From: Bacteroidota bacterium
Lineage (GTDB): Bacteria > Bacteroidota > Ignavibacteria > Palsa-1295
Direction of reading: 5' to 3'
Assembly: GCA_018266755.1 (NCBI GenBank)
Contig: JAFDZW010000007.1
Coordinates: 146,048 to 202,143 of the forward strand
Length of the DNA: 56,096 bases
Shown: positions 1-56,096 of the stretch, in pieces
How the letters are laid out: each line of letters starts with the position of its first letter
Position numbering within the stretch: the first letter of the stretch is position 1
The notes under the pieces: generated by a model
Told to the model about the DNA's origin: nothing
The model's input: only the letters and a program-made list of their open reading frames with translations
The model's database searches: none
Program-made: the position numbers and the translations under genes

Positions 1-1392
1 CGTGCCGGTCACGTTGTTCGTTGCGCCGGTGACGGTGTTCGTGCTCGTGCCTGCATTACCGATCGTGTTGACCGAACCGGAGTTCGTGGTACCGACATTG
101 TTGGTCGGAGCCTGAATATTGTTGCTTGCGCCTGTGCCGCTTGCAGTAATGTTGTTGCTATTACCGCTCGCAGTACCGCTTGCAGAGATCGAGTTCGTCG
201 CTGCCGTAGCGCCTGTCGACTGCGCCGTGACATTGTTCGTCAAACCGAGAACAGAGTTCGCCGGCTGCGAAGCGACATTACCGATGGTGTTCGTCGTGTT
301 GGTCGGGCCTGCGCCGATGAAGGTGTTACCCTGGATCGTCGTGGAGCCGGTTGCACGGAAATCACCGTTGAGCTGAAGCTCGTAGGTAGCACCGTTGACA
401 GCGGCTGCCGGTTCCGGCGTGCCGGTGATCACAACCGGACCATTGAACTGGGCCGTCGTGGTGACGATGATACCGATCGGGCTTGCGCTGAAGGTCTGTG
501 TGCCCGTCCAGGTGTTCGGGTTCGCGAGGTTGATACCGATCGCGTGGTTGCCCGGCGGGTTGATGTAGGTCAACGTCGAGTTGATACCGATATTGAGATC
601 ACCGAGCGCATCCTGGTAGAGACCGAGCTGCGGGATATTCTGATCGAGGTTACGACCGAGAACCGCACCCGTGCCGATCATACCCGGCGTAATGCCGTTG
701 TTCGCGATCTGGACCGTGTGCTGCGTACCGATCGGGTTGATCACGTCGATACCGGGGCCCGGGTAGATCGTGTCTACGATACCGCCGGTTGTCGCCATAC
801 CGATCGTGATCTTGTTCGTAATGGCATCACTGAGAACCGTGATACCGTTAACGCCAAGGATCTGGACATTGCCAAGCGAATCACCGGTAAGACCGTTCAC
901 GCTGACAAGCGACGTTGACTGCGGCAATACTGACGTCGGGATCTTTCCGTTCTGGTCGAGCGGAAGGAGCATACCCGGAGCCGGGGTGGTGGAGACGCCG
1001 ATACCGCCGACCGTCTGTGCATTGAGTGCATACGGCGCAGCAGTGAACGGGGTATGAGGTAGGATTTCCGGGGTGCCGTCAACTTCCACACCGAGGAAGT
1101 ACTGCTCGTCGAACTTCAAGTTCTCCAGTGCTTTACTCGCGCCGATGTTGACGTTGAATACTCCGTTGTTGACCTGCACCTGGTTGTAGGACTCTGTATA
1201 GAGCAACGTGCCAGCTGCATTGTAGATGTTGATCTTCAGGTTAGCCTGCGCATTGACCGGCTGACCATTCTTTATCAACAGTCCCTGGTAGGAGATACTA
1301 CGCGGGACTTGGGCATTAGCAGTGCCGAGTGCTGCTATGCTCAGGAAAGCCCCAAGCACTACACCCAGCAGATTTGAACGACGTGAAGTCAT
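1..1392 (-). CDS. Secreted fibre-like protein, C-terminus beyond window edge
   Basis: The reading frame is open from an ATG at 1392 to the left edge without a stop, giving 464 residues. Residues 1-27 form a signal peptide (basic start, hydrophobic core LLGVVLGAFLSIAALG, cleavage near ANAQ). Residues about 30-130 (RSISYQGLLIKNGQPVNA, then LYTE and NGVFNVNVG) match the N-terminal module common in secreted Bacteroidota/Ignavibacteria proteins that often end in a peptidase S74 intramolecular chaperone. From about residue 350 the chain becomes Asn/Thr/Ser/Gly-rich with degenerate NNVT/NTIG-type repeats. This suggests a surface fibre or adhesin, by inference; the missing C-terminus would decide. 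No T9SS signal can be judged. The upstream 600 bp is shared with the divergent terC gene. Confidence 0.85.
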   Translation of the reverse strand, partial: MTSRRSNLLGVVLGAFLSIAALGTANAQVPRSISYQGLLIKNGQPVNAQANLKINIYNAAGTLLYTESYNQVQVNNGVFNVNIGASKALENLKFDEQYFLGVEVDGTPEILPHTPFTAAPYALNAQTVGGIGVSTTPAPGMLLPLDQNGKIPTSVLPQSTSLVSVNGLTGDSLGNVQILGVNGITVLSDAITNKITIGMATTGGIVDTIYPGPGIDVINPIGTQHTVQIANNGITPGMIGTGAVLGRNLDQNIPQLGLYQDALGDLNIGINSTLTYINPPGNHAIGINLANPNTWTGTQTFSASPIGIIVTTTAQFNGPVVITGTPEPAAAVNGATYELQLNGDFRATGSTTIQGNTFIGAGPTNTTNTIGNVASQPANSVLGLTNNVTAQSTGATAATNSISASGTASGNSNNITASGTGASNNIQAPTNNVGTTNSGSVNTIGNAGTSTNTVTGATNNVTGT

Positions 1393-1993
1393 ACCTTCGT
1401 CTCCTATTGGTTTTTATTAAATTGAACGAAACGTTTCTATAAAAAACTTTTATCGTTATCACGCCGAACCAGTTATAAAACAATCGGTTCGGACTGTCTT
1501 GCCATTGAATGGCGAAGACCCCGCGCGAAGGCAGGGATGTAAATATACGAAGAAAATGTGCAGCATGCAAGAATTCCGAAAAGTGGAAAAAGCACTTATG
1601 CACAAATCCTTCTAACGGCTCACTACAAAGATACGCAATTCTTTGTGTGAGTGTGAAATACCTGCTGCTCACAGTCGGTAGCGGAGAGGGGGTCGAAGGT
1701 CCGCATTCATTACTTTCACTGTGATCGCGAGTGAGGGCTACTCGGCTAAACAGCTTATATTTCAATAAGCAAATATACGGACATATTTGTCCGCTCCGAA
1801 TAAACTTCGCGTTTTTTCTTCTGTTACACCCGCAAGTCTATATTTTTTGGGAAATTTCCCCACGCGATTTTGGGCCCGGTCTCTTCTCCCCTGTCAACCC
1901 TTGTTATTTTGAAGGCGTCAATTACTACGGTAGGGATTCTTCAATAAACAGGGCTGTTCACAACAGTCTATAATATTCTGAAGAGAAAACTCA
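1393..1993. other. Divergent intergenic region, AT-rich
   Basis: About 600 bases lie between the divergent fibre gene and terC. No convincing coding sequence is seen; short open frames here lack signal peptides, start signals or recognisable motifs. Visible structures are a quasi-palindrome around 1496-1519, a bulged hairpin at 1619-1651 (CTCAC..CAAAGA pairing with TCTTTG..TGAG), and a small perfect hairpin at 1954-1966 next to a TATAAT-like box. It probably holds the promoters of both flanking genes. Confidence 0.5.
1954..1974 (+). promoter_or_regulatory. Possible terC promoter element with small inverted repeat
   Basis: A TATAAT hexamer lies at 1969-1974, 20 bases before the terC ATG, directly preceded by the inverted repeat CTGTT-CAC-AACAG (1954-1966). 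No good -35 box is present at the usual spacing. An operator overlapping the promoter spacer is possible, but this is inference from sequence alone. Confidence 0.25.
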
Positions 1994-2833
1994 ATGTCAT
2001 TTCAGCGGGCGCTCTTGTGGAGCATATTCTGGATCGGGCTTTCGCTCGTGACTGCATTGGTGATCTGGGAGTTCAATACGCAGGACCACGCGCTGGCCTT
2101 CCTGGCTGGATACACGATCGAAAAAGCATTGTCGGTCGACAACCTGTTTGTCTTCCTGATGCTCTTTACGCATTTCAAAGTCCCGCCGAAACTGCAGCGG
2201 CGAGTCCTCAATTGGGGTATTATCGGCGTCCTCCTGTTGCGCGGGGTGATGATCTTTGCCGGAATCGGCCTCGTCAACCAGTTCGAATGGCTCATGTTCG
2301 TCTTCGGAGCGCTCGTTATCTATACGGGCTTCATGATGGCCTTTGGGAAGGAATCCGAGTTCGACCCCTCGAAGAACAAGATCATTCGCATGGCGCGCAA
2401 GCTCTTCGTCGTTACCGACGACTTTCATGAGGATAAATTCTTCGTTCGCTCCCGAGGCCGACGCGCCGTGACCCCTTTATTCGTCGTGCTGTTGGTCGTC
2501 GAGCTGACCGATGTGCTCTTCGCGTTCGACTCGATCCCCGCGATTTTTGCCGTCAGCCGGGATCCGCTGATCGTCTACTCGTCGAATGTCCTGGCCGTAT
2601 TCGGGTTGCGCTCGCTGTATTTTCTGCTCGAGCGGATGCAGCAGGCCTTCCGGTTCGTGAAGAAGGGGGTAGGGGTAATCTTATGGTTCGTCGGGTTCAA
2701 GATGCTGGCCCCGCTATTTTGGGAGGGCTTCCACCCGAACATCATGGTCTCTTTGCTGATCATCGTCGGCATTCTGCTTGCGAGTGTGTTGCTGTCGCTG
2801 GTGTTACCGGAGCGGAAGGAAAGGCTCTCATGA
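1994..2833 (+). CDS. terC: TerC/Alx family integral membrane protein
   Basis: A 279-residue polytopic inner-membrane protein of the TerC family, which is linked to tellurite resistance and, for Alx-type members, to manganese export. Family hallmarks are visible: SVDNLFVFLMLF near residue 48, the central FVVLLVVELTDVLFAFDSIPAI block with acidic residues inside membrane helices (about residues 160-182), and FGLRSLYFLLERM after it. About seven to eight hydrophobic segments are apparent and the length is usual for the family. The ATG follows a purine stretch (AGAGAAAA). The stop overlaps the ATG of the next gene (ATGA), so the two are probably translated together. The substrate cannot be told from sequence; a metal ion is most likely. 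Confidence 0.92.
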   Translation: MSFQRALLWSIFWIGLSLVTALVIWEFNTQDHALAFLAGYTIEKALSVDNLFVFLMLFTHFKVPPKLQRRVLNWGIIGVLLLRGVMIFAGIGLVNQFEWLMFVFGALVIYTGFMMAFGKESEFDPSKNKIIRMARKLFVVTDDFHEDKFFVRSRGRRAVTPLFVVLLVVELTDVLFAFDSIPAIFAVSRDPLIVYSSNVLAVFGLRSLYFLLERMQQAFRFVKKGVGVILWFVGFKMLAPLFWEGFHPNIMVSLLIIVGILLASVLLSLVLPERKERLS

Positions 2834-3300
2834 GGCACCCTGCGCTCGTCCCGCTTTCGCATGACCATCACGAAGCCCTGTTAGTGGCGCTTCGGCTGAA
2901 GAAAGGCGGCCCCTCCTCACCGCGTGATACATTGTGGCCAATCTCACCATTGGATCAGGCTGCAGCACTGCTCCGCTTTGCCGAACACGAGCTTCTGGTC
3001 CATTTCGAGATCGAGGAGACCCTCCTGTTCCCGCTTGTCAGTAGCGATGAGGGGAAGGCCACCGTCAATCGACTTCTTGCGGAGCACGACCACATGCGCA
3101 ACGCGCTGGGCAGGCTTGATACCATTACGGATGAAGGAGCCGTTATGGCGGCGCTGGCTGATTTCGGGGCGGTGCTCGAGGCGCATGTGCGGACCGAGGA
3201 GCGGATCCTCTTCCCGATGATCGAGCAAGCCATCGAGGCAGGGGAGATGTCGGTCGATGCCGATGGCATTTTGGGGCGCCGAAGCAGCTACCGGGGGTAG
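2830..3300 (+). CDS. Hemerythrin-like HHE domain protein
   Basis: A 156-residue soluble protein starting at the ATG that overlaps the terC stop by four bases. It carries the hemerythrin/HHE pattern: SHDHHEALL near the N-terminus, then HELLVHFEIEETLLFP, LLAEHDHM and HVRTEERILFPMIE. The regularly spaced His and Glu residues would bind a di-iron centre in a four-helix bundle. Such proteins bind oxygen or NO, or repair or sense iron. Translational coupling to TerC suggests a shared role in metal or stress handling, which is inference. A longer upstream reading frame exists only inside terC in another frame, so the ATG at 2830 is preferred. Confidence 0.85.
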   Translation: MRHPALVPLSHDHHEALLVALRLKKGGPSSPRDTLWPISPLDQAAALLRFAEHELLVHFEIEETLLFPLVSSDEGKATVNRLLAEHDHMRNALGRLDTITDEGAVMAALADFGAVLEAHVRTEERILFPMIEQAIEAGEMSVDADGILGRRSSYRG

Positions 3301-3394
3301 CTCAGGGGGACGAACTACTTCCCAGCCCAATTCGTTAGCGGTGGTCTAACGATTTAACAACCACCAAAACACCAATCAAAAAAGGATACTATTC

Positions 3395-3796
3395 ATGGCA
3401 GAAGCTATCGCCACCAAAGAGTCACGTGTTGCTGTCGGAAAGAAATTGTATGTAGGCTCGTTGCCCTACACCTGGACGGTCGAGCAGTTGGAATCGCTCT
3501 TCGCGCCGTTCGGCCGCGTCTCAAGCACCGCGATCGTCAGCGATATGGTCACCAAGAAGTCGAAGGGTTTCGGCTTCGTCGAGATGGATAACGAGGACGC
3601 CGCGCAGAAGGCGATGGGCGAACTCAACGGCAAGGAGATCGAGGGGCGTCCGCTCACGGTCCGCGAAGCAAAGCCGAACATGGAGAAGCGCTCGCGCGGT
3701 GAGGATTCGATGAACAACCGCCGCTACGAATACAACGACCCGACCGGCACCGATACCTCGGGCCGCAGCTACGGCAACCGCAATGGGTGGTGGTAA
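3395..3796 (+). CDS. Single-RRM RNA-binding protein
   Basis: A 133-residue protein with one RNA recognition motif at about residues 18-92. RNP2 reads LYVGSLPY and RNP1 reads KGFGFVEM, both with the aromatic residues that stack on RNA bases. The C-terminal tail is basic, then Gly/Asn/Tyr-rich (GRSYGNRNGWW), as in the bacterial glycine-rich RNA-binding proteins of cyanobacteria and Bacteroidota. These are often cold- or stress-induced RNA chaperones. AAGG at 3382-3385 is a plausible ribosome-binding site. It is monocistronic, with a strong terminator directly after it. Confidence 0.92.
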   Translation: MAEAIATKESRVAVGKKLYVGSLPYTWTVEQLESLFAPFGRVSSTAIVSDMVTKKSKGFGFVEMDNEDAAQKAMGELNGKEIEGRPLTVREAKPNMEKRSRGEDSMNNRRYEYNDPTGTDTSGRSYGNRNGWW

Positions 3797-3821
3797 GACC
3801 TGATCACAACTGATCTGATAC

Positions 3822-3850
3822 AAAAGGGAGCCCACGGCTCCCTTTTTGTT
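3822..3850 (+). terminator. Rho-independent terminator of the RRM gene
   Basis: A perfect stem AAAAGGGAGCC (3822-3832) pairs with GGCTCCCTTTT (3836-3846) around a 3-base loop. The run of T at 3843-3850 follows, interrupted once by G. It lies 25 bases after the RRM stop. Confidence 0.9.
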
Positions 3851-3875
3851 TGCTATGCCTCTATTTCATCCCGCC

Positions 3876-3976
3876 TGTAGAGACGCGCACATGCGCGTCT
3901 CCTCCGTCGGTCATGCCCCTGCTTCGGGAAGATTCGCACCTCCGAAACATGAGACGCGCATGTGCGCGTCTCTACA
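3876..3976. repeat. Inverted pair of palindromic REP-like elements
   Basis: A 26-base element at 3876-3901 (TGTAGAGACGCGCA-CA-TGCGCGTCTC core) reappears as an exact reverse complement at 3951-3976. Each arm is itself a near-perfect palindrome with a 9-10 bp stem. The pair is separated by about 50 bases and lies between convergent genes. It looks like a REP/BIME unit; no coding function is evident. Confidence 0.75.
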
Positions 3977-3994
3977 GCGTGGAGATAGTATTGC

Positions 3995-6900
3995 CTACCG
4001 CTCAATCGCAACGCTGCCGCCAACCGTGTTGCCGCCCGACCTGACGCGGACATAGTACACACCGTTCGCCAGCGACTCGGTCGGGAGTTCGATCTCGTTC
4101 GCACCGGCGCGGAGCATCTGCGTGCCCGACTTCACCACAGCGCCAAGGGCATTGACAAGCTCGATCTCAGCCGCGTCGCTCGTCACGGCTTGCACCGAGA
4201 GCGTCACCGCACCCGACGACGGATTCGGACGGATGCTCGTGATCCGCACCACTCCCGTTCGCATGTACTGTTGCAATTCGCGGTTGCCACAGCGATAGAG
4301 ATACTCGAACGCTGTGTCGCGCGTACTTGCACTCGCCACGCACGCTTCGAATTTCGGATCGGCGTTGTTCAAGTGGAAGTTCGTTGCCGTGAGATTCGTG
4401 GCGGAGTCTGTCGTCAGATAGACTTGATACTCGAACTGCGCAATACTGCCGTCGCTTGTGATCTGGATGTTTGGGTTACCCGTGATCGTGATGTGGTTTC
4501 CAACAACCTTCACCGTGTTCGGCCCCGAGGTGTTCGTCAGTTCAAGCAGGTCGGTGTTGAGAGTGAGATCGTAGTCGATCATCTGCACGCCTGCGAGCTG
4601 TGCTTGGTCGCTGACGAGCGCAAAACGGACGAAGTCGCCCGACGTCCCGCTCGGCACACCCGTGCTTATCATGTGGAAGCTGTATCGTTTCGGCAAGGAG
4701 TAACTCCGCGACAGATACACCGGAGGGATAGTGTTATCGGCGTTGCTGATGAAAGAGAGGGTATCGTAGTTCGTGAACATTCCTCCGGTTGTATCGAGGA
4801 ACGTCGTCACCGGTATGTTCACGCTCTGGCCCGGAAGGATACGCACCGAGTCAGGCGCTCCGACACTAAATCCAACACCCTGTACCCGATACCCTACCAC
4901 CAGCAACGTATCACATCCCGAGTTATACAACGTCACGACGGAGTCTCTCTCGTCGCAGAGTGTCGTCGTTCCGAAGTCGATCAACTGTCTTGAGGACGAG
5001 AGAATGCGAGTACCGTCGGTGACGGTCTCGGCAAGTTGTACTGTCGTGTCTCGCCATGTGGTACCATCGAAGAACTCAAGTGCTAATGTCGACAGATGAC
5101 GCCCCTTGCTCGTCGGGTGGTTTACTAATCGCACCTGCGTTATTCCGCCCGGGCCTACTGTTGTTGTCGGCAAAACGTCTACAAGTTCGAATTCAGTATC
5201 TGGTACGGACCCGGTGCGGACACGAACGGAATCACATCCGCTCGGATTCGAAATCAGCAATGCAAGAGTGTCGCTCGTGGCGCCGGTACACAGCGGGACA
5301 CTTCCAAAATCGACTACGGTGGGTGCAAGCGCCGGAGTGGCAAAGCGCGTATCGGCATAGCCGTCGACCCGAAGATCGAACGTCTGCACAGACGCACTCT
5401 TGGTACGCAAACGGAACGTGAGAATCGTATTGATCGGGCCGGTTGCTGACGGCGTGTAACGAATATGAATGTCCACTTTCTCTCCCGGGGCCGTCTGGTA
5501 CGGCATCGAAGGTGAGAGCACGGTGAAACCGGCACCGGGTGTCGATGCAAGATCGAGGATGGCGGAGTCGCAGTTATTATTGACAAGGCTCAACGTACGC
5601 GCGACGCTTTGACACACGGAGATCGTATCGAATGCTAGGTGATACGTCGAAAGTCCGGACGACGCGCTCCGCACTCGTACGGCACCGATCGTCAGAACGG
5701 TATCAACTGTGGCGCCGTCCACCGAGTAACGGATATGTAATCTTCCGTAGTACTTCCCAATTGGCGTTGTAATGAATCGAACGCCGATCGAGTCTGTACT
5801 GCCGGCGGAAAGCTGCGACGGGAGCAGGGGAGAGCCGATCACTTGAAAAGCCTTGATGGTTGCATTTGTGGCATAGATGCTATCAATCTTGATCGCATCG
5901 CAGATCCGAAAATTGGTAAGTCGCACACTGATGACTGGATCGGCACATGCCGAAACGCTGTCGAAGTTAATGATATCTTGAGAAATACGGAGACGTGGGT
6001 CGGGGATGGTATCGTAAAGATACCACAGTGAGCCGTCGGAGCCGCCGGCGTATACATGCTTGCCGCGAGAGTAGAGAGCCCGTGTATCGTAAGTATTAGG
6101 CGGGCCGCCAATAAACTGCCACGTCTGTCCGGAATCTAAAGACCGATACACTCCATCAACGGTGTGGATATAGAGTCTGCAGTCGTCACCCTGCATGTGA
6201 CCGATTAGTGAAGACTGCGGCTGTCCACTCGTCAGAGACCAGCTAGCTCCTCCGTCCGACGATCGCGAGAGTCCGTTGCCTCCCCATTCTGCCGGTGCAA
6301 AGAATGTCCCGCTCGGAAGCGCAGTATGTGGCTTCCAGCATTCTTGTCTGAATTGGCTGGTACTCCACGTCTCGCCACCATCGGTTGTCCGATAGCCGTA
6401 ACAGTTAGTTGTACTGGCAGAGCTTGCAAATCCGGTGCTATCGTTAAAGAAGGTTAGCCCGCTTGCACCACTCGCGCTGGGGTTGGGTTCGATGCGATTC
6501 CATGTGAGACCGCGATCCCGTGAGGTATAGAGCGTGCCATCCCACGAGCATTGTATCAATAAATTCTTCTTCGCATTGTAGTATATATCCCAACCGGGCG
6601 GAGAGCCTTGTCCCATTTGATTCCAGGTGAGGCCACCGTCAGTCGTGACATGGGTACCGTTGACGTCGGGGTACACATACCATCCATTCAACGGATCGAC
6701 AAACAGGACGCTCAGTGCTGCCAGGCTTCCGGGAATCGTCGACCAAGTGTTGCCACCATCGCTCGTACGTAGTAATGCATCAACATTCTTCTTGATACTG
6801 ACGTATCCATGGAGAGGGACGCTATCGAACTCGGAAAAATATACACAGAGGACACCCTCACTGAATTGCCCTACCTGCTTCCATTGCCCGTGCGCTTTCG

Positions 6901-7051
6901 GAATCGGATGCAACAACCCAATCACCACGAGACATGCTGTTGCCCAAGGGTAGTCATGCAAAGGCTTGAGGCACGTAGCAAGAAAACACCTCCAACCCCG
7001 GGTGGAATTTGGAGACAGACTGAATGAGTGCTTGCCAATCCTATTTTTCAT
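3995..7051 (-). CDS. Secreted BNR-repeat / choice-of-anchor protein with T9SS signal
   Basis: About 1018 residues from the ATG at 7051. A long signal sequence (core ATACLVVIGLL, end PKAHGQ) is followed by six Asp-box/BNR motifs (TSDGGNTW, TTDGGLTW, SRDRGLTW, TTDGGETW, SSDGGASW, SLDSGQTW) of a YCF48-like beta-propeller, residues about 65-350. Four Ig-like choice-of-anchor D (ASPM/SPD2/Hydin-type) repeats follow, each opening with a DFG/DT strand and a conserved Cys and carrying a second Cys in NxxCD. The end (ITSIRPNPSSGAVTLSV to VYYVRV) is a T9SS sorting domain. An in-frame ATG at 7120 exists, but it directly abuts a 13-bp hairpin, so 7051 is preferred. An extracellular, surface-anchored protein of unknown ligand; paralogue of the next gene upstream. 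Confidence 0.85.
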   Translation of the reverse strand: MKNRIGKHSFSLSPNSTRGWRCFLATCLKPLHDYPWATACLVVIGLLHPIPKAHGQWKQVGQFSEGVLCVYFSEFDSVPLHGYVSIKKNVDALLRTSDGGNTWSTIPGSLAALSVLFVDPLNGWYVYPDVNGTHVTTDGGLTWNQMGQGSPPGWDIYYNAKKNLLIQCSWDGTLYTSRDRGLTWNRIEPNPSASGASGLTFFNDSTGFASSASTTNCYGYRTTDGGETWSTSQFRQECWKPHTALPSGTFFAPAEWGGNGLSRSSDGGASWSLTSGQPQSSLIGHMQGDDCRLYIHTVDGVYRSLDSGQTWQFIGGPPNTYDTRALYSRGKHVYAGGSDGSLWYLYDTIPDPRLRISQDIINFDSVSACADPVISVRLTNFRICDAIKIDSIYATNATIKAFQVIGSPLLPSQLSAGSTDSIGVRFITTPIGKYYGRLHIRYSVDGATVDTVLTIGAVRVRSASSGLSTYHLAFDTISVCQSVARTLSLVNNNCDSAILDLASTPGAGFTVLSPSMPYQTAPGEKVDIHIRYTPSATGPINTILTFRLRTKSASVQTFDLRVDGYADTRFATPALAPTVVDFGSVPLCTGATSDTLALLISNPSGCDSVRVRTGSVPDTEFELVDVLPTTTVGPGGITQVRLVNHPTSKGRHLSTLALEFFDGTTWRDTTVQLAETVTDGTRILSSSRQLIDFGTTTLCDERDSVVTLYNSGCDTLLVVGYRVQGVGFSVGAPDSVRILPGQSVNIPVTTFLDTTGGMFTNYDTLSFISNADNTIPPVYLSRSYSLPKRYSFHMISTGVPSGTSGDFVRFALVSDQAQLAGVQMIDYDLTLNTDLLELTNTSGPNTVKVVGNHITITGNPNIQITSDGSIAQFEYQVYLTTDSATNLTATNFHLNNADPKFEACVASASTRDTAFEYLYRCGNRELQQYMRTGVVRITSIRPNPSSGAVTLSVQAVTSDAAEIELVNALGAVVKSGTQMLRAGANEIELPTESLANGVYYVRVRSGGNTVGGSVAIER

Positions 7052-7119
7052 GCGCAAGTAAGACACACAACAAAACCATAGTGTTACATCGCTCAATGAG
7101 CCCACCGAAAATTCATCCA

Positions 7120-7154
7120 TAGGTGCCCATAATATTAATTCTTATGGGCACCTA
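7120..7154. repeat. 13-bp perfect inverted repeat upstream of the secreted protein gene
   Basis: TAGGTGCCCATAA (7120-7132) pairs perfectly with TTATGGGCACCTA (7142-7154) around a 9-base AT-rich loop. It is too poor in flanking T to be a terminator on either strand. It could be an operator or a leader hairpin for the gene starting at 7051. Confidence 0.6.
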
Positions 7155-7230
7155 TTGACAATAAGCGCATAATTCCGTGTATTTGTTGAATGCAATTCGA
7201 GCATTGGGCCATGAGCCCAGGAATTCGTTC

Positions 7231-7252
7231 AGAGCCGGTGCAAGCCGGCTCT
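7231..7252. repeat. Small GC-rich hairpin after the second BNR/T9SS gene
   Basis: AGAGCCGG (7231-7238) pairs perfectly with CCGGCTCT (7245-7252). It lies 120 bases past the stop of the gene ending at 7372. Without a T tract in that direction, a terminator role is only possible. Confidence 0.35.
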
Positions 7253-7371
7253 GTCGTTTCTGCGGGCTCGGTGCGTGCACACAATTATATCATTGAATTA
7301 TCAGGGAGTTACCTACCCATCTTTTCGAATGTGCAGCGTGCGAATGGGAGCGCGGGCGAGGCCGTCGGAGC

Positions 7372-10353
7372 CTACTTTCTGACGAAGCCGGAGGTCACCT
7401 CGGCGGTGGCGGTGACGACGCGGACGCTATATCGGCTTCTGGCAAGGGCGGTGGTGCCGATCGGGATCTCGTTGGTGCCGGCCGCAAGTTCGAGCGTGCG
7501 TGCGAGGACCTGCTTGCCGAGTTCGTCGTGGACCGAGATCGTGGCCGTCTGCTTGATCGGGCTTTCGACGACAATCGTGAGTTCACTGCCCGTCACCGGG
7601 TTCGGCCGGATGGCACTCACGCGCAGCGTGCCGGTACTGAGGTAATCGTGGAGCGTGGGTTGCGAGCAGCCTTCGATGCGGTAGCGGAATGACGTCCCGC
7701 TCGCGGTGGCCTGCATCGTGCAAGGTCCGGAGCCTGGGATGGTGTCGTTGACTTTGAGCACCGTGAGATCGACCGACGTCGCGGTGTCCTTCGTGAGGAA
7801 GACATCGTAATCGAGCACGGCAACGGAGCTGTCGGCTGCATCGGCAGCGAGGAACGGGTTGCCCGTGATACGGAAGGTCCAGGGTCCGGCGATGCCCGTC
7901 ACGGGGCCGGATGGTGCGATGGTGTTCACGCCATGCGAGCCGCGATGCGAGAGCAGATCGTTATTCCAGTTGAGCGTCACATCGAGTGAACGGTATTGTC
8001 CGATCGTTGCGGGGTCGGCTTTGAGATGGACTGCTGTTGGCGAGCCGGAAGTTGCGCTCGCAGAGTCGATGGTGAGCCAAAGCGCAACGTTCGGCGAGGC
8101 GCCTTTAAGCGAGAAGGTCAGCGTAACGGGCGCGAGGTTCGAATCCGGCGTCGTGAAGACGTGGATGGTGCCGTTGAAGGTCGTGGCGGTTCCGACCGGC
8201 GTAGCATGCACGCCGACAACGATGCGTTCGTTCGGCGCGAGATACGCCGGCAGCGACAGGCCGACAAGCGAGAAGCCCGTACCCGCAAGTGTGAGCGAAT
8301 CGACTCGAAGCGAGTCGCAGCCGATGTTGCGGATGGTGAACGATGTATCGCGGGTATCGCAGAAGCTCAAGGTACCGAAGTCGAGGGCCGAGACCGACGC
8401 CTGTGGTTTTGCGAAGCCGGAGACGACCTGTGCAGAGACCGGAATGCTGAAACGCATCACCGTCGAATCAACGGAGCGGCTATGCGAAACGATCGAGACG
8501 GTCGCTGTGCGCTTGCCTTTCAAGCTCGGCACAAAGTGCACCCACATGCGAACAACATCACCCGGCGCGACAGAGCGCCACGGTGCGGGAGCGGACGCAA
8601 GTGAGTAGTCGGGGTCGCCACCGATGGATGTGTTGTCTAGGAAGAGCGGGACGCAGCCGGTGTTCGTGATCGAGACTTCGGCAGAATCGCCGCTGCCGCA
8701 GAGCGAAAGGGTATCGAGGTCGATCGAAGCGGGCGATGCCGCAAGCTTCGCGATGCCGTCCTCGCCGAACCCATTCAAGGTCATTTGCACCGACGTGTTG
8801 TTGCCCTGCATCGTCGCAGCATATATGGGGTTCGCCGTCTTGGCCCCTGCCGTCGTCGGCTTGAAATGGCAACGCAGGCTGACCGTCGAATCCTTCGGTA
8901 GCTTGTACGGAAGCGCAAGCGGATCGATAGTGAACTCAGGCGGAAGCACACCAGGGCCGCTTGTGATTGTGAGCGTATCGCAGGATATGTTCGTGATCGT
9001 GAACACGGTGTCCGACTGACCGCCGCAGATGCTTGCCGTATCGAGCTCCAGTGTGGACGGAATGACCTGCATTCTTGGTTGCTCACCAGTCACGAAGACC
9101 GCAACATCGAGCAAGCTGTCGAACGCAAGGGATGGCAACCCGGTGATGAACGATCCATTGACCTTTACGCGGCACGTATAGTTGCCGGGCTTTTTTGCAG
9201 GATCGAATGCGAGCTGAAAGGTATCGGTCGCGCCGCTCTTGATGGTGTCCGGCATCACGGGCGTTGCGAGTGTGTACGCACCGCCGGTGTTTGTGACGAA
9301 CGAGATCGAGTTCAGCAGATAGTCGTAGCAGTTGTAGTTCGTGATCACGAACTTGCGCGATTCGTTGAGACAAGCAGTGATGTTCGGGAAGCGCGGATGC
9401 GTGAAGCCAATCTCGGACTTGACGCCCAGCGTACCATCGCCTCCATCGTTGGTTTTCCACACCCCTCCGAGCTTATCGAACGCGATGACCATTTCGCCGC
9501 TGCACCCGCCGACATAGAACGTGCGGGTATCGGCGATATTTGACGGGCCGCCGACATTGATCCATGTATGCCCACTATCTTTGAGTGTGCCACGAATTAT
9601 GCCGTCTTGCTCGGTCTGTACATACAGATATCCGGCACTGCCGAAAATATGCCCGGTCATGATCCCAGCAGTAACGAGCGGCGGTCCGAACGCAAATCGA
9701 GATGACCACGATGCGCCGTTGTTCGTGGAGATCCACATTCTGCGCGAGAGCTCGGTGATCGTGTACCAGATGCGGGTTTTCGGATCGCCCCACGCCGACC
9801 AAGCCTCGGCAAGATTCGTTTTGGAATTCGGACCGGGTGTGACGAGAACCGTTAACGGGTCCATGAAGAAGACGCCGTTCTGGTTGTTTCCGGCGTTCAG
9901 CGGCGGATTCCAGCTTGCAGTCGTCAGCGGGACACCACTCGATATACCAACACCCGCGCCAAGGTGTGACCCGGTCGAAACGTCGGTCCAGGATCTGCCA
10001 TAGTCCACGGTCTTCCAAAGATTCACATTCATACTGCCGGTCGAATAGATCGAGGCATACCCGGTGCCATCAGGCAGAATACAGATCTGTGTGACTTGTC
10101 CGCTTGCTGTTGGCACGCCTGCATTCATCCACGAGCTGCCGCCATTGGTGGTGTACCAGATCTGGATCGGGACTTGGCTTGCAGAGTTACCGGACCCGGC
10201 ATAGCCGGTGAGGTCGTCGGTGAAATAGCAACAGCCGACTGGAGTACCAAGATTTGCGATCTTGGTCCATTTGGCGATCGATGCAGAGACGAGAACGCTC
10301 GTCAACAGAATTGCGAAGATGATCGTACGAATCCGACTCACAACACTACACAC
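7372..10353 (-). CDS. Secreted BNR-repeat / choice-of-anchor protein with T9SS signal
   Basis: 993 residues with a GTG start; a second in-frame GTG lies four codons later. The signal peptide has the hydrophobic core TIIFAILLTSVLVSASIA. Asp-box-like motifs (TTNGGSSW, TVDYGRSW, STNNGASW) mark a beta-propeller in the first 330 residues. Ig-like choice-of-anchor D repeats follow, each with the same Cys pair as in the downstream paralogue (for example LDTASICGG with NISCDTL, and LDFGTLSFCD with NIGCDSL). A cohesin-like segment precedes the T9SS sorting domain at the end (VSAIRPNPVTGSELTIVV, then ELGKQVLARTLEL). It is a paralogue of the gene at 3995-7051 in the same order and direction. Exported and cell-surface by inference; substrate unknown. 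Confidence 0.88.
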   Translation of the reverse strand: MCSVVSRIRTIIFAILLTSVLVSASIAKWTKIANLGTPVGCCYFTDDLTGYAGSGNSASQVPIQIWYTTNGGSSWMNAGVPTASGQVTQICILPDGTGYASIYSTGSMNVNLWKTVDYGRSWTDVSTGSHLGAGVGISSGVPLTTASWNPPLNAGNNQNGVFFMDPLTVLVTPGPNSKTNLAEAWSAWGDPKTRIWYTITELSRRMWISTNNGASWSSRFAFGPPLVTAGIMTGHIFGSAGYLYVQTEQDGIIRGTLKDSGHTWINVGGPSNIADTRTFYVGGCSGEMVIAFDKLGGVWKTNDGGDGTLGVKSEIGFTHPRFPNITACLNESRKFVITNYNCYDYLLNSISFVTNTGGAYTLATPVMPDTIKSGATDTFQLAFDPAKKPGNYTCRVKVNGSFITGLPSLAFDSLLDVAVFVTGEQPRMQVIPSTLELDTASICGGQSDTVFTITNISCDTLTITSGPGVLPPEFTIDPLALPYKLPKDSTVSLRCHFKPTTAGAKTANPIYAATMQGNNTSVQMTLNGFGEDGIAKLAASPASIDLDTLSLCGSGDSAEVSITNTGCVPLFLDNTSIGGDPDYSLASAPAPWRSVAPGDVVRMWVHFVPSLKGKRTATVSIVSHSRSVDSTVMRFSIPVSAQVVSGFAKPQASVSALDFGTLSFCDTRDTSFTIRNIGCDSLRVDSLTLAGTGFSLVGLSLPAYLAPNERIVVGVHATPVGTATTFNGTIHVFTTPDSNLAPVTLTFSLKGASPNVALWLTIDSASATSGSPTAVHLKADPATIGQYRSLDVTLNWNNDLLSHRGSHGVNTIAPSGPVTGIAGPWTFRITGNPFLAADAADSSVAVLDYDVFLTKDTATSVDLTVLKVNDTIPGSGPCTMQATASGTSFRYRIEGCSQPTLHDYLSTGTLRVSAIRPNPVTGSELTIVVESPIKQTATISVHDELGKQVLARTLELAAGTNEIPIGTTALARSRYSVRVVTATAEVTSGFVRK

Positions 10354-10446
10354 CGATAGATGAAAGTTGATGCCGATAAGACAACACCAAACATCCCGGA
10401 ATGTTACAATGAGGAAGCCGATCGAGAGGACGGGGCTGCGTCGTCC

Positions 10447-12612
10447 TCAGAAGCGAATCGTCTCGCCCGTCGAAAGCGATTCGTGCACGGCGAAGGTTGC
10501 GACGGTCGTTGCAAGCATCGACTCGAAGGGGATGGGCGACGGCGTGCCGTTCTTGATCGCCGCGACGAACGCTTCGACCTCTTCACGGTGCCCCTTGCCT
10601 TGGCCTTTGACGATGTGCGGCTTACCGCTGCCGCGGTGGAATTCGAGTTCGGTGAAGTTCTTCATGATCGCCGTTCGGCCACCCGAGAAGACCTGTATTT
10701 CTTCCTTTGGTAGTGTCTTGTCGCCGTTGGCAACGTAGAGGATCGTCGCGACGGAACCGTCTTCGTAGTCGATCACGATTGAGAGGGTATCATGATCTAT
10801 GGAGTCCGCACGTCCGCTCGAGATCTGTTTCGCAACGACGGATTTCGGTAGCGCGTCGTTCGCAAGATAGGCAGCAGTATCGATGAAGTGGCAGACCTCG
10901 CCAATGATACGTCCGCCGCCGGTCTCTTCGTCTTGCGCCCAGTTCGATGCGGGGACGGGGCCTGCGTTGACGCGGTAGAAGATCATCTTCGGCGCATGCG
11001 GTTCGCCGAAGAGCTCCTTCATCTTCACAACGAGCGGTGAGAATCGGCGGTTGAAGCCGATGAGGAAGTGCTGAGTGCTCAGTGCTGAGTGCTCAGTGTA
11101 AGTACGCGCGACCTTGGCTGCATCCTCGAACTTCAGCGCCATCGGCTTCTCGCAGAAGACATGCTTTCCCGCTTCGAGCGCGTTGCAGATCAACTCGGCA
11201 TGGTTGTTGTGGCGCGTTGCGATGAAGATCGTGTTGACGTCGTTCGATGCGATCACCGCATCAGGGTCCGTCGTCGAACGAGCAAAACCGAACTTGGTCT
11301 TGGCATCTTCGGCGCTCGAACCGGTTTCGTTCGCAACGACGACAAGATCGGCCTGCTCTTTGAGTGTGGGCAGCAGAAAGCCTTGGGCGAAGTTACCAGC
11401 ACCAATGAAGCCGATGGTTGGTGACTGGTGGTTTGTGATTGGTGATTGGATGTGATGCTGGACATCCCTCATCCTTCCGCCTTCATCCTGCGGGTAGGTC
11501 AGGACGATGCCGAGGTACCGCTCCTTGATCTCGCCGGCGATCATGTCGTACGCTCGTTTCGCGTCGGCGACTGCGATCGTATGGGTCGTCAGTCTTGAGG
11601 GATTGACCTTTCGTTCTGCGAGCAGCCGAACGAATTCCTGCATGTTGCGGCGCTCGGTCCAGCGGACGTAGCCGATGGGGTAATCGATGCCGCGGTCTTC
11701 GTAGTCGTGCTCATAACGTCCCGGACCGTAGGAACGCGAGAGTCGGAAGTCAAGCTCTTTGAGATAGAACGGGTCGCGCGGGATATCCATCTTCGTCACG
11801 CCGACCATCACGACGCGGCCACGATCACGGGTGATCGAGGCGGATAGCTCGATCGGATCGTTCGAGCTGGTCGCCGCAGTGATGATTACGGCATCCACAC
11901 CGAAGCCCGATGTGATCGACTTGATCTTATCAACAAGGTTATCCGCTTTTCGACTAAATGCAAATTGTGCATTGTGCGCTGCAGCGAGCTTCACGTTCTC
12001 ATCATCGAGATCGATGCCGATCACGACGCAGCCTGCAGCACGGGCGATGGCACAGGTGAGTTGGCCGACAAGTCCGAGGCCGATCACGGCGACGGATTCG
12101 CCGAATGTCAGCTCGGCCTGACGAACACCTTGCATTGCGATCGAGCCGAGCGTTGTGTAGCACGCCTCCTCGTACGATACGTCTTCGGGGATCTTGACAC
12201 AGAGATTACGGAGTACGCTGACGACTTCGGCATGATACGCTCCTTGACCGCCACACGCAACACGGTCGCCGGGACGGAGGTCGTCGACATCGGGACTGAC
12301 CGCGATGACCTCGCCCGCACACGAGTAGCCCATCGGCTTCGGGGTGTCGAGCTTGTTCATCACACGATTGTACGTCGCCCAGAACCCTTGCTGTTTGATC
12401 TCGGCGAGGACCTTCTTGACGTCATCGGGCCGGCTCTTCGCCTTTTCGAGCATCGACGAACGCGCAAGTTCGACCGACATCTTCTCGGTGCCGGCGCTGA
12501 TGACACTGGCGTAATTGCGCACGATGACGCCCGCACGCTTCGGGTGCTCGGGTGCGTCCACGTCGCGGACGCTGATGGCGCCGGAGCGCATGCTGGTGAG
12601 TAATTGCTTCAC
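10447..12612 (-). CDS. Two-domain oxidoreductase: MDR alcohol dehydrogenase-like plus Gfo/Idh/MocA
   Basis: A 721-residue fusion. The N-terminal half is an MDR (zinc-type alcohol dehydrogenase) fold, with GYSCAGEVIAVSPDVDDL around residue 95 and the nucleotide-binding VIGLGLVGQL near residue 175. The C-terminal half is a Gfo/Idh/MocA oxidoreductase, with IGFIGAGNFAQG near residue 400 and the family EKP motif (HVFCEKPMAL). Such bi-domain proteins occur in surface-polysaccharide clusters, fitting the nearby uxs and ugd. The start is GTG, overlapping the mazF stop by four bases (GTGA), so it appears translationally coupled to the toxin gene. Two short DNA repeats are inserted in frame at the domain linker (11416-11457) and inside the second domain (11069-11100). 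Substrate unknown. Confidence 0.9.
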   Translation of the reverse strand: MKQLLTSMRSGAISVRDVDAPEHPKRAGVIVRNYASVISAGTEKMSVELARSSMLEKAKSRPDDVKKVLAEIKQQGFWATYNRVMNKLDTPKPMGYSCAGEVIAVSPDVDDLRPGDRVACGGQGAYHAEVVSVLRNLCVKIPEDVSYEEACYTTLGSIAMQGVRQAELTFGESVAVIGLGLVGQLTCAIARAAGCVVIGIDLDDENVKLAAAHNAQFAFSRKADNLVDKIKSITSGFGVDAVIITAATSSNDPIELSASITRDRGRVVMVGVTKMDIPRDPFYLKELDFRLSRSYGPGRYEHDYEDRGIDYPIGYVRWTERRNMQEFVRLLAERKVNPSRLTTHTIAVADAKRAYDMIAGEIKERYLGIVLTYPQDEGGRMRDVQHHIQSPITNHQSPTIGFIGAGNFAQGFLLPTLKEQADLVVVANETGSSAEDAKTKFGFARSTTDPDAVIASNDVNTIFIATRHNNHAELICNALEAGKHVFCEKPMALKFEDAAKVARTYTEHSALSTQHFLIGFNRRFSPLVVKMKELFGEPHAPKMIFYRVNAGPVPASNWAQDEETGGGRIIGEVCHFIDTAAYLANDALPKSVVAKQISSGRADSIDHDTLSIVIDYEDGSVATILYVANGDKTLPKEEIQVFSGGRTAIMKNFTELEFHRGSGKPHIVKGQGKGHREEVEAFVAAIKNGTPSPIPFESMLATTVATFAVHESLSTGETIRF
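11069..11100. repeat. Intragenic short repeat (GTGCTGAGTGCTCA type)
   Basis: A roughly 32-base stretch made of alternating GTGCTGAGT and GCTCA units lies inside the oxidoreductase gene. It encodes an extra EHSALSTQHF segment in frame, around residues 505-515, between conserved parts of the Gfo/Idh/MocA domain. Confidence 0.7.
11416..11457. repeat. Intragenic short repeat (GGTGATTGGTGATT type)
   Basis: About 42 bases of TTGGTGACTGGTGG / GTGATTGGTGATTGG units encode HHIQSPITNHQSP in the linker between the two enzyme domains (around residues 386-398). The unit is unrelated to the repeat at 11069-11100. Confidence 0.7.
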
Positions 12613-12962
12613 GATTGCTTCGATGCAGAGATGAGAAGAGTGATCCGCTTTACAACACGAGCGAGCACCTCGTCAGGTGCTGTGCATATATGTTTTTGAA
12701 TCCGTCCGGGAATGTCGATGCTCTTGATGTGATCGGAGAGTATGACGCCGCTGATCGGAAGTCCCGTCGGGAGTTCGACCTCGAACGGATAGAATTTTTG
12801 TTGTGAAGTGATTGGGCAACACACGGCGAGTCCTGTGGAGCGGTTGTACGAATGTTCTGACAACACAAGCGCCGGACGTCGACCGGCCTGCTCACGACCG
12901 ACTTGCGGATCAAGCTCGACCCACACAATATCACCCCGGTTTGGTATATACGGCTTGGCCAT
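12609..12962 (-). CDS. mazF: MazF/PemK-family toxin endoribonuclease
   Basis: 117 residues from the ATG at 12962, which shares one base with the antitoxin stop (TAATG). The N-terminal RGDIVWVELDPQVG followed by GRRPALVLS is the PemK/MazF signature. The later CCPITSQ and SDHIKSIDI segments also fit the family, as does the length. MazF toxins are sequence-specific ribosome-independent mRNA interferases, neutralised by the adjacent MazE. A longer frame upstream to 12995 would run into the antitoxin gene and lacks a better start. The stop overlaps the GTG of the oxidoreductase gene. Confidence 0.92.
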   Translation of the reverse strand: MAKPYIPNRGDIVWVELDPQVGREQAGRRPALVLSEHSYNRSTGLAVCCPITSQQKFYPFEVELPTGLPISGVILSDHIKSIDIPGRIQKHICTAPDEVLARVVKRITLLISASKQS

Positions 12963-13204
12963 TACCAGATCTCGTTGCCGACCGGGGCTCCCCAATCCGT
13001 CACCGAGTGCACATTCTCGGGTGTGATTTTGCTCACCAAGTCTTCGAGCGTCAGGCGGTCCTCGTCGAATTCCAGCACGAGTCGGTTCTTCAGGTCGTGA
13101 TACCGAATCTCTGAGCCATCGTGGATCTCATGCCGTTCGGCGACGGACTTCGGAAGCCGTACTGCTAACGAATTTCCCCATTTCCGCACTTTCAGCGTCT
13201 TCAT
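12962..13204 (-). CDS. mazE: MazE-like AbrB-fold antitoxin
   Basis: 80 residues. The N-terminal KVRKWGNSLAVRLPKSVAE is the swapped-hairpin AbrB/MazE DNA-binding motif. The C-terminal part (LTLEDLVSKITPENVH) is the segment that wraps the toxin in characterised family members. It is first in a tightly overlapping mazE-mazF-oxidoreductase order. Family members autoregulate their promoter, so the 80 bases before 13204 likely hold an operator, though none was resolved by eye. Confidence 0.92.
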   Translation of the reverse strand: MKTLKVRKWGNSLAVRLPKSVAERHEIHDGSEIRYHDLKNRLVLEFDEDRLTLEDLVSKITPENVHSVTDWGAPVGNEIW

Positions 13205-13282
13205 GGCTGTATATACATTGTAGACACGGGAAATGTTTCAGGGTCGAATGGGTCACCACAGGTACGTTCAATGTGCCAAGGC

Positions 13283-14221
13283 CTAACCCACCGCCTTGCG
13301 GAAATACTCGATAGTTCGCTTGAGTCCTTCGGTGCGTGCGACTGTCGGCTCCCAGCCGAGCAGTGATTTTGCAAGGGTGATATCCGGCTGACGAACTTGC
13401 GGGTCGTCCTGCGGCAATGGCTTGAAGACTATCTCGCTCTTGGATTCAGGGATCATCGTCTTAATTTCCTTCGCAAGGTCGAGCATGGTTACCTCGTCGG
13501 GATTCCCGATATTTACCGGATTATTATAGTCACTCAGGAGCAGACGATAGATACCTTCGATGAGATCGCTCACATAACACACGCTGCGCGTTTGCATGCC
13601 GGTGCCGAACACCGTGATCTGCTCGTTCTTGAGTGCTTGGCGAGTGAACTCCGGGATCGCGCGACCATCGTGAATGCGCATGCGCTCGCCGTATGTATTG
13701 AAGATGCGCACGATGCGTGTGTCAAGATCGTGATATCGGTGATACGCCATCGTCATCGCCTCGGCGAAACGCTTGGCTTCGTCATACACGCCGCGGATGC
13801 CGATGGGATTCACATTCCCCCAATACGATTCCGGCTGCGGATGAATCGCGGGATCACCGTACGTCTCGCTCGTTGATGCAAGCAGGAAACGCGCACCTTT
13901 GGCTTTTGCAAGTCCGAGCGCCTTATGCGTGCCAAGCGAACCAACCTTCAACGTCTGGATCGGAAGCTTCAGGTAATCGATCGGGCTTGCCGGCGACGCG
14001 AAGTGCAGCACGTAGTCAAGCGGGCCGCTGACGTGAATGAAGTTCGTCACGTCATAATGCTCGAAGACGAAGTTCGGCTTGCCGAAAAGATGCGAGACGT
14101 TTTCCGGATTTCCGGTCACCAGATTGTCCATGCAGATAACCTCGTGTCCTTCAGCGACAAAACGATCGCACAGATGACTTCCGAGAAATCCGGCTCCGCC
14201 GGTGATGAGAGTTCTTGGCAT
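13283..14221 (-). CDS. uxs: UDP-glucuronate decarboxylase (UDP-xylose synthase)
   Basis: 312-residue extended short-chain dehydrogenase. The NAD-binding [10 protein letters not shown] is at residues 8-17, the catalytic Tyr-Lys pair is in [11 protein letters not shown], and the catalytic Ser/Thr is in [10 protein letters not shown], as in UXS enzymes. The C-terminal block [12 protein letters not shown] is also typical. It converts UDP-glucuronate to UDP-xylose, the step after Ugd. It starts 7 bases after the ATPase gene of the vsr-dcm cassette, so it is probably read through from that operon or from ugd. The most likely alternative is a related dTDP-glucose dehydratase-like SDR, but the motifs favour UXS. 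Confidence 0.92.
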
Positions 14222-14228
14222 TATTATT

Positions 14229-15911
14229 CTATTCTGACTCTGTGAGAAGTTTAATTATCCTACCTTTTATATTATCGTAAACTGATTGTAGTCTGGTCTT
14301 GCTTTCTGGAGTAAGACGTGCCGTATGAGCCATCGCATCTCGAAGTGGTTTGTACTCAGTAGCGTGACGATGCAAGTACGCATCCTTTATTTTATCCTTA
14401 CCCTTTGCATCAGCTAGAAAGGTGAGTTGATCCATACTTAAGTAACTCAAATCTGAATCATTTTCTCGGATCACAAAACTAATATTTGCTTTTTCCTTAT
14501 GCTCAACGGATTGTCGTCTATATTCCTTAATTTGTTCTTTCATCGAGTCAGTAGAAATGGCCGAGTCGTCAATATACTTTCTAACCAAGTTTTCAGATAC
14601 GAAACAATCGGTGTATGCCCCAATATTGAATTGGGCATCCTCACTTAATTCATCAATCCAGTCACGGACTTTCTGCTTTTCCTTCGAACCGGTGGTTAAT
14701 TCTTTCACATATTCATCACTAACCTCATTTACAAGCTCCTCTAATTTGCGCTGCTTGGTTGTAATGGTTTTGTTTTCTGGATCACCTGTCTCTTTGTGTT
14801 TTCTACGTAATGCGTCCCATTGATTGACGATTGGATTGACAATATGTTTTAAGAGGGCATTCAGGAATGCTGAATATATCGGATCGTCTGCTACGATCCC
14901 CTCTCTGCCTGTGGCAAACCTATCGGTACCGTCATCAAGACTATCAAAATGAATCTGGCCGTACAAATAATCCTCCGGGATTCGAGCTGTTGGTATGTGC
15001 TTTAGGATGTTCTTCTCACGAACTCTTCCATTCACAAATAAATCAACGCCAACACGTTCATCTGTACCTGTCACTTTAAGCAGGCGCGGCTTCTTAACGG
15101 ATGCAAGAAAGCCTCTTACTTCCACTGGTGCAGGAAGACTTATAACTTCGCTCTTCTCATCAAATTTACTTTGAATATATAGCGCAAATGGATCTTCGGG
15201 CGTATTAATATTCCAAATGAACTGGGTACCCAATGCAAGATCCTCTAGATCATCAAAGGTTATTTCTGTATCTTGATAAAATATCTTGAACGTACTATCG
15301 ATAATTGAAAATCTGAAAGATAGGGCTATTATCTTTCTCAGATACTCGTCGGTATGTTTTACAGCTTCATTAAGACCCTCAAAATGAATAACCGTCCCAT
15401 GAATTAAGTGTGAGCTATAACTACTTATGTGACCACTGTCATACTTGTCCAATAAGTAATCTTGAGGTGTAAGATCTTCTGTAATAGCTGAATCAAGTCC
15501 AGCATTATCGATAACTCCACCTGTCCAACCAGTTTCTTCTGTTTTGGTTACAATCGTTACGCGTTTGGCACAAGACAGCAAGGCCAGTTTTCCAATACCC
15601 TTCCGACCTATGAAGGGCCTGCCACTAGGTGAACGCGTGATATTTCCTTTTCTCTTCGAGTAGCCAATTTTCAAGAAATGATCTTGGAACTGGGAAGGTG
15701 TCATCCCTATACCATCATCAACGATGGTCAAATTGCTCGTTTCTCTGTCTAAGTATATGCGGACAGATTGCGCATCAGCATCCCAAGAGTTTGAAATTGC
15801 CTCACCTAACACTGTTGAAAAACTTCGGTAGAGATGCCTTCCGAGATGATCAAGGACACTGAGCGAAATCTTGAATATGAAGTTATTTGGCTCAGATGGA
15901 TTCTTGGACAT
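14229..15911 (-). CDS. GHKL ATPase (MutL/MORC-like) with HEPN-like C-terminus, part of R-M-like cassette
   Basis: 560 residues from the ATG at 15911, overlapping the dcm stop by about 20 bases; a TTG lies two codons upstream. The GHKL ATP-binding site is complete: [11 protein letters not shown] at residues 37-47 (Mg-binding Asn), DDGIGM at 65-70 and GRKGIGK at 102-108 (lid glycines). The middle resembles the second domain of MutL/Hsp90-type proteins; residues 370-500 are helical and charged. The C-terminus has [11 protein letters not shown] (Arg about 524, His about 529), an R-x4-H motif in a helical hairpin resembling HEPN ribonucleases. Published surveys describe MutL/MORC-type ATPases in restriction-modification loci. 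The gene is AT-rich relative to its surroundings, suggesting transfer. A DNA-damage or invader-sensing role is inferred. Confidence 0.85.
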
Positions 15912-16986
15912 GCTCAACTATGCTCCTTCCTATAACCGATCCCAGTCGTACAGGCACTGCATTGCCGATTTGCCTACAAAGCACCTTTTGACTGAGAGTG
16001 TGCTCCTCCGATTCAAACTTGTAATTGGCTGGAAAAGTCTGCAGTAATGCTGCTTCACGCAAGCTGATAGCCCTGTGTTGCTCGGGGTGCCCAAACCGCC
16101 CGTTTCCCAGCCCACAGCAGTGTGTCGTCATCGTGGGGCTTGGATCATCCCAAACCATACGACCATAGACGCTTGCATATGTACCACCGGAATCGCGTTT
16201 GTGACATTCGAGCTTCAAGTCTTCGGGCCAATCGTGCCAGGTACCACCAGCTTTACTTTTCTTGATTCGTTTGAGGTTCAGTTCACTCAGCTTACGTGCA
16301 CGGTGAAAGGAATCGGTCTCACAAATCTCACCTGCCGATATTTTTGGAAGATTGCCGATAGCATCCCTTACTGTGCGATAATTGTCTTCTTCGTGTGTCG
16401 GCTCAACGAGGGCAATTGGGCCCAACTTTGACGCAAGAAGTACGAGCCGGGTACGAGTTTGGGGTATACCATAGTCAGGGCAATAGACTTGGCGAGCACT
16501 GACATGATATCCGATCCCTTTGAGACCTTCGATAAATTCGTCGTAGATAGGGTACTTCTCTAATTGAGGCACGTTTTCCATCGACACTACTTCCGGCTGT
16601 AGCTCTTTGATCAATCGTATGAATTCTCGCAGAAGCTTCCACTGATCTGTCTTGGGGGTTGTTTTCCGTCTGTTCTTCTTCCCTGTGTTAGTGTATTGAG
16701 AAAACGGCTGACAAGGTGCGCATCCGACAAGCACCTTCACGGAGTCTTCGGGGTAGAGCTTCTCGATCTCTTCCGCCTTCGTTCGTGCAACACTTTTCTT
16801 AATGAAGGCAGCTTTGACATTATTAGTGTAAGCGAACTCACACTGTTCATCGATATCGATTCCAGCGACTACCTCGATACCTTCGCTCAGTAGGCCATAA
16901 CTCAGTCCTCCTACCCCACAGAAAAGATCGACCGCAGTTATCCTCGTGGGATGTGAGATGTCCTTAGAGTGTTGTGTTACCTTCAT
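15892..16986 (-). CDS. dcm: C5 cytosine DNA methyltransferase (Dcm family)
   Basis: 364 residues with all main C5-methyltransferase motifs in order. Motif I is DLFCGVGGLSYGL near residue 20. Motif IV, GCAPCQPFSQYTN, has the catalytic Cys. Motif VI is SMENV, motif VIII is QTRTRLVLLA, motif IX is RHAISLREAALLQTFP-like, and motif X is QIGNAVPV. The target-recognition region lies around residues 225-290. It would methylate cytosine-5 within a specific site, protecting host DNA or marking self. The ATG overlaps the vsr stop by four bases (ATGA), and the gene overlaps the ATPase start. The recognition sequence cannot be read from the protein. Confidence 0.95.
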   Translation of the reverse strand: MKVTQHSKDISHPTRITAVDLFCGVGGLSYGLLSEGIEVVAGIDIDEQCEFAYTNNVKAAFIKKSVARTKAEEIEKLYPEDSVKVLVGCAPCQPFSQYTNTGKKNRRKTTPKTDQWKLLREFIRLIKELQPEVVSMENVPQLEKYPIYDEFIEGLKGIGYHVSARQVYCPDYGIPQTRTRLVLLASKLGPIALVEPTHEEDNYRTVRDAIGNLPKISAGEICETDSFHRARKLSELNLKRIKKSKAGGTWHDWPEDLKLECHKRDSGGTYASVYGRMVWDDPSPTMTTHCCGLGNGRFGHPEQHRAISLREAALLQTFPANYKFESEEHTLSQKVLCRQIGNAVPVRLGSVIGRSIVEHVQESI

Positions 16987-17366
16987 GAGATGAATCTTTT
17001 CAACCGGCTACGAAGTCTTGGTATGTCGTTTAGCTCACATTGCCAAACAACGAGCACCTTGAACCCTAGTTCCCGTAGAGCTTTGAATTGTCGCAGGTCG
17101 CGCTGCGCATTTTGCTCGAATTTCTTAAGCCAAAATTGTCGATTACTTTTTGGTATCGTTGCGAGAGGACAGTTGTGCCTATGCCAAAAGCAACCGTGGA
17201 CAAAAATAGCCCTGTGCTTCGAGTTATTGGCGATATCGGGTGAACCAGGTAGGCCGCGTACATTTACCCTGTAACGAAACCCGAGATCGTAAAGGATACT
17301 TCTCACGATCAGCTCTTGTGTAGTATCTTTTCGTCGGACACGACGCATTATCTCACTGCGCGTCAT
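16983..17366 (-). CDS. vsr: Very short patch repair endonuclease (Vsr)
   Basis: 127 residues from the ATG at 17366; an in-frame GTG at 17384 adds six residues. The Vsr/restriction-endonuclease fold is shown by TRSEIMRRVRRKDT, GLPGSPDI (catalytic Asp), the HGCFWHRHNCPLA block with zinc/catalytic His-Cys residues, and NRQFWLKKFEQNAQRD. Classical Vsr nicks T:G mismatches produced by deamination of 5-methylcytosine in Dcm sites. In cassettes with a MutL/MORC-type ATPase, Vsr-like nucleases are proposed to act as the restriction subunit. It is first in the vsr-dcm-ATPase operon, 48 bases after the ugd stop. Confidence 0.95.
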   Translation of the reverse strand: MTRSEIMRRVRRKDTTQELIVRSILYDLGFRYRVNVRGLPGSPDIANNSKHRAIFVHGCFWHRHNCPLATIPKSNRQFWLKKFEQNAQRDLRQFKALRELGFKVLVVWQCELNDIPRLRSRLKRFIS

Positions 17367-17414
17367 TACCACAAAGATGTCCACGTGAATAACCGGTGAT
17401 AATCTCTATTCTCA

Positions 17415-18722
17415 TTATCTTCTTCCGATTCCGTAATAGTGCAGTCCGTGTTCGCGAAGTTTTTCCGGGTCGTAGATGTTGCGCCCGTCGAATACAACTT
17501 TGTCAGCAAGAGAAACCGAGAGCAAATTGAAATCCGGTGTGCGGAATTCATTCCATTCTGTCACGACAACCAGTGCATGTGCCCCTTCGAGCGCTTTGAG
17601 ATTGCGGCGCCGATATTTCAGCGATCCAGACTCGGGCAGAACTTTCATCATCGCCGGGATCGCAACAGGGTCCGATGCCTGCACCGATGCTCCTTGCGCG
17701 ATCAACTCCTTGATAATTTCAATGCTTGGCGCTTCGCGAATGTCGTCGGTCTTGGGCTTGAATGAGAGTCCCCAGACAGCGAACGTTTTTCCTGCAATGT
17801 TTCCTTCGTAGTGTGCAAGGATCTTTTCAACGAGTATCTTTTTCTGCGCACGGTTAACTTCTTGTACCGCCTTCAACGTCTTGAAGTCATACTCATGCAC
17901 CTCTGCTGTCTTGACGATCGCGCTGACATCCTTCGGGAAACAACTGCCCCCAAAGCCGACGCCCGGGAATAAGAACTGCGGACCGATTCGTGCGTCCGAC
18001 CCGATACCTTTGCGCACCTTATCAACATCGGCACCAACTTTATCACAAATATTCGCAATCTCGTTCATGAAGGAAATACGCAACGCGAGCATCGCGTTCG
18101 CTGCGTACTTCGTGAGCTCGGCGCTTTTCTCGTCCATGATGTAGATCGGGTTGCCGGTGCGTACGAACGGCTCGTAGAGCTCCTGCATGATCTCGATTGC
18201 CTTCGGGTTCGACGCACCGATAACAATTCTATCCGGCTTTAAGAAATCCTGGACCGCTGCACCTTCCTTCAAGAATTCCGGATTCGAGACGACTTCGACA
18301 GAGATGCTCGTATTCGCTTCGAATATCTTCTTGACCTTTTCTGCGGTTCCGACAGGTACCGTTGACTTGTTGACGATTACCTTCGGTTCTTTGATAAGCT
18401 TCGCGACCGTCTCGGCACATTGCATCACTCGCGAAAGATCTGCGGCGCCATCGTCACCCTGCGGTGTCGGCAATGCAAAAAAGATCACCTTCGCATTCTC
18501 GACCGCTTCCTCGTAACTGGTGGTGAACTTCAGCCGACCTTCTGACGCATTGAACGAAACAATCTCCTCAAGACCGGGTTCATAGATCGGGATATCACCT
18601 TTGCGAAGCATCTCGATCTTTTCTGCAACGATATCCATACACGTAACGGTATGTCCGGTTTCTGCAAGTCCGGCTCCGGTCACGAGTCCCACGTATCCTG
18701 TCCCGATGATCGAGATATTCAT
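17415..18722 (-). CDS. ugd: UDP-glucose 6-dehydrogenase
   Basis: 435 residues of the UDP-glucose/GDP-mannose dehydrogenase family. The N-terminal IIGTGYVGLVTGAGLAE binds NAD, PIYEPGLEEI is the typical substrate-side loop, and GFGGSCFPKDVSAI carries the catalytic Cys. GLSFKPKTDDIREAPS and FDGRNIYDPEKLREHG mark the C-terminal domain. It oxidises UDP-glucose to UDP-glucuronate with two NAD, feeding the Uxs enzyme encoded at 13283-14221. The vsr-dcm-ATPase cassette lies between the two steps in the same orientation. Confidence 0.96.
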   Translation of the reverse strand: MNISIIGTGYVGLVTGAGLAETGHTVTCMDIVAEKIEMLRKGDIPIYEPGLEEIVSFNASEGRLKFTTSYEEAVENAKVIFFALPTPQGDDGAADLSRVMQCAETVAKLIKEPKVIVNKSTVPVGTAEKVKKIFEANTSISVEVVSNPEFLKEGAAVQDFLKPDRIVIGASNPKAIEIMQELYEPFVRTGNPIYIMDEKSAELTKYAANAMLALRISFMNEIANICDKVGADVDKVRKGIGSDARIGPQFLFPGVGFGGSCFPKDVSAIVKTAEVHEYDFKTLKAVQEVNRAQKKILVEKILAHYEGNIAGKTFAVWGLSFKPKTDDIREAPSIEIIKELIAQGASVQASDPVAIPAMMKVLPESGSLKYRRRNLKALEGAHALVVVTEWNEFRTPDFNLLSVSLADKVVFDGRNIYDPEKLREHGLHYYGIGRR

Positions 18723-19054
18723 ATTGCTCTCTTTTCTTTATTCTTTTCCTTTTTAAATAGAATTCTAACTACTATTTTAAAGGGTGTGGAATTGTGAATA
18801 TCGCATCTTCCGTGGCCCTAAGCCAATGGAAACAGCCATACTAACAAGTTATAAATGCATATGTTCACAAGTGGATAGGTCAAATTCAATCCACACATCC
18901 CGAAATTATCCAGACGTTACCAAGACGTGTGAAATCTTACACACACCGTCGTCCGGCAATACCACACAAGTTGTCAGACCACAAGAGAATTGCCACGAAG
19001 TTATCCCGAAGTGCGTTAGTAGGATGAGAACAGGCGACCAATTGCTATATCGCT
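18723..19054. other. AT-rich intergenic region
   Basis: About 330 bases upstream of divergent ugd and the small membrane-protein gene. An AT-rich stretch at 18730-18780 may hold the ugd promoter. No RNA gene, repeat or credible reading frame was recognised. Confidence 0.4.
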
Positions 19055-19267
19055 ATGAGGTTACTGACATTTCATAAGATACTCATCGGGACAACCCTGG
19101 CGTTTTTCCTTTTCTTCGGGATCCGTGAGATTTCGAGGGACGCAGGCAGCTCTGTGCTTGGGATTGGATCCCTGGCAGTTGCAGCAGGGATTGCCACGTA
19201 CTTTATATGGGTGCTCCGGGGCGGGTATGATCGATCCGCCGCACCCCGAGACGAGGACTCCAGATAA
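19055..19267 (+). CDS. Small two-helix membrane protein
   Basis: 70 residues with two hydrophobic segments, ILIGTTLAFFLFFGI and VLGIGSLAVAAGIATYFIWVL, and a short charged tail rich in Asp and Arg. No family was recognised. It lies 67 bases before the bacilliredoxin gene on the same strand, so it may be cotranscribed with it. The membrane topology argues for a real gene; function unknown. Confidence 0.6.
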   Translation: MRLLTFHKILIGTTLAFFLFFGIREISRDAGSSVLGIGSLAVAAGIATYFIWVLRGGYDRSAAPRDEDSR

Positions 19268-19334
19268 CTCCGGATACCTTTGTGCGTATACATTGTTATC
19301 ATAATTACCAATATTTGAAAAGGAAACGACACGT

Positions 19335-19742
19335 ATGTACGACCCAATTCTTGTCCAGCCGTTCCGTGATGAGGCTACGGCCATCGGAATGAAAGAGATT
19401 CGCTCAGCCGAAGAGATCGAGCGAGAACTTGCTGCCCCTGGTACCACATTCATGTTCGTCAACTCTGTCTGTGGCTGTGCCGCCGGCGGTGCGCGTCCAG
19501 CACTGAAACTTGCGCTTTCTCATTCCAAGAAGCCGGACCGCATGGTTACGGCCCTTGCCGGTAATGATAAAGAGGCCGTCGCAAAAGCTCGCGAGTTCTT
19601 CGTCGGGTTTGCCCCATCGTCGCCGCAAATGGCCATCCTCAAAGATGGAAAACTTGTTTGGATGATGGAGCGTTGGCAAATAGAGGGCAGGCCGCCCGAA
19701 GCGATCGCGCAAGATATTGTGAGAGCGTTCGACTCGCTTTGA
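19335..19742 (+). CDS. BrxA/BrxB family bacilliredoxin (YphP/YqiW-like)
   Basis: 135 residues matching the DUF1094/bacilliredoxin family over the full length. The signature VNSVCGCAAGGARPAL carries the CGC redox motif, and APSSPQMAILKDGKLV is the typical central block. In Firmicutes these thioredoxin-fold proteins remove bacillithiol from oxidised protein thiols. Homologues are widespread in Bacteroidota, where they may serve bacillithiol or a related thiol. The cytoplasmic gene ends 12 bases before a strong terminator. Confidence 0.93.
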   Translation: MYDPILVQPFRDEATAIGMKEIRSAEEIERELAAPGTTFMFVNSVCGCAAGGARPALKLALSHSKKPDRMVTALAGNDKEAVAKAREFFVGFAPSSPQMAILKDGKLVWMMERWQIEGRPPEAIAQDIVRAFDSL

Positions 19743-19754
19743 GATGTGTTGAGT

Positions 19755-19787
19755 ATTCCGCGGCCACGGTGTCGCGGAATTTTTTTA
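19755..19787 (+). terminator. Rho-independent terminator after the bacilliredoxin gene
   Basis: The stem ATTCCGCG (19755-19762) pairs with CGCGGAAT (19773-19780) and is followed by seven T residues. Confidence 0.92.
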
Positions 19788-19863
19788 CCCTATGAGCCAC
19801 TTCTATGTGGTACGATTATTGCTTGAAAAGCACAGAAGTAACGATTTCGGAGTAGTATAGAAA

Positions 19864-21411
19864 ATGCTCCAACTGAAGCAACGACTCGGACTCCATCAGC
19901 GACTGACGCCTGTACAGGTGCAGTATCTGAAGTTGCTTCAACTTCCCGCAGCCCAGCTCGAAGAACGTATCAAAGACGAGCTCGAAGAGAACCCATTACT
20001 TGAGGAGATCTCGCAAGAAGAACTTCCGGAAGATACGCTCGGTACCTCGATCGAGACGAGCATCATCGCCAGCACCCCGAACGAAAGCTCGAGCGCACCG
20101 ACCGACCAGCAGCGCGATACCGAGCCCGCCCCAGAGCGCGAGAACGACTATACGCTCGAAGACTTCATGAACGATGAGCTCGAAGGATACAAAGTCCCGC
20201 GAGCGAAGAATCATGACGACGAAGAAGACCGCGAGGACCGCGGACAGGTTGCGGAAGAGACGCTCACCGAACTACTGAGCAAGCAGCTCTCGCTTCTGGA
20301 TCTCTCGCCGCGTATGCGTGTGCTTGCCGAGGAAATCATCGGTTCGCTCGACGAAGATGGCTACCTGCGTGTGCCGCTCGATCAGATCGTCCAGGACACC
20401 TCGATCTATTACGGCGAAGAATATGCGATGGGCGAGCCGGAGCGGTTATTGCGCCGCATCCAACGTCTGGACCCCGTCGGTATTGCATCGCGCAGTTTGC
20501 AAGAGTGCCTGACTGTGCAGCTTGAGGCATACGCCGAGCACAATCCGGCACGCACGATGGCGATGGAGATCCTGCAGGATCATTTCGATCTCTTCATCAA
20601 GAAGAATTATCAGATCCTCGCCAAGAAGCTGCACATGAAGATGCCGGACCTGAAGCCGGCCCTCGATCTCATTCAGCACCTGAACCCAAAACCCGGCGCA
20701 CCGAGCGCACCGCTTTCGGAAACGCAGCGATACATCACCCCCGACTTTTACATCGAGAAGACGCCGGACGGCAAGGAGTTCAATATCACGCTCAACGAGC
20801 GCGGCGTGCCGTCGATCAAGATCAACTCGGCCTATAAGGAGCTTACGAAGAAGGGCAAAGGCGCGGTCCCGAACCAGCGTGCGCTGCCTGACGAAGCGCG
20901 AGAGTTCATCAATAAGAAGTTCGAAGCAGCGAAGGCGTTCGTGCTTGCATACTATCAGCGCCGCAAGACGCTGCTCAATGTGATGCAGGCAATCGTGGCG
21001 CGTCAGCGCGAGTTCTTCCTCCACGGCGAGAAGTATCTGAAGCCGATGATCTACAAGAACATCGCCGACGATATCTCGATGGACATCTCGACGATCTGCC
21101 GCGTGGTCAACGGCAAGTATTGTCAGTGCGATTACGGAGTGTTCGAGCTCAAATACTTCTTCAGCGAAGCGATACCGCTCGGCGGCAGCGATGAGGACGG
21201 CGAAGCGACGAACGAACTGGTCTCGAACAAAGTGGTGAAGGCCCGCATCAAAGAGCTCATCGGCGAAGAACACCCGATGAAGCCCCTCACCGACGACGAC
21301 CTGGCAGAAATGCTCCGTGCGGACGGCTATGACCTCGCCCGTCGCACCGTAGCAAAATACCGCGAGCAGATGAACATCCCGGTCGCAAGAATGCGCAAGC
21401 GGATCGTTTGA
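19864..21411 (+). CDS. rpoN: RNA polymerase sigma-54 factor
   Basis: 515 residues. The N-terminal activator-interacting region LGLHQRLTPVQVQYLKLLQLP is followed by LEENPLLEE. An acidic linker lies at residues 55-130, and the core-binding and DNA-binding domains follow. The RpoN box ARRTVAKYRE is at about 492-501 near the C-terminus, with the preceding helix-turn-helix (DDLAEMLRADGYDLARR). It directs transcription from -24/-12 promoters and needs an AAA+ activator; none is encoded in this window. The gene is monocistronic, starting after a terminator and ending at an inverted repeat. Confidence 0.97.
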   Translation: MLQLKQRLGLHQRLTPVQVQYLKLLQLPAAQLEERIKDELEENPLLEEISQEELPEDTLGTSIETSIIASTPNESSSAPTDQQRDTEPAPERENDYTLEDFMNDELEGYKVPRAKNHDDEEDREDRGQVAEETLTELLSKQLSLLDLSPRMRVLAEEIIGSLDEDGYLRVPLDQIVQDTSIYYGEEYAMGEPERLLRRIQRLDPVGIASRSLQECLTVQLEAYAEHNPARTMAMEILQDHFDLFIKKNYQILAKKLHMKMPDLKPALDLIQHLNPKPGAPSAPLSETQRYITPDFYIEKTPDGKEFNITLNERGVPSIKINSAYKELTKKGKGAVPNQRALPDEAREFINKKFEAAKAFVLAYYQRRKTLLNVMQAIVARQREFFLHGEKYLKPMIYKNIADDISMDISTICRVVNGKYCQCDYGVFELKYFFSEAIPLGGSDEDGEATNELVSNKVVKARIKELIGEEHPMKPLTDDDLAEMLRADGYDLARRTVAKYREQMNIPVARMRKRIV

Positions 21412-21430
21412 TCACACTCTTTCTTCACCT

Positions 21431-21519
21431 GTCATTCTGAGCGAAGCGAAGAATCCCTTCAGGATAGCACCGACGTTCGTGGCACACCGAAAGGGATTCT
21501 TCGCTTTGCTCAGAATGAC
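21431..21519. repeat. Inverted REP-like repeat between convergent rpoN and pepE
   Basis: The 29-base arm at 21431-21459 (GTCATTCTGAGCGAAGCG...) and its reverse complement at 21491-21519 match at 28 of 29 positions. A divergent single arm recurs at about 51922-51952. It can form a very long hairpin and may act as a bidirectional terminator for rpoN and pepE. Confidence 0.85.
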
Positions 21520-21522
21520 ATT

Positions 21523-22194
21523 TTAGAGAAGGGTCACTTTGCTCTTTGTCACATACCTCGCCTTGCGCCGCTCGTCCGCTTTGAAGACTTTGTAGAGCTT
21601 CTCGTTCTTGAAGTGCAGTAGCACATGATCGTCGACGGCGTAGCCTTCGTCGATGGCGCCGGATTTGATCGCCGCTCTGCAGATGCCGAGACGAGTCTTC
21701 TCGCTGGATACATGCGGAGTGAACGATCCCTTCAGGAATCCGAGACCGCCGCGCATCGGCTTGAGCTCCGGTCCATAGGAATCGGTTGTGCCGCTTTGAT
21801 ACCAACAGATCGCCCCGGCGCTCGTACCCGCAAGCACGATGCCCTTCTGCCACGCCCGTGCTAGCGCGATGTCCACTTCATGCTCGTGCCAGACGGCGAG
21901 CATGTTCACAGTGTTGCCACCGCCGACGAAGATGAGGTCCTGTTTGAGCAAAAACCGCTCGATATCTTTCACCTCGCGCCGAAAGAGGCCCAAATGTGAT
22001 GGGGTGCAGATATCTTTTGTGTACGCCGCATAGAACTGATGGATATACGAAAGCGCATCGCCGCTCGCGGTCGGGATGAAGCACACGTTCGGTTTCTTCT
22101 TCCTCGTGGCGGCAAGCGCATACCGGTCGAGCTTCGTCAGCTCGCCCATATTCGTAAACGCCCCGCCGCCGAGGGTGATGATGTGTCGGGTCAT
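21523..22194 (-). CDS. pepE: Peptidase S51 family (dipeptidase E-like)
   Basis: 223 residues with the class-I glutamine-amidotransferase-like fold of peptidase E. LGGGAFTNMGE opens the protein, DLIFVGGGNTVNMLAVW is the typical mid-region, and the nucleophile Ser sits in LAGTSAGAICW. The conserved His is expected in SFTPHVSS. Family members cleave Asp-Xaa dipeptides in the cytoplasm; the cyanophycinase branch is the main alternative. The gene is divergent from the NamZ-like gene with a 59-base spacer. Confidence 0.88.
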   Translation of the reverse strand: MTRHIITLGGGAFTNMGELTKLDRYALAATRKKKPNVCFIPTASGDALSYIHQFYAAYTKDICTPSHLGLFRREVKDIERFLLKQDLIFVGGGNTVNMLAVWHEHEVDIALARAWQKGIVLAGTSAGAICWYQSGTTDSYGPELKPMRGGLGFLKGSFTPHVSSEKTRLGICRAAIKSGAIDEGYAVDDHVLLHFKNEKLYKVFKADERRKARYVTKSKVTLL

Positions 22195-22253
22195 GAAATA
22201 TGCTTGAATTGTATGTGCGAGCTAGAACGCTCCTTCGCTTGCATTGTTACACG

Positions 22254-23516
22254 ATGCTCGTGAAGCAAATCTACGCCATACTCGTTGCGCTCTTCGTCAG
22301 TGCCACTTGTGTCGATGCCTCTACCCGCACCGGCCTCGATGTATTTTCCTCCAACAAGTTCGCGCAGTTGAAGGGGAAGAAGGTTGCGCTCGTGGTGAAC
22401 CAGACCTCGCTGTCGGATTCGGGGGCGTTCTCGGGGGATCTGTTGCTCGATGAAGCGGCACGGACGAGGCGTGCCTCGCCCCTCCGGTTGGTGGCGATTT
22501 TTACGCCGGAGCATGGATTGAACGGCGCACGCAAGGCAGGGGCAACGAGCGATAGCGCCGAGACCTATCGCGGTGTGCCGGTGTATTCGCTTTATGGTTC
22601 GACGCGCAAGCCAACTCTGAAGATGCTGCGCGGGATCGACGTGCTTGTCTTCGACATGCAGGACATCGGCGTGCGGCCGTACACATTCCTTTCGACGATG
22701 ATCCTCGCGATGGAAGCGGCGGCCGAGAACAATATCGAATTCGTCGTGCTCGACCGCCCGAATCCTTTGGGCGGCGAGAGAGTGGAGGGCAATGTGCTCG
22801 ATACCTCGCTTCGCTCGTTCGTCGGGCAGATCCCGATCCCCTACATCCATGGCATGACGCTCGGCGAACTGGCGAAGATGGCGGTAGGTGAAGGTTGGTT
22901 CAAATCTGCTGCGAAGCTCAAGCTCACGGTCGTGCCGATGCAAGGGTGGTCGCGGCGCATGACGTGGCCCGAGACCAAATTGAAATGGGTTGCGCCAAGC
23001 CCCAATATCCCTACGTGGCGATCCGCGGTCGGCTGCGCGATCTTCGGGGCAATCGGCGAGCTCGGGACGCTCTCGGTCGGCATCGGCACCGATGCGCCGT
23101 TCCTGCGGCTCGGCTCGCACTTGGTAAAAGGCGACGCGCTGCTCAGCGCCGCGAAGGCTACGCTTCCAAAGGAGCTCACACTTACCCGCAAGGATTTTAC
23201 CCTCCCGTTCGGTGACTCCGAGAAATCCTATAACGGGGTTGCTGTCGTACTACCGGATGACATCGCACGCATCGGCCGCCTCTACGGGCCTGCGCTCTCG
23301 CTCTTTGCGACGCTGCTCTCCGATACAGCATTCGCGAAAGCATACAGCGCAGTGGTGTTCTCGTCGAAGCGAATGTTCGAGAAGGTGACGGGGACGCACG
23401 ACGTCTTGAAGTGCTACAACTCGGACACTGCAGCGCTTGCGAAGGTCATGGCCTCGTGGAAACGCGACGAGGCCGCATTCCGTACACGACGACAGAAATA
23501 CTTGATCTACAAATGA
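22254..23516 (+). CDS. namZ: NamZ-like exo-beta-N-acetylmuramidase (DUF1343/GH171)
   Basis: 420 residues from the ATG at 22254, chosen because a signal peptide (VKQIYAILVALFVSATCVDA) starts there; an upstream ATG adds 18 residues without such character. Family motifs are AIFTPEHGLNG, VFDMQDIGVRPYTF, LDRPNPLGG and IPYIHGMTLGELA. Characterised members release MurNAc from peptidoglycan fragments, so a periplasmic cell-wall recycling role is likely. Residues 70-78 (RTRRASPLR) are encoded by a palindromic repeat that also occurs between genes at 51991-52014, an apparent in-frame insertion just before the conserved AIFTPEHG. The stop overlaps the next start (ATGA). Confidence 0.88.
   Translation: MLVKQIYAILVALFVSATCVDASTRTGLDVFSSNKFAQLKGKKVALVVNQTSLSDSGAFSGDLLLDEAARTRRASPLRLVAIFTPEHGLNGARKAGATSDSAETYRGVPVYSLYGSTRKPTLKMLRGIDVLVFDMQDIGVRPYTFLSTMILAMEAAAENNIEFVVLDRPNPLGGERVEGNVLDTSLRSFVGQIPIPYIHGMTLGELAKMAVGEGWFKSAAKLKLTVVPMQGWSRRMTWPETKLKWVAPSPNIPTWRSAVGCAIFGAIGELGTLSVGIGTDAPFLRLGSHLVKGDALLSAAKATLPKELTLTRKDFTLPFGDSEKSYNGVAVVLPDDIARIGRLYGPALSLFATLLSDTAFAKAYSAVVFSSKRMFEKVTGTHDVLKCYNSDTAALAKVMASWKRDEAAFRTRRQKYLIYK
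22461..22486. repeat. Palindromic REP-like element inside namZ
   Basis: GAGGCGTGCCTCGCCCCTCCGG inside the gene matches, apart from about one base, the reverse complement of the intergenic element at 51991-52014 (core GGGCGAGGCACGCCTCGCCC). It remains in frame. Confidence 0.7.
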
Positions 23517-23899
23517 GCGACGCGACGAAGTTTGTCTATACGCCGGGTGTCTGCAATATCGACGAGAAAGGTGTGCGTTTCCGCCGGAGGTTGTTCTATG
23601 TGACGCTTGGCGCCGGTATTCTGTCGCTCGTGGCGATGTATTGGGTGGGGTTGCCGGTGATCTTTCGGGTGATCGCTGCCGCCGGGTTCGGCTTCGGGGC
23701 GTCGCTCAATTATGTGCAGGCTGCAGAGCAGTTCTGCATCTCGAACGCGACGTTCAGAACAACGGAAGTGGGACTCAAACGATCGAAGATCGTCGACGAC
23801 CTCTACAAGGAATTGGACCTCAAGAAACGCAATGCCATGCTCAGGAAAACACTGGTCATCACCGTGCTTTCGGCACTACTCGGCCTATTGCCGATCTGA
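23513..23899 (+). CDS. Small membrane protein downstream of namZ
   Basis: 128 residues from the ATG overlapping the namZ stop by four bases. Two adjacent hydrophobic segments (VTLGAGILSLVAMYWVGLPV and IAAAGFGFGASLNY) and a C-terminal one (LVITVLSALLGLLPI) suggest three membrane passes, with a charged loop (KLDLKKRNAMLRK-like) between. No family was recognised. Translational coupling suggests it is made together with the muramidase, but no function can be given. Confidence 0.7.
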   Translation: MSDATKFVYTPGVCNIDEKGVRFRRRLFYVTLGAGILSLVAMYWVGLPVIFRVIAAAGFGFGASLNYVQAAEQFCISNATFRTTEVGLKRSKIVDDLYKELDLKKRNAMLRKTLVITVLSALLGLLPI

Positions 23900-23908
23900 T
23901 CAAGGCGA

Positions 23909-24007
23909 TCATTTCGCCATTTTCTTCTTTTCCGCCCACACGTCCTTATACGCGACGTAGACGATCCCGGCCATTCCGGCAAGCATGAACATGAAGAATA
24001 TTACCAT
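23909..24007 (-). CDS. Possible 32-residue single-pass membrane microprotein
   Basis: An ATG at 24007 opens MVIFFMFMLAGMAGIVYVAY, followed by a charged tail DVWAEKKKMAK and a TGA. The layout, one hydrophobic helix and a lysine-rich end, is typical of real bacterial microproteins such as small oxidase or transporter accessory subunits. It is convergent with the gene ending at 23899. No family was recognised and no ribosome-binding site is clear, so it stays tentative. Confidence 0.4.
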   Translation of the reverse strand: MVIFFMFMLAGMAGIVYVAYKDVWAEKKKMAK

Positions 24008-24180
24008 GGTCGTTAGGTTCTGATTGAGTGGGCTAATAACGGCAGGAAGGGCAGAGAAGGTTTCGGGTGGCTCTGTAGTTTGGTTTTTGGTCGTCTGCCT
24101 CGTATATTCGCTAATTGCTCGTCCGGTGCCCCAGAACCGGAGTCTTATCGTGTGCCTGTCATCGCCTGTATTGCCAACGT

Positions 24181-25776
24181 ATGAATCGTCTTGCTGCTGT
24201 ATGTGCTATCGTGCTTGCCTGTCTTGTCGGCGCGACGTCGGCCGATGCGTTCTGGTATGGAGAACATAAGGAGATCGGGGAAACGGCATTCGCTCGTGTA
24301 CTCGAAGCTCGTCGTTCGTCGCCGTTCTTCGCGCTGCTGCGCGAACTCGTACCTGTGCAGACACGGCCTGACAGCAACATGGCTGTCTTCGCCGCAACCC
24401 AAACGAACACCTACCTGACCTACGGCGACCTGACCGCACTGCTCGCCGATCATGACACCGATGCCTACGACTTCGCCCGCGAGATGGCCGACGCCAATTC
24501 GATCGTGTATCGCGCATACCAGATGCAGGAGGTAGCATTGCGTGCCGGACTCAAGAGCGCGAGCAATGTCGATCTGACACTCGGATCGCGCTTTCAATAT
24601 CTCGGACTTGCATCGCTCGACAAGGCACATTTCTATCATCTCGGACTGACGACGTTTCGCGATCAGCTCTCGGACATCGACGAACTTGCCGAGACGCTCA
24701 TCACACTTGCGCTCTCGAACGATGCGAACATCAACCAGCGGGCGTTCGAGTTCTTCAATCGCTCGACACAGACGAATGGCATCTCGAAGTACTCGCTGCT
24801 TCATCTCGATGCGCTGCAGCTTGCGGGAATGGCGGGTTCGTTCATGAAGGCGAAGCCGAAGGTCGCGATGCAACTGCTCTATTGGGCAATTCTCTTCAAT
24901 GCATTCGCCGATCACTATCTCGAAGACGCCTTCGCGGCAGGACATCTGACAGTCGATCACTGGACCACAGAGCCCGCCGAGGCGAATGGCCGCCACGACT
25001 ATTATTGTCGTGTTGGGCTCATCGTGCAGAACGAGCGTGGCGACGGTCCGTGGCAGAGTTACGGCGATAATTATCTCGACGCCAGTCCGCGCAACAAACA
25101 ATTGGTGATTGAAGCGGTGATGCAGAGTGTGAACGAGATCGTCAGCGAGTTCGAAGCACGCTATAGCGATCCCTCTCGTGCGGCAATCTTCGCCCGGTGG
25201 AACATGACGAAGGCGAATACGGTCATACCAGTTCGCGACTCTATTCTTTCAAACGCGAACGGTTGGTTTCAAGCGTTGAAGATCGTCCCAATCCCGAAGC
25301 GGCCGGATGAGCTCATGTTCGGCCGTTCGCTCAACGGCACACAGGGCATCTTCTCTGCGGGCGCGATCAGCTTTGATAACAAAGTGCTTGGGCAGGCGAG
25401 CGCTGCGATCGGCTTTGGGCTTATTAACTTTGGTGAGGTCTCGAGTTCGCTCGACACCAACAGCGAGTCGTACTTTGCTATCTCGTTTAACGCCGAGGCA
25501 ACCGCTGCGTATGCCGATGTGCACCACGGCTTTCTTGCCCTCGGGTTCGTACCGCGCATACTCTTCTGGGACCGGGTGCTGGTCGCACCGAACGTGGGGT
25601 TCGATATGACGCTTGACCATCGATCGGTCATCGGCTGGAATATAGCGCTCGGGTATCAGTGGAAGGATGCGTACGATCCGCCGTTCTCATTCACGCCCGG
25701 GATTCAACTCGAAGCCAGACGTCATGCCTACTACGGCTGGGGGTTCGGTGCACGAGTGCAACTTGCTTTTTACTGA
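24181..25776 (+). CDS. Zinc-phospholipase C/P1-nuclease-like protein with beta-barrel-like C-terminus
   Basis: 531 residues from the ATG at 24181, where a signal peptide begins (AAVCAIVLACLVGATSADA). The mature protein opens with FWYGEHKEIGE and contains FADHYLEDAFAAGHL near residue 245, which resembles the zinc-ligand signature H-Y-x-x-D-x-x-x-x-x-H of zinc-dependent phospholipase C and S1/P1 nucleases. Further His/Asp candidates are LLADHD and GRHDYY. From about residue 385 to the end, alternating hydrophobic strands with many Phe/Tyr and a final FY look like an outer-membrane beta-barrel or sandwich. A secreted hydrolase tethered to the outer membrane is inferred. The length exceeds typical PLC enzymes because of this tail. 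Confidence 0.65.
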   Translation: MNRLAAVCAIVLACLVGATSADAFWYGEHKEIGETAFARVLEARRSSPFFALLRELVPVQTRPDSNMAVFAATQTNTYLTYGDLTALLADHDTDAYDFAREMADANSIVYRAYQMQEVALRAGLKSASNVDLTLGSRFQYLGLASLDKAHFYHLGLTTFRDQLSDIDELAETLITLALSNDANINQRAFEFFNRSTQTNGISKYSLLHLDALQLAGMAGSFMKAKPKVAMQLLYWAILFNAFADHYLEDAFAAGHLTVDHWTTEPAEANGRHDYYCRVGLIVQNERGDGPWQSYGDNYLDASPRNKQLVIEAVMQSVNEIVSEFEARYSDPSRAAIFARWNMTKANTVIPVRDSILSNANGWFQALKIVPIPKRPDELMFGRSLNGTQGIFSAGAISFDNKVLGQASAAIGFGLINFGEVSSSLDTNSESYFAISFNAEATAAYADVHHGFLALGFVPRILFWDRVLVAPNVGFDMTLDHRSVIGWNIALGYQWKDAYDPPFSFTPGIQLEARRHAYYGWGFGARVQLAFY

Positions 25777-25794
25777 GCTGTATTCCTTCTATCT

Positions 25795-26106
25795 ATGGTA
25801 CGCATCATCAACACACTTACGCCCGACGGCATCGACCAGATCGTTCAGGGCAACGACGGAATCTATAACTTCACGCTGCAGGCCGGGATCAGTGCAGGCA
25901 TGAACGTGAATACCGACCAGGAAATCGGAGAGCTGTATTTTCAGGGGATCTCGCTCGAAACGGTGTATTCGCCGTGTCATGGTATCCTGCAAACAGTCGC
26001 GCCGGGAGCGGTAAACGATGGCACGGTGATCGCTACGTACACGGCGGCTCCTGCTGTTCCCGTTGCAAGCAGTGCCGCTACTGCTGCCGGTGCGCGTCGC
26101 GCATAG
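25795..26106 (+). CDS. Small lipoyl/biotinyl-fold-like protein without attachment lysine
   Basis: 103 residues. The pattern GMNVNTDQEIGELYFQ, then YSPCHGILQTVAPGA and NDGTVIATY, follows the barrel-sandwich hybrid of biotinyl/lipoyl domains. The hairpin position that normally carries the modified Lys (EAMKM/DKA) reads QGISL instead. The tail is Ala/Pro/Val-rich and low complexity. It starts 18 bases after the phospholipase-like gene. Function unknown; the fold is inferred by eye only. Confidence 0.6.
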   Translation: MVRIINTLTPDGIDQIVQGNDGIYNFTLQAGISAGMNVNTDQEIGELYFQGISLETVYSPCHGILQTVAPGAVNDGTVIATYTAAPAVPVASSAATAAGARRA

Positions 26107-26107
26107 G

Positions 26108-26320
26108 TTATCGGCGAAAGAACGAGCCGAGCACAAATGCAGCGGCGAAGAGGAATGCCACTGCAAATAAACGATACGCCCACATCCAGAAGCTGACGTC
26201 CGATCCCTTTGGTCCGAGCGATGCGGCGTGATCACGCATGTACGTGCTTTCGATATACGTGAAGATCATCCCGGCAACAAAGACCAGGATGAGTGCGATG
26301 CGTGGGATGAGCGTATTCAC
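26108..26320 (-). CDS. Small two-helix membrane protein
   Basis: 70 residues with a GTG start two bases after the photolyase stop. It has two membrane helices, IALILVFVAGMIFTYIES and MWAYRLFAVAFLFAAAFVLG, and ends in basic FFRR. No family was recognised. Tight spacing indicates an operon with the photolyase; it converges with the lipoyl-like gene one base away. Confidence 0.65.
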   Translation of the reverse strand: MNTLIPRIALILVFVAGMIFTYIESTYMRDHAASLGPKGSDVSFWMWAYRLFAVAFLFAAAFVLGSFFRR

Positions 26321-26322
26321 AG

Positions 26323-27765
26323 TTATGTACGTGTGCGTACGTGTTCAAACATCGCTCGTGCCTTCTCGCGTTGCACGGAATGATCGACGATAGGAAGTGG
26401 ATAGTCTTCGCCGAGCATACAGCCATACTGCGATTGCTCCAGCGGAGTCATCAGATGTGGTTCGTGAATATACTTCGTCGGCAGCGACCGAAGCTCCGGC
26501 ACATAGCGCTTGATGTATTCGCCTTCCGGATCGAACTTCTTCGATTGCAGGTACGGATTGAAGATGCGGTAGTATGGCTGTGCATCCGTCCCAGTCGATG
26601 CTGACCATTGCCATCCGCCGTTATTCTGCGCCTGATCGCCGTCGGTAAGCCACCACATGAAATGGAGTTCACCTTCCTGCCAATTGATGAGCAGGTCCTT
26701 CGTCAGGAAGCTTGCAACGATCATTCGTGCACGGTTGTGCATCCATCCTGTGTCGAGGAGTTGACGCATTGCCGCATCGACGACAGGCACGCCAGTGCGT
26801 CCGAGCTTCCATGCTTCGAGATGCGCCTCGTTCTGCTCCCACCGCAAGCCATCGTATATCGGCTGGAAGTTCGATCCTTCGACGTGCGGGAAGCTCGCAA
26901 GGATATTGTAGTAAAACTCTCGCCACAGTAGTTCGCTGATGAAGGTCGTTGCACCCTCGTTGAAGTCGGGCTGCTGTGCAAGCTCCAATGCTTCGCGTGC
27001 AAGCGTGCGGATGCTTATTGTTCCGAACTTGATATGCGGCGAGAGCTGTGACGTACCGAAGTCATCGGAGAGGATGTCTCGGCGTTGTTTGTACCGCGAA
27101 AGGCCAGCATTCTTGAAGGCTTCCCATCTGGTATGGGCAGCCACAGAGCCGCCGTGTTGGATACGGTTGGATGAGAATTTAGACTGGTCGAGCATACCCA
27201 AGTCGGGTGGAGTGTGCGACTCATAGGATTTGGTAGATCTATAGGATGTGTACGTCCCTCTCTTCGGGCCGATTACCTCCTCGGCTTCCGAGGTTACTCG
27301 TTCCCATACCGCTTTCTTGAATGGAGTGAACACCGTGTACGGCTTCCCCTCCTTGGTCCGGACCTCCACCGATTCGAAGAGTACATTCTCTTTGACAAGC
27401 GTCAGCGTTGCACCGACGTCGCTCAATGCTTGCGCGGTCTTCTCGTCACGCTCGATCTCGTATGGTTCGTAGTTTCGATCTGCGATGACCGTTGTTGCGT
27501 TCACTTCGTTCGCAAGTCGGGCGATTTCTTTGTGAACATGTCCCCGACGCATCACGAGTGGCAAGCCAAGCTCCTCGAAGTCCTTGCCAAGCGCTTCGAC
27601 CGATTCGACGATGAACGACAAACGATTAGGGCAGCGATTGAGCGGCCGGTATGTATCCCAAACGTACACGGGGATCACGATGTCAGAGTGCTGCATTGCG
27701 TACGCAAGCACGCGATTATCGGTCGTTCGAAGATTGCGTCTGAGCCAAGCGATCGAGATCGTCAT
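26323..27765 (-). CDS. phrB: Deoxyribodipyrimidine photolyase / cryptochrome family
   Basis: 480 residues from the ATG at 27765; a TTG six codons upstream is less likely. The N-terminal antenna-binding domain begins ISIAWLRRNLRTTDN (usual form WFRRDLR-DN). FAD-binding motifs follow in the C-terminal half: TGWMHNRARMIVASFL, DLLINWQEGE, NNGGWQWSASTGTDAQPY and RIFNPYLQSKKFDP. The Trp residues for photoreduction appear to be present. It repairs UV-induced cyclobutane pyrimidine dimers using light; length and motifs match class I CPD photolyases. Confidence 0.95.
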   Translation of the reverse strand: MTISIAWLRRNLRTTDNRVLAYAMQHSDIVIPVYVWDTYRPLNRCPNRLSFIVESVEALGKDFEELGLPLVMRRGHVHKEIARLANEVNATTVIADRNYEPYEIERDEKTAQALSDVGATLTLVKENVLFESVEVRTKEGKPYTVFTPFKKAVWERVTSEAEEVIGPKRGTYTSYRSTKSYESHTPPDLGMLDQSKFSSNRIQHGGSVAAHTRWEAFKNAGLSRYKQRRDILSDDFGTSQLSPHIKFGTISIRTLAREALELAQQPDFNEGATTFISELLWREFYYNILASFPHVEGSNFQPIYDGLRWEQNEAHLEAWKLGRTGVPVVDAAMRQLLDTGWMHNRARMIVASFLTKDLLINWQEGELHFMWWLTDGDQAQNNGGWQWSASTGTDAQPYYRIFNPYLQSKKFDPEGEYIKRYVPELRSLPTKYIHEPHLMTPLEQSQYGCMLGEDYPLPIVDHSVQREKARAMFEHVRTRT

Positions 27766-27767
27766 AG

Positions 27768-27809
27768 AAAAGAAAAATCGCAAGCCCGCATGGTGCGAAC
27801 TTGCGATTT
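27768..27809 (-). terminator. Terminator of the T9SS gene at 27831-28637
   Basis: AAATCGCAAG (27775-27784) pairs with CTTGCGATTT (27800-27809). Reading leftwards, the stem is followed by a T-rich run, matching a Rho-independent terminator. It overlaps the leader of phrB. Confidence 0.85.
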
Positions 27810-27830
27810 GAAAATGAACAGCGTCTATTA

Positions 27831-28637
27831 CTACTCGGAAACGACCTTGATCGGATTGCCGACCGGCCGACCATCGACAAATAGGCGCAGGAAGTACATT
27901 CCGTGTTCGTGAAGTTCGAACGATGCACGTTGTGTCCCTTCACCGATATACCCGATATCGGTTCGTGCGATTTCGGTGCCCTGCATGTTCACTGCGACGA
28001 GCGTTGCTTGGCCGCTTGTAGGCATCGTGAACGAAACCGTCGTGAGATTCGAGAATGGATTGGGATAGTTGCGCATCAGACCGATCGAGTTCATAGGGTT
28101 GTCATTACGAACACCACTATTTGACTGCGAGGTGTCTTCAATAACTGCGATAGCATCAATCCAATACGCTAATGAACCTGTGCCAGCTATTTCAAAGTCG
28201 AGATATTCAAAAGAAGTATCGGGTACTTCAATAATATTAATGCCATCACCAATCCGAAATGCCTGACTTTGGATCGGCCCGGCGCTCTCAGATGAAAAAT
28301 ATAATAACGCATAAGATGAATCAACATCGGGGTCTTTCTTTCCCCAAACGATAAGCGTAGATTTTGGCTTGATAGGGAGTATTTCGTTCGTGATCACTGA
28401 ACCATTTCGTCTGTGAAACGAAGCGTAGAAATATGATCCCCCCGCAGATGCCTGAAGCTTCGCATACTGACTGTCCGGTTTCCCGAACGCGTTTGAAGAG
28501 GTTACAACATGCGGATTACTTCCAAAATACTCAGCGTCCGCGTACACTGTATCGAGTACAACAGCGTTTGCTCTCATCGTCAGTACGCATGCAAGTACCA
28601 CGCCAAATGCAATTTGATAGAAAGTTTTCATATCCAT
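27831..28637 (-). CDS. Small secreted protein with T9SS sorting domain
   Basis: 268 residues. The signal peptide YQIAFGVVLACVLTMRANA is followed by a domain of about 160 residues with no recognised family, beta-rich in appearance (SYALLYFSSESAGP, SLAYWIDAIAVIED). The C-terminal about 80 residues are a T9SS type A sorting domain: LMRNYPNPFSNLTTVSFTMP, then GMYFLRLFVDGRPVGN. It is monocistronic between two terminator-like or spacer regions. The central domain may be carbohydrate-binding-like, but this is only a guess from the strand pattern. Confidence 0.85.
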   Translation of the reverse strand: MDMKTFYQIAFGVVLACVLTMRANAVVLDTVYADAEYFGSNPHVVTSSNAFGKPDSQYAKLQASAGGSYFYASFHRRNGSVITNEILPIKPKSTLIVWGKKDPDVDSSYALLYFSSESAGPIQSQAFRIGDGINIIEVPDTSFEYLDFEIAGTGSLAYWIDAIAVIEDTSQSNSGVRNDNPMNSIGLMRNYPNPFSNLTTVSFTMPTSGQATLVAVNMQGTEIARTDIGYIGEGTQRASFELHEHGMYFLRLFVDGRPVGNPIKVVSE

Positions 28638-28698
28638 TTAGAAAAGTAATCCAAAAAAGACTAACCCCTCGATAGAGCCAAAAGTTACACGGGGACTG

Positions 28699-29202
28699 CT
28701 ACGCGAGCAGACGGGCGAACAGTTGAGCCAGTGTGGCGCGCTGGCGGTGCATGTCTTCCGACACCAGTTTGACGTCGGCGATCGTGGGCATGAAGTTGGT
28801 ATCGCCGTTCCAGCGCGGAACGATGTGCCAGTGCAGATGGTCATCGATCCCCGCTCCGCCGGCGCGGCCGAGGTTCATGCCGAGGTTGTATCCGTGTGGC
28901 GCGGACATCTCATGCAGCGCTTTTTGGGCGGTCTGCAGGAGCAAGGAGCATTCTGCCGTTTCGCCGGGAGTCAGCGAAGCGAAGTCGGCGGTGTGGCGGT
29001 TGGGGACGATCATCAGGTGGCCGCTATTATACGGATAGAGGTTCATGATGACGAACGCCTCTTTCCCACGGTAAATCATCAATCGCTTCTCGTCGTCCGT
29101 TCCGTTCAATGCATTGCAGAAGATACACCCTTCTTCCTTCTCGGCCTTGCCTTTGAAGGTGTCGATGTAGGCGCTGCGCCAGGGTGAATAGAGTCGCTCC
29201 AT
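28699..29202 (-). CDS. HIT family nucleotide hydrolase/phosphorylase
   Basis: 167 residues from the ATG at 29202, 7 bases after the livM stop. A longer frame to 29250 overlaps livM and lacks family similarity. The start MERLYSPWRSAYI, the CIFCNAL motif and HLHWHIVPRW (the H-phi-H-phi-H-phi catalytic triad) are those of Ap4A-type HIT proteins. Such enzymes cleave diadenosine polyphosphates or related nucleotide adducts. It is third in the livH-livM-HIT order, with no obvious functional tie. Confidence 0.93.
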   Translation of the reverse strand: MERLYSPWRSAYIDTFKGKAEKEEGCIFCNALNGTDDEKRLMIYRGKEAFVIMNLYPYNSGHLMIVPNRHTADFASLTPGETAECSLLLQTAQKALHEMSAPHGYNLGMNLGRAGGAGIDDHLHWHIVPRWNGDTNFMPTIADVKLVSEDMHRQRATLAQLFARLLA

Positions 29203-29209
29203 CTGAACG

Positions 29210-30187
29210 TTACGCTCCCTTCGCTGCGGCCTTCCGCTTTGCGAAGACACGATTGATCGTTTCGGTCCCGAAGAGCCCCTGCGGACGCAGGATCATCAGA
29301 ACGATGAGCATCAGGGAGTAGATGATCATTCGATATTCCGAAAACTCTCGCAGTGCTTCGGGCAAGATCGTCAGGATAATTGCTGCCAGCAGGACGCCAT
29401 ACGTCGAGCCCATGCCGCCAAGGATCACCATCACCACGATCTCGATCGACTTCAGAAATGTGAAGTTATCGGGGGTGATGTATTGGATGAAGTGTGCGAA
29501 GAGTCCGCCACCGATGCCCGCGAAGAACGAGCCGATGACAAATGCGCGCACTTTGAAACCCGTCGTGTTCACGCCCATCGCCTCGGCGGCGACTTCATCG
29601 TCGCGCACCGCGAGGAAGCCGCGGCCGTAGGTCGAGTTAATCAGGTTCTCGACAAAGTAGATCGCGACAAGTGCAATACCAAACACCCACAAGAACGAAG
29701 CAAGCTGCGGCACAGCAAAGCCGCGCGCACCGCCGACATACGAAGTGCCGCCGATCTTAAAGTCGATGTTCTGTATCAGCACGCGGATGATCTCGTTAAA
29801 GCCGAGGGTGACAATAGCGAGGTAGTCGCCTTTCAATCGCAGACTCGGGATACCCACGGCAAGCCCTGTCAGCGCCGCCACAAGCCCACCCATCAACAGT
29901 GAAATCAGCATCACGATATCGCCGCTCATACCCGATGCGGCCATGCCGTGAGTCGTAAGGAACGTCGAGCAGATCGCGGAGATATACGCACCGACGCCCA
30001 TGAAGCCTGCATGACCGAGCGAGAACTGGCCCGTGAACCCGTTGATGAGGTTCAGGCTCGTCGCCATCGTCATGTTAATGCCGATGAAGATCAGCACCGT
30101 GTAGAAGTACGGGTCGAGCTGTCCGGTGACGAACGAGAGTCCGACCAGCACGGCGAAGGCGATGACGAAGATGAGTTGCGGTCGCAT
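29210..30187 (-). CDS. livM: Branched-chain amino acid ABC transporter permease LivM
   Basis: 325 residues with about eight to nine membrane helices. The LivM signature is clear in LNLINGFTGQFSLGHAGFMGVGAY near residue 45, with RLKGDYLAIVTLGFNEI and the GGMGSTYGVLLAA block later. It forms the inner-membrane channel with LivH, whose stop lies 4 bases upstream. The ATPase genes livG/livF are not in this window. Confidence 0.94.
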   Translation of the reverse strand: MRPQLIFVIAFAVLVGLSFVTGQLDPYFYTVLIFIGINMTMATSLNLINGFTGQFSLGHAGFMGVGAYISAICSTFLTTHGMAASGMSGDIVMLISLLMGGLVAALTGLAVGIPSLRLKGDYLAIVTLGFNEIIRVLIQNIDFKIGGTSYVGGARGFAVPQLASFLWVFGIALVAIYFVENLINSTYGRGFLAVRDDEVAAEAMGVNTTGFKVRAFVIGSFFAGIGGGLFAHFIQYITPDNFTFLKSIEIVVMVILGGMGSTYGVLLAAIILTILPEALREFSEYRMIIYSLMLIVLMILRPQGLFGTETINRVFAKRKAAAKGA

Positions 30188-30191
30188 GGCG

Positions 30192-31097
30192 TCAGACTTT
30201 CTCCACTTCGTTACGTCCTAAGATGCCGCTTGGCTTGAAGATCAGGATGCCGATCAGGATCGCGAATACGATCGCATCGCGATAGGTCGACAGAAACGTG
30301 CCACCGATGAAGCTCTCGACGATGCCGATGATGAACGCTCCGAGCGCCGCGCCCGGGATGTTCCCGATGCCGCCAAGCACGGCGGCGACGAACGCCTTCA
30401 GGCCGGGCAGGATGCCCATGAGCGGATCGATGCTCGGGTACGATGCGCCATAGAGCACACCGCCTGCCGCAGCGAGTGCGCTGCCCGTCATGAACGTGAA
30501 GGTAATGACCTTCGAGATATTAATGCCCATCAGGCTTGCGGCCTGCTGGTTGTAGCTGACGGCACGCATGGCAGTACCGATCTTGGTCTTCATGACGATC
30601 ACGCGCAGCGCGTACATCAACACGAGTGACGTGACGATCACCACAGCGCCCACAATATCGAGCGATACGAGCTTCGTTTTGATGAACGGCTCGTTCGAGA
30701 TGATCTCAGGAAATCCACGCGGGGTTGCACCAAAGAGGAGCTGGGACAAATACTCCAGGAACAGCGAGACGCCAATGGCCGTGATAAGCACCGTCAGCTT
30801 GGGCCGCGAACGTAGCGGGCGATAGGCGAGGTATTCGATCGTCGCTCCGAGCAGCGCGCAGATCGTCATGGCCGCAAGGAACACGACGACGGCCGCCAGC
30901 GGTGAGCCGACCGGCAGAACGTGTGAGATCGCGTTCGCGACGAAATAGCCGCTAAAGGCGCCCACCATGAACACGTCGCCATGCGCAAAATTGATAAAGC
31001 GCAGCACGCCGTAGATCATCGTATAGCCCAGCGCAATCAGCGCGTAAATCGCGCCGAGCGATATGCCATTAACTAACTGCTGGAGTAATTCCCCCAT
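30192..31097 (-). CDS. livH: Branched-chain amino acid ABC transporter permease LivH
   Basis: 301 residues with multiple membrane helices. The LivH/LivM-type hallmarks are ISLGAIYALIALGYTMIYG near the start, FAHGDVFMVGAF, and GGIGNIPGAALGAFIIG near the C-terminus. It is the first gene of livH-livM-HIT, with a 95-base spacer containing the terminator of the preceding gene. Confidence 0.94.
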   Translation of the reverse strand: MGELLQQLVNGISLGAIYALIALGYTMIYGVLRFINFAHGDVFMVGAFSGYFVANAISHVLPVGSPLAAVVVFLAAMTICALLGATIEYLAYRPLRSRPKLTVLITAIGVSLFLEYLSQLLFGATPRGFPEIISNEPFIKTKLVSLDIVGAVVIVTSLVLMYALRVIVMKTKIGTAMRAVSYNQQAASLMGINISKVITFTFMTGSALAAAGGVLYGASYPSIDPLMGILPGLKAFVAAVLGGIGNIPGAALGAFIIGIVESFIGGTFLSTYRDAIVFAILIGILIFKPSGILGRNEVEKV

Positions 31098-31130
31098 CCG
31101 GTACGAAGTATGAACCTACAAAGATACCAA

Positions 31131-31167
31131 TAAAAAAAGCCCCCTCTGACCAGACCAGAAGGGGCTT
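31131..31167 (-). terminator. Terminator of the T9SS gene at 31193-32095
   Basis: AAGCCCC (31137-31143) pairs with GGGGCTT (31161-31167), and in the leftward direction it is followed by seven T residues (31132-31138 on the reverse strand). Confidence 0.9.
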
Positions 31168-31192
31168 GCAATAACTATCTACAGTTTGCAGA

Positions 31193-32095
31193 TCACTCCC
31201 CAACAATGATCTTCCGCGTCAGGACGGTATTTCCGTACGAGAGCCGAACATAATACGACCCTGGTGCCAGCCCCACGCGGTCAAGAGGGATCGAATATTT
31301 TCCATTATCCCTGAGCCCTGAAATCAGAGCCTTCCGTTCATTCCCAAGCAGATCGTAGACGGAAATGGAAACAGTCCCGGTCGTTGGGATCTCATAGTGG
31401 ATGGTTGTTGCGTCGGTTACCGGGTTCGGGTAAACGGAGAAGGATACTGCGGCTTCGGATTCTGCGATGCCGTCCGAAGTCCCGCCCGGCATCGGTTGCA
31501 ACGGGAAAGAGAGTCGATGGAAGGGAGTTGTATCTTGTGGAATCCATGCCTGGAAGTTTCGAATAGAACGGATTTGGCGCCAGAAGGTCGACACGTCGCC
31601 GGTATCGGGAAACATGAAGGTCATGTTCCACCAGAGATTTGCCGCCTCGTTCAGATCTAACTCGCTTAGGTTGTTTGCAAGTGCTTGGTAGATATGATAC
31701 TGGTATGCAGGCTCCAAATTTAACGGTTGTACTTTCAGGAGCCAATTATAACTATCGATCCAGTCAGCTCTTGAAAAACGTGGTAATGAGCTTACAAAAC
31801 CCATTGCATTGCCTATGGCACCGAGCACTTCACCAGGCAGTTTCGTCGCAAAGGGATGACGTTCGACATAAAGCCTACAGGTATCCATCGCTTTTCTGTT
31901 ATCGACGCCTTTCCAGCAGTACATGGCCCTGACGTAGAGATATAAACTGTCATCAGGTGAAATATCGCAGATAGAGTTCGCACTTTGATTCGGTGAACCC
32001 AGCACAGTCATCGTTATGCGCGAGTGCTGAGTTTGAGCTCCGGCAGACGTTGCAACAACGATCAGAGATAAGAAGATAAGGAGTCGTTTCGACAT
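31193..32095 (-). CDS. Secreted protein with T9SS sorting domain
   Basis: 300 residues. The signal peptide is RLLIFLSLIVVATSAGAQ. The central 190 residues contain helical, Tyr/Trp-rich segments (YVRAMYCWKGVD, PAYQYHIYQALANNLSEL) that hint at TPR-like helices, not confirmed. The C-terminus is a typical T9SS type A sorting domain (FSVYPNPVTDATTIHYEIP, then PGSYYVRLSYGNTVLTRKI). It is probably cell-surface or released. Function unknown. Confidence 0.85.
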   Translation of the reverse strand: MSKRLLIFLSLIVVATSAGAQTQHSRITMTVLGSPNQSANSICDISPDDSLYLYVRAMYCWKGVDNRKAMDTCRLYVERHPFATKLPGEVLGAIGNAMGFVSSLPRFSRADWIDSYNWLLKVQPLNLEPAYQYHIYQALANNLSELDLNEAANLWWNMTFMFPDTGDVSTFWRQIRSIRNFQAWIPQDTTPFHRLSFPLQPMPGGTSDGIAESEAAVSFSVYPNPVTDATTIHYEIPTTGTVSISVYDLLGNERKALISGLRDNGKYSIPLDRVGLAPGSYYVRLSYGNTVLTRKIIVGE

Positions 32096-32117
32096 GCCAA
32101 ATTAAAGCTTCCCACTA

Positions 32118-32157
32118 ACCCATAGTTCCGCTTCGCTGCACTTTGGGCTGCGGGTAT
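32118..32157 (+). repeat. Hairpin REP-like element left of the transposase (imperfect)
   Basis: CCCATAG (32119-32125) faces CTTTGGG (32141-32147), one mismatch from a perfect stem, then CTGCGGGTA. It is a degenerate copy of the elements at 32671 and 32818. Confidence 0.75.
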
Positions 32158-32201
32158 GTGGGGGCTGGGGGTTGGGATGGCGAGCATCGTCTTCGGTCGG
32201 G

Positions 32202-32624
32202 TTACGGATGTTCAGCTTGTGCGTGCATCCAGCGGGCTTCCTGTTGGTAATCTTGGTGTGTGTGGTGTTCTTCTTGGCGTTCGATGTATCGTGCGACCCG
32301 ACGAAGACTGCTCGGACTGACACTGAACGCCCCGTAACCGATCTGCCACGAGAATTGGGTGCCCGTTCGTTTCGATAACCACACCGCCGAGCGAGCTTTG
32401 ATCTCGCGCAGCAATGCGGCGACCGACGTTTCGCGCCCGAGGTCGACGAGCAAATGGACGTGGTCCGGCATTCCTCCGTCCGAGATGAGGCGGCCGCCGT
32501 GGCCGTGGATGATCGGCGTGATGAGCCTCGTGAATTCGGTATGGAGCTCCGGCGTCAGGACGTCCGCACGGTGTTTGGTGCCGAAAATGATATGGACGTA
32601 TATCGCCCCGAGCGAATGTGACAT
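32202..32624 (-). CDS. tnpA: IS200-like / REP-associated tyrosine transposase (Y1, HUH)
   Basis: 140 residues from the ATG at 32624, with GGAG upstream. Family blocks are HIIFGTKHRADVLTPEL, GGMPDHVHLLVDL with the HUH pair, FSWQIGYGAFSVSPS, and the catalytic Tyr in ARYIERQEEHH. The last about 12 residues differ from the usual family ending. These enzymes cut and join single-stranded DNA at hairpins. Three palindromic repeats surround the gene (32118, 32671, 32818), as for REP-associated transposases. No accessory TnpB is present. It may have a domestic role in repeat spread or be a decaying IS. Confidence 0.9.
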   Translation of the reverse strand: MSHSLGAIYVHIIFGTKHRADVLTPELHTEFTRLITPIIHGHGGRLISDGGMPDHVHLLVDLGRETSVAALLREIKARSAVWLSKRTGTQFSWQIGYGAFSVSPSSLRRVARYIERQEEHHTHQDYQQEARWMHAQAEHP

Positions 32625-32670
32625 GTTGATCTCGCCCTCCACGATCTATTGTTATCGTTCGTTGAACCGA

Positions 32671-32717
32671 CCCATAGTTCCGTCCGCGTTGCGGACTCCA
32701 CTATGGGCTGCGGGTAT
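32671..32717 (+). repeat. Hairpin REP-like element, middle copy
   Basis: CCCATAG (32671-32677) pairs with CTATGGG (32701-32707) around an inner stem GTCCGC-GTT-GCGGAC (32682-32696), then CTGCGGGTATT. It is in the same orientation as the copy at 32118. Confidence 0.85.
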
Positions 32718-32817
32718 TCATCATAAGATGGTGCCTATCAACCCGCTACACACCCATATTCCAGAACGCACATCACCGAAATAGATTTTTCCACAAGACT
32801 ACTTCGTATTCATCCAT

Positions 32818-32856
32818 TACCCGCAGCCCATAGTGCAGCGAAGCGGAACTATGGGT
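32818..32856 (-). repeat. Hairpin REP-like element, inverted copy
   Basis: The reverse-oriented copy: CCCATAG (32827-32833) pairs with CTATGGG (32849-32855), and the loop GCAGCGAAGCGGAA is complementary to the loop of the copy at 32118. Confidence 0.85.
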
Positions 32857-32913
32857 ACGCAGCGGCATGGCGTCACGGTTGGGTCAGCGCCGGCCAAACG
32901 TTTCCACCAACCC

Positions 32914-32946
32914 CACAAAAAAAGGGCGGCCAAACAGCCGCCCTTG
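32914..32946 (-). terminator. Terminator of the ABC substrate-binding protein gene
   Basis: AAGGGCGGC (32922-32930) pairs with GCCGCCCTT (32937-32945); in the leftward direction a run of T (32917-32923) follows. Confidence 0.9.
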
Positions 32947-32968
32947 CGAAAACAATTTGCGCTTGCCT

Positions 32969-34204
32969 TTACTTCTTCTTCACCGGCTCTGCGGGGGCTG
33001 CTGCAGGTGCGGCCGCGGCGGGGGCCGGGGTATCGGCTTTGAACTCGGTCTGGGTTTCGCCGCCCGGGCCGATGCGCTGAGCGAAGTGGTACTTGCCATC
33101 GACGATCTTCAGGATCGTGATCGGCTTCTCGGCGTTGCGCTCGGCGTTGATCGTGATCTTTCCTGTGACACCGGCGAAGTCCTTCGTCGAGGCGATGGCA
33201 TCGCGAAGCTTTGCGGGGTCGGTCGAGCCTGCACGCTTGAATGCATCGACCAAGATGCGGGCTGCATCGTAACCGAGGGCGCCCATTGCATCGGGATCGG
33301 TGTGGTACTTCTCGTGATACTTCTTGACGAAGTTCTGCACTGCCGGATCCGGATCTTCGGTCGAGAAGTGATTCGAGAAGTATGTGTTCATGAACTCCTT
33401 CTCTGCGCCCTTCGTCAGCTCCGGCGAATCCCAGCCGTCGCCGCCGAGCAGCGGAACGTTGATGCCAAGCTCGCGGGCCTGACGGACGATCAGCGAAACT
33501 TCGCTATAGTAACCCGGGATGAAGATTACATCGGGGTTCGTTGCGCGAATCGAAGTGAGCGCTGCGCGGAAATCTTTATCGCCGGACGAGTAGCTCTGCT
33601 CGCTGACGATGTCGCCGCCGTTCTTGCGGAACGTCTCGCGGAACGAGGTAGCAAGACCCATCGAGTAGTCCTGCTTCACGTCGGTGAGCACTGCTGCACG
33701 CTTCGCACCGAGCGACTTCATCGAGAAGTTCGCCAGCGCGTTACCCTGGAACGGGTCGATGAAGCAAACGCGGAAGATGTAGTCGCCGATCTTCGTGACG
33801 TCTTCGTTCGTCGAAGCGGGCGAGATCATCGGGATCTTCGCCGCCTGCGCGATCGGTCCGCCTGCCTTCGAGCGGCTGGATGCGACCTCGCCGAGCAGGG
33901 CCATCACCTTGTTGCGGTTGATGAGCTTCTGTACGGCTGCCGTTGCGTCCTCGGTCTTGGACTGATCGTCCTCGCTCTGGAGTTCGATCTGTTTGCCGAG
34001 CACGCCACCGCTTTGGTTAAGCTCGTCAATGGCGAGCACTGCGCCGTTATGAACGGACTGGCCGAACGTTGCGGTCTGGCCCGTCATGGACGCATATTCT
34101 CCGATGATGATCTTATCACCACCGGCGCCGCCTTCTTTCTTACAAGATGACAGCAGGGCTGCGCCTGAGAGAAGAGCGACAGCAAGGAACGAGAGTCTTT
34201 TCAT
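32969..34204 (-). CDS. LivK-type ABC transporter substrate-binding lipoprotein
   Basis: 411 residues. The lipobox LLSSC after a hydrophobic stretch gives a lipidated Cys near residue 21. The fold is the type I periplasmic binding protein of amino-acid/urea ABC systems: IIIGEYASMTGQTATFGQSV, LGEVASSRSKAGGPIAQ, ISPASTNEDVTKIGDYIFR, and GALGYDAARILVDAFKRAG. The C-terminus adds a low-complexity Ala/Pro tail ending in KKK. It most likely serves the LivH/LivM permease encoded 2 kb away. The ligand could be a branched-chain amino acid or another small polar compound. Confidence 0.93.
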   Translation of the reverse strand: MKRLSFLAVALLSGAALLSSCKKEGGAGGDKIIIGEYASMTGQTATFGQSVHNGAVLAIDELNQSGGVLGKQIELQSEDDQSKTEDATAAVQKLINRNKVMALLGEVASSRSKAGGPIAQAAKIPMISPASTNEDVTKIGDYIFRVCFIDPFQGNALANFSMKSLGAKRAAVLTDVKQDYSMGLATSFRETFRKNGGDIVSEQSYSSGDKDFRAALTSIRATNPDVIFIPGYYSEVSLIVRQARELGINVPLLGGDGWDSPELTKGAEKEFMNTYFSNHFSTEDPDPAVQNFVKKYHEKYHTDPDAMGALGYDAARILVDAFKRAGSTDPAKLRDAIASTKDFAGVTGKITINAERNAEKPITILKIVDGKYHFAQRIGPGGETQTEFKADTPAPAAAAPAAAPAEPVKKK

Positions 34205-34254
34205 GATGTATCGTTAACGACAATGAATGCAAGGGAATGAATAACTTTCACAGG

Positions 34255-34272
34255 GGGCGGAACATTCCGCCC
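34255..34272. repeat. Short perfect hairpin between DUF2283 and livK-like genes
   Basis: GGGCGGAA (34255-34262) faces TTCCGCCC (34265-34272). There is no clear T tract; it may attenuate transcription between the two genes. Confidence 0.4.
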
Positions 34273-34292
34273 GTTTGCCCGGTGCGCATCGC

Positions 34293-34499
34293 TTACGCAG
34301 CGATAGCAGTACCACTTGAATAGCTGAACGAGCTCAGATCGACACGCTTTGATGCATGCTCAATGATCATCGAGACAAGCTTGCCGTTTGCATCATACTC
34401 CGCAATCGTATCCTCGTCAAGGTCTTTGGTATCATCAACGATACCGTCCGTGAACTCAACGTTCAGTGTATCGGTATCCGGGAAGTAGGTGATCTTCAT
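34293..34499 (-). CDS. DUF2283 domain protein
   Basis: 68 residues matching DUF2283: MKITYFPDTDTLNVEF, IAEYDANGKLVSMIIEHAS. These small proteins often accompany a DUF4258 or RelE-like partner in toxin-antitoxin-like pairs. The ATG overlaps the stop of the upstream partner by four bases. Which partner, if either, is toxic is not known. Confidence 0.88.
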   Translation of the reverse strand: MKITYFPDTDTLNVEFTDGIVDDTKDLDEDTIAEYDANGKLVSMIIEHASKRVDLSSFSYSSGTAIAA

Positions 34500-34738
34500 A
34501 AGTTGCTCCTATAACTTCGATCGAAGAATGCGTTATGTACCGTTTCGCCATCTTCGAGCACCACGATACGCAGATAGCGCCCATCCGCTTCGCCGATTGC
34601 AGCCCATCGACGGGTTCTTCCGTCAGCTTGGACATACTCAGACTCCGGGTGGTTGAATACATACTCGATCCACTCCTGCTTGATCCACGTCCGATCAGGC
34701 TTCTGGTGTCTATAGGTGAAATAGCTCGAGTACTTCAA
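34496..34738 (-). CDS. DUF4258-like partner of DUF2283 protein
   Basis: About 80 residues from a TTG at 34738 preceded by GGAGAGGGGG, the best ribosome-binding site; an ATG/GTG further upstream (34828) would overlap the TPR gene by 75 bases. The conserved parts are WIEYVFNHPESEYVQADGR, RRWAAIGEADGRYLRIVVL and ETVHNAFFDR, a pattern seen in proteins encoded next to DUF2283. The fold may be RelE/BrnT-like, but that is not established here. It is possibly a toxin-antitoxin module. Confidence 0.75.
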   Translation of the reverse strand: MKYSSYFTYRHQKPDRTWIKQEWIEYVFNHPESEYVQADGRTRRWAAIGEADGRYLRIVVLEDGETVHNAFFDRSYRSNL

Positions 34739-34752
34739 CCCCCTCTCCTTAC

Positions 34753-35415
34753 TTATTGCACGCCCAACTTCTTTAACGTCTTCGCGTATTTTGTCGACGG
34801 ATACTCGGCACGTAAGCGGTCGAACCACATCGACGCGGCTTGCGTGTTGCCGATGGCGTAGTTGCAGCGAGCAAGCTTGTAGAGCGCCATCTCGCGCTTG
34901 TACGTCGGTCCGACCTGCGTCGTGTACTCGAAGTATTGCATCGCATCGGCAAAGCGCCCTTGACTGTAGAACGACTCCCCGAGCCAGTAGTATGCGTTCG
35001 GCACCAGCTCGGGCGGGTTGCCACCAACAATGATCTGCGAAAGTTGTGCGATGGCGTTGTCGAAATCACCGGCGTTGTATGCGCCGAGCGCAGCCTGATA
35101 GTTGGAGTATGCCGTGAGGTCAGGGCGCGGCACATAGCCTGCTTGCGCGCTCGGCGACTGCGGATAGTCCTCGGGCTGCGGCGTCGCGGCATCGAGCTCC
35201 GGCGCGCTCATCGCATTGACCTTTGCGAGCACGCTATCGGCGCGGCTCATGACCTGTGCGGCAGATGGTCCGCCAGGTGTGGTGGCGACTGGCGCAGGCT
35301 TTGTGGTCTGCTTCTTCGACACACGACTTTTCGACGCACGCGGCCGGCACGACTCTGTCGAGAGCAGCGCCACCGCAAGCAGGAGCACAACGGAGAATGT
35401 GGTACGGTTGGTCAT
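34753..35415 (-). CDS. TPR lipoprotein, CpoB/YbgF-like
   Basis: 220 residues from the ATG at 35415; a longer frame upstream lacks a signal peptide. The export signal is VVLLLAVALLSTESC with a Cys at the lipobox position. A proline/serine-rich linker precedes three TPR-like repeats (YNAGDFDNAIAQLSQII, FYSQGRFADAMQYFEY, YAIGNTQAASMWFDRLRAEY) ending KYAKTLKKLG, the pattern of the CpoB/YbgF C-terminal domain. It is the last gene of a three-gene envelope operon. A scaffold role near the Tol-Pal or gliding machinery is inferred. Confidence 0.85.
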   Translation of the reverse strand: MTNRTTFSVVLLLAVALLSTESCRPRASKSRVSKKQTTKPAPVATTPGGPSAAQVMSRADSVLAKVNAMSAPELDAATPQPEDYPQSPSAQAGYVPRPDLTAYSNYQAALGAYNAGDFDNAIAQLSQIIVGGNPPELVPNAYYWLGESFYSQGRFADAMQYFEYTTQVGPTYKREMALYKLARCNYAIGNTQAASMWFDRLRAEYPSTKYAKTLKKLGVQ

Positions 35416-35431
35416 GGTTGCTCCCGGTCGG

Positions 35432-36244
35432 TTAGTACAGATTGATGCGAATACCAAGGTTGAACGCAAGGTTCGACGCCGAACGCGCCTCGCCACCGAG
35501 CTTAACGACGGTTGATGTCCCGTTCGATGCGTTGTTGGTGTACTCGTAGATGTAGTTCGTCGCTTCGGTCAGGCGGAGCTGTCCGAAAAGATCGAGCATC
35601 GAGTTGCCGTCATCGGCGGAATACATCAGCGGGATCTCGAGACCCATGACGCCATAAAGCTCGAAGGGAAGCGGCGGATCGTATGTACGCACGCTCGTCA
35701 GTGTGCCGTTGGTGACGTTGTCTTCGTAGATCGCCTTCAGGTGAATGCCGCCCCCGGCTCCGATATAGACGCTGGGAAGGCCCGGTCCGAAGCTTGCGCG
35801 GGCGTTCAACCCGAGTGTGATCGGAATATATGTGTACGACCGCTTCACTGTTCCGTTCGCATCGCTGGTCGTGCCACCGTTGGCGATATGATAGCCCGAA
35901 GCAAGCTCTGCTTCCAACCCAACATACGGTACCTTCTCCGGTCCGTACTCTTCGCCGTCGGAGTTGATGACCGAGATCGGCAGCAGCGGCAGGTCGAGCG
36001 CAAGGTCCATCTTGACGCCTTGTCCGGCACTGTAGTACACAGCATCGCCGCCGCTAAATCCGACGATCTGCCGCGAGCGGCCAAGGCCGTATCCGCCGGA
36101 GAGTTTGAAAGAAAACAGCGTGTATTGCGGTTCGCTCTCGTCGGAGCCGTCACCAGCATCGCCTTGGTCCTGCGCATGCGCAGTGATGCTCATCACTGCG
36201 ACGAGCAATGCAGCAAGCATGAATTTCGGTGAACGCATCGTCAT
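35432..36244 (-). CDS. Outer-membrane beta-barrel protein
   Basis: 270 residues. The signal peptide is FMLAALLVAVMSITAHAQ, then an acidic short linker (DQGDAGDGSDES). The rest alternates hydrophobic and polar residues in strands (YTLFSFKLSGGYGLG, LEAELASGYHIA, ITLGLNARASFG) and ends LGIRINLY, with a final aromatic residue as in OM barrels. It lies between two TPR lipoproteins, 15 and 16 bases away, so it is part of the same operon. No named family was recognised. Confidence 0.82.
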   Translation of the reverse strand: MTMRSPKFMLAALLVAVMSITAHAQDQGDAGDGSDESEPQYTLFSFKLSGGYGLGRSRQIVGFSGGDAVYYSAGQGVKMDLALDLPLLPISVINSDGEEYGPEKVPYVGLEAELASGYHIANGGTTSDANGTVKRSYTYIPITLGLNARASFGPGLPSVYIGAGGGIHLKAIYEDNVTNGTLTSVRTYDPPLPFELYGVMGLEIPLMYSADDGNSMLDLFGQLRLTEATNYIYEYTNNASNGTSTVVKLGGEARSASNLAFNLGIRINLY

Positions 36245-36259
36245 GGCTTCTGAATGTGA

Positions 36260-37096
36260 TTATTTCAACTTCTGCAAACGGATCTCTGCCCGGTTGCGGT
36301 ACTCGCTATCGGGAAACGAGAGGATGAGGCGTTGGTACGCGGTGCGGGCGTTAGTCACGTCGCCGAGCTTTTCGTACGCCGCGCCGATCTTGAATTCGGC
36401 ATCGTCCGCCTTTGACGAATGCCCATACTGCTCGAGCAAGGAATGGAAGGCTCTGATCGCCTCTTTGTACTCGCCCATCGCATAGAGCGACTCGCCTTTC
36501 CAATACACATAGTTCGGCGCGAGCGGCGACGATGCATCGCGGCGGGAGAGTTCGTCGAACGCAGCAAGCGCATCGAGATACTTGCCGTCGTTGAACAAGC
36601 GAAGCGCATTGGTGTAATCGGTATTCTGCGGCGTCGGCTCCGGCGCGCTCTGCGGCTGTGGCTCCGGCTGAGAAGGAATGGGAGCGCCCGTCAGATCCCG
36701 TTGTTGCTGCGCCGGAGGGGTGACGAGCGGAACGGGCTGAGACTGCTGCGGTACTGGGGGCGGTTGGGCCTGGGTCGAAGCACGCGGGCTCGTATATGCG
36801 CGGGTCTCCATCATGCTCCGTAGCCGTGCGACCTCGCGCTCGAGTTCGGCGATTCGCTTGCGGTCCTGAGTAATAACCCCGGCCATCGTATCGATGACTG
36901 TCACAAGTTTGTTCTGCACGAGCAGGAGCGAGTCGTAGGCCCTCATTTGGGCCGCTGACGCACTCGCTGCGTTCTTCGAATTGGCAGAATTTGCGGAGCT
37001 GCGGCGGGACTGCTGCGATGTTCGGCACCCGGCGGCAAGCAGAACTGCCGCTGCGACGATCACAATGCCGCTCGCACGTTGTATTCCTCGGTTCAT
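36260..37096 (-). CDS. Coiled-coil/TPR lipoprotein, YbgF/CpoB-like
   Basis: 278 residues from the ATG at 37096. The hydrophobic IVIVAAAVLLAAGC gives a lipobox Cys near residue 23. A heptad-rich coiled coil follows (VIDTMAGVITQDRKRIAELE, VARLRSMMETRA, around residues 70-105), then a Pro/Gln-rich linker. Three TPR-like repeats end the chain (FNDGKYLDALAAFDELSRRD, YAMGEYKEAIRAFHSLLEQY, YEKLGDVTNARTAYQRLIL). This matches the coiled-coil plus TPR layout of CpoB/YbgF. First gene of the operon; likely periplasmic. Confidence 0.88.
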   Translation of the reverse strand: MNRGIQRASGIVIVAAAVLLAAGCRTSQQSRRSSANSANSKNAASASAAQMRAYDSLLLVQNKLVTVIDTMAGVITQDRKRIAELEREVARLRSMMETRAYTSPRASTQAQPPPVPQQSQPVPLVTPPAQQQRDLTGAPIPSQPEPQPQSAPEPTPQNTDYTNALRLFNDGKYLDALAAFDELSRRDASSPLAPNYVYWKGESLYAMGEYKEAIRAFHSLLEQYGHSSKADDAEFKIGAAYEKLGDVTNARTAYQRLILSFPDSEYRNRAEIRLQKLK

Positions 37097-37266
37097 GTAG
37101 GCCAAACGGCGGTAACTAGACAAACCGCCAGATAGATAAGCAAATCTACGAACGAATCGGTTCTGTTCGACAGGGCCCAGTTTGAGCCGCCATGGGGCGA
37201 TCCTGAGAAATTCCTGCGGATCAGGTGTGACTATCGGTCGGCTTGCGTGTTTCTTTCTGTGACCGT

Positions 37267-38922
37267 ATGCGTTTGAATAGAATGGCGTTGTACCCCACCC
37301 GTACCCAAGTTGCCCGCTTGCTTCGAGCAGCGGCGATCTTTCTTGCCTTCCTCATTGGGTCGGTGACGACGGTTCGGTCGCAACATTGGCAGAATGTCGT
37401 ACAGATTAGTACGACCGAAGATGATGCCTCAACCCGTCTGGCTCTCGATTCCAATTCTGACGTTGTAACCGTTGGCACGTTCGAGGGAGATCTCACGATC
37501 GATAGTATCACGCTCAGCTCGCTCGGCATGAGCTCGCTCTATTGTGCAAAGTTCGACCACATCGGCCGCGTTACCTGGGCAACAGTGGTCGGGACCTGCA
37601 TCGGCGACTCATCCTCGATTGAGGGGCGAGACATTGCGGTTGGACCTGACGGCTCGGTGTATATCGCCGGGAAGCTCAAGGGATCAGGACTCTTCGGCGA
37701 CGTGACGCGCACGAGCGTCGGCTATTCGGACATGCTCGCCATCAAGCTATGGCCCGACGGCTCGCTTGCATGGGTCAGAACCGCTGGTGGCATGGGTACA
37801 GGTACATTCTGGCAGACTACAGCAAATGGGATTGCTATTGACAATAAGCAGTTCACCTATCTCATTGGTAGTTATAACCAAAATCTCGATATCGATAACA
37901 TTCACCTGCAGTCGAGCAACACGAACGAGTTGGCAGTGTTGTGTCTCGATTCCGCCGGCAACGCACGATGGGGTCGCAGTGCGAGTGGCGCAGGAATACA
38001 TTTCGGGAATGCACTTGCGCTCGGACCAGACGGGCGGCTCTTTTGCGTCGGCTCGTTCTTCGGGAGTTTGTATCTGCAGGAAACCACCGTCGATGCAGGT
38101 GATCCCGAGTCGAAGATCTTTCTGCTAAGTCTCGATACCACCGGCCGTGTGCTATACGCGAATCGCGTCGGTTCGGGAGGGTATTATGGGTTTGCGAATG
38201 ATATCTCAGTGACTTCAAGCGGCGAGTTGCTGTTATGTGGCGGCTATCGGGCAGACCTCGACATTGGGAGCGATCACTATTCATACAACAACTCGTACCG
38301 CTATGCGTCGCTCGTCGTTAAATACGACCACTTCGGCCGAGTCATGTGGTCTGCAACGAGTGGCGGCGACGACCAATCTTCGAGCGCGAATGCAATCGTG
38401 CCCGGTCCGGACGGACATGTCCTCGTTGCAGGTGCCTGTAGCTATACAACCATTTTCGGTTCGGATACACTCAAGCGAGAATCGGGGTCTTCAAGCTATC
38501 TGGCAGTGCTTGACCGTGATGGCCACTATCTGCATGCTCGCAGGGCCGACGGGGGTTCGTCGGCGGCACATGATGTTGTGTGCGACCGAGACGGAAATAT
38601 CGCGCTCCTCGGTGATTTTCGTGGCTCGGTGTCGTTCGGCGGTACAGTCCTTTCAAGTGCCGGTGGGAGCGATGTATACATTGTTCGTAGTACGGACATG
38701 GATTTGGGTGTGACTCTCGGCGGACCGCAGATCGGACAAGCAAACTTCTACCCAAATCCGGCCGATCGCAATGTGCATATCCAGAGCTCGGGCTTTTTCA
38801 TACTCACCGATCTACTGGGTCGTGTGCGTCTGCGCATCGATGCGCCGACGAATGTCGATCTTTCGGGCCTGCCTTCAGGACGGTATCTGCTTAACGGTCA
38901 ATCGCTTGTCATACGGCATTAG
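37267..38922 (+). CDS. Secreted beta-propeller protein with T9SS signal
   Basis: 551 residues from the ATG at 37267 (a second ATG at 37282 is possible). The signal peptide is RLLRAAAIFLAFLIGSVTTVRSQ. Seven or so repeats of about 50-60 residues, each with a G-x-F or VVTVGTFEGDL-type strand and a KFDHIGRVTWA or KYDHFGRVMWS-type strand, match SBBP-like propellers. The C-terminus (ANFYPNPADRNVHIQ, DLLGRVRLRI, GRYLLNG) is a compact T9SS sorting domain. It is monocistronic, before lpxC. Ligand unknown. Confidence 0.87.
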   Translation: MRLNRMALYPTRTQVARLLRAAAIFLAFLIGSVTTVRSQHWQNVVQISTTEDDASTRLALDSNSDVVTVGTFEGDLTIDSITLSSLGMSSLYCAKFDHIGRVTWATVVGTCIGDSSSIEGRDIAVGPDGSVYIAGKLKGSGLFGDVTRTSVGYSDMLAIKLWPDGSLAWVRTAGGMGTGTFWQTTANGIAIDNKQFTYLIGSYNQNLDIDNIHLQSSNTNELAVLCLDSAGNARWGRSASGAGIHFGNALALGPDGRLFCVGSFFGSLYLQETTVDAGDPESKIFLLSLDTTGRVLYANRVGSGGYYGFANDISVTSSGELLLCGGYRADLDIGSDHYSYNNSYRYASLVVKYDHFGRVMWSATSGGDDQSSSANAIVPGPDGHVLVAGACSYTTIFGSDTLKRESGSSSYLAVLDRDGHYLHARRADGGSSAAHDVVCDRDGNIALLGDFRGSVSFGGTVLSSAGGSDVYIVRSTDMDLGVTLGGPQIGQANFYPNPADRNVHIQSSGFFILTDLLGRVRLRIDAPTNVDLSGLPSGRYLLNGQSLVIRH

Positions 38923-38993
38923 TCGCTCTTCATCCGTAGGATCCATGAGAATCCGATGGATACCTTCCGCCCGTATCTTTGTTATTCGAACTT

Positions 38994-40403
38994 ATGCGTG
39001 CAAATCAGCGAACCATAGGGAAGGTGGTCCGCCTTGAAGGCGTCGGACTTCACACGGGCAACCCTTCCACGATCGAGTTTCACCCTGCCCCGGCCGACTA
39101 CGGGATCCGTTTTGTTCGTCGCGACGTCGAAGGCGCTCCGGAGATCCCCGCCATTGCCGATCTCGTGACCGACATCTCGCGCGGGACGACGATCAGCCAT
39201 AGCGGCGCGAGCGTTCACACCGTCGAGCATGTCCTCGCAGCCGTTGTTGGTCTGGAGATCGACAACGTCCGCATCGAGCTGACCGCGAACGAACCGCCGA
39301 TCGGTGACGGCAGCTCAATGCCGTACGTCGAACCGCTGATGGATGCTGGCTTCGTCGATCAGGATGTCCCGCGTGGCTACCTCGTCATTGACAGCACGAT
39401 CTCCTACTCCAACGAAGCCAAAGGCGTCGAGATCGTTGCACTGCCGCTGAAAGATGATTACCGCATGACGGTAATGATCGACTACAATAATCCTGCGCTC
39501 GGCAGTCAGCATACCGGTCTGTTTTCTCTCGAAAAGGAATTCGTCAACGACTTCGCGCCGGCACGCACGTTCTGCTTCCTGCACGAGGTGGAGATGCTGC
39601 GCAAGCAAGGACTCATCAAAGGCGGCAATCTCGACAATGCGATCGTCATCGTTGACGGTAACCCGACGCAGTCGGACCTTAACTCGCTGATCAACCGTCT
39701 CGGTCTCGAAGAGTCAGTAATCCTCGGCGATCACGGAACGCTCAACAACAAGCCGCTGCGTTTCAAGAACGAGCCGGCACGTCATAAGCTGCTCGATCTG
39801 CTTGGTGATCTTGCCCTCGTCGGCGCACCGATGCAGGCACAGATCCTCGCTGCAAGACCCGGCCATGCATCGAACGTCGAGTTTGCGAAGAAACTTCGGG
39901 CGACGCTTCTCAAATCGAAGCATTTGAAAAAATATGTGCCCGGCCTTCCCGTCTATGACATCACCGCGATCGAGCGCATCATGCCGCATCGCTACCCGTT
40001 CTTGCTTGTCGACCGCATCCTCGAGCTCGATCTGGAGCCTGGCAACGAACGCATCGTCGGCATTAAGAACGTGACCTATAACGAGCCGTTCTTCATGGGG
40101 CATTTTCCGAACCGGCCGATCATGCCGGGTGTGCTCATCCTCGAAGCGATGGCACAAACCGGCGGCATGCTCATGCTCGATTCGATCAAAGGGACCGAAG
40201 GTGAAAAATTAGTGCTCTTCATGGCGATCGACAAAGCGAAGTTCCGCAGACCTGTCACTCCGGGTGATCAACTGGTCTTCGAGGTCAAACTGTTGCGCAA
40301 CAGAGGGAAGTCCTTTCAGCTCGCGGGCAAGGCCTTCGTGGACAACCAGCTTGTCGCCGAAGCCGAGTTCATGGCTGCCATCGTCGATAAGGAGGCAGCA
40401 TAA
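38994..40403 (+). CDS. lpxC-fabZ: Bifunctional LpxC deacetylase / FabZ dehydratase
   Basis: 469 residues from the ATG at 38994; a TTG at 38979 is less likely. Residues 1-310 are LpxC: zinc ligand His in SVHTVEHVLAA, RHKLLDLLGDL with the His/Asp ligands, and the catalytic His in RPGHASNVEF. Residues 318-469 are FabZ: MPHRYPFLLVDRI with the catalytic His, and MPGVLILEAMAQTGG with the catalytic Glu. LpxC commits UDP-acyl-GlcNAc to lipid A synthesis; FabZ dehydrates hydroxyacyl-ACP. The fusion is usual in Bacteroidota. lpxA starts two bases after the stop. Confidence 0.97.
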   Translation: MRANQRTIGKVVRLEGVGLHTGNPSTIEFHPAPADYGIRFVRRDVEGAPEIPAIADLVTDISRGTTISHSGASVHTVEHVLAAVVGLEIDNVRIELTANEPPIGDGSSMPYVEPLMDAGFVDQDVPRGYLVIDSTISYSNEAKGVEIVALPLKDDYRMTVMIDYNNPALGSQHTGLFSLEKEFVNDFAPARTFCFLHEVEMLRKQGLIKGGNLDNAIVIVDGNPTQSDLNSLINRLGLEESVILGDHGTLNNKPLRFKNEPARHKLLDLLGDLALVGAPMQAQILAARPGHASNVEFAKKLRATLLKSKHLKKYVPGLPVYDITAIERIMPHRYPFLLVDRILELDLEPGNERIVGIKNVTYNEPFFMGHFPNRPIMPGVLILEAMAQTGGMLMLDSIKGTEGEKLVLFMAIDKAKFRRPVTPGDQLVFEVKLLRNRGKSFQLAGKAFVDNQLVAEAEFMAAIVDKEAA

Positions 40404-40405
40404 CC

Positions 40406-41218
40406 ATGGCAGTCACGATTCACCCAACCGCGATCGTCGATCAGAAGGCAGAGCTGGCAGACGGCGTTCAGATCGGACCCTACTGCATCGTTGAAGCCGA
40501 TGTCAAGATCGGCGAAGGCACATCCGTCGCACACCACGCCTTTATCGCCAATGGCGCTCGCATCGGCAAGCAATGTGTCATTCACCATTCTGCAGTGGTC
40601 GGCAACGTTCCGCAGGACCTGAAGTTCAACGGGTCGGAGAAGACCTACGCTGAGGTCGGCGATGAAACAACGATCCGCGAATTCGCCACCATCCATCGCG
40701 CGACTGTCCATCAGTACAAAGGCAATGCCGGTACGCACGACGGCGTGACGCGCATTGGTAGCCGCTGTCTTATCATGGCATACGCCCATGTTGCCCACGA
40801 TTGTTCCATCGGCGACAATGTCATTCTCTCGAATGCAGTCCAAGTCGCGGGTCACTGCACGGTGGAGTCGTTCGTCACGGTAGGCGGACTGACCGGGCTG
40901 CATCAGTTCTCGATGGTCGGTGCGTATTCGATGGTCGGCGCCACACTGCTCGTCAGCAAGGACGTGCCACCGTATGCGCTCATCGGATCGGAGCCGACGC
41001 GGTTCATCGGGATCAATCGCATCGGTCTCGAACGTCGCGGCTTCAGCGTCGAGATGATCCGCAAGATTCGCGACGCGTATAAGCTCATCTATTTCTCCGG
41101 CCTAAACTTCAGTGATGCGATGTCCCGCATTGAACAGGACGCAAGCCTCTATGTAGACGAGACGAAGCGCATCGTCGAGTTTATCCGCCGCAGCGACCGC
41201 GGCATCGTTTCAAACTGA
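40406..41218 (+). CDS. lpxA: UDP-N-acetylglucosamine acyltransferase
   Basis: 270 residues of left-handed parallel beta-helix, visible as hexapeptide repeats (VQIGPYCIVEADVKIGEGTS, ARIGKQCVIHHSAVVGNV). The catalytic His is in AHVAHDCSIGDNVILSN. The C-terminal helical domain follows HQFSMVGAYSMVG. It transfers a hydroxyacyl chain to UDP-GlcNAc, the first lipid A step. GGAGG lies 12 bases before the ATG; translation is close-coupled to lpxC-fabZ. Confidence 0.97.
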   Translation: MAVTIHPTAIVDQKAELADGVQIGPYCIVEADVKIGEGTSVAHHAFIANGARIGKQCVIHHSAVVGNVPQDLKFNGSEKTYAEVGDETTIREFATIHRATVHQYKGNAGTHDGVTRIGSRCLIMAYAHVAHDCSIGDNVILSNAVQVAGHCTVESFVTVGGLTGLHQFSMVGAYSMVGATLLVSKDVPPYALIGSEPTRFIGINRIGLERRGFSVEMIRKIRDAYKLIYFSGLNFSDAMSRIEQDASLYVDETKRIVEFIRRSDRGIVSN

Positions 41219-41219
41219 T

Positions 41220-42302
41220 CTACTTCTTCTTGAGCATCCCTTCCCATTGCGAGATCGTCCCCCCAATGCTAGCTTTGTTCGCATCGGGAGCTTTCGACTG
41301 AGCGATCTTCATTTGTTCGATCGCATGCTCGAGGTCGCCAAGACCTTCGTATCCACGCGCAAGACCGGCGTAGACGATCCACTCGTCCGGGTGTTTCTTC
41401 GCATTGTCCTGAAAGACCGCCATCGCTTCCTTCGGTTTGCCTTCCGCGATTAGTCCGCGACCGTATGCATTGACCTGCATCACCGATGCTTTCGAGAGCG
41501 CCTTCTGAAGCGTCTCATCGGCCTCGCTCTGCTTGCCAAGCAGTCGCAGCAAACGTGATTTTGTCTCCAGATTTTCGAAACGCGCCTCGATCTGTACCGA
41601 ATTCTCGGCCCATTCGAGTCCCTGTTGGAGTTCGATGTTATTCTTCGCACAGAACGAAGCAGCGGAGTTATACCCTTGCCAGGTGAAGCCCGGCGTATTG
41701 CGTAGTTCGTTGTTGATGCTTGCGAGTACCGTCTTCCCAAGATCGATGCTGATCGGGATGTCCACTGCCAGCTTTTCCCAGTGCAGTCTTGCCAGTACGC
41801 TCGTCGGCTTTGGCTCGGCAAAGAGATACGTCAGATATTCTTCGAAAGGCGCCTCGTGCGGTTTGACACTCACGCGCAGCGCGTCCTCCGCCGGATCGTA
41901 CGAGAAGCTGCCCCACGAGGTGTAGTTCTTGGAGAAGATCACGGTCCAGTCAGATGCCGATGGAATGAAATGCAGCCCGTAGGTACCAGCCGCGAGCGGC
42001 TTGCCGTCGATCATGACATCGGTCGAGAACGAGATGGTCGTGTTCTCGTTCGCGCCGCCGCGCCACGGGAAAGGTTTGCCGCCGTTGTAGGGGACGAGTC
42101 CGCCCCAGATTGGCCGGCCTTTGACGGCGGGGCGATGGTAGGTGATATCGATATCGGTCAGCCCGATGCGTTGCCCGACTCTTGCACCCTGGCTTTCGAA
42201 CGGCAGGTGTACCGCTCCGGTGCCGTACTGTGCGTTTGTCGTGCGGATGAAGCAGAGGGAAGAGATCGTGAGTGCGATGGCAAAAAGATAGCGTCCGTTC
42301 AT
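41220..42302 (-). CDS. DUF2911 domain protein with TPR-like C-terminus
   Basis: 360 residues from the ATG at 42302, which begins the signal peptide YLFAIALTISSLCFIRTTNA. The DUF2911 domain spans about residues 30-190 (VGQRIGLTDIDITYHRPAVK, IWGGLVPYNGGKPFPWRGGA, YGLHFIPSASDWTVIFSK). A helical TPR-like part follows (GLEWAENSVQIEARFENLET, LEHAIEQMKIAQSKAPDANK). DUF2911 proteins are common in Bacteroidota with unknown function. Convergent with lpxA, one base apart. Confidence 0.9.
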   Translation of the reverse strand: MNGRYLFAIALTISSLCFIRTTNAQYGTGAVHLPFESQGARVGQRIGLTDIDITYHRPAVKGRPIWGGLVPYNGGKPFPWRGGANENTTISFSTDVMIDGKPLAAGTYGLHFIPSASDWTVIFSKNYTSWGSFSYDPAEDALRVSVKPHEAPFEEYLTYLFAEPKPTSVLARLHWEKLAVDIPISIDLGKTVLASINNELRNTPGFTWQGYNSAASFCAKNNIELQQGLEWAENSVQIEARFENLETKSRLLRLLGKQSEADETLQKALSKASVMQVNAYGRGLIAEGKPKEAMAVFQDNAKKHPDEWIVYAGLARGYEGLGDLEHAIEQMKIAQSKAPDANKASIGGTISQWEGMLKKK

Positions 42303-42375
42303 GAAGTTGTGTATGACTAAGTGATGGTTACCAACATAGAACACGCACGAAAAGAATTCGACGCACGGCAGCCTG

Positions 42376-42413
42376 CAAAAAGAACAGCCCCGCTCTTTCG
42401 AGCGGGGCTGTTC
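42376..42413 (-). terminator. Terminator of the giant T9SS gene at 42440
   Basis: GAACAGCCCCGCT (42382-42394) pairs perfectly with AGCGGGGCTGTTC (42401-42413); leftwards it is followed by TTTTT. Confidence 0.95.
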
Positions 42414-42439
42414 GCAATACGATTCAGATATCGTAGTTC

Positions 42440-45400
42440 TTACTTCTGCAATGTCATCTTGTGCATTGCGCTGTACGAACCGCTGGTGATCTTGTAGAGG
42501 TACGCACCGCTTGCGAGGTCGTTACCGGCATCGTCACGGCCGTCGAACTTGACGGATGTGACACCTGCCTTGACGTACTCATTGACAAGCGTACGGACAG
42601 CCTGACCGAGCGAGTTGTAAATCACAACCTGCGTCGGAGCGGCCTCCGGAAGCGTAAACGAGATCTCCGTGCTGTTGCTGAACGGATTCGGCATGTTCTG
42701 CTCGAGCGAGAAGTTCGTCGGAGCACCGATCTCGACGTTCGTCGAGTTCGACACATGCTGGCTGCCGTCCATATCCATTTGGATCAGGCGGTACGTGTAG
42801 GTGCCCGGTGCAACGTTACGATCGACGAACGAGTAGCCCGTCTGCGTATTCACGTTGCCCTTGCCATTGACGAAGCCGATCTTCTCGAAGAATTCATCGG
42901 ATTCGCCTGCATGGCGACGCTCCACGAAGAAGCCCTGGTTGTTCTTTTCCCATGCGGTAGCCCAGGTGAGCACTGCCTTACCATTATCGTCCTTACCGTT
43001 GAGGTAGACGAGATTGATCGGCAGGATTGAGCTCTGGCTGACCATGGTACGGATCATCGGCATATACATACCGGCGTAGTTCCAGTACGACGGGCCGAAG
43101 AAGCCGGCGGTACACGGATTACAGATGTATGTACCCCAGACGAGGTAGTTGCCGAACGCTGCGGGATACATTGCAGGCCAGAAGCCGGCGCCCGGCGTCC
43201 AACCATTCCAGTTACCGCTATTGGCAACGTTCTCCATCGCGAATGCGCAGGAGATATCGCCGATATTGACATCCTGACCGATATTCGTACCCATCGGGTC
43301 GCTATAGATCGGCGGAATGACCGGAACCTGCGGATCGGTGACAACGATACGACCGCCGCCGCGCGAAATATCGGCGCCGAGGAAGTAGTTGTTCAAGCCG
43401 AGCTGGCTGACCGAAGCCCAGTAGATGCCCGGAGGCAACACGATCGGTTTCGGGAAGTAGTACGGCCAGTATTGGTCGAAGAGCTGACCCTTACGCGTAT
43501 CCTGCATCAGAGCAGAGAATACGGTATCGCCGCTCGGTACGCAGCTTCCAGCCTTACCCTTGAAGATGGTCAGGCGGATCGGGTCATCGGACTGATTGCC
43601 CGATGCGAAGTATGCACGAATACCGTACAAGGTATCCTTCGTGACCGTCTGGAACTTCATTGCCAAGCTACCGGAGAGATCGTGGTAACCGACACCACGA
43701 CCCGGCTGTACCTGCACGATGCTGGCGTTACCGCTGCCAGAAGCCGTGAGGTCGACAAGCGGGGTACCCGGTGCATCGCTTCCACCGTCGTCATAACCGA
43801 ATTCAGCAGGTGCGCCCGGCTGACCGGCATCAAGGAAGAAGTCGAAGTGCGTGCCGTTGTCGGCAGTGTAGGTATCATACCCGCTCGAAGCAAGGAATGC
43901 GTGGACGCGGAACTGACCGCCCGTGCCTGCGAAGAGAGCATTCCATGCCGGCATGGTGATGGTCGTATCAGTACCTGCACGAAGCGAGGTGACCGTCTGC
44001 GTCTGCCAGTACACCGTGTTCTGGTTCGGATCGAGGATCTGAACACGAACCGGGAAGGCGATCGCAACGTCCGACGAGTTGTTGGCCAGGTGAACATACA
44101 CCGGCAACGACACCATCTGCGACATCGGCATGTGCGTGTACGGCGTGACGACGCGTACCCACATTACTTCGATTTCCGGCTTGCGCGGAACCTGCAGAGC
44201 GATGTTATCGACGAACCAATCGTCGGCATCGTCATCCGGCGGATATGCGCCGTTGTCGTTGGCCTTCAGGCGCAGACGGAAACGGAAGTTATTCACCAGA
44301 TACGTGAATGACGGCGGACGGTTGAACTGCTGAAGATTGATCGCAAAATGTCTGAACTCGAGGTCGTTACCGCCGTCGATGGCTGCAACCTGTGTCCAGC
44401 CGCCCGTCGACGGATTACATGCCGGCTCGTTCGGATTCTTAAGTTCGACGATCATCGAATCGCCGGGCTGTGCAACAGCGCCGCTCGAATAGGTGATGGT
44501 CTTTTCCGGTCCGAGAAGCACGTTACCATCCCAGTACAACGGGAAGTTGATCTTACCCGTACGCTGATAGTCGAAGGCGATCTGAGCCTTTGTTTGTGCG
44601 TTCAAGTTGAACGGGAAGCTCACTAGTGTATCGCCGGTGCGCTGACCGCTATAGATATTTCCGTTCAGATCGAGGCGGTCGAAGTGGATGACGGGGTCAA
44701 GCCACTGGTTCGCACCAACACCGTTACCGGACTCATAGCGCGGCGGCGGCGGATCGAAGGTGAAGATATCGCCTTCCTGTGCATCGGCACCGATCGAAAC
44801 CCAACGGGTTTGGTCCGGCAACGAATACGCAACGGTCGAGCTATAGTTATCCGACGGATCGTTGAACGGCAATGCCGTCGTACGAATACCGAATACGCGG
44901 ATACAGACCGTATCGTCGAACGGCCAGCGGTCGCCGATATAGTTGTCACCACCATCGTAGCTCGTCGCAACAGCGCATGCGTTGAACGTACCGAGCTGGT
45001 TGAGGATGTTCGGGTTCGTGGAGTATGCCGGGAAATCGCCCTGCTTCGTCGCGCGCTTTTCACCCGGAAGCATGTTATTCAAGGTGATAACGCGGCCGTA
45101 GACGGCGATACCGGTAATAGCATTACGAATCTGGAACTTGACCTTGAAGGATTGGTTGCCGAGATCGACGTTCTGATAGGTTGCTTGCGGGAAAAGCGAG
45201 GTACCTAAGCAGATTTCGTAGTTACGCGGCGGGAAGTCCACCGAGATTGCGCGGACGACGTTTCTCCAACGCACGAGCTTGATCGCGTACTGACCACCTT
45301 GGCGGAGATCCTTGTTACAGGTCGGGCAGGTGATGTTTGCGACAGCATCCCAACGACCCTTACCACTGTGAGTGCCGGCATTGACCGATGTCCACTGCTG

Positions 45401-46255
45401 ACGGTTCTCGTTCATGGTACCGATGGTCGAGTTACGCTGGAACACGCGAGCGGCCTGAACGACCGGAAGCGTGAAGATCTGACCGGCGAACGGCCCATAG
45501 TTGATCTGAATGCTCGAGTCAAAGCGCGTGAAGACAATCTGCAACTTCGTGATGAAGAGCTTATCGTTACCACGGCCTGGTTCGACAGCGTTCGGCGAAC
45601 TCGGACGAATGCGGAGATTATAATAGTTCACGAAGAACGAGTCGAGTGATGGCGACGTACGGACGTACACCTTCGTCGAGTCGTTGCCCGGGATCATATC
45701 TTCGTCTGCGAACAGAGCGGCAATAATCGCGCTCGGAGCATACGAAGGATACGACGACCCGAAGATCGCCGCATCGTTACGCTCGGCGTACATCGGAACG
45801 TTCGAACCGCTCGGCTTTGCCCACCCTTCCGAACTCGGACGGAAACCGATATATCCGTTCGACGAGATCGTCACAGAATCGTAGTTCTGATTATAGAAGT
45901 TGAACGTGAACCCGATCGGGATCGGACCGGCCAAACAGTCGTTGGTCGTATCCATCGTGTTGTAGTTCGATGTCTGATCCGGGCGGAAGAAGAAGTAGTT
46001 ACCCGGGTTGAGCATGAACTGACGCGGACCGTTTTTCACGCGAATCCACGTGAACGACTGGTACGTTGTGTCCAGGAAGAAGTAGTTCGGGCGCCAGGGT
46101 ACCGGGGCGTTGTCATCCGAGTCTACGGCATAATAGCCGGTCGACAGGAAGTTCGGTTCGCCGCGGCGATTCCCCTGTGCGTACGAATTCTGATGACCGA
46201 AGAGCATCGTGCCCGTCAGCGCCAGAAGTACAAGAAGAAGTAGCCGTTGTTTCAT
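42440..46255 (-). CDS. Giant secreted protein with T9SS type A sorting domain
   Basis: 1271 residues. The signal peptide is LLLLVLLALTGTMLFGHQNSYA. The mature part is rich in Asp, Asn, Tyr and Pro; its start (RRGEPNFLSTGYYAVDS) and the block PSYWNYAGMYMPMIRTM recur in the paralogue at 46610. Late segments PINLVYLNGKDDNGKAVLTW and FFVERRHAGESDEFF match the fibronectin-like region often preceding sorting domains. The end (LEQNMPNPFSNSTEISFTLP, VKFDGRDDAGNDLASGAYLY) is a FlgD-like T9SS type A domain. It is likely an abundant surface-layer or adhesion protein, by inference. Function unknown. Confidence 0.92.
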   Translation of the reverse strand: MKQRLLLLVLLALTGTMLFGHQNSYAQGNRRGEPNFLSTGYYAVDSDDNAPVPWRPNYFFLDTTYQSFTWIRVKNGPRQFMLNPGNYFFFRPDQTSNYNTMDTTNDCLAGPIPIGFTFNFYNQNYDSVTISSNGYIGFRPSSEGWAKPSGSNVPMYAERNDAAIFGSSYPSYAPSAIIAALFADEDMIPGNDSTKVYVRTSPSLDSFFVNYYNLRIRPSSPNAVEPGRGNDKLFITKLQIVFTRFDSSIQINYGPFAGQIFTLPVVQAARVFQRNSTIGTMNENRQQWTSVNAGTHSGKGRWDAVANITCPTCNKDLRQGGQYAIKLVRWRNVVRAISVDFPPRNYEICLGTSLFPQATYQNVDLGNQSFKVKFQIRNAITGIAVYGRVITLNNMLPGEKRATKQGDFPAYSTNPNILNQLGTFNACAVATSYDGGDNYIGDRWPFDDTVCIRVFGIRTTALPFNDPSDNYSSTVAYSLPDQTRWVSIGADAQEGDIFTFDPPPPRYESGNGVGANQWLDPVIHFDRLDLNGNIYSGQRTGDTLVSFPFNLNAQTKAQIAFDYQRTGKINFPLYWDGNVLLGPEKTITYSSGAVAQPGDSMIVELKNPNEPACNPSTGGWTQVAAIDGGNDLEFRHFAINLQQFNRPPSFTYLVNNFRFRLRLKANDNGAYPPDDDADDWFVDNIALQVPRKPEIEVMWVRVVTPYTHMPMSQMVSLPVYVHLANNSSDVAIAFPVRVQILDPNQNTVYWQTQTVTSLRAGTDTTITMPAWNALFAGTGGQFRVHAFLASSGYDTYTADNGTHFDFFLDAGQPGAPAEFGYDDGGSDAPGTPLVDLTASGSGNASIVQVQPGRGVGYHDLSGSLAMKFQTVTKDTLYGIRAYFASGNQSDDPIRLTIFKGKAGSCVPSGDTVFSALMQDTRKGQLFDQYWPYYFPKPIVLPPGIYWASVSQLGLNNYFLGADISRGGGRIVVTDPQVPVIPPIYSDPMGTNIGQDVNIGDISCAFAMENVANSGNWNGWTPGAGFWPAMYPAAFGNYLVWGTYICNPCTAGFFGPSYWNYAGMYMPMIRTMVSQSSILPINLVYLNGKDDNGKAVLTWATAWEKNNQGFFVERRHAGESDEFFEKIGFVNGKGNVNTQTGYSFVDRNVAPGTYTYRLIQMDMDGSQHVSNSTNVEIGAPTNFSLEQNMPNPFSNSTEISFTLPEAAPTQVVIYNSLGQAVRTLVNEYVKAGVTSVKFDGRDDAGNDLASGAYLYKITSGSYSAMHKMTLQK

Positions 46256-46609
46256 CGTATTCTGTGGTTTTGTTACAGAAGTTAGTAAATAGAAAACTCC
46301 CTACAGACACATGGATCCAGCGAACGCTCCGTAGAATCTATCCACTGGTACCAACGTCAGTTTTCCGTGGTATTTTTCACACCGAGGTGTAGGCCTCCGA
46401 ATTCAGGGTTACTAAAATAAGAAAAAAATCGGCACCCCACCAGTAAAATGACCCCCGACCCTCCGAAAGGTTACAAACTATTTTCAAAATTTCGTGGAAA
46501 AATAGCATAGGCATGGGCAAATCGTGAAGATATTCACAGGTTGAAATTTTGTAAGACATTTGATTATAACGACTTAACAGACGTTAACCACAGAATATGA
46601 TGACAGTGG
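46256..46609. other. AT-rich intergenic region between the giant paralogues
   Basis: About 350 bases separating two same-strand genes. It is strongly AT-rich between 46400 and 46570 and probably holds the promoter of the gene starting at 46255. A 60-codon frame on the reverse strand has no supporting signals. No repeat or RNA gene was recognised. Confidence 0.45.
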
Positions 46610-49600
46610 TCAACGGATTACTATCAGTTTTTTCGTCAGGGAAATACCACCAGTGGTAAGGCGAACGAGATATGTGCCGGACGGCAGTAGGTTTCCTTGA
46701 TCATCACGGCCATCGAATCGAATGGTTGTAACCCCGGCTTGCATCTGAGCCGTGAACAGCGTCCGGTCAACCCTGCCTGTTACATCATATAATAGTAGCT
46801 GAGCGAGCATTCCCTCCTCGCAGCGTATTCTGATCGACGGCTGCACGGTTGTAGAAATGGGTTGCAAGATCTCAAGCGATAGGCCGGGTTGTGACGTGAT
46901 GGTTACTTCCGTAGTCGAAGACACGTGCTCGCCACCATCGAGATCGATCTGACGCAATCTATATATGTATGTTCCCTCATGGACATTGCCATCGGTGAAG
47001 GTGTAACCGCTTGCGTTCGACGTCGATCCGCTTCCACTGACAAAGCCGATGTTCTCGAAACGCCCATCGAGATCATCGTTACGACGGCGTTCGACGATGA
47101 AGCCACGGTTATCGTGCTCCTCCGCCGTCGCCCATGTAAGTAGTGCCTTGCCGTTGTCTTCGCGCGCATGGAAGTAGAGCATCTCCACCGGCAACCTTGA
47201 TGGTGTATGAAAGACCGCGCGGATCATCGGGTAGTATGTGCCGGCGTAATTCCAATATGAGGGTCCGGACCAACCGGAAGTGCAAGGGTTGCAGATGTAG
47301 GTGCCCCATTGCAGGAAATTCGAGAATGCCGCAGGGTACGCAGAGGCATTGAATCCGGTGTCGAGCAGGAGCGGTGTCCAAAAGGTGTTCGCACCTGCTA
47401 CATCTTCCATTGCGAATCGACACGCGAGTGAGCCGGTATTCTCGCCAGGCTGGAGGCTCGTTCCATATGCACTGGAATTCGCAAGCTGCATCACCGGTAC
47501 CTGCGGATCGGTCAGCGTGATGCGTGCACCACCCCTCTTGCGTGTTCCGCCAAGAAAGTAGTTGTTCAACCCACGTTGAGATGCCACGACCCAATACGTG
47601 CCGGGCGGCAACACAACCGGTCGCGGGAAGTAATATGGCCAGTACTGATCGAAGAGCTGCCCTTTGCGAACGTCCAGCATCGCAGCGTGAGCAACCGTGT
47701 CGGGTAACGGGATGCAGCTATCGGGTGAGCCTCGCAGAATGCACAAACCGATCGGATCGTCGCTTTGATTGCCGTTCGCAAAGAAGAGACGGATGCCCTC
47801 GATCGTGTCAGTCGTGTTTGTCTCGAACTTCATCGCAAAACTTCCCGAGAGTTGATTGAAGCCGATCCCTCGTCCGGGTTGATAGAATACGATGCTGGCA
47901 CCCCCAGCCGCAGATGCCGAAAGATCCACCATTGGCGTCGTCGGCATGTCGTTCACGCCATCGTCGTACGCGAACTCCTCGGGTTCGCCGGGGCCGGCGA
48001 GCGGGAGGTAGAAGTCGGAGTAGGTCGTGTTGTTCTCGGGATGCTCGTCGTAGTTCGATGCGATGAATGCTCGAACGCGGTACAAACCGGCTGTCGTCAT
48101 CTTCGAGGCGTCCCACGGCGGCATGGCGAGCGTTGTGTCGGCGTTCGCTGCGATCGTGCCAAGCGTCGTGTATCTCGAGTAGACTTGTTTGCCGGTCGGA
48201 TCGCTGATCTGCACCGTGACTGGAAAACCAATTCCAACTGGTGCGCCAATGTTCTTCAGGTGCACATACACCGGCAACTGCGTCATCTGCGTTTGCGGCA
48301 TCTTGGTGTATGGCGTGACGACTCGCGCCCACATCACCTCGATCTCCGGCAGTCGCGGCACAGCGAGGTAGAGATTATCTATATAGAAGGGATCGCCGTC
48401 GTCGTCGGGCAGACCAGCACCATTGTCGTTCGCTTTGAGTCGAATGCGGAAGCGGAAGTTATTCGTGAAGTATGATTGGCTGCCGACCTTCAGCTTGTCG
48501 AGCGAAATGCTGACATGTTTGAACTCCAAGTCGTTGCCGCCGTCGATGGCATAGACGCGCCGCCATGAGCTTGCGCTCGGGTTGCAGGCGGGTTGTGTGG
48601 GGTCCTTGAGTTCGACGATGAGTGAATCGCCCACGCGAGCGACATGTGGCACCGTTGGGTACGCAGACGAATACACGATCGTATTCTCCGGTCCGTAGAG
48701 CACATCGCCATCCCAGTACAGTGGGAAGTCCATCTTGCCGGTACGCTGGTAATCGAAGGAAAGCGTTGCCTTGGTCTGATTCGCCAGGTTGATCGGCATG
48801 CTCGTGAGTGTATCTCCGACATTCGCGCCGATGTATGCGAGTCCGTTCGCATCGAAGCGGTCGAGCTTCACGACGGGATCGAGCATGCTGTCAACTCCGA
48901 CCCCGTGGCCTTCTTCATACCTCGGTGGCGGCGGATCGAACGTTGCATCGTTGCCTTCGACGACGCTTGCTCCGAGCGAGACCCACTTCGTCGCGTCAGC
49001 AACGGCGCCGTGTGCAGTGATGGCGTAGTTGTCGCTTCCATCGGTGAACGGCGTCGCGGTCGTACGAATACCGAAGAACGTGGTGCGTACCGTATCGTCG
49101 AACGGCCATGTGTCGCCGAGGTCGCGGCCGTACGCATCGGTGCCGGTGGCGAACACGGCCACTTGCATTGTCCCGAGCTGGGCAAGCGTGTTCGGGCTTG
49201 TCGAGTAGAGGGGGAAGTTCGCTGCCGTTGTGGTTCTCGTTTCCTGGCGAATGAGACCGAGCATCGTGTCCGTTTGACCGTACAACGTTGCACCCGTAGT
49301 GGCATTGGTAAATCGCGCGGCAAAGGAGAAGCTGTGCTGGTTCAGGTCAACGTTCTGAAATGTTGCCTGTGGCTGCAGGTTATTTCCCAAACACAGTTCA
49401 AAGTTGCGTGTTGGCATATCGACCGACTTTGCGCGCACGATATTGCGCCAGCGTTTGAAGCGGATCGCATAACCGCCAGAGTCAGGCAACCAACCGTTAC
49501 ACGATCCGCATGTTGTGTTCGCTGTCGCATCATAGCGGCCATTGGTCAGATGCGTGCCCGCGAGAAACGATGTGTATTGTGTCGCCGACTCGTTGAGCAC

Positions 49601-50419
49601 GCCAATCGTAGCGTTTCGCTGGAACATGCGAGCCGATGATGCGATCGGAAGCGAGCGCAGCGCACCAATAAATGATCCGTAGTTAATGGCAATACTTTGG
49701 TCAGCGCGAGTCAGGACGATCTGCAACCGCTGCAGATAGAGTTTGTCGTTACCCCAACCGGCGAGGATATAGTTCGGCGCCGATGGGCGAATCCTCACGT
49801 TATAGAAACTCACATAGAATGTATCATGCGCAGGGCTTTGCCGGACAAATACTTTCGTCGAATCGTGACCCGTGATCATATCCAGATCCGCGAACGCCGC
49901 AGCGATGATCGCTTTCGGTCCGTAGGAAGGATACGCGGTGAAGTCTGCGGCGTCGTTACGCTCGGCATACATCGGCAGCTTTCCGGCGGGGGTTGACTGG
50001 AGCCCATAGCCAAGGGCCGAGCCGAGAAAGCCGATGTAGCCGTTCGAGGAGATCGTGATGCTGTCGTAGTTCTTGCCGAAGAAGTTGAACGCAAAGCCGA
50101 TCGGGATGGGCCCGGCGAGGCAATTGTTCGTCGTGTCCATGTTGGGGTTGCCGACTTGATCGGGTCGCCAAAAGTAGTAGTTACCCGCTCGCGTGCGTCG
50201 TTGGTTCGGACCCGATTGGATGCGTATCCAACTCGACGGCTGGTAGGTCGTGTCGACGAACGAGTATCGGACCTTCCACGGCTCGGGCGCATCGTCCTCG
50301 GAGTCAACGGCATAGTAGCCGTTTGCCAGCACGTTTGGCTCGCCGCGGCGCGCGAATGCGTGTGACGCGAAAGCAAGCGCGCAGAGAACGAGAAGGATGT
50401 GTTTCGTACCTGTACCCAT
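46610..50419 (-). CDS. Giant secreted protein with T9SS sorting domain, tandem paralogue
   Basis: 1269 residues from the ATG at 50419; a GTG one codon upstream is equivalent. The signal peptide is ILLVLCALAFASHAFA. Most blocks of the neighbour at 42440 reappear in the same order: RRGEPNVLANGYYAVDS, DTTNNCLAGPIPIGFAFNF, DNLYLAVPRLPEIEVMWARV, CNPCTSGWSGPSYWNYAG. This indicates a tandem duplication of the whole gene. The C-terminus (VRFDGRDDQGNLLPSGTYLV-like region, ending LTKKLIVIR) keeps a T9SS domain. Extracellular by inference; no catalytic motif was recognised. Confidence 0.92.
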   Translation of the reverse strand: MGTGTKHILLVLCALAFASHAFARRGEPNVLANGYYAVDSEDDAPEPWKVRYSFVDTTYQPSSWIRIQSGPNQRRTRAGNYYFWRPDQVGNPNMDTTNNCLAGPIPIGFAFNFFGKNYDSITISSNGYIGFLGSALGYGLQSTPAGKLPMYAERNDAADFTAYPSYGPKAIIAAAFADLDMITGHDSTKVFVRQSPAHDTFYVSFYNVRIRPSAPNYILAGWGNDKLYLQRLQIVLTRADQSIAINYGSFIGALRSLPIASSARMFQRNATIGVLNESATQYTSFLAGTHLTNGRYDATANTTCGSCNGWLPDSGGYAIRFKRWRNIVRAKSVDMPTRNFELCLGNNLQPQATFQNVDLNQHSFSFAARFTNATTGATLYGQTDTMLGLIRQETRTTTAANFPLYSTSPNTLAQLGTMQVAVFATGTDAYGRDLGDTWPFDDTVRTTFFGIRTTATPFTDGSDNYAITAHGAVADATKWVSLGASVVEGNDATFDPPPPRYEEGHGVGVDSMLDPVVKLDRFDANGLAYIGANVGDTLTSMPINLANQTKATLSFDYQRTGKMDFPLYWDGDVLYGPENTIVYSSAYPTVPHVARVGDSLIVELKDPTQPACNPSASSWRRVYAIDGGNDLEFKHVSISLDKLKVGSQSYFTNNFRFRIRLKANDNGAGLPDDDGDPFYIDNLYLAVPRLPEIEVMWARVVTPYTKMPQTQMTQLPVYVHLKNIGAPVGIGFPVTVQISDPTGKQVYSRYTTLGTIAANADTTLAMPPWDASKMTTAGLYRVRAFIASNYDEHPENNTTYSDFYLPLAGPGEPEEFAYDDGVNDMPTTPMVDLSASAAGGASIVFYQPGRGIGFNQLSGSFAMKFETNTTDTIEGIRLFFANGNQSDDPIGLCILRGSPDSCIPLPDTVAHAAMLDVRKGQLFDQYWPYYFPRPVVLPPGTYWVVASQRGLNNYFLGGTRKRGGARITLTDPQVPVMQLANSSAYGTSLQPGENTGSLACRFAMEDVAGANTFWTPLLLDTGFNASAYPAAFSNFLQWGTYICNPCTSGWSGPSYWNYAGTYYPMIRAVFHTPSRLPVEMLYFHAREDNGKALLTWATAEEHDNRGFIVERRRNDDLDGRFENIGFVSGSGSTSNASGYTFTDGNVHEGTYIYRLRQIDLDGGEHVSSTTEVTITSQPGLSLEILQPISTTVQPSIRIRCEEGMLAQLLLYDVTGRVDRTLFTAQMQAGVTTIRFDGRDDQGNLLPSGTYLVRLTTGGISLTKKLIVIR

Positions 50420-50503
50420 CACCGCATTGTCAACAGTGTCTGCATGCCTCTTTGCTCGGCATGGATCCTGCTGCTGTTATGAAGGATCGCGTAGTCCGAA
50501 CGG

Positions 50504-50528
50504 GGACGGACTGAGAGTCCGTCCTACT
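50504..50528. repeat. REP-like palindrome downstream of dprA
   Basis: GGACGGACT-GAG-AGTCCGTCC (50504-50524) plus CTACT is repeated in inverted orientation at 51882-51906, on the other side of dprA. Confidence 0.8.
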
Positions 50529-50586
50529 CTGGTTGGAGCTACTACCCTAACTGACACCTCAGGTCACAAAACGGTGACCTATATTT

Positions 50587-51714
50587 TCAGAAGATCGCTG
50601 TGAAGTGTTTGCCGGGGAGTTGGCGGATGAGGTCTTTGAACTCCAGCTCTAGCAAACGGACCAGTACGGTCTGCACGTCAACGCCGGAGCGTTCGATGAT
50701 CGTATCTATATACAGTGGCTCTCCGGCAGTCGTGAGGATGTCATAGAGCTTCTTCTGATCTCCGCTGAGATGTTCGGCATGCTTCTTGATCTCGGCTTTG
50801 CTGCGTTCGTTCGAACCGTCGGAGATCCAGCCGAGACTCTTGAGGATATCCTGCGCATTGCGAAATGGCTTTGCGCGGCCTTCGGCGAGGAGGAGGTTCG
50901 GTCCGCGACTCATCGGGCGGTCAACATCGCCGGGAAGCGCGAAGACGTCGCGGTCTTGGTCCAGTGCGATCGACGCCGTGATCATCGAGCCGCCTTTCTC
51001 ATCGCTTTCGATGACAACGGTCGAAGCCGAAAGGCCGCTAACAATGCGGTTGCGCCACGGGAAATTCTTCGCATCGGGTTTCGTGCCGAGCGGAAGCTCG
51101 GAGATGACAAGCCCACGGCCGGAGCGCACAAGCTCTGCAGCGAACGACTTGTTCGACGGCGGATAGATCACGTCGATACCCGAGCCAAGCACAGCGATCG
51201 TCGAACCGCCTGCATCGAAGACCGCACGATGGCCCGCGCTGTCAACGCCAAGCGCGAGGCCGCTCACGACGGTCACGCCCGCTCCGGCAAGATCGGTGCA
51301 GATATCTTTCGTCACACGCTTGCCATAGTCGGTGATGCGGCGCGAGCCGATGACGGCAACCATCCGCTCTGCCTGCAACAACGCGCGTTCGCCGTTGAGC
51401 CACAGCAGAGCGGGCGGGTTGAAAATGCTGCGCAGCGAGTCGGGATAATCGGCATCGAAGAATGTCATGATGCCGGCAGTCTGGGGCAATGCAGCAAGAT
51501 CGCGTGTTGCGCGCTCGAGATTCTCGTCGCGCGATGAGAACCACTCTTCAGCCGTCGCCTTCCCGACACCGGGCACAGCGGCAAGCTTGCGCGCGCTTGC
51601 TTCGAACGCCTTGCGGCTATCGCCGAAGTATGTGCGGATCGCCACAAGCCTCCCGGCTCCGATCCCGCTCGAAAGCGACAATGCGTAATAGTATAGTAGT
51701 TCTTCGGATTCCAA
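50587..51714 (-). CDS. dprA: DNA processing protein DprA
   Basis: 375 residues from a TTG start; a stop codon lies four codons upstream. The Rossmann-like DprA core is clear: MVAVIGSRRITDYGKRV, VVSGLALGVDSAGHRAVFDA, IAVLGSGIDVIYPPSN, PLGTKPDAKNFPWRNRIVSGLS and VFALPGDVDRPMSRGPNLLL. A C-terminal winged-helix domain (about residues 310-375) follows, and an N-terminal helix-hairpin-helix lies at about 40-60. DprA loads RecA on incoming single-stranded DNA, so the host may be naturally transformable. The gene is flanked by inverted copies of one REP-like palindrome. Confidence 0.96.
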   Translation of the reverse strand: MESEELLYYYALSLSSGIGAGRLVAIRTYFGDSRKAFEASARKLAAVPGVGKATAEEWFSSRDENLERATRDLAALPQTAGIMTFFDADYPDSLRSIFNPPALLWLNGERALLQAERMVAVIGSRRITDYGKRVTKDICTDLAGAGVTVVSGLALGVDSAGHRAVFDAGGSTIAVLGSGIDVIYPPSNKSFAAELVRSGRGLVISELPLGTKPDAKNFPWRNRIVSGLSASTVVIESDEKGGSMITASIALDQDRDVFALPGDVDRPMSRGPNLLLAEGRAKPFRNAQDILKSLGWISDGSNERSKAEIKKHAEHLSGDQKKLYDILTTAGEPLYIDTIIERSGVDVQTVLVRLLELEFKDLIRQLPGKHFTAIF

Positions 51715-51823
51715 TGGTGCCCATCAATTGATCCGGCCTGTAATTCTCAACACTATACACGGGATGTCGTGTTGCAGGAAATAGTCGATAGTCCTATGCA
51801 GACACAGCTACCCACGACCCCCG

Positions 51824-51843
51824 CCCACGATTGAAATCGTGGG
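51824..51843. repeat. Perfect palindrome CCCACGATT-GA-AATCGTGGG
   Basis: A 9-bp stem with a 2-base centre, followed by an imperfect palindrome to 51878 centred on GGTCCTTCGGAC. Confidence 0.8.
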
Positions 51844-51881
51844 CTATGCGTCATTCGGTCCTTCGGACGTAATGCATAGGC

Positions 51882-51906
51882 AGTAGGACGGACTCTCAGT
51901 CCGTCC
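51882..51906. repeat. REP-like palindrome upstream of dprA
   Basis: Inverted copy of the 25-base element at 50504-50528; stem GGACGGACT / AGTCCGTCC. Confidence 0.8.
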
Positions 51907-51921
51907 TTCTTTCGCACACCT

Positions 51922-51952
51922 GTCATTCTGAGGCGCCAGCCGAAGAATCCCT
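51922..51952. repeat. Divergent copy of the GTCATTCTGAG repeat
   Basis: GTCATTCTGAG...GAAGAATCCCTTC shares both ends with the inverted repeat arms at 21431 and 21491, with a changed centre (GCGCCAGCC). Confidence 0.7.
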
Positions 51953-51990
51953 TCCGCAGAGCCGCAGCATCCCCACGCCACCACCCACCC

Positions 51991-52014
51991 GTAGGGGCGA
52001 GGCACGCCTCGCCC
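51991..52014. repeat. Palindrome GGGCGAGGC-AC-GCCTCGCCC
   Basis: A 9-bp perfect stem (51995-52003 with 52006-52014). A near copy in inverse orientation lies inside namZ at 22461-22486. Confidence 0.8.
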
Positions 52015-52072
52015 GCTCTCTCAAAGCCACCACCAAACAAAACGGGGCAGCCTCTCCCGAAGCCGCCCCGCC

Positions 52073-52108
52073 CGTTACTCGTTACTTTCAACTCGTTACT
52101 ACTCCTGA
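52073..52108. repeat. ACTCGTTAC-type short repeat, copy 1
   Basis: Repeated CTCGTTACT units run into the 3' end of the T9SS gene. A second copy lies at 53285-53317, at the matching place in the paralogue. Confidence 0.65.
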
Positions 52109-53238
52109 TGTACGAGCTTCACCGTCTTGACCTCACCGAAGCCGGTCGAGATGCGGGCGTAGAGTGTGCCGCTCGGCAAGCCGGTGCCATCGATGCGGAT
52201 GGTATGTAGCCCTGCATCAAGTGAGCGCCCCTTGCCGTCACCCCATACCATACGTCCCAATGGGTCGTAGATCGAGACCGTCACGTAGGTCATGCGATTG
52301 AGCGTGAATGAGAGTTCGGTTTCGTTCAAGAACGGATTCGGACTCCCGGAGCAATCGACGAGCCCGATGCCCGAGAGGTTCTGACCCGATTCGATTGCTC
52401 GCCGTGTCAGCAGGAAGCCAAGACCCAGCGTGTCGAGGCTGGGTAGTACAGTATCGAGCTGGCCGGGGATGGCACCGCCACGGAGCCAAGCGTCGAAGCG
52501 AGCGACACTATCGAATTCGTACTGCTGTCGAAGGCCAGGTGACGCGCAATTCGAATCAGAGAGCAAATATTTTTCAATTGCCATTCCTGCGTTCGCAATG
52601 CGGTACGGTTCAACGCCGTATGTCGCAGCCATCGCGCCTACACAAGCACAGAAGTAGTATGGATTTGTCTTGTTAAGAAAAACGACAGAAATCAACCATT
52701 CCCTGTATTTATTCCATCTGGTCGAGTCATCCGTGTCGAATTTCGCTAATGCGTGCCCGAGGTACGTGAACGCATCGTACGATTGGTCGTCTGTAGCCGC
52801 ACAGGATTCTATGTACCGTTTAAGGCTATCAAAACGCATTCGGTTTTCTGTCTCCCCAACTGCATCACCGGCCTCGAATAAGCGCCAACGCTGACACGAA
52901 TCTTCATTGAGTGGCTGTTCGATGCGCTGCGGCTCCGGCGCTCCTCCTGAACCAATCCGTGAGAATCCGCCGCCGCAGTCAACACTAAATGAGTGGGCTT
53001 GCCAGGTGGTCAAGTTCGAGCCGCCACTACAGTCGAAATAGATGCCGTTGCTATTAGTGTGCGCACCGTCCCAAGACATCGAACCAGGCTGCGTACCAGT
53101 GGCAGTGCACGGATTGGCCCCACCCCAGTAGTTGTTCGAGACATCCCCAATGCTGGAGTTGCCGGTCCCGTTAACTGAGAGCGGCCGCAGGATGAAGCAA
53201 AGCAATGCGGCAAGTGTCAGTGTAATGTGCATGATCAT
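52099..53238 (-). CDS. Truncated secreted paralogue with T9SS domain
   Basis: 379 residues. It aligns with the C-terminal half of the neighbour at 53312: NNYWGGANPCTATGTQPG versus NNYWGGDDPSTATGTQPG, YGVEPYRIANAG, LDTLGLGFLLTR, and then a nearly identical T9SS sorting domain of about 65 residues (LNRMTYVTVSIYDPLGRMVW onwards). The N-terminal beta-helix half is missing. The start IMHITLTLAALLCFIL is hydrophobic and could still act as a signal peptide. It is either a functional short paralogue or a 5'-truncated duplicate. Confidence 0.8.
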   Translation of the reverse strand: MIMHITLTLAALLCFILRPLSVNGTGNSSIGDVSNNYWGGANPCTATGTQPGSMSWDGAHTNSNGIYFDCSGGSNLTTWQAHSFSVDCGGGFSRIGSGGAPEPQRIEQPLNEDSCQRWRLFEAGDAVGETENRMRFDSLKRYIESCAATDDQSYDAFTYLGHALAKFDTDDSTRWNKYREWLISVVFLNKTNPYYFCACVGAMAATYGVEPYRIANAGMAIEKYLLSDSNCASPGLRQQYEFDSVARFDAWLRGGAIPGQLDTVLPSLDTLGLGFLLTRRAIESGQNLSGIGLVDCSGSPNPFLNETELSFTLNRMTYVTVSIYDPLGRMVWGDGKGRSLDAGLHTIRIDGTGLPSGTLYARISTGFGEVKTVKLVHQE

Positions 53239-53284
53239 ACTAATATAGGATGCAATGGGACGACTCCTCTCGAAGCCGCCCCGC

Positions 53285-53317
53285 TCGTTACTCGTTACGT
53301 TCGACTCGTTACTACTC
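53285..53317. repeat. ACTCGTTAC-type short repeat, copy 2
   Basis: Matches the repeat at 52073-52108, including its position just past the stop codon of a T9SS gene, indicating that the duplication included the 3' flank. Confidence 0.65.
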
Positions 53318-56096
53318 CTGATGCACGAGCTTCACCGTCTTCACCTCACCAAAGCCGGTCGAGATGCGGGCGTAGAGTGTGCCGCTCGGCAAGCCGGTGC
53401 CATCGATGCGGATGGTATGCACCCCTGCATCGAGTGAGCGGCCCTTGCCGTCACCCCATACCATGCGTCCCAATGGGTCGTAGATCGAGACGGTCACGTA
53501 CGTCATGCGGTTGAGCATGAAGTTCACCGCAAGCTCCTGCGTGAACGGATTTGGCGAACTACTGCACGCACCCAATCCGAGTCCTGCTACAGATGGCAAT
53601 GGGTCGTTCACCGAACGTGTCAGTAGGAAGCCAAGACCAAGCGTGTCAAGGCTCGGATCGATCGTATCTAACTGACCCGGAACCGCTCCGTTGCGAAGCC
53701 AAGTATTGTATCGTGCATCAATATCAAATTGAAGCTGATCGCGCAACCCCTGATCGTCGCAGTTTGAATCGGCTATCAAGAATTTCTCAATGGCTATTCC
53801 GGCGTTTGCGATCCGGTACGGTTCAACGCCGTATGTCCCGATCATTGTAGTGAGGCATGCGCAGAAATAGTGCGGATTCGTAGTATTCAGGTATAGAACC
53901 GAGATGAGCCATTCTCTAAAGGAATTCCACCTGGTCGAATCATCCGTATGAATATTACTGACAGACCCATAGAGAAACCCGAACGCTTGATAAGACATCG
54001 AATCAGTTGAGGCGCATGATTCAACATATCGTTTGAGAGAGTCATATCGCATTTGGTATTCCTCCTCGGTTTGTGGCTGACCGGCTTCCCACTGTTTCAA
54101 GCGTTGACAAGAGTCAAGGTCCACTACCTTCTGCACTTTCGTGGGCTGGTCGTCACCTATTCCATGGCTAGAAGTAAACGCACCACCACAATCCACACTG
54201 AACGGGCGCCCTTGAAGTGAAAAAAGCGTTCCTCCAGAGTCGGCGGTAAAGGAGATGCCGTTACTGTTTGTGTTCGTACCATCCCAAGACATTGCGCCAG
54301 GTTGCGTACCTGTTGCTGTTGATGGATCATCTCCTCCCCAGTAATTATTATCGATAAGTCCAAGCGCAGCAGTCCCACTTACAGTTGAGATCAGGAGCGG
54401 ATCGCCGGACGAAGCAATCGTGTTGTTGCGTCCCCATTGCGTCCACCAACTTACGACAGGATTATCATTGCTGTACTTCACATAGCCGCCGTTCACCAAC
54501 GACACCTGGCCTACACCCGATGATGATAGACCACTTGCATTTGACTGAATAGTATCGAAGGCGGCGGCGTCATCACTACCAGAGATCGAACCGTGTAATC
54601 CGGATAGATCAATAAACGAGGTATTAGATGCTGATTCCAGACCTGTGTTCGTGTTTGAAAGAAGACTAGAGAATATGATTTTTGGATTGTCAGTCACACC
54701 ACTGCTATAACCTTCATCGCAGCCTGATATCCTGCACAGCTTTATGTACCCCTCATAAAAACTTGATACGATACCATCATGATTAGCATTTTGAATGATA
54801 TTGTTACACAAGTATGCTTTGGTCTTGGGCACGGGTGTGATTGTTGTAGATCCAATGTTCTGAATACCAAATCTCCATCCCGATGCCGTAATCACATTGC
54901 TAACAACGTTTCCAGTTGTATTCTCGAGGAAAATCGCGGATTGTAAGTTCGTGTTAGACGTGGCGAACACATTATTATCAATCCAAAGTGATTTATACGA
55001 CGTTGGTGTGTTGCAGTTGATCACCGAAATACCACAAATCAAGAATCCCGGCGGCACTGTGATACCTGAATAATGCTCAAACGTATTTCCAGATATGGTT
55101 ACCCCACCGTAGTCGGAAGAGAGCGATGCGCTTCTGTTTACGATGATCGGTAGGAAGAAGTTATCGAACGTCATGTTCGATATTGAGCTACCGTTGATGG
55201 GTTCGTTTATACTGAAATCCGTCCTGGATGACGTTCCGCCGTAGAATGCGGCAAAACTCGGTGCGGTGGTATATCCAGGCACATTGTACTGGATAGTCGC
55301 TGCGCCCGTCCCCGAATTAGTGTAGTCTGTATAATAGCTACTTAGAGATGTGGTTGGGTAGGAAGCTGTGCTGATTCCCAGAATCTTCATCACAACTTGA
55401 TCAAGAATTAAACTACTCACTGGAGGTACATAGGCATTTACCTTGCAGTAGTCAAGTGAATTCCCATCATTAAGAATCTCAAACAGTCCGGTCTTGTTGC
55501 TATTGGCGGTCGTCGTCGTATTCATGGGCGAGATATTCTGTTCGTAGAATATTTCGACGTCAGCGTACGAGCCGGTGATCGACTGCCCGGGGTAGATCGC
55601 GCCTCCGTGAACAGTGAGCCCTGCATATGTAGGCCCGCTTGACGATCCGGTGAGCGTGGTTACGCCCGGAACGAGCTTGCTCGGCGAAGCCGCCCCAAAG
55701 AAGTCCCAGAGACCGCCTGGGCCAACGTTTACCTTTCCCCCATCGGTTACACCCGAAGCAACATCGAACCTGGAAACCGGGAACGTGTAGAGATGGGTAT
55801 GGCCGTAGATGGAAGACGGCGTAACGTCCAGTTCCAGCCCATTTGCATTGAAGATAATACTTCCCTCGTTAAGGAGACCGTAATATCCGGCCGCACTGGT
55901 GGTGTAAGGATCATGTAGATACAAACCGGCAGTGGTACTTGAATTGACTGCTCCATAGTTCGGATCGGTCCAGACGGTCATCTCGATACCATCGCGTGCG
56001 ATGAGCGCACCGGTCGAGAGGCCGCCGTGGCCGCTGCCATCGGCGATGTAGCAATCGTTCGTGGCCAGCGTGTTCTCCTCGATCTCTTCGTCGAAG
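53312..56096 (-). CDS. Right-handed beta-helix secreted protein with T9SS domain, N-terminus beyond edge
   Basis: The frame is open to the right edge, so the true start lies outside; at least 927 residues are present. Frame continuity upstream of the ATG at 55981 is clear (ENTLATNDCYIADGSGH). Asn/Ser/Gly-rich strands with Ile/Val/Phe ladders (GVTISGNTFEHYSGI, LWIDNNVFATSNTNLQSAIF, TGNVVSNVITASGWRFGI) are typical of a NosD/pectate-lyase-type parallel beta-helix, to about residue 560. A helical middle (CQRLKQWEAGQPQTEEEY) and a T9SS sorting domain end the chain. The repeated paralogue lies immediately downstream. Carbohydrate binding or cleavage is possible; no catalytic residues were identified. 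Confidence 0.9.
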   Translation of the reverse strand, partial: FDEEIEENTLATNDCYIADGSGHGGLSTGALIARDGIEMTVWTDPNYGAVNSSTTAGLYLHDPYTTSAAGYYGLLNEGSIIFNANGLELDVTPSSIYGHTHLYTFPVSRFDVASGVTDGGKVNVGPGGLWDFFGAASPSKLVPGVTTLTGSSSGPTYAGLTVHGGAIYPGQSITGSYADVEIFYEQNISPMNTTTTANSNKTGLFEILNDGNSLDYCKVNAYVPPVSSLILDQVVMKILGISTASYPTTSLSSYYTDYTNSGTGAATIQYNVPGYTTAPSFAAFYGGTSSRTDFSINEPINGSSISNMTFDNFFLPIIVNRSASLSSDYGGVTISGNTFEHYSGITVPPGFLICGISVINCNTPTSYKSLWIDNNVFATSNTNLQSAIFLENTTGNVVSNVITASGWRFGIQNIGSTTITPVPKTKAYLCNNIIQNANHDGIVSSFYEGYIKLCRISGCDEGYSSGVTDNPKIIFSSLLSNTNTGLESASNTSFIDLSGLHGSISGSDDAAAFDTIQSNASGLSSSGVGQVSLVNGGYVKYSNDNPVVSWWTQWGRNNTIASSGDPLLISTVSGTAALGLIDNNYWGGDDPSTATGTQPGAMSWDGTNTNSNGISFTADSGGTLFSLQGRPFSVDCGGAFTSSHGIGDDQPTKVQKVVDLDSCQRLKQWEAGQPQTEEEYQMRYDSLKRYVESCASTDSMSYQAFGFLYGSVSNIHTDDSTRWNSFREWLISVLYLNTTNPHYFCACLTTMIGTYGVEPYRIANAGIAIEKFLIADSNCDDQGLRDQLQFDIDARYNTWLRNGAVPGQLDTIDPSLDTLGLGFLLTRSVNDPLPSVAGLGLGACSSSPNPFTQELAVNFMLNRMTYVTVSIYDPLGRMVWGDGKGRSLDAGVHTIRIDGTGLPSGTLYARISTGFGEVKTVKLVHQE

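Follow-up and report, generated by a model that had tools for sequence, protein, structure and literature searches.

The exo-beta-N-acetylmuramidase gene namZ lies in a stretch of 56,096 nucleotides (hereafter the window) from a Bacteroidota bacterium of the Ignavibacteria. Its open reading frame of 438 aa contains both NamZ domains and remains open through the nine residues RTRRASPLR, whose codons consist of a palindromic element and flanking bases read on the plus strand (Table 1; the peptide spanning this segment is LLLDEAARTRRASPLR). The nine residues occupy positions 88-96 when counted from ATG 22200 and 70-78 when counted from ATG 22254, which is the likelier start. As the original prediction stated for the AIFTPEHGL block, they stand right before a conserved segment, here LVAIFTPEHGL.

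Table 1. Coordinates of namZ, the palindromic elements and related features; single coordinates are window positions, and paired positions in the last row refer to contigs of the genome.
Feature	Position	Strand	Remarks
namZ, exo-beta-N-acetylmuramidase NamZ	22200..23516	+	PF07075 NamZ_N and PF20732 NamZ_C; formerly DUF1343
RTRRASPLR codons	22461..22487	+	~8 codons (24 bp) more than closest homologues
REP copy inside namZ	22462..22485	-	GTAG end degraded to GGAG, right-hand end on + strand
Other Y1/HUH transposase (RAYT-like) in the window	32202..32642	-	Different palindrome family on both sides
Intergenic REP copy GTAGGGGCGAGGCACGCCTCGCCC	51991..52014	+	GTAG intact
REP and second-palindrome pairs, ~45-70 bp apart	C1:20119/20164, C5:809056/809125, C5:1303141/1303186, C5:1637571/1637621, C6:196945/196991		

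It had been proposed that a palindrome at 22461-22486 matches, inverted, an intergenic palindrome near the far end of the window, and this match was borne out. The in-gene 24-mer, taken as its reverse complement (GGAGGGGCGAGGCACGCCTCGTCC), is identical to the intergenic GTAGGGGCGAGGCACGCCTCGCCC at 22 of 24 positions, with two differences, and is inverted relative to it. When the window was searched with the 20-mer at up to 3 mismatches, the only sites were 22462-22481 (minus strand, 1 mismatch) and 51995-52014, and 100 shuffles of the window at the same threshold gave 0 matches; the pair is far beyond chance. The intergenic copy is located between an ORF ending at 51714 and an ORF starting at 52099, and an Rfam search of the window returned no match. 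The same intergenic region contains further palindromes at 51820-51950, GCCCACGATTGAAATCGTGGGC and GGACGGACTCTCAGTCCGTCC, the former with 18 forward sites in the genome (up to 3 mismatches) versus 0 in the control.

The genome-wide search confirmed that the palindrome is a dispersed repeat. Its core, GAGGCRYGCCTC, was found at 24 sites in the 3.55-Mb genome versus 1 for a reversed control, and the 20-mer at up to 3 mismatches was found at 32 sites versus 0. The roughly 31 related copies, of 24 bp each, place the element among many-copy short palindromes of 20-40 bp. Copies usually take the form 5'-GTAGGG(G/T)CGAGGCATGCCTCG(C/A)CC-3', a GTAG tag followed by a 20-bp palindrome, and the tag stands at one palindrome end in most copies, the intergenic copy of the window included, while the namZ copy has GGAG. 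A GTAG tag joined to a short palindrome is the form given for GTAG-type REPs in the relevant passages of PMC3733652, and on its sequence the element, which the original prediction left unnamed, is a GTAG-type repetitive extragenic palindrome (REP) with a candidate REP-associated transposase (RAYT) in the same genome. As the original prediction held, the element normally lies between genes: in a scan of the ORFs above the 80-150 aa range, those over the other genome copies had no Pfam domain, or had one only downstream of the element. Two candidate coding hosts were rejected, a 519-aa frame at C5:987628, which is antisense and crosses the gap that follows a kdsA-like ORF, and a 343-aa ORF at C5:924473 with domains only downstream of the REP. 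Several REP copies are accompanied, in opposite orientation, by a second palindrome type, GTAGGGGCGACGCATGCGTCGCCC (GTAGGGGCGACGC...), and single REPs are also present elsewhere in the genome. Five copies (the one at 51960-52060 and those at L005, L014, L019 and L021) have much of their flanks in common, extending 40 bp or more in both directions, which suggests that the REP also travels or duplicates within a longer composite repeat.

NamZ was aligned with 29 homologues, of which the family supplied 12 and the class 17. The inserted residues have no counterpart in any of the 29, so that an ancestral origin is not borne out; in these homologues a DLLLD-like segment runs almost straight into the strand before PEHG, and PDB 4k05, itself a homologue, has a gap at the same position. 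Relative to the two closest homologues (G001 of the same genus and G005 of the same family) the excess is 8 codons, or 24 bp, which is the length of the element; relative to most other homologues it is 7 codons, or 21 bp rather than 24 bp. Even with up to 3 mismatches allowed, a search of the 12 family members did not recover the repeat; of the 395 genomes in the phylum, 2 have its exact form, one of them the present genome. Because the homologues lack the residues and the repeat is absent from the family members and rare in the phylum, the residues are derived, and on this alignment evidence the REP in namZ is a derived in-frame insertion. At 61% identity, the same-genus homologue is too distant to show precisely where the insertion starts and stops or whether the target site was altered. 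Judged by alignment, including that with PDB 4k05, the inserted residues appear to sit at a helix-strand junction beside the PEHG block; a single-sequence AlphaFold model of NamZ, with a mean pLDDT of 42, was too poor to place them. From the intact frame we infer that the insert is translated, and the most likely outcome is a loop insertion tolerated by the protein and presumably neutral. The original description of the element as "recruited" and translated thus holds for the in-frame insertion, with translation read from the open frame, but recruitment is an overstatement, since a benefit is without support.

The genome contains five Y1_Tnp (PF01797) regions. One encodes a 177-aa protein (L002:1527-2060) that lies between inverted REP copies (L002:1491-2109), with flanking arms of 27 nt that are 93% complementary, and it carries an HIH motif in MPNHIHG. 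Given these flanking copies and the motif, this Y1/HUH transposase is likely the RAYT for this REP, and we infer that it inserted the namZ copy. The transposase within the window is not the proposed partner; a different palindrome family, with inverted CCATAGTTCCGCTTCGCTGCACT copies at 32120-32142 and 32832-32854, flanks it. Copies of a GCCCACGA...TCGTGGGC family (L196:1401-1583) adjoin yet another RAYT (G000 C5:1092502-1092840), and in an Anaerolineaceae MAG (L177:4544-5046) the REP found in namZ is contained in a RAYT gene whose reading frame shifts there. Cleavage by the E. coli RAYT requires GTAG, and the tetranucleotide is also important to the Stenotrophomonas RAYT (PMC8266576). The namZ copy has lost GTAG and has one changed arm base, and is therefore probably immobile; its predicted single-strand fold is weaker and different (-8.8 and -7.0 versus -9.9 kcal/mol).

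Taken together, the data point to the insertion of a single GTAG-type REP into namZ, probably by a RAYT, with the frame kept and about 8 residues gained and tolerated, a reading to which we give a probability of roughly 0.88. A single 24-bp REP would have entered namZ in this lineage, with the genome's own REP-associated HUH/Y1 transposase as the probable inserter. Five of the six REP frames are open, the sole closed frame meeting the TAG of GTAG, and this together with a length that is a multiple of three would have left namZ open with about 8 residues added. The additions, at a helix-strand junction by PEHG, would most likely be tolerated, and the loss of GTAG and one arm base after insertion would have left the copy probably immobile.

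Other explanations of the nine residues fare less well. They could be an ordinary arginine-rich loop whose palindrome is owed to chance or to codon bias, and the core 12-mer on its own does turn up fortuitously a few times in a genome, as its two other matches appear to have done (C5:1638436 and C11:22127). This explanation is nonetheless extremely improbable, as the shuffles, the homologue alignment and the reversed-sequence control have already largely refuted it: the element agrees with a dispersed repeat of this genome at 22 of its 24 bases, no shuffle gave a match, and the excess length over homologues fits that of the element. It is also conceivable that a REP pair, in the dimer or REPIN form, was inserted and that one partner was then lost by an in-frame deletion. 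Pairs of the REP and the second palindrome are common in this genome (Table 1), and a FabA-domain protein of Pelotalea has a pair-like insertion; the excess in NamZ is, however, about one REP long, the second palindrome leaves no trace, and single REPs are found elsewhere in the genome, so we regard a lost partner as unlikely.

We find it doubtful to a still greater degree that the insertion was kept for a purpose, such as forming a hairpin in the namZ mRNA or reshaping a substrate-binding loop. The insert adjoins the conserved PEHG block, and PMC3733652 attributes to REPs a putative role in the structure of mRNA and DNA, but no homologue has the insert, the hairpin of the in-gene copy is degraded, and REP insertions elsewhere hit unrelated proteins.

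Beyond this genome, at least 119 stretches from GTDB genomes contain the exact 23-mer, where base composition predicts 0.03 to 0.6, as do 24 viral contigs. These stretches cover over 20 phylum-level groups as assigned by record titles, including Chloroflexota, Cyanobacteriota, Pseudomonadota, Planctomycetota, Latescibacterota, Acidobacteriota, Bacteroidota, Deinococcota, Zixibacteria and others. Many of the records are MAGs, in which contamination is possible in single cases; those of Erwinia, Planktothrix and Pelotalea chapellei carry no MAG label. ORF and Pfam checks of the 146 REP copies in the GTDB loci yielded three strong coding hosts in which the REP is open in frame: ThiL of a Bacteroidales MAG, where the insertion is absent from 25 homologues taken from genomes of the window's phylum (Bacteroidota); DnaX of a Deinococcales MAG, where it lies past the last domain; and the FabA-domain protein of Pelotalea chapellei, with an apparent REP pair. 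In one ORF of a contig from the viral set, a phage portal fusion, the REP is likewise open in frame and separates the portal domain from the Mu F domain. All four use REP frames other than that in NamZ, and the peptide types from the REP are RRGEACLA(PT), VGARHASP, GRGMPRPY and RARHASPL-type. For NamZ and ThiL the insertion is seen against homologues, whereas DnaX, the FabA-domain protein and the portal ORF are candidate insertions identified by ORF and Pfam checks. It is possible, though we hold this only tentatively, that the REP sequence GTAGGGGCGAGGCATGCCTCGCCC spread horizontally with its RAYTs through over 20 phyla of bacteria and into some phages, repeatedly donating short peptides to unrelated proteins as a bacteria-wide source of in-frame insertions.

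Insertions of this kind are already known from GTAG REPs and from Rickettsia palindromic elements (RPEs). REPs inside genes were described in 2013 by Di Nocera et al. (PMC3733652), whose relevant passages concern GTAG-tagged short palindromes that, like the element here, are mostly intergenic, in some cases open in frame, and RAYT-associated. The hosts given in those passages include genes for DNA synthesis and repair, as with the DnaX case found here; namZ is not named in them. The passages place GTAG repeats as a whole in Proteobacteria, Cyanobacteria, Chloroflexi and the PVC group; here one identical REP occurs in more than 20 phylum-level groups. RPEs, described before the intragenic GTAG REPs, are likewise short palindromic repeats in frame in protein-coding genes, and some RPE-bearing proteins are expressed (cited in PMC3733652). 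RPE-4 and RPE-6 match R. conorii repeats of the CGTC rather than the GTAG superfamily in the relevant passages of that paper, and are set apart by this description. The REPs around a Y1/HUH gene and the opposite-orientation REP pairs of this genome resemble REPINs/BIMEs with their RAYT (TnpA-REP), but the namZ copy is a single REP and not a pair. A literature search of incomplete coverage turned up no publication that deals with this repeat or with its spread across phyla, and the identical 23-mer across more than 20 phylum-level groups, viral contigs and several proteins is the more unusual part of these findings.

The REP in namZ clearly exemplifies how mobile noncoding DNA becomes protein sequence, with translation read from the intact frame. 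As the relatives have neither the insert nor the repeat, the insertion can be attributed to one lineage. Because the identical repeat occurs in numerous phyla and the peptides encoded by its frames can be recognised, a peptide-inserting role of this REP could be measured in all sequenced bacteria.
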